Of a DNA stretch of 38,211 nt, positions 1 through 38,211 are shown piece after piece. Source of the DNA: Gemmatimonadota bacterium (lineage in GTDB: Bacteria; Gemmatimonadota; Gemmatimonadetes; Gemmatimonadales; GWC2-71-9). Position numbers and translations under genes: made by a program. The notes under the pieces are model-generated. The model saw nothing but the letters and a program-made list of their open reading frames with translations, had not been told where the DNA came from and made no database searches. The stretch spans positions 1 to 38,211 of the forward strand of contig JAHECN010000009.1 in the NCBI GenBank assembly GCA_024641735.1, in the 5' to 3' direction. Each line of letters opens with the position of its first letter. The stretch's first letter is position 1.

Positions 1-191
1 CGGGGGCACGGCGGAGCGCGAATCTGCGCAATGATGTGCTGGTCTCGTATCTCCCCACGCCGGGTACAATCGTGTACGTCGGCTACGGCGCGTCCCACAC
101 CGAGCGCGATTTCACCGATCGCTCGCTGCAGCGGACCAATGACGGGCTGTTCATGAAGGTGTCGTACTTGTGGAGGATGCAGGGGCGTTAG
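1..191 (+). CDS. C-terminal end of a DUF5916-like outer-membrane protein (partial)
   Basis: An open frame enters from the left edge (first whole codon at base 3) and stops with TAG at 189-191, giving about 62 residues. The visible part reads like the last strands of an outer-membrane beta-barrel: alternating hydrophobic and polar residues, a GTIVYVGYG strand, a loop, then a final strand ending FMKVSYLWRMQGR. This pattern resembles the C-termini of the large DUF5916 / family-9 carbohydrate-binding-module proteins common in Gemmatimonadota and Bacteroidota, which are predicted exported barrels of unknown substrate. Only the tail is present, so the family assignment is from recall of the C-terminal pattern. 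Its stop overlaps the stop of the convergent amidotransferase gene by four bases, so no separate terminator fits between them. Confidence 0.6.
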   Translation, partial: GARRSANLRNDVLVSYLPTPGTIVYVGYGASHTERDFTDRSLQRTNDGLFMKVSYLWRMQGR

Positions 192-952
192 GCCAGTCTC
201 GCCGTCCCTCGGCTGGCATCCACGAACGCCTCGAACAGGTGTCCCACGGCCGACTCCCCGCCGTCGAACATTTCGGGGTGCCATTGGACGCCCACCGCGA
301 AGCCGTCCGTTGCCTCCGCCGCCTCGATCAGGCCGTCCGGTGCCCATGCCGTCGGGATCAACCCGTAGCCGAGGTCCCGGATCCCTTGATGGTGCATGGA
401 GTTGACGGGGACGTCCACATCCACGAGGGCCTCACCGAGGCGGCTGTCGTGTTTGACCTCGACATGGTGCGCCTTGTGATCACGCGCCCAGCCGGCGGTC
501 GGGAAGTAGTCATGCTTGAGGGACCCCGGCCGCTCGTCGGTGAGGTCCTGCCAGAGGGAGCCACCAAACGCCACGTTCAAGATTTGCAGGCCGCGACAGA
601 GCCCGAGCATCGGCTTCCCTTCCTTGACGGCCCACCGGGTCATCACGACTTCGGAGGTGTCGCGGGCGGGGTCGAGGCGACCGAGCTTCTCGTGGCGTGG
701 CGTGCGGTAGTAGGCGGGATCGATGTCGACGCCGCCGGGAACCAGCAGGCCGTCAATCCGATCGTAGATGGCCCGCAGCGTGGCGGGGTCTTCGGCCAGC
801 AGGGGGATCAGCACGGGAACGCCGCCCGCCGTCATCACGGCATGGACGTAGCGCTGGTTCATGACCCAGGACATCGGGAGTTCCTGGGGAATTCCGTCAA
901 TCGCCTGCAGTGTTTGTGTCGTCACCCCGATCAGGGGCCGGCCATGGGACAT
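188..952 (-). CDS. Class I glutamine amidotransferase-like gamma-glutamyl hydrolase (peptidase C26, PuuD-like)
   Basis: A 254-residue cytosolic protein of the peptidase C26 family, whose members (for example PuuD) hydrolyse gamma-glutamyl amides. The catalytic triad is visible: nucleophile Cys119 in the elbow GLCRGLQ, and His225 and Glu227 in VQWHPE. The family motifs GITTQ-like (here GVTTQ, 9-13) near the N-terminus and LVPGGVDIDP (70-79) are also present. The length is normal for the family. The ATG overlaps the stop of the upstream YbdK-like gene (TAATG), so it is the last gene of the five-gene ligase operon. By context it may trim or release a gamma-glutamyl-type group from the operon's product; that role is inferred. 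The fold and catalytic residues are clear, the substrate is not. Confidence 0.9.
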   Translation of the reverse strand: MSHGRPLIGVTTQTLQAIDGIPQELPMSWVMNQRYVHAVMTAGGVPVLIPLLAEDPATLRAIYDRIDGLLVPGGVDIDPAYYRTPRHEKLGRLDPARDTSEVVMTRWAVKEGKPMLGLCRGLQILNVAFGGSLWQDLTDERPGSLKHDYFPTAGWARDHKAHHVEVKHDSRLGEALVDVDVPVNSMHHQGIRDLGYGLIPTAWAPDGLIEAAEATDGFAVGVQWHPEMFDGGESAVGHLFEAFVDASRGTARLA

Positions 953-2058
953 TACCGCACTCCTTCCGCTGTTTCCACGATCAACTGATCCACCACTGCG
1001 CGAAGATCGCCGGTTTCGCGCCAGGTTGCCAGTTGACGATCGGCCGAAGTTCCCTCGTTGAGGATCTTGTAGGCGTACTCGACCTCGGTGCGGGTCCCCA
1101 GTTCATCCAGGACGTCGTCCAGGAACCACTCGATCAATTCCCGGATCATGTCCCGGGCAGGGAACTCTTCCTGCTTGCCCATGTCGATCAATTTCCCCTC
1201 GAGGCCATAGCGGATGGCGCGCCACTTGTTCTCCTCGAGGTAGTGCAGCGAATAGTGACGGAAGGTCAGGTTGTCGCGGCGCAACTTGTAGACCTTGAAG
1301 CAGATGGCCTGGAAAATGGCGGCAATGCAGACGGCTTCGTCGACCTTGGTGCAGATGTCGCAAATCCGGAATTCGAGGGTGGGGTAGCTCCAGCTCGGCC
1401 GCACGTCCCACCAGATCTTGGACGCGTTCGGAATTGAGTTGGTCTTGACCAACACATTCACCAACGTCTCGAAGTCGGTCCACGAGTCGAGGTGCCGCGG
1501 AATCCCGGTGCGGGGGAAGTTGCGGAAGACCACGCTGCGGTAGCTCTTGAGTCCGGTGTGCCGCCCGAACCAGAAGGGCGAGGAGGTGGAGAGCGCCAGG
1601 ACGTGGGGCAGGAAGTATCGACACACATTCATCGTGTCGATGAGCAGCTCGCGATCTTCGATGCCGATGTGGACGTGCGTGCCGAAGATCAGCAGGCGCT
1701 GGGCCAAGTCCTGCAGGTCCTCCCGTACACCGATGTAGCGATCGAGCGGCGTGATTTCCTGATCCATCCATTTGGAGAACGGATGCGTCCCCGCCGCCAC
1801 GATCTTGAGGCCGTTCTCGGCCGCCAGATCCATGACCAGTCCGCGGAGCCGGACAATCTCGGACCGGGCCTCAGCAGGGGTGTGGCAGACGGCGGTGCCG
1901 ACTTCGACCATCGACTGATGCAGTTCAGGTTTGATCTCGCGCAGGATCTTCGAGTCCGCCTTGAGCATCTCGGTGATGTAGCTCTTCAACTCCCGCGTGA
2001 CCGGATCAATGATCTGATACTCTTCTTCGACGCCGATCGTAAAGGAAGGCTGCTTCAT
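952..2058 (-). CDS. YbdK/GCS2-family carboxylate-amine ligase
   Basis: A 368-residue member of the glutamate-cysteine ligase type 2 (GCS2, YbdK) family, glutamine-synthetase-fold enzymes that use ATP to join a carboxylate to an amine. The GVEEEYQ block (residues 9-15) supplies the expected acidic metal/ATP ligands, and GTHVHIGI (126-133) and the RTGIPRH segment are further family signatures. The frame stays open upstream, but the ATG at 2058 is chosen because it gives the canonical MKQPSFTIGVEEEYQ start and forms a 4-base ATGA overlap with the stop of the permuted ATP-grasp gene. YbdK of E. coli has only weak gamma-glutamylcysteine synthetase activity, so the true substrate is open. Position between two ATP-grasp genes and a gamma-glutamyl hydrolase suggests an amide-ligation pathway. 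Confidence 0.9.
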   Translation of the reverse strand: MKQPSFTIGVEEEYQIIDPVTRELKSYITEMLKADSKILREIKPELHQSMVEVGTAVCHTPAEARSEIVRLRGLVMDLAAENGLKIVAAGTHPFSKWMDQEITPLDRYIGVREDLQDLAQRLLIFGTHVHIGIEDRELLIDTMNVCRYFLPHVLALSTSSPFWFGRHTGLKSYRSVVFRNFPRTGIPRHLDSWTDFETLVNVLVKTNSIPNASKIWWDVRPSWSYPTLEFRICDICTKVDEAVCIAAIFQAICFKVYKLRRDNLTFRHYSLHYLEENKWRAIRYGLEGKLIDMGKQEEFPARDMIRELIEWFLDDVLDELGTRTEVEYAYKILNEGTSADRQLATWRETGDLRAVVDQLIVETAEGVR

Positions 2059-3407
2059 CGGGGCTCCACCACAAAGGTCGGAATGGTTGATCCACTGCCG
2101 GCGGTGACATTCACGAGGGCGGAGGTCGAAATCCGTGTGAGACAGCCATCCATCCAGGCACCGTGCCAACAGAAGGGCGCCGTATCCACAATGCGATCGT
2201 CCACGAGCAGGCCGCCCTGGTGCAGCACCGGGAACGGTTCCTTCGGCAACGCGATGCGGCGCTGCACGATGTAGGGCTCGGCAAGGGCGCGTGCCACACC
2301 GACTTCCCAGGTCGCGTCATCCACTTCCCACCCAAGCACGATCCCCGCACCGCCGTAGTCATCGTTCGGCTTGAGGACGAGGGTCTCGCGCTCCGTCAGG
2401 ATCCACGGGATCAGGTCCCGTTCGATCCCATCTGCCAAGGTGCGGCGCTCCTCGACCACCCGCGTCCAGGGGACGTGGGTGGCGATGGCCAGCTGTTCTG
2501 CCGGGCTGAACCGATCTGCATTCCGTTCATCCGAGAGCACAGCGAGCGAGGCCTTCTTGTGGAGCGGCTTGCAGGCCGCAGGATTCACCATGCAGACGGC
2601 TCCATCCGCGACCGCTCGCAGCATCGGGTGCTCGAGCCCGCCCGCTGCGACGAGCTCGTGGAGGAGCACGCGCTTGTAGATCAGGTCGATCACCGTGCCA
2701 TCGTGGTCCCGCAGCACGCCACCTTCATAGCGCAGGGCGTCCGGTGTCGTGATGCGGCACGGCACGCCCATGCCCTTGAGATAGTGCTGACAGAGCACGA
2801 ATTCCGATTGTGTGGGGACGTCGGCCCAATCAACAATCGCAATGCTCGGCGTCGTGCGGACACCGCGGAAGCGATGCCAACTCTCGAGCAAGATGTTGTG
2901 CAGGTGCCCGAGGCCGGGGAGTGGGCGGACGACCCAGTCCTCACTGAACGGACGCATGGCCGGAAGCGCGAGGAAGAGTTCCGTGAGTGCATCGGTGTAG
3001 CCGGTGCCAGCCGGAGTCTCACCATTGTATTCGGTGATGCGCGCCACGCCATCGGTGGGGTCGATGAAGGCATCGAGCCGTGACAAGGGGGAGTCCACGT
3101 GGAGCGCCGGGGCCGTGTCCAGCAGCGTCTCTTCCCATGGCGCGAGCCGGAATTGTTCCCGGAAGGTTCGGTCCCGGCGGGCGGCCTCGCCCGCAGTACG
3201 GAAGGCGCCGAGCAGGCCTTCCGTCGCGCGACGGAGCCCGTCGTATTCTGCTGGCGAAAAGAAGCGGGGGCGAATCACCGAACAGAGCGGGCGGTCCCCG
3301 AACGTGATGCCGCACTCCTGCTGACGGGCGCCGAGCCACTCGCCGGATTCGCGGGCGAGGGCATCGTCGAGACCATCAATCCATGCCGCGACCGCCCGAT
3401 GGCTCAT
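2055..3407 (-). CDS. Circularly permuted ATP-grasp ligase-like protein
   Basis: A 450-residue soluble protein that looks like the circularly permuted ATP-grasp group (the glutathionylspermidine-synthetase-like / CP-ATP-grasp families). Residues 126-137 (EYNGETPAGTGY) form the acidic/Asn metal-binding segment normally found late in ATP-grasp proteins, while the ATP-binding lysine and glycine-rich loop, LKPNDDYGGAGIV with Lys346 and GGAG at 352-355, come afterwards; this order is the reason for calling a permutation. Other conserved-looking patches are DLIYKRVLLHE (241-251) and MVNPAACKPLHKK (273-285). ATG at 3407 is chosen for its ATGA overlap with the preceding gene. Such enzymes usually form an acyl-phosphate and then an amide bond. 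The acceptor is unknown, and assignment to one exact family is less certain than the fold. Confidence 0.78.
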   Translation of the reverse strand: MSHRAVAAWIDGLDDALARESGEWLGARQQECGITFGDRPLCSVIRPRFFSPAEYDGLRRATEGLLGAFRTAGEAARRDRTFREQFRLAPWEETLLDTAPALHVDSPLSRLDAFIDPTDGVARITEYNGETPAGTGYTDALTELFLALPAMRPFSEDWVVRPLPGLGHLHNILLESWHRFRGVRTTPSIAIVDWADVPTQSEFVLCQHYLKGMGVPCRITTPDALRYEGGVLRDHDGTVIDLIYKRVLLHELVAAGGLEHPMLRAVADGAVCMVNPAACKPLHKKASLAVLSDERNADRFSPAEQLAIATHVPWTRVVEERRTLADGIERDLIPWILTERETLVLKPNDDYGGAGIVLGWEVDDATWEVGVARALAEPYIVQRRIALPKEPFPVLHQGGLLVDDRIVDTAPFCWHGAWMDGCLTRISTSALVNVTAGSGSTIPTFVVEPR

Positions 3408-4357
3408 GCGCTGCGCCCATGCCCGGCAAAGAGATGCTTCGACTTCGGCTTGGGCGGCGTCCGCTCCTCGAGCGCCAGCGCGATGGTGACGTCGGCCATC
3501 GTCTGGACGGCCCACTCAAAGAACGTCGGTCCCAGCGAGTTGATGTCGAAGTCCGGGGCAGGGTTCATGAAGTCGATCGCGTATGGAACGCCGTCCCGAA
3601 TCGCGAATTCGAGTGAGTTCATGTCGTAGCTGAGCGCGCGACAGAGCTTGCGCGCCTGCGTCACGATCAACTCCTTCATTTCCGGATCGAGGAACTCTCC
3701 CTCGTGATACTTCCGTTCCTTGGGGTCGTACTTGATCGGCATGACATGCTCGCGGCCGATGCAAATGCAGCGCACGAACTCATCCCACTCAATGAACTCC
3801 TGCACGATCATCGTCAGCAACCCGCAACGATCGTAGTGGTGCAACAGCTCGTCCAGCGTATGGCAGACATAGACGTCCCGCCAGCCGCCTCCATGCGCGT
3901 CCTTCAGGATGCACGGCAACCCGATGTGCTGGATCACGGCCTGCCAGTCCAGCGGATACTCGAGGTTGCGGAGCGATTCGTCGTGCTTGATCCCGGGGAT
4001 GTAATCCTTGTTGGGGAGCACGATCGTCTTCGGCGAAGCGATCCCGTTCGCCTCGGCGAGGGTGGCACCGAAGAACTTGTCGTCGGCGGTCCACATGAAC
4101 GGGTTGTTGATCACCTTCACGCCGCGCACGGCCGCATGCTTCAGCCACGTCCGATAGAACGGGACTTCATGGGAAATGCGGTCGACGACCACATCCCAGG
4201 GGATGTCATCGTTCAGGGTTGGGGCCCCAAGGTGGACGAACTCGGCAACCACGCCGGCGTTGCGCCGATTGACCTCCTCGATGAACGCCGGGGGCCAAGA
4301 CCATTCACGGCCCACCAGAAGGCCGATGCGCTTTGGGGTCTGCTTCTGTTTGCTCAT
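3404..4357 (-). CDS. RimK-like ATP-grasp ligase
   Basis: A 317-residue ATP-grasp protein. The N-terminal domain begins RIGLLVGREWSWPP; the ATP-grasp domain covers roughly residues 90-290, with lysine 152 and the glycine loop in ILKDAHGGGWRDV, the hinge strand IVQEFIEWDEFVR (184-196), and the metal-binding acidic set Glu250, Asp262 and Asn265 in SLEFAIRDGVPYAIDFMNPAPD. These are the residues expected of a D-Ala-D-Ala ligase/RimK-type carboxylate-amine ligase. ATG at 4357 is preferred to upstream in-frame codons because a GAGGA ribosome-binding site lies just before it, running into the esterase stop 7 bases away. The 3' end overlaps the permuted ATP-grasp gene (ATGA). Two ATP-grasp ligases of different topology in one operon point to two successive amide-forming steps; the substrates cannot be read from sequence. 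Confidence 0.88.
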   Translation of the reverse strand: MSKQKQTPKRIGLLVGREWSWPPAFIEEVNRRNAGVVAEFVHLGAPTLNDDIPWDVVVDRISHEVPFYRTWLKHAAVRGVKVINNPFMWTADDKFFGATLAEANGIASPKTIVLPNKDYIPGIKHDESLRNLEYPLDWQAVIQHIGLPCILKDAHGGGWRDVYVCHTLDELLHHYDRCGLLTMIVQEFIEWDEFVRCICIGREHVMPIKYDPKERKYHEGEFLDPEMKELIVTQARKLCRALSYDMNSLEFAIRDGVPYAIDFMNPAPDFDINSLGPTFFEWAVQTMADVTIALALEERTPPKPKSKHLFAGHGRSA

Positions 4358-4364
4358 AGAGTCC

Positions 4365-5090
4365 TCAGTCGTGTCCACCGATGTAGAGCTGTACCATCTG
4401 CTGCCACCAGGGCCAGTCGTGTGCCCACCCATCCCACAGGCGGAGCGCATTGCCGATGCCGCGATCGAGCAGGGTGCGGGAAAATGCCTGGTTGCTTGGG
4501 CACAGTGTGTCGTCGCGCCCGACGGCCAGAATGATGTCCATCTGACGGAACGCCGCCATCCGGTCCGGCGCGTGTTCGTGCCGCATGAAGTCCGCGGGGT
4601 TGTACGCGTAGACCAGATCGTCGGAATAGCCGTTCGTGAACCGCTTGATGTCGATCAACCCGCTCATCGCAAGCACGCGGCCAACGAGATGCGGATAGCG
4701 ACAGCCGAAGGCGATCGCGTGATACGCGCCGAACGAAGCGCCCGTAGTGATCAGGAACGGATTCGGATTGGTGGAGAGCGTGAACGGGAGCACTTCGTCG
4801 TGCAGGTACGCATCGTACCGGGCATGCCATTCGGCCCGTTGCCGAGGGTGCGCGGCATCATCGTACCAGCTCAATTGATCCACACTCGCGACGCAAATCA
4901 ACTGGAGCTGGCCCTGCGTCAGTTGGTCGGCGAGGGCGTGACACATGCCCCGGTCTTCCCACTCATGATTGGCGCCCATCGACGTCGGAAAGACCAACAC
5001 CCGTGCTCCGGCGTGACCGTGGACAACGAGCTCCATGGGGCGGCCGTGGAGATTCGGGCTCTCCCAGGAGTGGGTCGTGCGTTGCCACAT
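4365..5090 (-). CDS. Alpha/beta-hydrolase esterase (COG4947-like), first gene of ligase operon
   Basis: A 241-residue alpha/beta hydrolase of the putative-esterase (esterase D-like) type. Nucleophile Ser119 sits in the elbow TGASFGAYHA; the acid is probably Asp193 or Asp194 in VGRDD, and the base His224 in GWAHDWPWW. There is no signal peptide, so it should act in the cytosol. ATG at 5090 is chosen because homology-like sequence begins there; the open frame extends further upstream into the intergenic region. It heads the minus-strand operon of three ligases and an amidotransferase, divergently from the TetR-RND operon. In this context it could hydrolyse or transfer an ester or activated acyl group on the pathway product; this is inferred. 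Fold confidence is high, substrate unknown. Confidence 0.85.
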   Translation of the reverse strand: MWQRTTHSWESPNLHGRPMELVVHGHAGARVLVFPTSMGANHEWEDRGMCHALADQLTQGQLQLICVASVDQLSWYDDAAHPRQRAEWHARYDAYLHDEVLPFTLSTNPNPFLITTGASFGAYHAIAFGCRYPHLVGRVLAMSGLIDIKRFTNGYSDDLVYAYNPADFMRHEHAPDRMAAFRQMDIILAVGRDDTLCPSNQAFSRTLLDRGIGNALRLWDGWAHDWPWWQQMVQLYIGGHD

Positions 5091-5202
5091 CAGATCTGTC
5101 TCGCGTGGGAGGGCGTGAAGGCGTATGAGGGAAGGTACGCGGGGTTTGCCCCGCACGGAAATCCCGGCCTACCGTTCCACTCGTGAAACGTTTTGTAACA
5201 AA

Positions 5203-5220
5203 TGCAAGTACCTACTTGCA
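5203..5220. promoter_or_regulatory. Palindromic operator, likely bound by the adjacent TetR regulator
   Basis: TGCAAGTACCTACTTGCA is a perfect 8-base inverted repeat (TGCAAGTA / TACTTGCA) around a CC centre. It lies 31 bases before the TetR start codon and its right arm contains the likely -35 element. Palindromes of this size and position are typical operators of TetR-family efflux repressors, so autoregulation is expected. Binding itself is inferred. Confidence 0.75.
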
Positions 5221-5244
5221 AGCGGTTGGGTTGGCGCCTATCCT
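5216..5244 (+). promoter_or_regulatory. Predicted sigma-70-like promoter of the TetR-RND operon
   Basis: TTGCAA (5216-5221), a 17-base spacer and TATCCT (5239-5244) make a plausible -35/-10 pair. The -35 lies inside the right arm of the palindromic operator, as expected for repression by occlusion. Transcription would begin about 7 bases after the -10, essentially at the ATG at 5252, and no Shine-Dalgarno sequence is visible, so the transcript may be leaderless. Confidence 0.5.
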
Positions 5245-5251
5245 CTCCGGC

Positions 5252-5830
5252 ATGGGAACCAAGCACGCACTGCTGGAAGTGACGGCCAAGCTCTTTTCAG
5301 AGCATGGTTGGCGTGGCGCGACCACGCGACGCATCGCCGAGGCGGCAGGCGTCAACGAGGTCACCTTGTTCCGGCATTTCGGATCGAAAGAAGTACTCCT
5401 CCGCGCCGCCATTGAGCACTCGACCGCGATCGCCCCGGCCACGGCCCTCCCGACGGAGCCCGGTCGCCTCAGGGAGGAGATCTCGATCTGGGCCCGGGTG
5501 ATCCACGCCCATGTCGTGCAGCAGGGTCCGATGATCCGCGGTTGCCTGGCGGAGTTCGAGGAACACCCCGAACTCGCGCCGGTGAGTTGTGATGGACCGA
5601 TGCGGGCGATGCAGGAGATGGTGCGCTACCTCACCCGGGCCCGAGAGTTGGGAATGATCGGCACTTCGGCGTCGCTGGAGGGTGCGACAGTGATGTTGAT
5701 GAACGCCGTCTTCCTCGACGCGATCACGCGAGACGTGGTGCCAACATGTAATGCGATGTCGGCGGAGAACGCCGTCGAAGTCTTTGTGGACTTGATACTT
5801 CGTGCGCTCAGCGCGCAGGAGGCAGTGTGA
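5252..5830 (+). CDS. TetR/AcrR-family transcriptional regulator
   Basis: A 192-residue regulator. The N-terminal helix-turn-helix is clear: an ALLEVTAKLFSEHGWRG helix followed by TTRRIAEAAGVNEVTLFRHF, where the last segment is the recognition helix, then GSKEVLL. The C-terminal two thirds is a helical ligand-binding domain without a recognisable specificity. ATG at 5252 is chosen over the more upstream in-frame start because it gives the standard short N-terminus; the upstream start would lie inside the operator region. The stop overlaps the GTG of the TolC-family gene (GTGA), so repressor and pump are co-transcribed and probably translationally coupled. It most likely represses this operon by binding 5203-5220 and is relieved by a pump substrate. 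Confidence 0.93.
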   Translation: MGTKHALLEVTAKLFSEHGWRGATTRRIAEAAGVNEVTLFRHFGSKEVLLRAAIEHSTAIAPATALPTEPGRLREEISIWARVIHAHVVQQGPMIRGCLAEFEEHPELAPVSCDGPMRAMQEMVRYLTRARELGMIGTSASLEGATVMLMNAVFLDAITRDVVPTCNAMSAENAVEVFVDLILRALSAQEAV

Positions 5831-7314
5831 AGCGGCTCGTCGTTGGGACAATGCTGTGCCTCGTGGCTTTTTCCCCCGTGGCGGGCCAAGCGCCGGGCGG
5901 CCTCCGACTCTCCCTGGCCGACGCGCTGATGCGCGTTGATTCCGCAAGCGAACAGGTTGGGCTGGCCCGTGCCGGAGTGCTGCGTGCGAAGGCCGATCTG
6001 CTGCGTGCACGGAGTGGCCTCCTCCCGCAGATCAACGGGGCCGCAACCTACACGCGCACCCTGGCCAGCCAGTTCGCCGGCTTCGCGTCCAGCGACAGCG
6101 CGGACACCACGCCCGGTCCGGTCAACTGCACGCGCTACACGCCCAATCCGGCGCTCCCCCTCAGCGAACGGCTCGATGCGCTGGAGCGTGGTCTCGATTG
6201 CAGTGCAAACGGGAAGGGCGGCATCGACTTTTCGGAGCTGCCGTTCGGACAAGCGAACACCTACAACTTTGCCTTGAGCGGAAGTCAGGCGGTCTTCAAT
6301 CCCCGACTGGGGGGTCAGCGTCGTGCCGCCTCGGCAGGCGCCGCCCAGGCGGAAGTGGCCTTGGATGCGGCCCGGACGCAGGCGGTGCTCGAGGCAACCC
6401 AAGCGTACTTCGACGCGCAGCTGGCGGATCGCTTGGCACAAATCGCGGACTCGGCGTTGGTGCAGGCGGAGCGTGCCTACCGTGACACCGAATTGGCGCG
6501 TGAGGTCGGTACGGCCGCCGAGTTCGATCTTCTGCGTGCCGGTGTGGCCCGCGACAACCAGCGCCCGGTCGTGATTCAGCGGCGCGCCCAGCGCACGCAG
6601 GCGTTCCTGCGGCTCAGTCAATTGCTCGATCTCCCGTCCAACCAGCCGTTGCTGCTCAGCACGGAACTCGGCGACACGAGCACGGTTCCGGTCCCACCGT
6701 TCGCCGCTGCGGTGATCGCCGCACAGGATCTGTCGGTGGAAGGGCGAGCGCCGGTGCGTCAGGCGGTCTCGCAACTCGCCGCGAGCGAGGCGTTGTTGGC
6801 TTCGGCGCGCGGTGGCCGCCTGCCGTCGCTGACGCTCTCCGGGACGTATGCGCAAATCGCCTTCCCGAAGCGCGTGTTCGGCTTCGGGTCGTTCGTGAAT
6901 GACGCCAGCGTGTCGCTGCGCATGGATGTGCCGCTCTTCACCGGAGGACGGTTGCGCGCCGACCTGCTCTCTGCTGAGGCACTCAGGGACGAGTCGGAAC
7001 TGCGGCTGCGTCAGGCGCGTGAGCAGGCCGCACGCGACGTGATCGATGTGCGAACCATGCTTGAGGCCGCTGAGGCCTCGTGGAGCGCCAGCCAGGGCAC
7101 GACCGAGCAGGCCCGGCGGGCCTTCGCGATTGCCGAGGTGCGCTATCGCGAGGGAATTTCGACGCAGACCGAGTTGAGTGACGCGCGGCTCCTCCTGCAG
7201 CAAGCCGAGGCCAACCGTGCGCAGGCGGCGCGCGATCTCCAGGTGGCCCGTGTGCGAGCCGCACTGCTCCGTGACCTGCCATTCAGCATGGCACCGACCG
7301 CTGGTGGATTCTGA
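5827..7314 (+). CDS. TolC-family outer-membrane efflux protein
   Basis: A 495-residue outer-membrane factor that would form the outer channel of the tripartite pump. It begins with a GTG overlapping the TetR stop; AGGAGG at 5817-5822 is its ribosome-binding site. Residues 1-21 form a signal peptide ending SPVAGQA. The rest shows the two OEP repeats, rich in Ala/Arg/Glu/Gln helices (for example LVQAERAYRDTELAREVG and its second-half equivalent FAIAEVRYREGISTQTELSD), with beta segments between. Length is usual for the family. The N-terminal half contains a Cys pair (in PVNCTRY and GLDCSAN) in an extra loop that may form a disulphide. The next gene begins within its TGA stop (TGATG), consistent with an operon. 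Confidence 0.93.
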   Translation: MKRLVVGTMLCLVAFSPVAGQAPGGLRLSLADALMRVDSASEQVGLARAGVLRAKADLLRARSGLLPQINGAATYTRTLASQFAGFASSDSADTTPGPVNCTRYTPNPALPLSERLDALERGLDCSANGKGGIDFSELPFGQANTYNFALSGSQAVFNPRLGGQRRAASAGAAQAEVALDAARTQAVLEATQAYFDAQLADRLAQIADSALVQAERAYRDTELAREVGTAAEFDLLRAGVARDNQRPVVIQRRAQRTQAFLRLSQLLDLPSNQPLLLSTELGDTSTVPVPPFAAAVIAAQDLSVEGRAPVRQAVSQLAASEALLASARGGRLPSLTLSGTYAQIAFPKRVFGFGSFVNDASVSLRMDVPLFTGGRLRADLLSAEALRDESELRLRQAREQAARDVIDVRTMLEAAEASWSASQGTTEQARRAFAIAEVRYREGISTQTELSDARLLLQQAEANRAQAARDLQVARVRAALLRDLPFSMAPTAGGF

Positions 7315-8465
7315 TGACGCCCCGTTTCTCTTCTTCGTCCTTGTGCCCTGAGTTCATGATGACCGTCGCTTGCTCTCGTCGTATCGGATTGGGACTTCTT
7401 CCCCTGCTTCTGCTGGTGGGCGCTTGCGGTGGGGCGCCCGCGGCAGACGCCGTGGTCGAAACCCCGGTGATCAATGTGGCCGCGGACAACGCGGTGGTCG
7501 TGGACAGCGGCATCATCGAGAGTGGCCCACTGCTTTCGGGGAATCTCGCGGCGGAGCGCACCGCGGAGTTGCGTGCGCAGGTCGCCGGGACGCTGCTCGA
7601 CGTCCTGGTGCGTGAAGGCACGGCCGTCACGGCTGGACAGCCACTCGCGCGGATCGAGGCCACCGTGCTGGAGGATCAGGTCCGATCGGCCGCCTCCATG
7701 CTGCAGAGTGCCGAGGCGAATGCGGAACTCGCCACACGAAACGCCGAGCGTGCGGTCCGGTTGCACGGCGCGGGAGCGATGGCCGAGCGTGACTTGGAAG
7801 CCGCGCGCAGCCAAGCCGCCGCGGCCACCGCGATGGCGGCAGATGCGAGGGCGCGTCTGGCGTCAGCGCGGCAACAGTTGGCGCATGCCACAGTGCGGGC
7901 GCCCTTTGCGGGTGTCGTGAGTGAGCGGCGGGCGAGTGCCGGAGATGTCCTCGCGATGGGCACCCCGATTCTCACCATGGTCGATCCGACACGATTGGAG
8001 TTGGCCGCGTCGGTGCCGGCCGCCGCGCTCAACACGATTCGTCGTGGCGCGAAGGTCGAATTCTCGGTGACAGGGTACCCCGGTCGCAGTTTCGTCGGGA
8101 CGATCGCCCGGGTGAATCCGGTGGTCGATCCGGCCACGCGTCAGGTACGGACCTATGTCAGTGTGCCGAATGCGGATCGTGCGCTGGCGAGCGGGCTCTT
8201 CGCGGAGGGACGTGTGGCGGTCGAGCAGGTACGTGCCTTGGCGATCCCACTCTCGGCGATTGATCCCACGGCCACGACCCCATCCGTCCGTCGCCTGGCG
8301 GGTGGCAAGGTCGAATTGGTCGAGGTGACGCTGGGCGTTCGCGATGATGTCACCGAGCGAGTCCAGATTCTGAGTGGCGTCGCGCGTGGCGACACGCTCC
8401 TGGTGGGTGCCGCGCTCGGCACGCCGGCAGGTTCCCTTGTGCGCATCGCGCACGCTGACCGCTAA
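7314..8465 (+). CDS. RND efflux periplasmic adaptor (membrane fusion) lipoprotein
   Basis: A 383-residue HlyD/AcrA-type adaptor linking the inner-membrane pump to the TolC channel. The N-terminus holds a lipobox, LVGAC, with Cys38 as the probable lipidation site. The order is barrel-sandwich lipoyl half (RAQVAGTLLDVLVREGTAVTAGQ), an alpha-helical hairpin rich in Ala/Arg, the second lipoyl half (TVRAPFAGVVSERRASAGD), a beta-barrel domain with PNADRALASGLFAEG, and a membrane-proximal C-terminus. The ATG at 7314 overlaps the TolC stop; the ATG at 7356 (or 7359) would give a more typical short lipoprotein signal, and neither has a strong ribosome-binding site, so the start is uncertain by 14-15 codons. 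Coupling to the preceding gene favours 7314. Confidence 0.92.
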   Translation: MTPRFSSSSLCPEFMMTVACSRRIGLGLLPLLLLVGACGGAPAADAVVETPVINVAADNAVVVDSGIIESGPLLSGNLAAERTAELRAQVAGTLLDVLVREGTAVTAGQPLARIEATVLEDQVRSAASMLQSAEANAELATRNAERAVRLHGAGAMAERDLEAARSQAAAATAMAADARARLASARQQLAHATVRAPFAGVVSERRASAGDVLAMGTPILTMVDPTRLELAASVPAAALNTIRRGAKVEFSVTGYPGRSFVGTIARVNPVVDPATRQVRTYVSVPNADRALASGLFAEGRVAVEQVRALAIPLSAIDPTATTPSVRRLAGGKVELVEVTLGVRDDVTERVQILSGVARGDTLLVGAALGTPAGSLVRIAHADR

Positions 8466-8482
8466 GGCACGAGGCGTCTGCG

Positions 8483-11400
8483 ATGTGGATTTCTGATTTT
8501 GCCATTCGGCGACCGATCATCACCATCACCGCGATGCTTGCGTTGGTGGCGTTCGGCATTGCCGCGTTGTTGAACCTGCAGGTGGACGAGTTCCCCGATC
8601 TCGAACAGCCGGTCGTGGTCGTGCAGGTCGCCTACCCCGGCGCGTCCCCCGAGGCGGTGGAGCGCGAGGTCATCGAACCGATCGAGGAGGCAGTCTTCGG
8701 CCTCTCCGGGGTCGACCGCGGCAAGTCGATGTCCAACTCGGTCGATGGCTTTGCCCAGCTGACCATCACCTTCATCTATACCAAGCCGGTCGCCGAAGCG
8801 TCGCAGGATGTCCGCGATGCCATCTCGACGATTCGCAGCAACCTGCCAGCCGAGATTGAAGAGCCGCTGATCACGCGCTTCGACTACGGGGCGCAGCCGA
8901 TCATGGCCTTGACGGTGAGCTCGACCACGCTGGACGCGCGGTCCCTGACCATGCTCACGGACCCCACGATCGTCAGTCAGTTGCGCTCGATTCCGGGTGT
9001 GGCGCAGGCCTCGGTGGTCGGCGGCAGCTATCCCGAGATGACCGTGCAGTTGCGCCAGGAGGCCATGCAGGCCGCGGGCGTCGGCGTCAGTGAGATCGTC
9101 GCCGCCGTGGGGAGCCAGAATCTCGCTGCGCCGGTTGGTCGCCTCAGCAGTGGCCTGGAGGAGCGCTCGATCCGCCTGAAGGGTCGGCTCGAGGGCCCCG
9201 CCGAGTTCCGGGAGCTGGTGGTCGCGCAGCGCGGTGGGACGATCATTCGTCTCGGCGATGTCGCGGATGTCTTCGACGGTCTCGAGGAGCCGCGCACGGC
9301 CGCGGGATACAACGGCACGCGGGCGGTCGGGATCAACATCCTGAAGGCGAAGGGGTACTCCACCAACGAAGTGATCTACAAGCTGCGCGATCAGATCACC
9401 GCGTTGCAGGCAAGCTTCCCCGACGATGCCAAGCTCGAGATCGTCAAGGATGCCGGCGTGCGCGTGACCGGATCGGTCAACAACGTGAAGGAGACGCTGA
9501 TCGAGGGCGCCATCCTTACCGTGCTGGTGGTCTTCCTCTTCCTGAATTCGTGGCGGTCCACCGTCATCACCGGTCTCGCGTTGCCGGTCTCGGTGCTGGC
9601 TGGATTCATCGGCGTCTGGATGTTTGGCTTCACGTTGAACACGATGTCGCTGCTCGGGTTGTCGCTGTCGATCGGTGTGCTGATCGATGACGCGATCGTG
9701 GTCCGAGAAAACATTGTGCGCCATTTGGAGATGGGGAAGGATCACTTCACGGCGGCGCGCGAAGGGACGGCCGAGATCGGCTTGGCCGTGGCCGCCACCA
9801 CGTTCTCCATCGTGGCGGTGTTCGTCCCGATCGCATTTATCACCGGGCAATCCGGGCAGTGGCTCAAACCATTCGCGCTGTCGATTGCCGGGGCCGTGAT
9901 CGCCTCACTCTTCGTGTCGTTCTCACTCGACCCGATGCTCTCGGCCTATTGGGCCGATCCGCATCAGGAAGAGCACGAGAAGTGGTGGATCACCAAGAAG
10001 CTGGACGGCTTCGACCGGTGGTTTGGCCGGATGACGGATCGGTATGGCCGAGTGATCGCCTGGGCGCTGGATCACCGCTGGTCGATGGTGAGCTTGGCGC
10101 TGATCAGCTTCGTGGGCGCGGGAGTGCTCCAGTATTTCGCCGGTGGTTCGGGCTTCGTCCCGCTCTCGGATCGGGCAGAAATTGAAGTCGTGGTGGAGGC
10201 CCCGCCGAGTGCCAACCTCGAGTACACGATGGAACGGACCGAAGCGGTTGCGGCGATTGCGCGTCGGCACCCCGAGGTGCTCTACACGTTCGTGACGGCG
10301 GGGACGCCACTCCCGATGCGAACCCCTGGTGTCGATCAGGCGCACATCTACATGAAGCTGTCGCCGGCCAAGGAGCGCGCCATCTCGGCGGCCGAGCTTG
10401 GGGCACAACTGCGCCGCGAGTTCAAGGAGGTCGGCGGCGTCAATGTGGCGGTGTTTGCCGGCGGCTTCGGCGGCGCCTTCAAGGAGTTGCAGTTGCAGAT
10501 CCGCGGCCCGGACGCCACCACGCTAGCCATCCTCGGCGAGCAGGTGTTGGCTGCAGCCAAGACGGTGCCTGGTGCGGTGGACGTGGCGGTCTCCGCGCGT
10601 GGCCCGCGGGATGAGCTGACCGTGGAAGTCGATCGGGCGCTGGCCGGTGCGCTCGGACTCACGGTCGGTCAGGTGGGACAGGCGATGCGCGTTGCCTTCG
10701 CCGGCATTGATGCCGGTGACTGGGTCGACCCCTCCGGGAAGACGCGGGATGTCCGGGTGCGACTCTCCCCGGAATCGCGGACGCGCCCTGCGGACCTTGA
10801 GCGCCTTCCGCTCACGATCATGGGGGCGGATGGACGCGCGCGGACGGTCCCGCTCGGTCAGGTGGCCAAGATCGCGCTCGAACGCGCACCGGCACAGATC
10901 GACCACCTGGATCGGTCGCGGGTGATCACGCTCGAGGCCAACCTCCAAGGGAAGCCGTTGGGTGAGGTGACGCAGGGAATGAAGGATGCGATCGGGAAGA
11001 TCCCGTTCCCCCCGGGTTACGCCATGACAGAGGGCGGCTGGAACCAGAACCAGAACGAGACGTTTACCAGCATCTTCACGGCGTTGGGAATCGCGATTCT
11101 GTTGATGTACCTGATCTTCGTGGTGCAGTTCGGCTCCTTTCTGGATCCGATTGCCATTCTCATCTCGTTGCCGCTGTCGTTGATCGGTGTGGTGATTGCA
11201 TTGATCGTGACCGGCGACACGCTGAACATCATGAGCATGATGGGCGTGATGCTCTTGATGGGGATCGTCGCGAAGAATTCGATCCTGCTGATCGACTTTG
11301 CCAAGTGGTCGCACGAGGAACGCGGGACCCCAATCCGCGAGGCGCTGATTGAAGCGGGGCGCATTCGACTCCGCCCGATCTTGATGACCACCTTCGCGTT

Positions 11401-11620
11401 GATTGCGGGGATGCTGCCCGTGTCGATCGGTGGCGGGGAGGGCGCGGACTTCTATGCGCCGGTCGGTCGTGCCGTGATCGGGGGTGTCATCACGTCGACG
11501 GTCCTGACGCTGCTGGTGATCCCGACCTTCTACGAGATCCTCCACGACACGCGGACAGCGTTTCTCGGCACGATGCGGCGGTTCTTCGGGCGAGCGCCGG
11601 TGCCGAGCGCCGCGGAGTAG
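8483..11620 (+). CDS. RND (HAE1/AcrB-like) multidrug efflux transporter
   Basis: A 1045-residue inner-membrane pump of normal length for hydrophobe/amphiphile RND transporters, energised by the proton gradient. TM1 begins in FAIRRPIITITAMLAL; the large periplasmic loops follow in both halves. The proton-relay residues are intact: Asp402 and Asp403 in GVLIDDAIVV of TM4, and Lys931 in MGIVAKNSILLIDFAK of TM10. VDEFPDLEQPVVVV and YPGASPEAVE near the N-terminus are standard porter-domain signatures. The gene follows the adaptor by 17 bases and ends the operon; a strong hairpin lies 23 bases downstream. With the TetR regulator, TolC protein and adaptor it makes a complete tripartite pump. The substrate range cannot be predicted. 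Confidence 0.96.
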   Translation: MWISDFAIRRPIITITAMLALVAFGIAALLNLQVDEFPDLEQPVVVVQVAYPGASPEAVEREVIEPIEEAVFGLSGVDRGKSMSNSVDGFAQLTITFIYTKPVAEASQDVRDAISTIRSNLPAEIEEPLITRFDYGAQPIMALTVSSTTLDARSLTMLTDPTIVSQLRSIPGVAQASVVGGSYPEMTVQLRQEAMQAAGVGVSEIVAAVGSQNLAAPVGRLSSGLEERSIRLKGRLEGPAEFRELVVAQRGGTIIRLGDVADVFDGLEEPRTAAGYNGTRAVGINILKAKGYSTNEVIYKLRDQITALQASFPDDAKLEIVKDAGVRVTGSVNNVKETLIEGAILTVLVVFLFLNSWRSTVITGLALPVSVLAGFIGVWMFGFTLNTMSLLGLSLSIGVLIDDAIVVRENIVRHLEMGKDHFTAAREGTAEIGLAVAATTFSIVAVFVPIAFITGQSGQWLKPFALSIAGAVIASLFVSFSLDPMLSAYWADPHQEEHEKWWITKKLDGFDRWFGRMTDRYGRVIAWALDHRWSMVSLALISFVGAGVLQYFAGGSGFVPLSDRAEIEVVVEAPPSANLEYTMERTEAVAAIARRHPEVLYTFVTAGTPLPMRTPGVDQAHIYMKLSPAKERAISAAELGAQLRREFKEVGGVNVAVFAGGFGGAFKELQLQIRGPDATTLAILGEQVLAAAKTVPGAVDVAVSARGPRDELTVEVDRALAGALGLTVGQVGQAMRVAFAGIDAGDWVDPSGKTRDVRVRLSPESRTRPADLERLPLTIMGADGRARTVPLGQVAKIALERAPAQIDHLDRSRVITLEANLQGKPLGEVTQGMKDAIGKIPFPPGYAMTEGGWNQNQNETFTSIFTALGIAILLMYLIFVVQFGSFLDPIAILISLPLSLIGVVIALIVTGDTLNIMSMMGVMLLMGIVAKNSILLIDFAKWSHEERGTPIREALIEAGRIRLRPILMTTFALIAGMLPVSIGGGEGADFYAPVGRAVIGGVITSTVLTLLVIPTFYEILHDTRTAFLGTMRRFFGRAPVPSAAE

Positions 11621-11640
11621 TGTGGCCGGAAGGCGTCACA

Positions 11641-11675
11641 CGCGATGGGGCGGCCAAGTGGCCGCCCCATCTGCG
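11641..11675. terminator. Strong hairpin, bidirectional terminator between convergent genes
   Basis: GATGGGGCGGCC (11644-11655), loop AAGT, GGCCGCCCCATC (11660-11671) is a perfect 12-pair stem; CGC at 11641-11643 and GCG at 11673-11675 can extend it past a one-base bulge. It fills the gap between the RND stop and the convergent esterase stop at 11676. There is no long T-run on either strand, so termination rests on stem strength. Confidence 0.75.
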
Positions 11676-12476
11676 TTATCGGAACATGCCGGACAGGGTG
11701 CGCCAGTTGTCCTGCACGCGACGGCCCCACGTCGCCTCATCATGGTCACCGTCGGGATCCTCGAGGTAGTGCATCGATTGATCGAGGCGCCAGCCGCGGC
11801 GGATGAGCAGGTCCCGCATCTGTTCGACCTCAGCGACTTGGTCCTCACCTTCCTTGACGCCGACGTCCAGCCAGACACGTCCGACCGGGCCGGGTTGTGA
11901 GGCAATCCAGTCGTAGATCGCCTCGCCGGCATACCAGAGCGCCGGCGAGAGGACCCAGGCGACGCTGAACGTGCGGGCCTCTGCGATGAGTGCGTGCAGG
12001 GCGAGCAGTCCTCCCATCGAGGAACCGGCGATCGCCGTCGCGTTCCGTTCTGGTCGGGTTCGGAAGTTGGCGTCGACCAGCGGCTTGACGGTGCGCACGA
12101 GATAGCGGAGGTAGGCGGCACCCTCCCCGGGACCCCGGATGACGTCATCAAAGGGAGAGTATTCCCGCAGCCTCCCGGGCCCGAGATTGGGCACCCCGAC
12201 GAGAATCATCGGCTCCGCGGGGTGGGCCGCCAGTGTCTCGAGCAGCGACCAGTGCCCCGCGTACGAGGTGGCGGGATCAAAGCAATTCTGGCCGTCCTGG
12301 AGATAGACGACACGATACCGCTCTCGCACGTTGGTGTCGTAGCCCGGGGGAAGCGCCACGAGGACTTCTCGTTCGGCGTCACCTGGGCCGGAGACAAGCG
12401 GGAACCGCCAGAGCGATGGCGGGTCCAAGTCGTCGGCGATGGTCACCGGAAGGGGGAGGAGCTCAGGGAGAGTCAC
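11676..12476 (-). CDS. Esterase D-like alpha/beta hydrolase
   Basis: A 266-residue putative esterase. The nucleophile elbow is AGSSMGG with Ser153; the strand before the active site, YRVVYLQDGQNCFD (54-67), is the usual start of this family, and His245 in DGDHDEATW is the likely base. No signal peptide is visible. The family includes enterochelin, feruloyl and S-formylglutathione esterases, and the sequence does not decide between these. The start is GTG with no visible ribosome-binding site; a TATTTTAT box at 12491-12484 on the minus strand lies only about ten bases before the GTG, so the message may be leaderless. The gene stands alone, convergent with the pump operon. It differs clearly from the esterase at 4365-5090. 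Confidence 0.82.
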   Translation of the reverse strand: MTLPELLPLPVTIADDLDPPSLWRFPLVSGPGDAEREVLVALPPGYDTNVRERYRVVYLQDGQNCFDPATSYAGHWSLLETLAAHPAEPMILVGVPNLGPGRLREYSPFDDVIRGPGEGAAYLRYLVRTVKPLVDANFRTRPERNATAIAGSSMGGLLALHALIAEARTFSVAWVLSPALWYAGEAIYDWIASQPGPVGRVWLDVGVKEGEDQVAEVEQMRDLLIRRGWRLDQSMHYLEDPDGDHDEATWGRRVQDNWRTLSGMFR

Positions 12477-12534
12477 GGGGGTGATAAAATAGTCGGTCAG
12501 GTGTTGGTGTGGAGTCGGCAGCGGATACCATCGG

Positions 12535-12586
12535 CTCGTCGCGACCTCAACTCGCCGCTGCGCGGCTCAGACACACGGTCGCTCCT
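12535..12586. repeat. Intergenic repeat A, copy 1
   Basis: A 52-base unit starting CTCGTCGCGACCTCAACTCG and ending GGTCGCTCCT. It is repeated at 12699-12750 with one mismatch. It contains a short hairpin, GCCGC-TGC-GCGGC. The only difference between copies (G here, T in copy 2) lies in the loop of this hairpin, so the stem is kept. Confidence 0.85.
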
Positions 12587-12617
12587 TCCCGACGGTATCC
12601 GCCGCCGACCGCGGCCG

Positions 12618-12658
12618 CTTCTCGCGGAGCGCAACACCCCGTACCCATCGCCTCGTCG
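12618..12658. repeat. Intergenic repeat B, copy 1
   Basis: A 41-base unit from CTTCTCGCGGAG to CATCGCCTCGTCG. It recurs at 12663-12705 with a two-base insertion and one substitution. Its end shares CTCGTCG with the start of repeat A, so A and B overlap when adjacent (as in copy 2), suggesting fragments of one longer element. Confidence 0.85.
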
Positions 12659-12662
12659 GCCC

Positions 12663-12705
12663 CTTCTCGCGGAGAACGCAGCACCCCGTACCCATCGCCT
12701 CGTCG
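12663..12705. repeat. Intergenic repeat B, copy 2
   Basis: Second copy of unit B, 43 bases, carrying two extra bases (GGAGAACGCA versus GGAGCGCA) and a single A-to-G change relative to 12618-12658. It runs directly into repeat A copy 2 through the shared CTCGTCG. Confidence 0.85.
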
Positions 12706-12750
12706 CGACCTCAACTCGCCGCTTCGCGGCTCAGACACACGGTCGCTCCT
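12699..12750. repeat. Intergenic repeat A, copy 2
   Basis: Second copy of unit A, 51 of 52 bases identical to 12535-12586. The internal hairpin here is GCCGC-TTC-GCGGC. Similarity continues weakly beyond the unit (CGACGGTA versus CGAGGGTA). Confidence 0.85.
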
Positions 12751-12818
12751 CGCCGAGGGTACGCGCCGCTGCTCGGTCTCCTCTCTCCTCTCTCCTCCGT
12801 TCGCCGTTCGCCGTTCGC

Positions 12819-12851
12819 GAAAAAGGCCGACCCCATTTCTGGGGCCGGCCT
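12819..12851 (-). terminator. Rho-independent terminator of the TonB-receptor gene
   Basis: Read on the minus strand, AGGCCG-G-CCCC, loop AGAAAT, GGGG-T-CGGCCT forms an 11-position stem with one internal mismatch, followed immediately by a T-run (the AAAAA of the plus strand at 12820-12824). It begins 26 bases after the receptor stop codon. Confidence 0.85.
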
Positions 12852-12877
12852 CTTCGTGATGCGTGGAGCGTAGTGTT

Positions 12878-15442
12878 CTAGAACATCGTCGTCACGCCGA
12901 AGAGCGCGCGACGCCCGACCACCGAGCCACCGAAGATGTGGTAGCGCTGCTGGTTGGCGAGGTTGGTGATGTTGGTGAAGATCCGGTAGCGCGGATCGGC
13001 CTGGTAGCCGACCGATGCGTTGATCGTCTGGGAGGCCGGGACTCGGCCCACGAAGACGCCTGCGGCCCAATCATACGACGCCACAAAGCGTCCAGTGAGC
13101 GAAGCATTCCAGCCATTGGCGCCGCCCTCGTAGTGGGCGCCGAGGGTGGCCTTCCGGTCTGGCGTGTTGGGGAGCAACTGGTCCCCCGCCTGCTGGCTGT
13201 TCACCACGAAGTCGAACCAGGAGAAGGTGCCATCCACCCGGATCGATGGTGAGAGCTGATAGCCCACGCCGACATCGATCCCCTTCTGGTCCACGTCACC
13301 TTCGTTGGTGTAGCTGACGATGACGGCCGTGTTGCCGTCCTCGTTGCGGCTCAGCCCCAGCCCGGCCGCGGCCGTCGCCGGATTGGCAAGCAGGGCACCG
13401 CGAATGGCGCCGACCAAGGCGGCCTGCGCTGCCGCCGGAACTGCAGCAGGCGGCGTCCAGTAGCCAAACGTTGGATTCACAGCCGGAAGGAGGTCGGTCA
13501 CGAAGTCGGTGATGTTGTTCTGGTAGATGTCGACGGTGACGTAGACCTTTTCGCTGACGGCGCCCTTGTAGCCGAACTCATAGCCGACCGTCTTTTCGGG
13601 GGTCAGGTTGGCGTTGCCGCGGGCTTGCACCGGCACCGCCGAAGAGTTGGTGAAGAGGGTGCCCTGCGGCACGCCAGCCAACGCCGGTCCGAGCTGCGGA
13701 TTGGCTCGCAGACCGGCCTCGAGCGCCGAGAAGTTCGCCGGGGCGCCAGCGTTGGCGCGGAGGAAGAACTCCGAGTAGTTCGGCGTCTGGAACGCCTTGT
13801 TGTAGGTGAAGCGGAACGAGTTGTTCTGGTCCGGCGAAAAGACAATCGCTGCCTTTGGCGAGAACTGTCCCTCGAACAGGTCACCCTCGTCGTAGCGCGC
13901 AGCGCCAACCAGACGCACCTTGCTGCCGAGACGGTACTCCATCTGCGAATACACCGACTTGACGTTGTCGCTGCGCTGATCGTTTTCCGGTGCCATCAAC
14001 GTGCCATTGGTGGTCACGTCATAGTTCCGGAACGACGCACCGAAGATTCCGTGGCCCTTCCCATTGGCGAAGTCCGTGTTGCCTTGCGCTTCGATGTGGG
14101 AGATGGTCGACGTTTCCAGCAGGCCCAGGCCGCTCGCGAGCGAGAACTGTGAGTCCACCGACTCGCGCCGGTTGGCGTAGGCGAAGACGTTCAGGTGCCT
14201 GCTGTCAAAGGAGGCACGCGCATAAGGCTTGCGACCCTTCTCGACCTGGACCCGGCCGATGCCAGTCACCAAGACTTCATTTTCGACTTCCGACGCGCCG
14301 GCTTCCACCGAGACGACATTGTTGCCGAAGTAGCGGTCAATCCGGAGCGAGCCGTACTTGGCGATGACCGGGTCACGATCCCCCTTCGGGCGGCGCGTCG
14401 TGCCGGCGCAGAGTGGCGACTTGTCATTGCCGCAGGTCTGCCCGGAGAGTGCCCGGACTTCCGGGGAGGTTGCCTTGATGACGGTGCCGCTGGCGCCGGC
14501 AATGGCTTCCTTGTACTCGGTCCGCAGCGAGAGCGAGACGGCGGCCGAGTCGATGCTGGTCCGCGAGCGGGTCCAGGTGTCGTTGGTGCCGTACCCGGCG
14601 GTGACGCGGTAGCCGTAGCGGCCCCCGAAGAAGAGACCGGCGACGCGGCCATCGATCTTCTTGGACGCCAATCCGCCACCCACGACCGAGATCCGGCCAC
14701 CGATCGCTTCCCGCGGCGAGAGGGTCGCCATGTTGATGACGCCCGCAAACGCATTGGCGCCGTAGAGCGCCGAGCCCGGGCCGCGGACCAGTTCCATGCT
14801 GCGCATGTCTTCAGTCGAGACGGGGAGCGAATTCCACTCCTGCGACCCGAGGAAGGCGATTGCCAAGTCACGACCATCCAGCAACGTCAGCACGCGACGG
14901 TTCAACGAGGAGTTGAAGCCGCGGGCGTTGATGTTGAAGTCGTTGACGCCGCTCTGCGAGACGTCGACGCCAGGGGCCTGCGCCAGGGCCAATGGGGCCT
15001 GCCCAGTGGATCCGGCCGCCTGCAGGACGCGCGGTTCGACCGAGGTCAGGGCCGCAGGCGCCTCGACTTGGCGCTCCGGTTCACGGGAGGCGGTGGTCAC
15101 CGTCAGGTCCGCGAGGGAGACGGCGGCCGCTTCCATGGTGACGTCGACGGTCTGGTCGCCATTGACCATGACGGTCTTCTCGACCGGCGCATAGCCAAGC
15201 CAGCGGAAGACCAAGGTGTAGGTGCCCGGTGAAACCCGCAGGAAGACGTACTTGCCATTCACATTGGTCGTGGTCGCGATGGGGGTGCCTCGCAACGAGA
15301 TCATGACCCCCGGAACGGCCTGACTGTCTTCCGCGCGAATGACAGTCCCACGGATCGCTCCCATCTGCTGTGCGGAAAGCGGGAGCGCCGCTCCAAGCAG
15401 GAGGGCGCAAGCAACGCCGAATCGGACGTGGCTCAAGGACAT
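12878..15442 (-). CDS. TonB-dependent outer-membrane receptor with carboxypeptidase-regulatory-like N-domain
   Basis: An 854-residue outer-membrane transporter. Residues 1-25 are a signal peptide ending LPLSAQQ. Residues about 28-110 are a CarboxypepD_reg-like beta domain (GAIRGTVIRAEDSQAVPG, then VNGKYVFLRVSPGTY and FRWLGYAPVEKTV). The plug follows at about 120-240, with LALAQAPGVDVSQSG, FNINARGFNSS, VLTLLDGRD and MELVRGPGSALYGANAFAGVINM; the rest is the 22-strand barrel ending in aromatic Phe (FGVTTMF). ATG at 15442 has AAAGGA before it. The protein uses the TonB proton-motive link to import an unknown ligand; its length and shape fit ordinary TonB receptors, shorter than SusC proteins. No ligand-specific neighbour or Fur-like site was found. 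It ends at its own terminator. Confidence 0.93.
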   Translation of the reverse strand: MSLSHVRFGVACALLLGAALPLSAQQMGAIRGTVIRAEDSQAVPGVMISLRGTPIATTTNVNGKYVFLRVSPGTYTLVFRWLGYAPVEKTVMVNGDQTVDVTMEAAAVSLADLTVTTASREPERQVEAPAALTSVEPRVLQAAGSTGQAPLALAQAPGVDVSQSGVNDFNINARGFNSSLNRRVLTLLDGRDLAIAFLGSQEWNSLPVSTEDMRSMELVRGPGSALYGANAFAGVINMATLSPREAIGGRISVVGGGLASKKIDGRVAGLFFGGRYGYRVTAGYGTNDTWTRSRTSIDSAAVSLSLRTEYKEAIAGASGTVIKATSPEVRALSGQTCGNDKSPLCAGTTRRPKGDRDPVIAKYGSLRIDRYFGNNVVSVEAGASEVENEVLVTGIGRVQVEKGRKPYARASFDSRHLNVFAYANRRESVDSQFSLASGLGLLETSTISHIEAQGNTDFANGKGHGIFGASFRNYDVTTNGTLMAPENDQRSDNVKSVYSQMEYRLGSKVRLVGAARYDEGDLFEGQFSPKAAIVFSPDQNNSFRFTYNKAFQTPNYSEFFLRANAGAPANFSALEAGLRANPQLGPALAGVPQGTLFTNSSAVPVQARGNANLTPEKTVGYEFGYKGAVSEKVYVTVDIYQNNITDFVTDLLPAVNPTFGYWTPPAAVPAAAQAALVGAIRGALLANPATAAAGLGLSRNEDGNTAVIVSYTNEGDVDQKGIDVGVGYQLSPSIRVDGTFSWFDFVVNSQQAGDQLLPNTPDRKATLGAHYEGGANGWNASLTGRFVASYDWAAGVFVGRVPASQTINASVGYQADPRYRIFTNITNLANQQRYHIFGGSVVGRRALFGVTTMF

Positions 15443-15557
15443 GCAGGAATCCTTTGCTAAAGTAGATTTTTGGGGGGGGCTTACCCGGGGGTTCACGAGC
15501 CCAACCGAAAGATCGTAACGAGTGCAAGTTTGCGGAAGAGTCCCCCCCCCAACTGAC
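15443..15557 (-). promoter_or_regulatory. 5' region of the TonB-receptor gene with G and C homopolymer tracts
   Basis: This 115-base gap separates the nitronate-monooxygenase-like gene from the receptor start. On the coding (minus) strand it carries nine G (15550-15542) and then eight C (15479-15472), the latter about 30 bases before the ATG, plus a CCCCCGGG stretch. The two tracts are complementary and could pair in the message, enclosing about 62 bases. I could not settle on a promoter; TTGCAC at about 15527-15522 is a possible -35 without a good -10. Confidence 0.45.
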
Positions 15558-16529
15558 CTAGTCGGGGAGGACAGCGGCGAAGCGGCGGACGACCTCGCCG
15601 GCCGGCTCGATCGCATCGATCCGCCCCACCGATTTGCCGGCTTGCCAGTACTCTATCGTGCCGGTCGTGTCGAGTGAGGCGCGTTTCAATTGCCAGAGGG
15701 AGCGCAGCGCGTAGATCGTGCGCATCCAATGTTTGGTACGTCGTCCACGGAGCATCCACCGTGCTACAGGGCCAGCCCTGAGGCCCATCCGCTCGACCTG
15801 TGGTGTCCGGATAATGGCGACCGGCACGCCAGTGATCCGTTCGGAATGGACGATCGCATCTTCTCCGGCATCGACGATGGCGGCCTTGTATGCGTCACTC
15901 GCCAAGCATTCGGTCGTCGCGATGAAACGCGTTCCGCACTGCACCGCGGCGTAGCCGAGGTCGAGCATGGCACGGAATTGCTCGGGCGCTCCGACGCCGC
16001 CGGCCCCGATGACTGGCAAGCCGAACGGGGAAAGTTCCGCCAGTAGCTCCTCCGCGTCACGACCTCCGGCATGTCCGCCGGCGCGCTTGTTGACCGCGAT
16101 CAGTCCATCCACTCCCCCCGCGACCGCCTTCTCCGCCCATTTTGCCTCGGTGACGTCGTGGTACACGACCCCACCCGCGTCGTGCACCCGCTCCACCACC
16201 CACCTGGGGTTGCCCAGCGAGGTGATGAAGAAGCGGACGCCCTCCTCAAGCGAAATGGTGATCCACTGCTCCATGCGGGTGCGATAGGCTTGGGAGGACT
16301 GCTCGATCAGCGCGTTCATCCCGATCGGTTTTGAGGTCAGGGAGCGGATCAGGCGGAGTCCGGCCCGGTAGTCGTGCCCGTGGACATAAGTCATGGCGAT
16401 CGGCTGCACCACGCCGATCGCGCCAGCCTCGGAGACCGCCGCCACCAATTCAGGATTGGAACAGGGGTACATCGGGCCGCAAATGAGGGGGACCTCGATC
16501 CCGATCTGTCTGGTGAAGGGGGTTTCCAT
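15558..16529 (-). CDS. Nitronate monooxygenase-like FMN enzyme (short form)
   Basis: A 323-residue TIM-barrel flavoprotein of the nitronate monooxygenase / 2-nitropropane dioxygenase-like family. It starts METPFTRQIGIEVPLICGPM, the usual first strand. His153 lies in the glycine-rich AGGHAGG loop expected near the flavin; phosphate-binding segments follow as VIGAGGVGAPEQF (173-185) and CGTRFIATTE (198-207). No signal peptide. The family oxidises nitronates, but relatives act as enoyl reductases in lipid or polyketide synthesis, and the sequence does not decide. Its ATG overlaps the stop of the DUF4442 gene (TGATG), so the two are translated together; a hotdog thioesterase-like partner favours a role with acyl thioesters, which is inferred. 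Confidence 0.87.
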   Translation of the reverse strand: METPFTRQIGIEVPLICGPMYPCSNPELVAAVSEAGAIGVVQPIAMTYVHGHDYRAGLRLIRSLTSKPIGMNALIEQSSQAYRTRMEQWITISLEEGVRFFITSLGNPRWVVERVHDAGGVVYHDVTEAKWAEKAVAGGVDGLIAVNKRAGGHAGGRDAEELLAELSPFGLPVIGAGGVGAPEQFRAMLDLGYAAVQCGTRFIATTECLASDAYKAAIVDAGEDAIVHSERITGVPVAIIRTPQVERMGLRAGPVARWMLRGRRTKHWMRTIYALRSLWQLKRASLDTTGTIEYWQAGKSVGRIDAIEPAGEVVRRFAAVLPD

Positions 16530-17002
16530 CAGGCAGGCCCCAAGCGCCAGGTGACCGTGGCGATCGCGACCACGTCCCCGTCGGCATCGGTAATCGTCGC
16601 CGTCACGTCAGCGTCTACAGGCTCCAACTCGACCTCCGGGGGGTGTGCCGTACTCTCGGCGACGAGCCGACCACGGGCCTTCTTGAGATAAGTGATCTGG
16701 AGGCCGGTCACGATGCCGCGAATGGTGGCCGGAACCGCCGTCAACATGGCGATACCACTGGTGACCTCGGCGAGATTGACGAGCGCGATCGCATGGACCG
16801 AGCGCAAATGATTCCGTACCGCGCGCCGATCGCGGAGCGACATGATCACGTGTCCTGGCTCCAGCACCTCCACCCGAGCACCGATCGAGCCGGTATAGGG
16901 CACCGCGCGCCCGAGCAATCGGGAAAAGAGCCAGCGTCCACCGGGCAGGCGGTGGAGCCGATGCCAGAGTGCCAGGAGCCGGGGTGCAAAGGGTGTGGAC
17001 AT
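16529..17002 (-). CDS. DUF4442 hotdog-fold protein (thioesterase-like)
   Basis: A 157-residue cytosolic protein with the pattern of DUF4442, a hotdog-fold family related to PaaI-type acyl-CoA thioesterases. Visible features are an N-terminal helix region, the strands VEVLEPGHVIMSLRDRRAVRN (44-64), the central helix motif VHAIALVNLAEVTSGIAML, and the final strands DADVTATITDADGDVVAIATVTW. The asparagine/glutamate in LVNLAEVTSG occupies the position of the catalytic acid in related thioesterases, but activity is unproven for the family. It overlaps the following nitronate-monooxygenase-like gene by one base and lies 51 bases after the methyltransferase-like gene. Confidence 0.82.
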   Translation of the reverse strand: MSTPFAPRLLALWHRLHRLPGGRWLFSRLLGRAVPYTGSIGARVEVLEPGHVIMSLRDRRAVRNHLRSVHAIALVNLAEVTSGIAMLTAVPATIRGIVTGLQITYLKKARGRLVAESTAHPPEVELEPVDADVTATITDADGDVVAIATVTWRLGPA

Positions 17003-17053
17003 GGGATGGAAGCAACCCGGAGTGGGTGGCTGGCGGCAAGTCGGTCCGCGAAC

Positions 17054-17644
17054 TCAGCGTCGCCGGCGACCGCGCCGGGACCGGGGCAGGGCGGCTTCCT
17101 CGGGGGAGATCGGCGGGAAGGCGGCGCGTGGCGTGAAACGACTCCGCATGGGGAGCCAGAGTCGGGTGCTTCGGCGATAGAACTCGTACTCTCGGCCGAA
17201 GCGTCGTTGCAGTTCATGCTCTTCGACCGGTCGGATCAGCACGTGCCAGAGGAGAGCGAGGAGGCCGAAGTACCCCACCAGGAACGCGGAACCGGCATAC
17301 ACGAAAACGCCGAATCCCTGCGCCATCATCGTGGCCATGACCGGATTGCGGAGCCACGCGTACGGCCCGCTCACGACGAGGCGCGCTGGAGGCGTCAGGA
17401 AGAGGGTCAGTCCGTCGCTCCACCACGAGAGGGTGAGGCGGCTCCAGAGGTTGGCCGACGAGGCGATGGCGAGCACGGCCAACCCGAGCGTGGGCAGGGG
17501 GTCCAATCCCAGATGATGCAGCTCTTCCGCTTGCTGCCAGCGGACGATGGCGCGTGGCACCAGATAGAGAAAGAACCACCAACTGAGCGCGGTCTGCACC
17601 GCCGCGACGGCAAGTTGCCACACAACAGTTACCGGGTGGCGCAT
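17054..17644 (-). CDS. Isoprenylcysteine carboxyl methyltransferase-like membrane protein
   Basis: A 196-residue integral membrane protein of the ICMT/phospholipid-methyltransferase-like family. Hydrophobic segments lie near residues 8-30, 50-65, 95-120 and 120-140. The family signature is clear: VVSGPYAWLRNPVMATMM (about 90-107), followed by a C-terminal region with PVEEHELQRRFGREYEFYRRSTRLWLP that forms the S-adenosylmethionine site. The tail is strongly basic (RSRRGRRRR). Bacterial members mostly have unknown substrates, though some methylate lipid-like or isoprenoid carboxylates. Its position inside a run of two flavin enzymes and a thioesterase-like protein suggests lipid-type chemistry; that is inference only. 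ATG at 17644 lies 33 bases after the preceding gene's stop. Confidence 0.85.
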   Translation of the reverse strand: MRHPVTVVWQLAVAAVQTALSWWFFLYLVPRAIVRWQQAEELHHLGLDPLPTLGLAVLAIASSANLWSRLTLSWWSDGLTLFLTPPARLVVSGPYAWLRNPVMATMMAQGFGVFVYAGSAFLVGYFGLLALLWHVLIRPVEEHELQRRFGREYEFYRRSTRLWLPMRSRFTPRAAFPPISPEEAALPRSRRGRRRR

Positions 17645-17677
17645 ACTTCCTCGGGAAATCGGGTGACGCCGCCGGAG

Positions 17678-19141
17678 CTACTTCTCTCCGGCAGCCGCGG
17701 CGACCGATCCCGCCAACAGGAAGTCCAGCACGTCGAGTGCCGAGTAGCTGGTGCGACCATTGAGGAAGTCGGCGATTGTCGTCAGGTCATCACCACTGGT
17801 GAGGAGCTGCGTTTCCTGATAGCCGTCCTCACGGAATTGCCCGATGCCGATGTTTGCCATCAGCGAATTGCAGAGGCAGCGGCGGCCCGTGGTTTCCGCC
17901 TCCAAGCCACCTTTCTTGACGTAATCGGCAATCGGTTCGGACGCGCAGCGGAACCCGATCTTCTTGTCGTCGCGGACGTATGCGGTCCGCAAGTATCCCA
18001 TGTCGCAAATCCGCTTGCGCGGAATCCCGGCATGTGCATCGCCACTCCACGTCACGACCTTGAACGGGTAGCCGGTCGGTGAGGCGAGCGGGTCGGTGCG
18101 GACGGACACTTCTCCACGCAGCGCGCTCTCCAGCACAGAGCGCTTGAGCTCAGCGGAGAAGCCCGACTCATTCGAATAAGCAAAGAGCGTCCCGACCTGA
18201 ATGCCGGCGGCACCAGCCGCGCGCGCTGTGGCGTAGCGGGTCGGCCACCCCTCGCCGCCAGCCAGCCAGAACGGAAGTCCAAGGGCGGCGATCTGCGAGA
18301 GGTCGACGATGTCGCGCTCGCCGTAGATCGGTTCACCGGATTCGGTCAGGACCATTTCGCCACGCGGCGGGGCGTTGTGGCCACCCGCCGTCGGGCCTTC
18401 GATCACAAACCCCTGCACGCCACCACCGCTCTTGCGCGCCAGCATGGTCGCGAGGGAATTGGACGCCACGATCGCAAGAAACGCGGGACGCCGCACCGGA
18501 ATCGGCGTGGCGCCATCCCAGTGGTCTGCGGGGTCGAGCGAGATGTATTCGACGCGCCCTTCCTCGAGACCGACCACGTCCATCTTGAGCGAGGCTTTCT
18601 CGTGCTTGGCGAAGGCATCCAGGACAGGCGGGATGTCGCGCGGAATGCCCGCGCCCATCAGGATGTAGTCCACGTCGGCGAGCATGCAGCCATAGAGGGC
18701 GGCCAGGTTGGGCCGCTGGATCTTGGTCAGCAGGTTGGCGCCGACCAATCCGGTGTGCCCTTCCTTGGCGAGCCAGACCTCGACGAACGCCCCGAGCATC
18801 TGGGCTTCCTCGCGCTCGCGGCGCACGACCTGCTTGTACATCGGCAGCAGCGCATAGGGCTTTCCCGGTTCGCGGCCTTCCGGCAGGAAGTACTTCGCGA
18901 GGAAACCGTCGGCGGCCCGACGAATCGGGAAGGCGGCAAGCGCGCGCCGCATATGACCGCCGGGATCGCCGTCTTGCAGGCGGCGGACCAGCACCGTGTC
19001 GATCCCCGTGGCAGAGATCACCCCGAGCTGTCCGGCGCTTGCGACGGCGTGCGCCAGGCGCCAATCGGAAACGGCAACACCCATCCCACCCTGAATGATC
19101 TGGGGGAGGGGTCGAGTCGTGGTGGCAGTATCAACCGTCAA
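17678..19141 (-). CDS. Nitronate monooxygenase/PfaD-like FMN enzyme (long form)
   Basis: A 487-residue TIM-barrel flavoprotein. The N-terminus (PQIIQGGMGVAVSDWRLAHAV) is the first strand of the nitronate-monooxygenase fold, EGPTAGGHNAPPRG is the glycine/histidine flavin loop, and GIQVGTLFAYSNESG the phosphate-binding end. It is about 160 residues longer than the neighbouring family member; the C-terminal extension carries a close cysteine pair, Cys422 and Cys424, in RRCLCNSLMANIGIG. Long forms of this fold include the PfaD enoyl reductases of polyunsaturated fatty-acid synthases, but no synthase is near. The start is TTG: it overlaps the helicase stop (TTGA), AAAGGAAG lies at proper distance, and no ATG is available before residue 20. 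Confidence 0.85.
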   Translation of the reverse strand: MTVDTATTTRPLPQIIQGGMGVAVSDWRLAHAVASAGQLGVISATGIDTVLVRRLQDGDPGGHMRRALAAFPIRRAADGFLAKYFLPEGREPGKPYALLPMYKQVVRREREEAQMLGAFVEVWLAKEGHTGLVGANLLTKIQRPNLAALYGCMLADVDYILMGAGIPRDIPPVLDAFAKHEKASLKMDVVGLEEGRVEYISLDPADHWDGATPIPVRRPAFLAIVASNSLATMLARKSGGGVQGFVIEGPTAGGHNAPPRGEMVLTESGEPIYGERDIVDLSQIAALGLPFWLAGGEGWPTRYATARAAGAAGIQVGTLFAYSNESGFSAELKRSVLESALRGEVSVRTDPLASPTGYPFKVVTWSGDAHAGIPRKRICDMGYLRTAYVRDDKKIGFRCASEPIADYVKKGGLEAETTGRRCLCNSLMANIGIGQFREDGYQETQLLTSGDDLTTIADFLNGRTSYSALDVLDFLLAGSVAAAAGEK

Positions 19142-20463
19142 GGGCGACTTCCTTTCGGGGTACGTCCGCGCGCGGGCTTGCGAGGGCCACTACCGCGCGA
19201 GGCGGTGGCCGAAGGAGCCGATGGAGACGCGGCACGTCGGGCGGCCTTCTCCTTGGCGCGGGCACGTTCGTCAGATTTCCGGGCACGAATCGCGGCGATC
19301 CGTTCGGCGATTGGCACTTCCAGCGCGACGGCCGCCTTCGCCTTGTAGTCGAAGTCCGGAATCGTCACACGGGGCAAACGCTTGCCGAGGACGCGCTCGA
19401 TCGAGCGGATCTCGCTCTCTTCCTCATTCGAGACGAAAGTAAAGGCGTCGCCCGTGGCTTCCGCGCGGGCTGTCCGCCCGATCCGGTGGATGTAGTCCTC
19501 CGGCACCAGCGGAACATCGAAGTTCACGACATGTCCGAGCTCTTCGATGTCGATGCCGCGTGCGACGATGTCCGTCGCCACGAGAACGCGGTACTTCCCC
19601 TTCTTGAAGCCTGCGAGCGCGTCGGTCCGTTGCGCCTGCGACCGATTGCCGTGAATCCGTTCCGCCGGAATGCCGTTCTTGGTGAGGAAGGCGTGCAGCC
19701 GGTTGGCGCGATGCTTGGTGCGCGTGAAGACCAGCACTTCCTGCATCTCGCCGCGTTGCAGCAGCGTCAGCAGCAGGGAGGACTTCAGCTCCTGCGGCAC
19801 CGGGTAGAGCGCCTGCGTGATGCCGACGGCCGGCTTCGACTGCCGCTCCAGATTGATCATCGCCGGATCATGAAGCAGCTCGCGCACCAGCGTCATGATC
19901 GGTGGCGGCATCGTGGCGGAGAAGAACAGCGTCTGCCGCTTCGCCGGAATGTGCTTGAGGACACGACGAATATCCGGGAGGAAGCCCATGTCGAGCATCC
20001 GATCCGCTTCGTCGAGCACCAGATATTCAATGCCCGGCAACTTGGCGTACGGCTGCTTGAAGTGGTCGAGCAGGCGCCCAGGTGTGGCGATGATCACATC
20101 GACACCGCTCCGGAAGGCGTGCTCTTGCGGTCCCATGCTGACGCCACCAAATACCGCGGCACCCGTCACCGGGGTGTGCACCGCGAGGTCGTTGAGGTCG
20201 GCGAGGATCTGGGCTGCCAGTTCGCGAGTCGGGGTGATCACCAGAACGCGCGTGGTGCGGCGCGGCTTGTCGATCAGCTTGTGGAGAATCGGGAGCAAAA
20301 AGGCCGCGGTCTTGCCGCTGCCGGTCTGGGCACAGGCCAACACGTCCCGGCCCGCCATGGCGGGCGGGATGGCGTCTGCCTGGATGGCGGTCGGGCGGGT
20401 GAAACCGAGCTCCTTGATGCCTCGGAGGAGATCGGGGTGAAGCTCGAGCTTACTAAACGGCAC
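19138..20463 (-). CDS. DEAD-box ATP-dependent RNA helicase (RhlE-like)
   Basis: A 441-residue RNA helicase. All core motifs are present: Q motif GFTRPTAIQ (20-28), Walker A AQTGSGKT (45-52), PTREL, the DEAD tetrad in LVLDEADRMLD, SAT in FFSATMPPP, and HRIGRTARAE for motif VI. After the RecA-like pair comes a basic, low-complexity tail rich in Arg, Lys, Ala and Ser, typical of RhlE proteins and likely to bind RNA. The GTG at 20463 is chosen because AGGA precedes it by six bases and it gives the usual short start before FSKLELHPDLLRGI; a TTG at 20496 is possible but has no ribosome-binding site. It acts in RNA remodelling, ribosome assembly or decay. The 3' end overlaps the long nitronate-monooxygenase-like gene. 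Confidence 0.92.
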   Translation of the reverse strand: MPFSKLELHPDLLRGIKELGFTRPTAIQADAIPPAMAGRDVLACAQTGSGKTAAFLLPILHKLIDKPRRTTRVLVITPTRELAAQILADLNDLAVHTPVTGAAVFGGVSMGPQEHAFRSGVDVIIATPGRLLDHFKQPYAKLPGIEYLVLDEADRMLDMGFLPDIRRVLKHIPAKRQTLFFSATMPPPIMTLVRELLHDPAMINLERQSKPAVGITQALYPVPQELKSSLLLTLLQRGEMQEVLVFTRTKHRANRLHAFLTKNGIPAERIHGNRSQAQRTDALAGFKKGKYRVLVATDIVARGIDIEELGHVVNFDVPLVPEDYIHRIGRTARAEATGDAFTFVSNEEESEIRSIERVLGKRLPRVTIPDFDYKAKAAVALEVPIAERIAAIRARKSDERARAKEKAARRAASPSAPSATASRGSGPRKPARGRTPKGSRP

Positions 20464-20590
20464 GCAAGGTCCTGGGTCAAAGACGTAGTTTCGCAACCAG
20501 CAAGTTAACGACCCAGTCTCCCAATTGCCGACCGGATCGTTCCCATTGTCTCAGATCGTACGCAGGCTCGCGGGGGGAGGTTCGGGGGCT

Positions 20591-21844
20591 TCAGCCTGCG
20601 GCGGAGGCGCTCCGCGCCATCAATTTGGTCGACAATGGCCCGACGGTGAGGCCTTGAACGATGATCGAAAAGCAGACCACCACATAGGTAACTGTCACCA
20701 GCGCATCACGTTCCGGTCCCATGGGGAGGGAGAGCGCCAGCGCCACGGAGATCCCTCCTCGGAGACCCGACCAGGTCAGGAGCGTCACCGCGTTGTCGGT
20801 AAATTGACGAAAGCGTGACGCCATGGCGACCGGGATGATCACCGAGATCCAGCGGGCGAGCAGGACCAGCGGGATGGCGATCAGGGCCGCCCGGAGGATC
20901 GGGGGGGTGACCTCGAGGATGATGATTTCGAGTCCAATCAGGACGAACAAGCCGGCGTTGAGGAACTCATCGACTAGCGACCAGAAGGCGTCCAAGTGCT
21001 CACGAGTCGTGGCGGACATGGCGAGTTGCCGCCCCTGGTTGCCGATCATCAGGCCGGCAATGACCATCGCCAGCGGGCCCGAGAGGTGCATCGCGTTGGC
21101 CAGGGCATACCCCCCTGTCACCAGGGCGAGGGTCAGCAGGATCTCCACTTGATGGTTGTCGACGCTGCGCAGCATCAGGAAGACGACATATCCCGCCACC
21201 GCGCCAAAGACGATCCCACCCACGGCCTCGACCAGAAAGAGCTCCGCCACATGTCCTGCCGAAAGCGCCCCCCCCTCCCGGACCAGTTCGGCGATCACCA
21301 CGAACACCACGACCCCAATCCCGTCATTGAAGAGGGATTCTCCGGTGATTTTCGTCTCGAGCCCTTGCGGGACGCCGGCCTTCCGGAGGATCGCCCCGAC
21401 CGCGATCGGGTCGGTCGGTGAGATGAGGGCGCCAAACAGCATCGCCCAGACGAGCGGGAGCTCGAGTCCGACCAGGTGGAAGAGCCACCAGCTCCCCAGC
21501 CCGACGACGACCGTCGAAATCAGCACGCCTGCGGTGGCCAAGGAGGCGATGATCCATTTCTGGGCCAGCAGGCGCTCAAGATCGACGTGCAACGCCCCCG
21601 CGAAGAGCAGCGCGCCGAGCATCCCATTCATCAAGGTGGCGTCGAAGTCGACGGCCTGAAGGAAGCGGGTGAAGTGGCTCACATCGATCAAGCCTGCGCG
21701 CCCCAGGACCACCATCCCAAGCGAGCTCACCAGGGCGATCACCATCAGCCCGATGGTGGCGGGCAGCCGGATGAAGCGATGGTTGACCCACGCGAAGAGC
21801 GCAGCGAGGGTGGTAAGGATCGCGAAGGCGTGAAAGACGGTCAT
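20591..21844 (-). CDS. CPA1-family Na+/H+ antiporter (NhaP-like)
   Basis: A 417-residue inner-membrane antiporter with about 12 hydrophobic segments. The ion-binding motifs of the cation:proton antiporter-1 family are intact: SPTDPIAVG with Thr144-Asp145, GESLFNDG with Asn173-Asp174, and WSGLRGGISVALALSLP in the C-terminal half with the conserved arginine. It should exchange cytosolic Na+ (or K+/Li+) for protons. No C-terminal TrkA or cNMP domain is present; the protein ends soon after the last helix. The ATG overlaps the stop of the DUF1080 gene (ATGA), so its translation is probably coupled to that exported protein. A weak hairpin around 20562-20599 at the end of the gene has no T-run. Confidence 0.93.
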   Translation of the reverse strand: MTVFHAFAILTTLAALFAWVNHRFIRLPATIGLMVIALVSSLGMVVLGRAGLIDVSHFTRFLQAVDFDATLMNGMLGALLFAGALHVDLERLLAQKWIIASLATAGVLISTVVVGLGSWWLFHLVGLELPLVWAMLFGALISPTDPIAVGAILRKAGVPQGLETKITGESLFNDGIGVVVFVVIAELVREGGALSAGHVAELFLVEAVGGIVFGAVAGYVVFLMLRSVDNHQVEILLTLALVTGGYALANAMHLSGPLAMVIAGLMIGNQGRQLAMSATTREHLDAFWSLVDEFLNAGLFVLIGLEIIILEVTPPILRAALIAIPLVLLARWISVIIPVAMASRFRQFTDNAVTLLTWSGLRGGISVALALSLPMGPERDALVTVTYVVVCFSIIVQGLTVGPLSTKLMARSASAAG

Positions 21845-22626
21845 GGAGACTCGGGGATCGAGGGGCTCGGCGTGGCGAGCGGACGAACCCAGATGTTTCG
21901 GTATTGGACGGCGGAGCCATGTTCCTGCAGCATGATCGGCAGGGCATCCTCGTGCGCGACGTAGGGCTCGCGCACCATGTGCGAGGTTGGGCCGAGGAGC
22001 AGTACGTCCTCCTGCACCAGCACACCGTTGTGCAACACCGTCATCCGAGCGGGAACCGCGAGTCGTCCATCGGCGCTGAAGATTGGGCGACGAAAGATGA
22101 TGTCATGGCTCTGCCACTCGCCAGGCGGGCGCGACGCGTTGACCAGCGGTGGGTACTGGCCATAGATCGCGGCGGCCTGACCGTCGGCGTAGACCGGGTT
22201 CTCCCAGGAATCGAGGACTTGGACCTCGTAGTGGCCCATCAAATAGACACCACTGTTGCCGCGATCCTGCCCGTTCCCCGCGGGCGGGTTGGGCGACCGC
22301 CACTCCACATGCAGCTGGACATCGCCGAACGCGCGCTTGGTGCGAATGCCGCCACTGCCGGGAACGATCTCGAGCGCCGAGCCGACAATGCGCCACGGCA
22401 CCGCGCCGCCTTCCGGACGATCGCGCTGCCACGCGTCGAGTGAGCTGCCATCGAAGAGGACGATCGCATCGGATGGCGCCGGGACCGGCGGGCCTGCTGG
22501 GCCGGGATGCACCAGCACCGGCTTGGGCCGGGTCAGTGAGTGTTGCGGCCACTCCGTCGGCTCCTGTGCCGTGAGGGAAGTGACGAGCACGCAGGTGAGA
22601 CAGACAGCAATAGAAGATCGCGGCAT
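21841..22626 (-). CDS. Exported DUF1080 (3-keto-disaccharide hydrolase-like) protein
   Basis: A 261-residue exported protein with a DUF1080 jelly-roll domain, a concanavalin-like fold whose members include enzymes cleaving 3-keto-glycosides. Signal peptide: residues 1-20 (MPRSSIAVCLTCVLVTSLTA). The domain runs from about residue 52 (IVLFDGSSLDAW) through WRIVGSALEIVPGSGGIRTKRAFGDVQLHVEW, the loop DRGNSGVYLMGHYEVQVLDS, and WQSHDIIFRRPIF, to the last strand YRNIWVRPL. These are the family's standard signatures. ATG at 22626 is chosen for its GAGGAACCC ribosome-binding site and proper signal peptide; an earlier in-frame ATG adds seven residues. It is the first gene of a two-gene operon with the antiporter and is divergent from the amidohydrolase cluster. 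Confidence 0.88.
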   Translation of the reverse strand: MPRSSIAVCLTCVLVTSLTAQEPTEWPQHSLTRPKPVLVHPGPAGPPVPAPSDAIVLFDGSSLDAWQRDRPEGGAVPWRIVGSALEIVPGSGGIRTKRAFGDVQLHVEWRSPNPPAGNGQDRGNSGVYLMGHYEVQVLDSWENPVYADGQAAAIYGQYPPLVNASRPPGEWQSHDIIFRRPIFSADGRLAVPARMTVLHNGVLVQEDVLLLGPTSHMVREPYVAHEDALPIMLQEHGSAVQYRNIWVRPLATPSPSIPESP

Positions 22627-22753
22627 GGGTTCCTCGGGGGACTTCATATGACGGGTGGCAGTTGTAACTTACCCCGCTGACGCCGAATGGTCGCCCCGCA
22701 CGCCCGGGCGAATGGATCGGGTCGGTTCCGCTCTTCCCCAGGAGAACACCATC
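22627..22753. promoter_or_regulatory. Divergent intergenic region between DUF1080 and amidohydrolase operons
   Basis: This 127-base gap must hold promoters for both sides. The plus-strand gene has AGGAGA at 22740-22745. The AT-richest part, GGCAGTTGTAACTTACC at about 22655-22671, is the likeliest promoter area, but I could not place a clear -35/-10 pair. Confidence 0.4.
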
Positions 22754-24442
22754 ATGGTCTCGCTGCTCCGCTTCGCGGGGGCGGTGACGAGTTTTGCGAT
22801 CATCGCATCGCCACTCGTCGCACAACGCTCCTCCCCCGCGGTCTATGCCATCACCAATGCTCGGCTTGTTCCGGTGAGCGCGCCTGCCATCGAACGCGGC
22901 ACGCTCGTCGTCCGGAACGGCCTGATCGTGGCACTCGGTGCCTCCGTCGCCGTGCCCGCCGATGCGCGGGTGATTGACGGGACCGGTCTCACGGTCTACC
23001 CCGGATTCATCGATGCCTACGGGACGCTCGGCATGCCGAGTCCGGCTCCGGCGGCCGCAGGTGCAGCCGCTGGTGGTCGCGGCGGTGGTGGGGCTCCGGG
23101 TGCGGCACCGAGCGCCCCCAACTCCACTCAAGCCTCCGGCTTACAGCCGGAGGTGGCCGTGGTGAATGAGCTTGGCCCGGAGGCTGGTGCCTTTTCCGCC
23201 GCGAATGCTGCGGGATTCACGACGGCGATGACTGGCATCGGCAACGGGGTCTTTCGCGGTTCCTCAGCGATCATCAATCTCGACGGTACCAACGTCTCCG
23301 AATTGATCGTCAGGAATGACATGGCACAGCAACTTGCATTTTCGCGCGGCGGCGGGCGTGGGGGTGGTGGTGGCGGCTTCCCTGGATCGCTCTTCGGCGT
23401 GTTCGCCGCGATCCGGCAGGAGCTCCTCGACGCGCAGCGCTATCGCGAGGTGAGCGCGGCGTACGCGAAGAATCCGAAGGGAATGGTGCGCCCGGCGTAC
23501 GATCCGTCGCTCGCGGCACTCCAGCCGGTGCTGGCGCGTCAGCAGATCCTGGTGATGGCGGCCAACTCCCAGCGCGAGATTGAACGGGCGCTCGACTTGG
23601 CGAAGGAGTTCAATCTCCGCGTCATGATTGCCGGCGGGTCGGAAGCGTACAAGGTTGCCGACCGCCTGAAGGCCGACAACGTGCCCGTGCTGCTCGCGAT
23701 CAACTTCCCGCGCCGCACCACTGCCCCCGCGGCGGACGCCGAACCGGAAGCGATCCGGGTCTTGCGCGAGCGCGTGGAAGCGCCGAAGGGCCCAGCGGTC
23801 CTGCAGGCCGCAGGCGTGACCTACGCGTTCCATTCCGGGGGTGCCTTCACGGACTTCCTGGCGAATGTGCGTCGCGCGGTGACGGCAGGGCTGTCGCAGG
23901 AGCAGGCGCTCCGTGCGATGACCACGGTGCCAGCGCAACTCTTCGGGGTGGCCGATCGCGTTGGCGCTCTCGAGCCGGGTCGCATCGCCAATCTGACGAT
24001 CACCAAGGGCGACCTTTTCGCGGCAGGGACGACAGTCTCACAACTCTTCGTCGATGGACATCCGGTCACGGTGGCGCAGGCCGCGGCCGCGCCCGCAGCT
24101 GCCGGGGGCCGTGGCGGCGGTCGTGGTGGTCCGCCGGGAGAACTGCAGGGGGAATGGAATGCCCGTCTCGCCTTCGACGGCGCCGAGCATGATGTCACCT
24201 TCACGTTCCGGCAGGAGAACGCGGTGCTCGCTGGGGTGCTCGAAGGGAGCTTCGGGAGCGCGGAATTGCTGGACGGAACGATCGCGCCCGACGGCACCTT
24301 TCGTTTTGCCGCCTTCCTGATGCATCACGATGGCCCCGAACGCGCACAGTTCAGCGGCGTGTGGCGGGACGGCGTGTTGACGGGCGATCTCGCGGTGCCG
24401 GGCCATGGCGCCTCACGTTTCACAGGCAGCCAGGGGCACTGA
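22754..24442 (+). CDS. Exported amidohydrolase-fold protein lacking the metal-binding residues
   Basis: A 562-residue exported protein with AGGAGA before the ATG and a signal peptide ending SPLVAQ. The amidohydrolase fold is evident: N-terminal strands AITNARLVPVSAPAIERGTLVVRNGLIVALG, then VIDGTGLTVYPGFIDA, and the C-terminal VGALEPGRIANLTITKGDL. Where an active enzyme has the HxH metal motif, this one reads AYGTLG; the later His positions are also replaced (VMAANSQRE and MIAGGSEAY, matching YVHAHSYRADE and TLQHGLEGY in the next gene), as is the Asp (AFHSGG for INSDDD). Three Gly/Arg-rich linkers occur, and the last about 95 residues look like a lipocalin-type beta domain (GELQGEWNARLAFDG onward). 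It is therefore probably non-catalytic or metal-independent. It is first in a three-gene operon of related proteins. Confidence 0.88.
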   Translation: MVSLLRFAGAVTSFAIIASPLVAQRSSPAVYAITNARLVPVSAPAIERGTLVVRNGLIVALGASVAVPADARVIDGTGLTVYPGFIDAYGTLGMPSPAPAAAGAAAGGRGGGGAPGAAPSAPNSTQASGLQPEVAVVNELGPEAGAFSAANAAGFTTAMTGIGNGVFRGSSAIINLDGTNVSELIVRNDMAQQLAFSRGGGRGGGGGGFPGSLFGVFAAIRQELLDAQRYREVSAAYAKNPKGMVRPAYDPSLAALQPVLARQQILVMAANSQREIERALDLAKEFNLRVMIAGGSEAYKVADRLKADNVPVLLAINFPRRTTAPAADAEPEAIRVLRERVEAPKGPAVLQAAGVTYAFHSGGAFTDFLANVRRAVTAGLSQEQALRAMTTVPAQLFGVADRVGALEPGRIANLTITKGDLFAAGTTVSQLFVDGHPVTVAQAAAAPAAAGGRGGGRGGPPGELQGEWNARLAFDGAEHDVTFTFRQENAVLAGVLEGSFGSAELLDGTIAPDGTFRFAAFLMHHDGPERAQFSGVWRDGVLTGDLAVPGHGASRFTGSQGH

Positions 24443-24467
24443 TATGGCAACCATCCATGAGGGACTC

Positions 24468-25868
24468 ATGACGAAGTCCGCACTGTTGGTTGCGATGGTC
24501 GCGTGCGCAGCAGTCCTCCCGGCGCAAGCGCCGGCGACGCTGATTCGCAACGCGACCGTCCTGACCGTGACCAAGGGAACGCTTCCGGCGACCGACGTCC
24601 TGCTGCAGGACGGCAAGATCGCAGCGATCGGAAAGAATCTGACCACTCCGTCGGGTGCCATGGTGATCGATGGCACCGGCAAGTTCCTGATGCCGGGGAT
24701 CATCGATCCACACTCGCACATGATGAGTGATGCCACGAACGAGGGCTCCCTCTCGGTGACCTCGATGGTGCGCATTGCCGACGTCCTCAATCCGACCGCG
24801 CCGAATATCTACCGCGCGCTGGCCGGCGGCACCACGATGCTGAACATCCTCCATGGCTCCGCCAACACGATCGGCGGACAGAACGCGGTGGTGAAGCTGA
24901 AGTGGGGACGCCCCGCGCAGGCGATGCTGGTGCCGGGAGCGATGCCGGGGATCAAGTTCGCCCTCGGCGAGAATGTCACGCGGAAGAACTCCAACACCGT
25001 GATCGTTCAGGGACAGGCTCAGGCACCGCGTCGCTTCCCGACGTCGCGCATGGGGCAGGAAGTTGTCTTGCGCGACGCCTTCACGCGGGCGCGCGACTAT
25101 CAGGCGACGTGGGCGGACTACCGCGCGCGACTCGCCAAGAAGGAAGCAGGCCTGATTGCGCCGCGTCGCGATCTGGAGTTGGAGCCGCTCGTCGAAGTGC
25201 TGGAAGGGAAGCGCTATGTGCATGCGCACTCCTACCGCGCCGACGAGATGCTCATGCTCCTCAATCTGGCGGATGAGTTCGGATTCAAGGTGAAGACGTT
25301 GCAGCATGGCCTGGAGGGGTACAAGATCGCCTCCGAGATCGCCAAGCATGGTGCGGGGCTGTCGACCTTCGCCGACAGCTGGGGCTACAAGATCGAGGCG
25401 TACGACGCGATTGCCTACAACGTGGCGATCCTGATGCGCCACGGTGTGGTGACGACCATCAATTCGGATGATGATGGCCGGGCGCGCCGGCTCAATATTG
25501 ATGCCGCCAAGATGATGCGCTACGGCGGCCTCACCGAAGACGAAGCGCTGCGGATCATCACCTACAATGGTGCCATTCAGCTTGGCCTGCAGGATCGTGT
25601 CGGCTCGATCGAGGTCGGCAAGGAGGCGGATGTGGTGCTCTGGAATGCGCACCCGTTGAGTGTCTATGCCTCGCCGGATTACACGATCATTGATGGGGAG
25701 GTCTTCTTCTCGAAGGAGTCCGATCAGAAGATGCGGACTGCGCGCGCGACGGAACGCGCCGAGTTGGAGAAGGCTGAACCAAATCAGGCTCCGAGTGGTC
25801 GTGGCGGCGCAGGCGGCCGCGGCGGTGCTGGGGCTCCGACTGCCACACCTGCTGGGGGGGTCCGCTGA
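24468..25868 (+). CDS. Exported metal-dependent amidohydrolase (imidazolonepropionase-like)
   Basis: A 466-residue exported amidohydrolase, the only member of the local trio with an intact active site. Signal peptide: MTKSALLVAMVACAAVLPAQ. Metal ligands can be read in order: HSH in MPGIIDPHSHMMS, the two His of YVHAHSYRADE, His in TLQHGLEGY, and the catalytic Asp in TINSDDDGRA; the C-terminal barrel return is VGSIEVGKEADVVLWNAHPL. The protein ends in a Gly/Arg-rich tail (SGRGGAGGRGGAGA). Family members hydrolyse cyclic amides or peptides; the substrate is unknown. ATG at 24468 follows GAGGG and gives a normal signal peptide; the ATG at 24444, two bases after the previous stop, would add eight residues and cannot be excluded. 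Its stop overlaps the next start (TGATG). Confidence 0.92.
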   Translation: MTKSALLVAMVACAAVLPAQAPATLIRNATVLTVTKGTLPATDVLLQDGKIAAIGKNLTTPSGAMVIDGTGKFLMPGIIDPHSHMMSDATNEGSLSVTSMVRIADVLNPTAPNIYRALAGGTTMLNILHGSANTIGGQNAVVKLKWGRPAQAMLVPGAMPGIKFALGENVTRKNSNTVIVQGQAQAPRRFPTSRMGQEVVLRDAFTRARDYQATWADYRARLAKKEAGLIAPRRDLELEPLVEVLEGKRYVHAHSYRADEMLMLLNLADEFGFKVKTLQHGLEGYKIASEIAKHGAGLSTFADSWGYKIEAYDAIAYNVAILMRHGVVTTINSDDDGRARRLNIDAAKMMRYGGLTEDEALRIITYNGAIQLGLQDRVGSIEVGKEADVVLWNAHPLSVYASPDYTIIDGEVFFSKESDQKMRTARATERAELEKAEPNQAPSGRGGAGGRGGAGAPTATPAGGVR

Positions 25869-27202
25869 TGTCGCACGTGTCTCGTCACGTCGCGGTCACC
25901 GCGGCACTCATCGCGCTGGCGGCCACACCCGCCGCCGCGCAGCTCGGCTCGTACAACCCACGCCCCGGACCACAGGGGACCTTTGTCATTCGCAACGCGC
26001 GGATCGTGCCGGTCAGCGGACCGGAGATCGCCAATGGTTCCCTGGTGATCAGCGGCGGCAAGATCACTGCGGTCGGCGCGACCGTTGCGACACCGGCCGG
26101 TGCGCAGGTGATCGATGGCACCGGACTCTCGGTGTATCCCGGGATGATGGACGCCGGGAATCAGATCGGTCTCGCAGAGATCGCACAGGGCGCCAACTCC
26201 ACCACCGATGAAACGGAAGTCGGCACTTTCAATCCGATGGCCCATGCCATCAACGCCTTCAACCCTCACAGCGCGATCATCGGCGTGACCCGTGTGGTCG
26301 GGATCACCAATGTGGTGACTCGGCCGAGTAGCGGCGTGATCTCCGGGACCGCGGCGTTGATGAACCTCTCCGGCGACACGCCGCCGACGATGGCGGTGGT
26401 GCCGAAGGTCGCGATGGTGATCTCGCTGCCAGGTGGCGGCGGTGGTCGAGGGGGCGGTGGATTTGGCGGCTTCGGTGGTGGCGGCGGTGGTGGTGCGGCC
26501 GTGACGGCGCAGCGCGACTCCCTGAAGCAGCTCATCGTGGATGCACGCGCCTATGGCAAGGCGATGGCGGCAGCTGCGGTGGACAAGTCCTTGCCGCGGC
26601 CCAGTCATGACGTGGCGCTCGAGGCGATGCAGTCCGTCGTCAACGGCACCATGCCGGCACTCTTCTCCGGATCGACGGCCGCCAACATCAAGGACATCAT
26701 CGCCTTCTCCGATTCGATGGGGATCAAGCCGGTCATCCTCGGCGGACGCGACGCCCTGCAGGTCGCCGACCTCCTGAAGGAGAAGCAGGTACCGGTGCTG
26801 CTGACCGGCGTCCGTGCCCTGCCGAGTCGGGAGGACGATGACTACGACGTGAACTACACGCTTCCCGGCAAACTGGCAGCGGCCGGCGTGCGGTTCGCGA
26901 TCACCTCCGGCGAAGAGACGCCTGACACGCGCGACCTGCCGTATGTCGCCGGGGTGGCGGCTGCGTTTGGTCTCAGCCACGCCGACGCGTTGAAGTCGGT
27001 CACCCTCTGGCCCGCCGAGATCTTCGGCGTGGCGGACCGCCTCGGCTCACTGGAGGTCGGGAAGATGGCAAACGTCGTCGTGATCAAGGGCGACATGCTG
27101 GAGGCCAACTCCGAGACGCGCTATCTCTTCATCGATGGGCGGATGGTGCCGTTGGCGACGAAGCACACCGAGTTGTATGACATGTTCAAGGACAGGCCGT
27201 AG
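25868..27202 (+). CDS. Second exported amidohydrolase-fold protein lacking the metal-binding residues
   Basis: A 444-residue exported protein with a signal peptide ending ATPAAAQ. It shares the fold of its two neighbours: FVIRNARIVPVSGPEIANGSLVISGGKITAVG, then VIDGTGLSVYPGMMDAG and LGSLEVGKMANVVVIKGDM. The HxH site is replaced by GNQ (MMDAGNQIG), the strand-6 His is Gly (VILGGRDAL), and the terminal Asp region reads ITSGEETPD. A long glycine tract lies in the middle of the chain (GGGGGRGGGGFGGFGGGGGG, about residues 189-208). Like the first gene it seems to have lost the binuclear metal centre, so it may serve as a partner, chaperone or binding protein for the active enzyme; that role is inferred. 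It closes the operon. Confidence 0.88.
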   Translation: MSHVSRHVAVTAALIALAATPAAAQLGSYNPRPGPQGTFVIRNARIVPVSGPEIANGSLVISGGKITAVGATVATPAGAQVIDGTGLSVYPGMMDAGNQIGLAEIAQGANSTTDETEVGTFNPMAHAINAFNPHSAIIGVTRVVGITNVVTRPSSGVISGTAALMNLSGDTPPTMAVVPKVAMVISLPGGGGGRGGGGFGGFGGGGGGGAAVTAQRDSLKQLIVDARAYGKAMAAAAVDKSLPRPSHDVALEAMQSVVNGTMPALFSGSTAANIKDIIAFSDSMGIKPVILGGRDALQVADLLKEKQVPVLLTGVRALPSREDDDYDVNYTLPGKLAAAGVRFAITSGEETPDTRDLPYVAGVAAAFGLSHADALKSVTLWPAEIFGVADRLGSLEVGKMANVVVIKGDMLEANSETRYLFIDGRMVPLATKHTELYDMFKDRP

Positions 27203-27212
27203 GCGGAGGGGG

Positions 27213-27273
27213 GAGTCGTGGGTCGCGAGAGGAGAGAGTGCATCACACTCTCACGACTCACGACTCACGACTC
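27213..27273. terminator. Inverted repeat with CACGACT tandem copies between convergent genes
   Basis: GAGAGTG (27234-27240), loop CATCA, CACTCTC (27246-27252) forms a perfect 7-pair stem. An outer arm GAGTCGTG (27213-27220) can pair with any of three overlapping CACGACTC copies (27252-27259, 27259-27266, 27266-27273), which form a 7-base tandem repeat. The element sits between convergent stops and could end transcription both ways; there is no T-run. Confidence 0.55.
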
Positions 27274-27277
27274 GCTT

Positions 27278-27838
27278 CTATTCCGGTTTTGCCCCCACGA
27301 CGTACTTGATCACGTGTTCCTCTTCCCAGATCGTTTCCCTCGCGACATTCACCAGTAGTCGCACCTTCGGCTCCCGCGCGGTGAGCGCGGTTTGCAGCCA
27401 TCGGCCATCGACAATGCCGATTTCCAGCTGTCCGTTGACGTCTCGCACCAATCCCTGGGCGAGCCGATTGCAGCGGAGCACCAGATTGCTGGTGGTCCGA
27501 TCGCAACTGCGCAGGTCCCCGAGTCGATACGCTTCGTCGATGGTGGCGACTTTGTGGATGGTGAGCGAGTCGGTCGGCGGAATGACCAGCGCGGCCATGT
27601 AGGCCCGTGGTTCCCCGACCAGGATGACGCGCCATTCATAGCCGGAGAAGGCGTCTCCGACACGCGCCTCGGAGGTGATCGAATCGGGGGAGAGGAAACG
27701 CGGAAAGCGGACCGTGATGCCGCGCGCGTCCCAACTCACGGTGGCGGAGTCACGCCGAACGGGGAGGGAGTCGCTGCGCTGCGCCGTGAGAGGTGCCGCG
27801 GCAATGCAGAAGACGACGAGGACGAGAGACCAGCGCAC
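27278..27838 (-). CDS. Exported protein of unknown function
   Basis: A 186-residue protein that I do not recognise. It begins with GTG at 27838, supported by GGAGG seven bases upstream and a good signal peptide (WSLVLVVFCIAAAPLTAQ); longer in-frame starts would spoil this. The mature part begins with a charged stretch and a short beta pattern (ATVSWDARGITVRFPRFLS), then WRVILVGEPRAYMAALVIPP and ending VRLLVNVARETIWEEEHVIKYVVG. Two cysteines in RSCDRTTSNLVLRC could form a disulphide. The shape suggests a small periplasmic or lipid-free surface beta protein. It is the last gene of the minus-strand run beginning with the histidine kinase, 37 bases after the small membrane-protein gene. Confidence 0.75.
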   Translation of the reverse strand: MRWSLVLVVFCIAAAPLTAQRSDSLPVRRDSATVSWDARGITVRFPRFLSPDSITSEARVGDAFSGYEWRVILVGEPRAYMAALVIPPTDSLTIHKVATIDEAYRLGDLRSCDRTTSNLVLRCNRLAQGLVRDVNGQLEIGIVDGRWLQTALTAREPKVRLLVNVARETIWEEEHVIKYVVGAKPE

Positions 27839-27875
27839 AGGAGTTCCTCCGGTCGGCGAGTGCCGACACACTCCC

Positions 27876-28355
27876 CTAATCTCGCCCGCTCGCTCCGGCG
27901 AGCAAGGGGAGGGCATCCTGAATGGCGAGGACGCGCGCCGGCAACTCCGGATCGTATCGGTGGGAAAGGGTCGGGTCAGCGAGGAGCCGCGTGGCGGTGG
28001 CCAAGTCGCGCCGACAGGCAGGATCGTCGTCGGGAAAGGGGAGCGGTGCTGAGCCGGTCACGAACGGATCAATGCGATCCATCACCCGAGTGAGCTGGAC
28101 GTACCGGAGTGCGGTCCAGGCGCCTGCGACCTGAAAGGCAACGGCCATCAGGATCGCTCCGCCGTAGGTTGTCTGGCGGGAATGCCCGGAGATCATGATC
28201 GCAAGACCAATCGGAGCGACCAGGAGGGGTCCGAGGATGCGCCGCGACAGGAACCCGCGCCAGCCCCCGACGGCGCGGACGGCAAAGAAGCCGAACACCA
28301 CGATGATGAGGAGCGATGGAATGGCGCTCAGGATGTCCTTCAGGTTTTCACTCAT
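27876..28355 (-). CDS. Small membrane protein of unknown function
   Basis: A 159-residue protein with three likely membrane segments (about residues 10-29, 40-57 and 64-82) followed by a soluble C-terminal part of about 75 residues. The tail reads VMDRIDPFVTGSAPLPFPDDDPACRRDLATATRLLADP, and I find no known motif. A much longer open frame continues upstream, but it is antiparallel-free noise inside the transporter gene: ATG at 28355 overlaps the transporter stop (ATGA), which is the usual junction here. It may be an accessory to the transporter, inferred only from coupling. Confidence 0.72.
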   Translation of the reverse strand: MSENLKDILSAIPSLLIIVVFGFFAVRAVGGWRGFLSRRILGPLLVAPIGLAIMISGHSRQTTYGGAILMAVAFQVAGAWTALRYVQLTRVMDRIDPFVTGSAPLPFPDDDPACRRDLATATRLLADPTLSHRYDPELPARVLAIQDALPLLAGASGRD

Positions 28356-29569
28356 GCATGCCGCGTGGCTGTGGGTGTGCGTCCGGCGAGTGCCGCCGCG
28401 CTTGCATACCCCATCACATTGATTGGGGTCTTGAACATGTCCGGGATCAGGTCGATGGCGATCAGGATGCCGAGCCCTTCGGCGGGGAGTCCGATCGCGA
28501 GGTAGAGCGGCGCTTGCACGAGGAAGCCACCGCTCGGGATGCCCGGCGTGGTGAGGGAGAGCAGGACGGTACCGACGCCGAAGGTCGCCCACTGCGCAGC
28601 CGAGACATCCACGCCGTAGAGGGCCGCCACGAATACGGCCCCGAGGGCCCAGGTGATGGCGGCGTTGAACTTGAAGATCGACGCGGCCAACGGGACGACC
28701 ACGCCAATCACCGGTTCGGGCGTCTTCAGTTCTTCCCGTAATCCGGTAATCAGCGCAGGAAGTGCCGCGAGCGAGGAGCGCGACGAAATGCCGATGACCA
28801 GTGCCGGCGAGATGGCACTGACGAGTGCGCGCGGGGAGGTACGACTGAGTGTGGCGGTGATCACGAGGAGCAGGACGCCGGCCACCACAATCGACAGCGA
28901 CACCACGATCAGGTATCGTGCGACCGCCGCCGCCGCCGGTACTCCGACGCGCGCGCCCAGGGCAAAGGCCAGAGCGAAGACACCGATCGGCGCCAGAGCG
29001 AGGACCCACCGGATCATCACCATCAGGACATCTGCGATCCCCTGCGCAGCGTCGCCTTGGTGGCGGCGCACGCTTTCCGGAAGCCGCGTGAGTGCCATGC
29101 CGTACAGCAGCGAGAAGACCACCAGCGGGAGGAGCGCACCCTCGGCCGCCGCACCAATCGGATTGGTCGGGATCAACGAGAGGAGCCATCCCGAGAGTGA
29201 CAATTGCGTCGCGCTGTCGCTGGTGACCGCGGCCGATGCCCGGAGCGCCTCACTGGCGGACGGGTCGAGCGGGAGTCCACTCAGAAGCATCGGTGCCAAG
29301 AGCGTCATGGTGGCAGTGAACGGAATCAACAGCGCGAGGAAGATCAGGACCGCTCGCCCGGTGAGCGATCCCGCCTCCCGCGTGTCTCGTGCCTTGGCAA
29401 TCCCCGAGATCGTCAACGCAACGATCAAGGGGAGGATGGGCATGCGGAGCGCATTGATCCAGAGCGTCCCGAGCGGCTCGATGGCGGAGAGAACCCCGTC
29501 GTGCCCGATCCCGATGCCGGCACCGAGTCCGATGCCGAACGCCAGGAAGACTTGGAGCGCGGGGTTCAT
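28352..29569 (-). CDS. DAACS-family transporter with altered sodium-site residues
   Basis: A 405-residue inner-membrane protein of the dicarboxylate/amino acid:cation symporter (GltPh/EAAT) fold. Eight membrane segments and both re-entrant hairpins are recognisable: HP1 with SSRSSLAALPALI, HP2 with SLTTPGIPSGGFL, and the TM8 motif DLIPDMFKTPINVMGY. Compared by eye with archaeal GltPh, the TM7 NMDGT motif, which holds sodium-site Asp312, reads FKFNA here; Asp405 of TM8 is Tyr; Arg397, which binds the substrate side-chain carboxylate, is Lys. Asp390, Asp394 and Asn401 equivalents are kept. Substrate and coupling ion are therefore uncertain. ATG at 29569 gives a normal N-terminus (MNPALQVFLAFGIGLGAG) and lies 4 bases after the FKBP stop. 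Confidence 0.88.
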   Translation of the reverse strand: MNPALQVFLAFGIGLGAGIGIGHDGVLSAIEPLGTLWINALRMPILPLIVALTISGIAKARDTREAGSLTGRAVLIFLALLIPFTATMTLLAPMLLSGLPLDPSASEALRASAAVTSDSATQLSLSGWLLSLIPTNPIGAAAEGALLPLVVFSLLYGMALTRLPESVRRHQGDAAQGIADVLMVMIRWVLALAPIGVFALAFALGARVGVPAAAAVARYLIVVSLSIVVAGVLLLVITATLSRTSPRALVSAISPALVIGISSRSSLAALPALITGLREELKTPEPVIGVVVPLAASIFKFNAAITWALGAVFVAALYGVDVSAAQWATFGVGTVLLSLTTPGIPSGGFLVQAPLYLAIGLPAEGLGILIAIDLIPDMFKTPINVMGYASAAALAGRTPTATRHA

Positions 29570-29573
29570 GTGG

Positions 29574-30047
29574 TCAGGATGCCGAGAGCACGGTGACGGT
29601 AAAGACCAGCACGGAGCCGCCGGGAATCGGGCCGTAATTGTTGGCGCCATACGCCAGTGCGGAAGGGATGATCAGCTGGCGCACGCCGCCGATCTTCATT
29701 CCGGCGACTCCGAGATCCCACCCTCGGATGACCTGTCCGCCGTCCAGGCGAAAGGCGAACGGCGAACCGTTGGCATTGGAGTCGAATTGTGCGCCGTTGC
29801 TGAGCCATCCCGTGTAGCGCACCGAGACACTCTGCCCCGACGCCACCATCGCACCGGTCCCCACTGTGATGTCGCGGACATACATCCCGCTCGGCAGTTT
29901 GGTGGATGAGGCCAGGTTGACGTCGAGGGCAGGGGCAAAGGTGGTGGTCTCGATCACTTGGGGCTCCGGGGTCGTGGCGCCCGTTGAGGAACAGGCGGTG
30001 GTGGCGAGCAGCAGCAGGAGTGCGGAGAGGCGGAATCGTGGTGCCAT
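29574..30047 (-). CDS. FKBP-type peptidyl-prolyl isomerase lipoprotein
   Basis: A 157-residue exported FKBP. The N-terminus (MAPRFRLSALLLLLATTAC) looks like a lipoprotein signal with Cys19 as lipidation site, although the -3 residue is Thr, a weak lipobox. The FKBP domain covers the last about 100 residues and has the full signature: VSVRYTGWLSNGAQFDSN, FRLDGGQVIRGWDLGVAGMKIGG with the active-site Trp, RQLIIPSALAYGANN and the closing strand VLVFTVTVLS. It would catalyse proline isomerisation and help fold exported proteins in the periplasm. ATG at 30047 is chosen for the signal peptide. It sits between the permuted-papain protein and the transporter on the same strand. Confidence 0.92.
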   Translation of the reverse strand: MAPRFRLSALLLLLATTACSSTGATTPEPQVIETTTFAPALDVNLASSTKLPSGMYVRDITVGTGAMVASGQSVSVRYTGWLSNGAQFDSNANGSPFAFRLDGGQVIRGWDLGVAGMKIGGVRQLIIPSALAYGANNYGPIPGGSVLVFTVTVLSAS

Positions 30048-30066
30048 GGTGTTGTCTCTGGGGGTG

Positions 30067-30081
30067 GGGAAAGGTTTTCCC
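30067..30081 (-). other. Short hairpin ahead of the FKBP gene
   Basis: On the minus strand GGGAAA-ACC-TTTCCC forms a 6-pair stem about 20 bases before the FKBP ATG, preceded by a TATTTT box that could be a -10. It may mark a second promoter or a weak processing site inside the operon; there is no T-run after it. Confidence 0.35.
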
Positions 30082-30093
30082 AAAATACCCCGT

Positions 30094-30864
30094 TCACTCG
30101 GTGAGCGGGTCGGCGATGAGTCGGATGCGATGGGGATCGAAGCCTTGGGTCAGTGTCGGCTTGATGATCGCAAAATAGGGTGAGACGTCGAAGTCACGCG
30201 GGGTGAACAGCGAGTGGTGGCGGATGTGGAGGGCCTCTTGGTAGTCGGCCGACGCGTCCGGGTCGACCGGTGGAAGAAGCCGCGCGGTCGGCAGGATGGG
30301 GTACCCGACGTTCTGGTAGGCCTCGGCGAGGAGGGCCGAGCAGATGGCGCGGGTCGGATCGCCACTCCCGAGGGCGAGCAAGCGCCGGCGAAAGCGAGCC
30401 GGCACCGGTGGCGTCGGCCAGAGATACCGCGCCAAGTCCCAAATGTGCTTGACGTCATAGCGGTATCCCACGCGGGCCACAGTGAACTGGATGACGCGGT
30501 TGATTTCCGCTGGCGTCAGGCCGACGGGTCGACAGATCCGGGTGTGCAGCGATGCGTATTTGGAGAGCGGGACCAGTTGCACGCCATGGGAGAGGTCGGC
30601 CTCCAACAGGACGACGGGTTCGTGTGCTTCGTCGGCGAGTGGGTCCGGGGTGGCGATGCACAAGGCGGCGTGCGACCACGTCGACTGCGTCAGATACTTG
30701 ATGGCCACCGAGATGCGCGAGCTGCCTTCCACCAAGAGCACGTCGCCCGGTTGGAGCGCGCGTGCCAGCGTGGCCGGCTGGCTGGTGGTGAAATGGACGC
30801 GGTCATGCCGGGGCTTGCTGAGAAAGCGGGCGAGCCGCTGTCCGATCCCATCGAGTACGATCAC
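30094..30864 (-). CDS. Permuted papain-fold (YiiX/YaeF-like) cysteine peptidase or hydrolase
   Basis: A 256-residue protein with the pattern of the circularly permuted papain-like fold of YiiX/YaeF and NlpC-related proteins. The segment PGDVLLVEGSSRISVAIKYL leads to His65 in STWSHAALCI; an acidic residue, Glu88 in LLEADLSHGV, follows; the putative nucleophile Cys175 comes late in RAICSALLAEAYQNVGYP. This His-before-Cys order defines the permutation. No signal peptide or lipobox is visible. Family members are thought to cleave peptidoglycan peptides, lipids or amide bonds, mostly unproven. The start is GTG, overlapping the stop of the histidine kinase (GTGA), so it is translationally coupled to the sensor and may be part of, or an output of, the same pathway. 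Confidence 0.8.
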   Translation of the reverse strand: MIVLDGIGQRLARFLSKPRHDRVHFTTSQPATLARALQPGDVLLVEGSSRISVAIKYLTQSTWSHAALCIATPDPLADEAHEPVVLLEADLSHGVQLVPLSKYASLHTRICRPVGLTPAEINRVIQFTVARVGYRYDVKHIWDLARYLWPTPPVPARFRRRLLALGSGDPTRAICSALLAEAYQNVGYPILPTARLLPPVDPDASADYQEALHIRHHSLFTPRDFDVSPYFAIIKPTLTQGFDPHRIRLIADPLTE

Positions 30865-33179
30865 TGGAGGACGGGTGCGGGACGACGGATTACGCGATCC
30901 ACCGTACGGACCAGGTCTTCCATGCTGTACGGTTTGGACAGGAAGTCGGTGACGCCGACTGTGGCGGCGGTGGTGCTCATGCCCGCATCTCCCATCCCGC
31001 TCACCGCAATCAGCCGCACGTCGGGGGCGATCTTCCGCAGCGCGGTGATCGTCGCGACGCCATCCATCACCGGCATCATCATGTCGGTGACCACCAGCGT
31101 GATCGTGTCGGCACGGTGGCTGAATTGTGCCACGGCATCCGCGCCATCCTCGGCGGTGATGACCTGATACCCGAAAGTCTCGAGGGTCTGCCGGGTGATC
31201 ATGCGGATCGCGGCCTCGTCGTCCACCACGAGCACGGTCTCTCCGTTGCCGCGTGGCAGTGTGCTCTGGCTGGCGGCGGGGACTCTGGCGCTCTCACCCT
31301 CGAGGGCAGGAAAGTAGATCTCGAAGGTGCTCCCCGTGCCTACGTCGCTGGACAGCGCGATGCGGCCACGATGACTGTGGACCACGGCCTGTGCGGTGGC
31401 GAGCCCGAGCCCAGTGCCCTTCCCGAGTTCCTTGGTGGTGAAGAACGGGTCGAAGATCCGGTCCCGGATGGCGGCGGGAATGCCGGTCCCGGTGTCCGCG
31501 ACGGTGAGCACGACATGGCGTCCGGGCATCAGGCCATGCATGGCCGCCTCGTCCGCCGTGACCATCCGATTGCTGGCCCCGAGGCGCAACGCACCACCGG
31601 CCGGCATCGCGTCGCGCGCATTGACGGCCAGGTTGAGAATCACTTGGTGGATCTGGGTGGCATCGGCCAGAATGGGCCAGATCCCTTCCGGGAAATCGCC
31701 GATCACCGTGAGCCGACGATCGAATGTTCCGCGGGCCAACTTGGCGACTTCCTGCATCACGCGATTCGGCTCGACGCGGGCGCGCACCCCCTCCAACCCT
31801 CGGGTGAAGGAGAGGATGTGACGCACCAACTCTGCGCCGTGCCGCGCACTGCCCTCGATGGTGTCGAGCACCTCGCGATCACCCTCTGCCTGCTCATTCA
31901 ATTTGAGAATTTCAACGGCCATGAGGATTGGTGCCAGGACGTTGTTCAAGTCGTGCGCGATTCCGCCCGCCAAGGTGCCGATGCTCTCCATGCGCTGCGC
32001 CCGCAGCTGCTGGGATTCGAACTTGCGGCGCTCCGTCACGTCATGGACGAGCACCAATCGGGCGGACCGTCCACCGAAGTCGATCGCGTTCGACACGATC
32101 TCCACCTCGAGATGTTGCCCCGCTTTGGTGCGGTGCCGCCAAGTGACGGGTTGTGTGGTGCGGTCGCGGAACGTGGCCAGATGGGCCGCCAGCGCCGAAA
32201 GATCCTCGGGGGGGCGGATGTCGTAGAGCGTCATGGCGAGGAACTCTTCCTCGGTCCACCCATACCGCGCGACAGCGGTTTCATTGACCGCGAGGAAGCG
32301 ATAGCTCTCGGTGTCGTACACCCACATCGCGTGCGGGTTGTGCTGGAAGAGCAGGCGGTACCCTGCTTCGGACTCGCTCAGCCGTTCTTCCGCGGCGCGG
32401 AGTGACGTGATGTCACGACCGATCCCGACCGTTCGACGCGCCGTCCCGTCCGGACCAAGGACAGGAAACGTCCGGATCTCGACCCAACGGGTCGGATGCT
32501 CTGGCCGCACCAAACGATAGGACATGTTGACCCGATACGGGTCGCGCGCGAGCGCGGCACGGAGCGCGATCTGGTCGTCCGGGTGGATCCACCGCATGTA
32601 GGCATCCGGATCGCGATAGAGCTCCTCCACCGAATGCCCGAACATCGCTTCGTAGTTGGGAGAGGCATACAGGATGCGGTCGTTGACCACATCCCGACTC
32701 CAGAACACATCCGAAATGCTCTCCGCGAGTTCCCGCAGACGGCGCTCGCTCTCCGCCAGCGCCATCTCGGTCTCGGTCCGGTGGGTCGCGTCCCGGCATC
32801 GCACGCGCACCAAGGTCTCGCCGTCCGACTGCACCGTGCTCGCGGTCACGTCCACGAAGAAGATGCGCCCCTTCCGGCTGACCATCCGCTGGGTCGTCTG
32901 GGGAAGGCGTCCGGGGGACGCGACCAACTGGGCGATCGCCTCGGTGATGAAGGCTTGGCATTCCGGGTGGAAGAGCGTGGCGGGGCTCTGCCCCACCAAC
33001 TGATTCTCATCCGTTGCGTCCAGCAGCGTCAGGCCAGCAGGGTTGATGAATCGGATCACGCCATGCTGGACGACGAGGATGCAGTCGTCCGCCTGCTCGA
33101 CAAGGTGCCGGAAGGTGGTGTCGTCGAGCGCTGCGCGCGTTGACGGGTGGGGCAGGAGTGAATCGGGTCGATCGGTCAT
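30861..33179 (-). CDS. Hybrid sensor histidine kinase with three PAS domains and a receiver
   Basis: A 772-residue, apparently soluble hybrid kinase without transmembrane segments. In order: PAS 1 (about 20-130), PAS 2 with PAC (about 145-265), PAS 3 (about 270-385), HisKA with phosphoacceptor His409 in GGIAHDLNN, HATPase with Asn521 in [11 protein letters not shown] and the G boxes ADTGTGIP and [11 protein letters not shown], and a C-terminal receiver (about 648-765) with acidic pair DDE, phosphoacceptor Asp699 in VVTDMMMP and Lys in LSKPY. Signals would be cytosolic (ligand, redox or light-like through PAS). No separate DNA-binding output domain or partner regulator lies next to it, so phosphotransfer must end in its receiver or go elsewhere. 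ATG at 33179 follows AGGGG; an upstream TTG is less likely. Confidence 0.94.
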
Positions 33180-33269
33180 CAATGCCCCTGAAATGGTGCG
33201 GTCACGGGCCAAATGTAGGTAAAGGTGCCAGTGGATAGGGAGGGGTATCGGAGGAAGCCGCCGAACGGT

Positions 33270-33301
33270 AAACGGCCCGCCACCAGAGCGACGGGCCGTT
33301 T
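33270..33301. terminator. Hairpin terminator after the outer-membrane barrel gene
   Basis: AAACGGCCCG (33270-33279), a 12-base loop, CGGGCCGTTT (33292-33301) forms a perfect 10-pair stem 25 bases after the stop of the barrel gene (minus strand). The T-run is short, three bases, but stem strength makes termination likely. Confidence 0.7.
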
Positions 33302-33325
33302 CTATCGCCGATTCAATAGGTCGGG

Positions 33326-33841
33326 TTAGAACACGCGTCCGACGGTGAACATGATGAACGCCGTCGTTTCGTTGTCGATCTTCGCCGTGAGATAGCGCGC
33401 CTCGACATAGAACTTGCTGAACTCAACACCAGCCCCGCCACCGAACGCGACCGCGCCCTCCGAGTCACCAGTCCCGGTTCCCGGCTTGTAGGAATGGACG
33501 AGATACCCCGCCGAGCCGATGACGTACGGATTGGCAGAAGCCCCGGCGGTCAGGCTGTAGGTGCCGGAGACAAAGCCCCCGAACAGGTTGGTCTTGTCGC
33601 CACTGCTGCCTTCGTGCTTGTTGGAGCCGAACAGCCCCTCAACCCACACGCTGGCGCGTTCGTCGGCGCTCATCCACGGGCGGAAGCCTGCGTTGACGGC
33701 CCATCCGGTCTTGGCATAGTCGCCATAGTCGCCGGAGGGAGTTGTCAGCCCCGCACCAACGAAGCCTTGGGCTCTCGCGGTGCCGGGTGTGAGGGTGATG
33801 CTGAGGATCAGGGCGAGGGTGCCGAGGAAGACTCTACGCAT
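33326..33841 (-). CDS. Small outer-membrane beta-barrel protein
   Basis: A 171-residue exported protein with signal peptide MRRVFLGTLALILSITLTPG ending TARAQ and a strong AGGAGG ribosome-binding site before the ATG at 33841. The mature part alternates polar and hydrophobic residues as in an eight-stranded barrel of the OMP_b-brl type: WAVNAGFRPWM, ASVWVEGLFGSN, NLFGGFVSGTYSL, NPYVIGSAGYLVHSY, VAFGGGAGVEF, FYVEARYLTA and the final strand FIMFTVGRVF, which ends in Phe as required for outer-membrane assembly. Function is unknown; small barrels of this type are often structural or adhesive. It is monocistronic, with a terminator after it. Confidence 0.85.
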   Translation of the reverse strand: MRRVFLGTLALILSITLTPGTARAQGFVGAGLTTPSGDYGDYAKTGWAVNAGFRPWMSADERASVWVEGLFGSNKHEGSSGDKTNLFGGFVSGTYSLTAGASANPYVIGSAGYLVHSYKPGTGTGDSEGAVAFGGGAGVEFSKFYVEARYLTAKIDNETTAFIMFTVGRVF

Positions 33842-33906
33842 GGAACCTCCTGGGTGAGGAAAGGAGACATGGCGTCTCCGTTCGGCGAGGTCAGGGGTCC
33901 CCGCCG

Positions 33907-33955
33907 GTGGGGTGCTGAGGGCACCCCACGTCGCTAGGCGCCGGTGGCCGGCGCC
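33907..33955. repeat. Two adjacent palindromic hairpins (REP-like)
   Basis: Hairpin 1: GTGGGGTGC (33907-33915), loop TGAGG, GCACCCCAC (33921-33929). Hairpin 2: GGCGCCGG (33937-33944), loop TGG, CCGGCGCC (33948-33955). Both are perfect. They lie between the end of the Asp-box gene (34015, minus strand) and the start of the barrel gene (33841), so they may terminate the former; the paired GC-rich layout also resembles dispersed extragenic palindromes. Confidence 0.6.
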
Positions 33956-34014
33956 CACTACTCACCATTCCAATATCTCAGGATGTCCGCCGAGCGCCAG
34001 AGGCGGCCGACCTC

Positions 34015-37000
34015 CTATCGCGGCAGGGCGGCCCGCAGGGTGCGCCAACGGGCCAGCAGTGTGGCGAGCGTCCCGCGGGCCGCCGCCGCACTGGCCAAGG
34101 CCTTCATCGTCGGGGGTGCGTCGGCGCCCTGCAACTGCCCCATGGCAGCGTTGAGCTCACCGTTCACCTGCGTAAACGATGCGACACCTCCTCCCGCGCC
34201 CCCTCGGCCACCACCGCGCCCGCCGCCTCCACCGCCAGCAAGCTGGGCGAGCTGGCGATCGAGCGAATCCGCTGCCGGCTCTCCCTTCCTGAGGGCGAGG
34301 GCTGCGCGAGCCGCGGTGATCTCACCCAACACGCCCTGCACGGTGGCGATTCCGTCGTACATCTCCAGCGAGAGCGTGGACTGCTGCTGCAAGGCGAGCG
34401 GCGAGATCGTGACGCGAGGATCGAGCTTGATCGTGAGTGGCTGCGTCGTGGCGATGCCGTCCACCGTGAGCCGGACCGTGTAGCGACCCGGATGGGCCCA
34501 GGGTCCTTGGGGCTGCGGCGCGGTGTTGCCGGGCGTCGCCGCGATCGGATACGTGAAGGTCGTAGTTCCTGCAGGCGGCGCGTAGTGCACATCCCAGACA
34601 AAGCGGTGCAGCCCGGGAGTCGCCGACAGGATGGCGGTCGGCCGCATCCAGTGCGCTGGGACCATACCCTGATCGCTGATCGTGAGCGCCGTATCCGTGC
34701 TGGCATAGTGACGGACCACGCGTCCGCGCGTGTCCAGGATGTCGAGCGTGACCAGCTTCGCCGGGCCCCGCAGCCAATAATTGAGAATGGCGCCGTCGGG
34801 TGGATTCTGACCCGCTGGCTCATCGACTGGAAGTGGGGTGTCGGTGTTCATGTTCCAGCGGACGCGCCAGGCATCGGCCGGGGCAAAGAGATGCACCTCC
34901 TTTCCGAGGAGCGTCGGTGAGAGCTGCCGGAGTGGCGTGATGTCGTCAAGAATCCAGAACCCGCGGCCATGCGTGCCGATCACCAGATCGTTGTCCTTGA
35001 TCACCAAATCACGGATCGAGGTGATCGGGAGATTGTTGCGCAATGAAAACCAATGCGCGCCGTCATCCAACGAGGCGTAGACGGTGCGTTCGGTGGCAGC
35101 GTAGAGCAGCCCCGCACGTGCCGGGTCCTCGCGCACCGCGTTGACCGTTTCGCCGGCGGGGATCCCATTGGTGATTTCCGTCCACGACGCCCCGCCATCC
35201 GCGGTGCGATAGATGTGTGGTGTCAGATCGTCGAGTCGCAGCGTGTTGACGGCCGCGTACGCCGTCATTCGACTTCGGTGGCCGGCCTCGATGATCGAGA
35301 CCTTTGCCCACGGGGTGAGTGCGGGTGGTGTCACATCCTTCCAGGTCATGCCACCATCGTGCGTCACATGAATGAGTCCGTCATCGGTCCCGGCCCACAG
35401 CGTGCCAAGGTTGACCGCGGATGGCGCGAGCGTGTACACCACGCCGCGCCGTGTGACTGCTGCCGCTGGCGTGTCGCGATAGATCCCGACACTCGCCGGG
35501 ACCTCCCAGGTGGTGCGGGTCAGGTCGGGTGAGATCTTGGTCCAGCTGTGCCCGCCGTTGATGGTCTTCCAGACGACGTTCTGTGCGAAGAAGAGCGTGC
35601 GTGGTGCAATCGGCGAGAAGAGGAGCGGTGCCGTACGGATGGCGCGGTACTCGCCACTGCGCCCAGTCGGCGGACCGACCTGCTGCGTCTGCCCCGTCCG
35701 CCGGTCATACCGCGACACCTTGCCGCCATAGACGATGTCGGGATTGAGCGGATCCGCCGCGACGTAGCCATACTCTTCCACGCCCACCGGATGCCACTCC
35801 CGGAAGGTGATGCGTCCATCGTTGCCTCGGCTCGCGACACAGGCCGAGCCGCTCTCCTGTTGTCCACCACACACCCGATACGGAAAGGCGTTGTCGGTCG
35901 AGACATGATAGAACTGCGCCGTCGGCTGGTTGTACCACGAGCTCCAGCTCTCGCCGCCGTTCGGTGTGACGACGGCACCCTGATCAGAGGCAATCAAGAT
36001 GATGTCCGGGTTGTTCGGGTTGATCCAGATCCGCTGATAGTCGTCCCCGCCTGGCGCACCACGCAGCGCCCGAAAATTCTTTCCGCCATCGAGGGACTTC
36101 CACGCGACGATGCTCGCTGTGAAGACGATGTCCGGATTGGTCGGGTGGACCTTCACTTCGGCCATGTCGGAGCCGCGCGAGACGACCCGCTGGTCATCGG
36201 TAATCCGCACCCAATTCTCCCCTGCGTCGTCGGAGCGATAGAGTCCCGCGTTGCGCGTCGCGTCGACGGCCGCGAAGATCCGCGACGGATTGCTCGGCGC
36301 GATCCCAATGCCGATCCGCCCCAGCCCATCCTCGGCAAACGTCGGAAGCCCGCGCGTCAACGGCCGCCACGTCGTGCCGCCATCGGTGGACTTGAAGAGG
36401 CCGCTGCCCGCGCCGTTCCATGCCGCGTTCTCCCAGGGCCCCTGTCGCGCTTCCCAGATCACGCCATACACCGTGTTCGGGTCGTTCGGCGCGAACGCGA
36501 CATCCACGCCCCCAGTGTTCTCGTCCTTGCCGAGCACCTTGGTGAAGGAGGCGCCCCCATCAGTCGAGCGATAGATCCCGCGCTCACTATTGGGGCCATA
36601 CGGATGGCCGAGCACCGCGACGAAGAGGCGGTCCGGATTGCGTGGATCGACAATGATCTGCGCGATCTGCTGCCCGTCGCGAAGGCCAAGGTGCGTCCAG
36701 CTTTTCCCCGCATCAAGCGACTTGTACATCCCGTCGCCGGTGGAAAGGTCCGGGCGCTGGAGTCCCTCGCCACTGCCGACGTAGAGAATGTTCGGGTTGC
36801 TGGGTGCCACCGCGATCGCGCCGATCGAACCGGTCGGCTGATCATCGAAGATCGGCTTCCACGTGATGCCGTAGTCGGTGCTCTTCCAGACCCCGCCGTT
36901 GGTCACCCCGATGTAGAACACGTTTGGTTGCGTGGGCACCCCGACGGCCGCCTTGGTTCTCCCGCCGCGGAATGGCCCGATCATTCGCCACGGCATTTCC

Positions 37001-37101
37001 CGGAGCAGTGAGGACTCCAACAACTGCGCGGGCAGGAGTTGCGGAATGGAAAGCAGCACGAGGGCGCTGACCATGGTGACACGGAAGCGGGCGAACGACA
37101 T
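34015..37101 (-). CDS. Exported sortilin/VPS10-like Asp-box repeat protein (BNR beta-propeller)
   Basis: A 1028-residue exported protein: signal peptide 1-26 ending LLPAQ, then a long beta-propeller region of glycosyl hydrolase BNR/VPS10-sortilin type. I count eleven Asp-box-like motifs: STDYGITW, SLDAGKSW, STDGGASF, STDGGTTW, SDDAGENW, SLDGGKNF, TPNGGESW, TINGGHSW, THDGGMTW, TADGGASW and SLDDGAHW. These are spread over about 700 residues, probably two propellers. After GRGFWILDD comes a beta-sandwich region (about 770-900), a helical region and a Gly/Arg-rich linker (GGGGGRGGGRGGAGGG), then a short helical C-terminus. Such proteins are abundant in Gemmatimonadota and related phyla and are linked to polysaccharide or peptide use without firm proof. 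ATG at 37101 has GGGAG before it. Confidence 0.9.
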   Translation of the reverse strand: MSFARFRVTMVSALVLLSIPQLLPAQLLESSLLREMPWRMIGPFRGGRTKAAVGVPTQPNVFYIGVTNGGVWKSTDYGITWKPIFDDQPTGSIGAIAVAPSNPNILYVGSGEGLQRPDLSTGDGMYKSLDAGKSWTHLGLRDGQQIAQIIVDPRNPDRLFVAVLGHPYGPNSERGIYRSTDGGASFTKVLGKDENTGGVDVAFAPNDPNTVYGVIWEARQGPWENAAWNGAGSGLFKSTDGGTTWRPLTRGLPTFAEDGLGRIGIGIAPSNPSRIFAAVDATRNAGLYRSDDAGENWVRITDDQRVVSRGSDMAEVKVHPTNPDIVFTASIVAWKSLDGGKNFRALRGAPGGDDYQRIWINPNNPDIILIASDQGAVVTPNGGESWSSWYNQPTAQFYHVSTDNAFPYRVCGGQQESGSACVASRGNDGRITFREWHPVGVEEYGYVAADPLNPDIVYGGKVSRYDRRTGQTQQVGPPTGRSGEYRAIRTAPLLFSPIAPRTLFFAQNVVWKTINGGHSWTKISPDLTRTTWEVPASVGIYRDTPAAAVTRRGVVYTLAPSAVNLGTLWAGTDDGLIHVTHDGGMTWKDVTPPALTPWAKVSIIEAGHRSRMTAYAAVNTLRLDDLTPHIYRTADGGASWTEITNGIPAGETVNAVREDPARAGLLYAATERTVYASLDDGAHWFSLRNNLPITSIRDLVIKDNDLVIGTHGRGFWILDDITPLRQLSPTLLGKEVHLFAPADAWRVRWNMNTDTPLPVDEPAGQNPPDGAILNYWLRGPAKLVTLDILDTRGRVVRHYASTDTALTISDQGMVPAHWMRPTAILSATPGLHRFVWDVHYAPPAGTTTFTYPIAATPGNTAPQPQGPWAHPGRYTVRLTVDGIATTQPLTIKLDPRVTISPLALQQQSTLSLEMYDGIATVQGVLGEITAARAALALRKGEPAADSLDRQLAQLAGGGGGGRGGGRGGAGGGVASFTQVNGELNAAMGQLQGADAPPTMKALASAAAARGTLATLLARWRTLRAALPR

Positions 37102-37191
37102 GAGAAATATCTCCCGGAGCGGCAGGGGTGGGGCGGGGTGCTCTGGATAGTAGCGCCCGACGCATCGTTCCGCCTCGCCGACTAACTTTCC

Positions 37192-38211
<1,020 letters not shown>

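Follow-up and report, generated by a model that had tools for sequence, protein, structure and literature searches.

The 405-residue protein encoded on the reverse strand at positions 28352-29569 of the window, by which the whole analysed stretch of 38,211 nucleotides from a Gemmatimonadota bacterium is meant, is predicted to be a Na+-independent amino-acid carrier of the SLC1 family in which a basic side chain at position 311 (numbering of GltPh) would permanently replace the sodium ion at Na2. This prediction of function and coupling draws on sequence comparison and on analogy with other carriers, and is held with moderate confidence; that the query has lost sodium coupling is strongly indicated. 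The glutamate-transporter family is the textbook example of sodium coupling, and the query is a bacterial relative of the brain glutamate transporters. The clade with Arg or Lys at 311 to which it belongs is a natural test of whether a fixed charge can substitute for bound Na+ and, if the proposal is true, would represent a third route away from Na+, beside proton coupling and allosteric uncoupling. The relevant features of the window, all on the reverse strand, are the following.

28352-29569, reverse strand: DAACS/SLC1 (Pfam SDF) transporter of 405 amino acids, predicted Na+-independent (open reading frame, Pfam, model, structure superposition)
28661-28675, reverse strand: FKFNA codons, the TM7 break, replacing NMDGT (GltPh 310-314; alignment, model)
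28670-28672, reverse strand: AAG codon of Lys300, equivalent of GltPh Met311 and proposed Na2 surrogate (alignment)
28406-28408, reverse strand: codon of Tyr388, equivalent of GltPh Asp405; Na1 ligand lost (alignment)
28430-28441, reverse strand: codons of Asp377 to Lys380, equivalents of GltPh D394 (kept) to R397 (Lys here; alignment)
29327-29332, reverse strand: codons of Leu80-Leu81, equivalents of GltPh T92-S93; Na3 ligands lost (alignment)
27876-28355, reverse strand: small membrane protein P0002, 159 amino acids, orphan (no Pfam match above cut-off)
29574-30083, reverse strand: FKBP-type peptidyl-prolyl isomerase (FKBP_C, E 2.2e-27)

The protein matches the Pfam SDF profile (PF00375) from position 4 to 384 of 387 (3.5e-75; 253.9 bits against a curated cut-off of 27.9), and this full-length match, together with the SLC1 fold of its predicted structure, assigns it to the DAACS/SLC1 family. 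Scores with the NCBIfam models were below the curated cut-offs for GltP (138.1 vs 638), DctA (121.5 vs 513 and 101.7 vs 570) and SstT (59.7 vs 308), and eight relatives likewise remained below the GltP, DctA and SstT cut-offs, so that none of these nine proteins is covered by an NCBIfam model. The solved structures matched by a profile of the clade are those of GltPh, GltTk, an ancestral transporter, EAATs and ASCTs. Two further SDF genes, reading NMNGT with D405 and NLDGS with N405, are present in the genome from which the window originates, giving three in total.

In the alignment of the query to GltPh, positions 89, 92, 93, 276 and 279 correspond to F77, L80, L81, R264 and L267, the TM7 positions 310 to 314 to F299, K300, F301, N302 and A303, and positions 390, 394, 397, 398, 401 and 405 to D373, D377, K380, T381, N384 and Y388. 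Around FKFNA the alignment is free of gaps, and it is anchored by relatives reading LGASINRSGSALF, in which N310, G313 and S314 still stand beside R311. An AlphaFold model of the query (monomer, 60-sequence alignment; pLDDT 88.2, pTM 0.85) has its TM7 helix break at residues 299-302, which are FKFN, and it superimposes on GltPh (6x15) with a Z of 40.5 over 389 residues (rmsd 2.8) and on ASCT2 (8oui) with a Z of 41.1 over 380 residues (rmsd 2.4). Alignment, position of the break and superpositions together therefore make the register sound. An NMDGT motif or an Asp405 equivalent elsewhere in the chain, named in the initial annotation as what would refute the observation, hence does not occur.

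With this register, the substitutions described in the initial annotation were recovered: FKFNA stands in place of NMDGT, with Phe as the equivalent of Asp312 and a Lys beside it, Tyr is found for Asp405 and Lys for Arg397, and Asp390, Asp394, Thr398 and Asn401 are retained. Not included there were the additional losses of T92 and S93, and the telling change besides the loss of the aspartates is that of Met311 to Lys. All five side-chain positions which we take to form Na3 in the GltPh structures (89, 92, 93, 310 and 312) are altered in the query, where Y89 is Phe and the site has become hydrophobic by T92L, S93L, N310F and D312F. In addition, S279 is replaced by Leu and the Na1 carboxylate is gone (D405Y). 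The signature of Na+-coupled SLC1 members, consisting of NMDGT with Met311 and Asp312, Asp405, T/S92 and S/T93, is hence not present in the query, which has FKFNA, Y405, L92 and L93. With the archaeal Na+/aspartate symporters GltPh and GltTk (SLC1/DAACS, TCDB 2.A.23) the query thus shares the whole-chain fold, D394, T398, N401 and the TM7 break, but it differs from them at these sites and at R397, and overall identity is about 25%.

The subfamily survey proposed in the initial annotation revealed that the substitutions characterize a whole clade. A single-protein search of genome contigs with the query yielded nothing. Bacterial and archaeal species genomes were scanned by alignment, with peptide patterns that did not include position 311 and seed sequences that did carry a basic residue there. 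This gave 517 confirmed relatives, of which the best 80 were taken. All of these 80 are basic at 311 (K 47, R 31, H 2), and Asp or Asn is absent from 312. A second set of 29 loci (L005-L033) gave the same picture, with a basic residue in 29/29 and no Asp or Asn at 312. The 74 distinct rows among the best 80 of 517 belong to Gemmatimonadota (44), Pseudomonadota (20), Acidobacteriota (4), Bacteroidota (2), Planctomycetota (2), a Methanobacteriota metagenome-assembled genome (1) and one further bacterium; those from Planctomycetota and Methanobacteriota may have been misbinned. Six additional members from Sphingobium and Sphingomonas strains are plasmid-borne and read FR[AG] with E390, R397 and D405.

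For a census of the phylum, intended as a sample with less bias, 147 of 157 Pfam SDF matches in 61 Gemmatimonadota genomes were taken, of which 146 had a hit (L260 had none) and four loci did not cover the motif. About a third of the SDF genes (47/141) have a basic 311 and no D/N312. This number stood at 48 loci before L258, an alignment artefact at a fragment, was removed, and L250 and L256 are probably the two ends of one gene. Five further genes combine K311 with D312 and three K311 with N312.

The clade was defined on a tree of 213 sequences from which columns 308-315, 397, 405, 92 and 93 had been removed, and comprises 141 sequences including the query and the NR[PSAG]G rows. Every one of them is basic at 311 (R70, K68, H3), and D/N at 312 occurs in 0/141. 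Dropping 29 sequences that were at least 80% identical to others, or gappy, left 112, in which 311 is again basic throughout (R57, K53, H2) and Asp312 is found in none. A basic residue at a Na+-ligand position is thereby conserved in 112/112 members of a clade defined without that column, a constancy beyond what chance would give. Among the 72 rows outside the clade, position 311 is M36, L24, K9 and Q3, and position 312 is D53, N18 and A1. Within the 112 members D394 and P356 are invariant, D390 and N401 are kept in 110 each and T398 in 105. Other positions vary: 310 is mostly F89 or N11; 92 is mostly L55, M23 or T18; 405 is D52, H29, N17 and others; 397 is R41, K24, A20, I17, L6 and others. 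Read from the aligned sequences, this is a pattern in which the amino-group ligand and the substrate asparagine stay constant, side-chain specificity differs between members, Asp312 has been lost and 405 is unconstrained, and basic 311 is in this alignment the only fully conserved charge of the clade that Na+-coupled members lack. Among the columns conserved in at least 70% of the 112 rows there is no new acid in the transport core. Arg311 is accompanied by R397 in 40/57 members and Lys311 in 1/53. This pairing hints at a link between 311 and the substrate pocket, with independent pairs being few: for K/R311 against 397 and 405, two were found on supported branches of the tree.

A careful maximum-likelihood tree was calculated from 87 rows including the query, with motif columns removed and the long-branched E. 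coli SstT left out. All 61 rows with basic 311 and without D/N312 are located on one side of a branch (61/61; support 100/100, 100% of bootstraps). The query groups with L005 (59% identity, K397, F405) and L034 (K397, Y405). The NR[PSAG]G forms, which keep N310, R311 and R397, branch near the base of the clade and the F[KR] forms are nested, which on a tree whose root is not determined would point to a change from NR[PSAG]G to F[KR]. Within the clade at least 21 changes were counted for 405 and at least seven for 397, while 311 moved only among basic residues.

To account for basic 311 on the whole tree, at least three changes are required. A tree constrained to unite the 66 basic rows was worse by 20.5 log units (AU p 0.036), by which a single origin is only weakly rejected and a repeated origin of basic 311 is suggested by the sequences. 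Basic 311 is also found in two further SDF clades, NKNG and NKDG. The NKNG/DKNG clade (L214, L215, L216) has N405 and R397 and lies near the NMDG rows in the tree. In the NKDG clade (L168, L169, L170, L171, L173, L186) Lys311 stands beside Asp312 and Asp405, both intact; position 93 is Glu or Asp, 390 is Tyr and 397 is Asn. Here a built-in cation may have arisen independently, in a site of different chemistry. Asn312 with Met or Gln at 311 (NMNG, CMNG, NQNG) and intact D405 occurs in L001, L129, L144, L151, L157, L158, L220 and others; altogether 18 rows outside the clade have Asn312, with Met, Gln or Lys at 311. Given NKDG with intact D312 and Asn312 rows with Met311, basic 311 and the loss of D312 therefore also occur apart from each other. 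A group of divergent SDF matches from several genomes of the same class (L211-L213, L253-L255) covers only profile positions 141-385 and reads NLDASA with S390 and D405; these may form a subfamily of their own in which the N-terminal half is unusual.

In GltTk, Met314 (311 in GltPh) coordinates Na2, and according to PMC8431971 this Met is conserved in all known Na+-coupled SLC1 members and replaced by Leu in proton-coupled ones. The mutants M314C and M314S retain a 3:1 Na+ stoichiometry (PMC8431971), and loss of the Met alone therefore does not abolish Na2. As described in PMC12668577, Na+ binding flips the NMD loop into its substrate-ready state, which the uncoupled AncInt reaches without Na+, and Met311 is in contact with the substrate when GltPh or AncInt is flipped in. 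In the proposed mechanism a lysine in the rotamer of Met311 would carry its amine two bonds further out than the Met sulphur, approximately where Na2 lies, so that the amine of Lys300 (Arg in sister clades) could reach roughly the Na2 position. As a permanent cation surrogate it would keep the TM7 break flipped in, the state brought about in GltPh by Na+ binding, while the hydrophobic residues at 92, 93, 310 and 312 would fill Na3 and the loop would be kept active without ions. Substrate would then be bound via the conserved D394, T398 and N401 with no need for Na+. Carrier movement would be of the elevator type, transport would be exchange or facilitated uptake, and any coupling would be to something other than Na+. 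A fixed charge is likelier than a proton carrier because 311 is Arg as often as it is Lys, and arginine hardly deprotonates. Some members may possess a residual Na1 site, since D405 is kept in 52/112. A more far-reaching and tentative proposal is that SLC1 repeatedly gained a built-in Na2 cation, in the Arg/Lys311 superclade and independently in NKNG and NKDG, and that the superclade consists of obligate exchangers in which the fixed charge both replaces Na+ and enforces coupling by charge compensation.

The initial annotation had offered proton coupling, an uncoupled mode and a positive side chain in place of Na+ as three options. The last of these is best supported, as 311 is basic in 112/112 members while 397 and 405 vary, and an uncoupled exchange mode would be compatible with it. 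Since Met311 touches the substrate when flipped in (PMC12668577), basic 311 could also be a substrate ligand that binds the substrate carboxylate and replaces or supplements R397, with sodium independence as a by-product. The loss of R397 in 52/53 K311 members fits with this idea. However, R311 coexists with R397 in 40/57 members, so that 397 is not simply replaced, and 311 stays basic throughout the clade although 397 shifts from Arg to Ala, Ile or Leu, which implies changed substrates; we regard this explanation as distinctly less probable than a built-in cation. Slightly less probable again is proton symport of a new type, with Lys311 or the retained aspartates as proton carriers. Position 92 is hydrophobic as in the proton-coupled clade, reversible protonation was proposed for Lys158 of ApcT (PMC11782487), and proton-coupled members with other signatures are not excluded by the authors of PMC12668577. 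Coupling of the known type is, however, unsupported: from the ExtH proton-coupling signature given in PMC12668577, the query has the hydrophobic residue at 92 (Leu) but lacks M311L, D405N and S279E, with Lys, Tyr and Leu at these positions. Glu or Asp occupies 279 in 22/22 NLDG rows (the comparison rows being 19 NMDG and 22 NLDG), whereas no acid is among the residues listed there for the 112 clade rows. Arg, a poor proton carrier, is found at 311 in 57/112, the absence of a new conserved core acid likewise speaks against a proton path, and in the tree the clade stays apart from the NLDG rows, a separation with 100/100 support.

The Na1 and Na2 sites are made largely of backbone carbonyls, which would allow a Na+-coupled transporter that keeps one of these sites at reduced stoichiometry. 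Retention of D405 in 52/112 relatives and the dispensability of Met314 for Na2 in GltTk (PMC8431971) are in line with this, but the query has a cationic side chain in place of the Na2 Met, Tyr at D405 and changes in all five Na3 positions, and we consider such a residual coupling improbable. That the protein is a degenerate or non-transporting paralogue, as the loss of sites important in Na+-coupled relatives might suggest, is very improbable, because conservation of D394, T398 and N401 extends over 112 divergent members, the clade is spread over several phyla and a stop was found in only one of the SDF matches listed (all SDF types).

The proposed sodium surrogate can be compared with several known systems. 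The proton-coupled SLC1 members GltP and DctA of E. coli (ExtH clade; Reddy et al., 2025) share the family and the hydrophobic residue at T92 with the query, but lie in a separate clade. The sequence of a solved structure closest to the query is that of the sodium-uncoupled AncInt/ExtInt (PDB 9bh0 and 9bgz, same sequence; Reddy et al., 2025). It binds substrate independently of Na+, as is proposed for the query; however, AncInt has retained all Na+ ligands as well as Met311, and its uncoupling is allosteric, whereas the query lost ligands and gained a charge. LaINDY, a DASS exchanger, is likewise of the elevator type and has basic residues where Na+ would bind: for Arg159 at its Na1 site and His392 at its Na2 site, a role as permanent Na+ surrogates was proposed in PMC7553777. 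It differs in family, fold and its dicarboxylate substrate, and the surrogate role of its basic residues is a structural hypothesis. The authors of that paper state that they had not examined its Na+ dependence, and the analogy is therefore partly inferential. Na+-free transport also goes along with a basic Na2 side chain in ApcT/GkApcT and CaiT, for which Lys191 of GkApcT (PMC5803215) and R262 of CaiT (as cited in PMC11782487) were proposed as surrogates, though these carriers have the unrelated LeuT-type fold. No description of Lys or Arg at 311 in SLC1 was found among the best-ranked open-access papers listed, a scope that does not extend to preprints and most subscription journals; the states of 311 named in PMC8431971 and PMC12668577 are Met for Na+ and Leu for H+. 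While the SLC1 family is known, the basic-311 variant thus appears to be undescribed. Some members carry the labels 'cation:dicarboxylase symporter', 'amino acid:proton symporter' or 'proton/glutamate symporter', and for these it is possible that neither the Na+ nor the H+ mechanism known so far applies.

An amino acid is the most likely substrate, since the amino-group ligand D394 does not vary, and side-chain specificity would differ among subclades since 397 is Arg, Lys, Ala, Ile or Leu. No conserved operon partner was found among 136 neighbour ORFs of 74 loci. These ORFs were picked mechanically by size, distance and GC3, wrong frames included, and their commonest Pfam families were GT2 (8), SDR (7), NUDIX (7), Rieske (7) and Exonuc_VII_L (5). 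A few individual neighbourhoods nevertheless give pointers. In L005, the query's nearest relative, a gene for an M14 zinc carboxypeptidase (2688-4022, reverse strand) overlaps the transporter start, and in L039 a gene for an S9 prolyl oligopeptidase lies beside the transporter. In Sphingobium yanoikuyae (L263; NZ_CP115457.1, 606666-607916) the basic-311 transporter is located downstream of genes for cyanophycin synthetase (cphA), an isoaspartyl peptidase and a cyanophycinase, with two genes in between, and this cyanophycin neighbourhood suggests a link to aspartate or arginine. A gene for an Lrp/AsnC-type regulator adjoins the transporter in two other sphingobia. The peptidase, cyanophycin and regulator neighbours are hints to the substrates of these relatives and no evidence for the query, in which 397 is Lys. 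In the Ala397 subclade (L113, L072, L076, L055, L097, L106, L112) a short-chain dehydrogenase gene is found just upstream on the same strand, as checked with Pfam in L113 and L072.

The ATGA coupling of the transporter to a small membrane protein, also pointed out in the initial annotation, is present: the start of P0002 overlaps the transporter stop at 28352-28355. As a pointer to function, or as a candidate transporter subunit, P0002 did not hold: in 102 genomes of the family it was recovered from its own genome, with a single weak hit besides (E 5e-5, 32% over 80 residues), and in the other loci compared nothing scored better than E 1.5. The FKBP isomerase gene ends four bases before the transporter start, and with this gap and the ATGA overlap the isomerase, the transporter and P0002 are therefore probably on one transcript. 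Further upstream on the strand of the transporter, the window encodes a permuted papain-like C92 amidase (30097-30864, reverse strand) and a hybrid histidine kinase (30864-33212, reverse strand) that contains three PAS stretches and a receiver domain.
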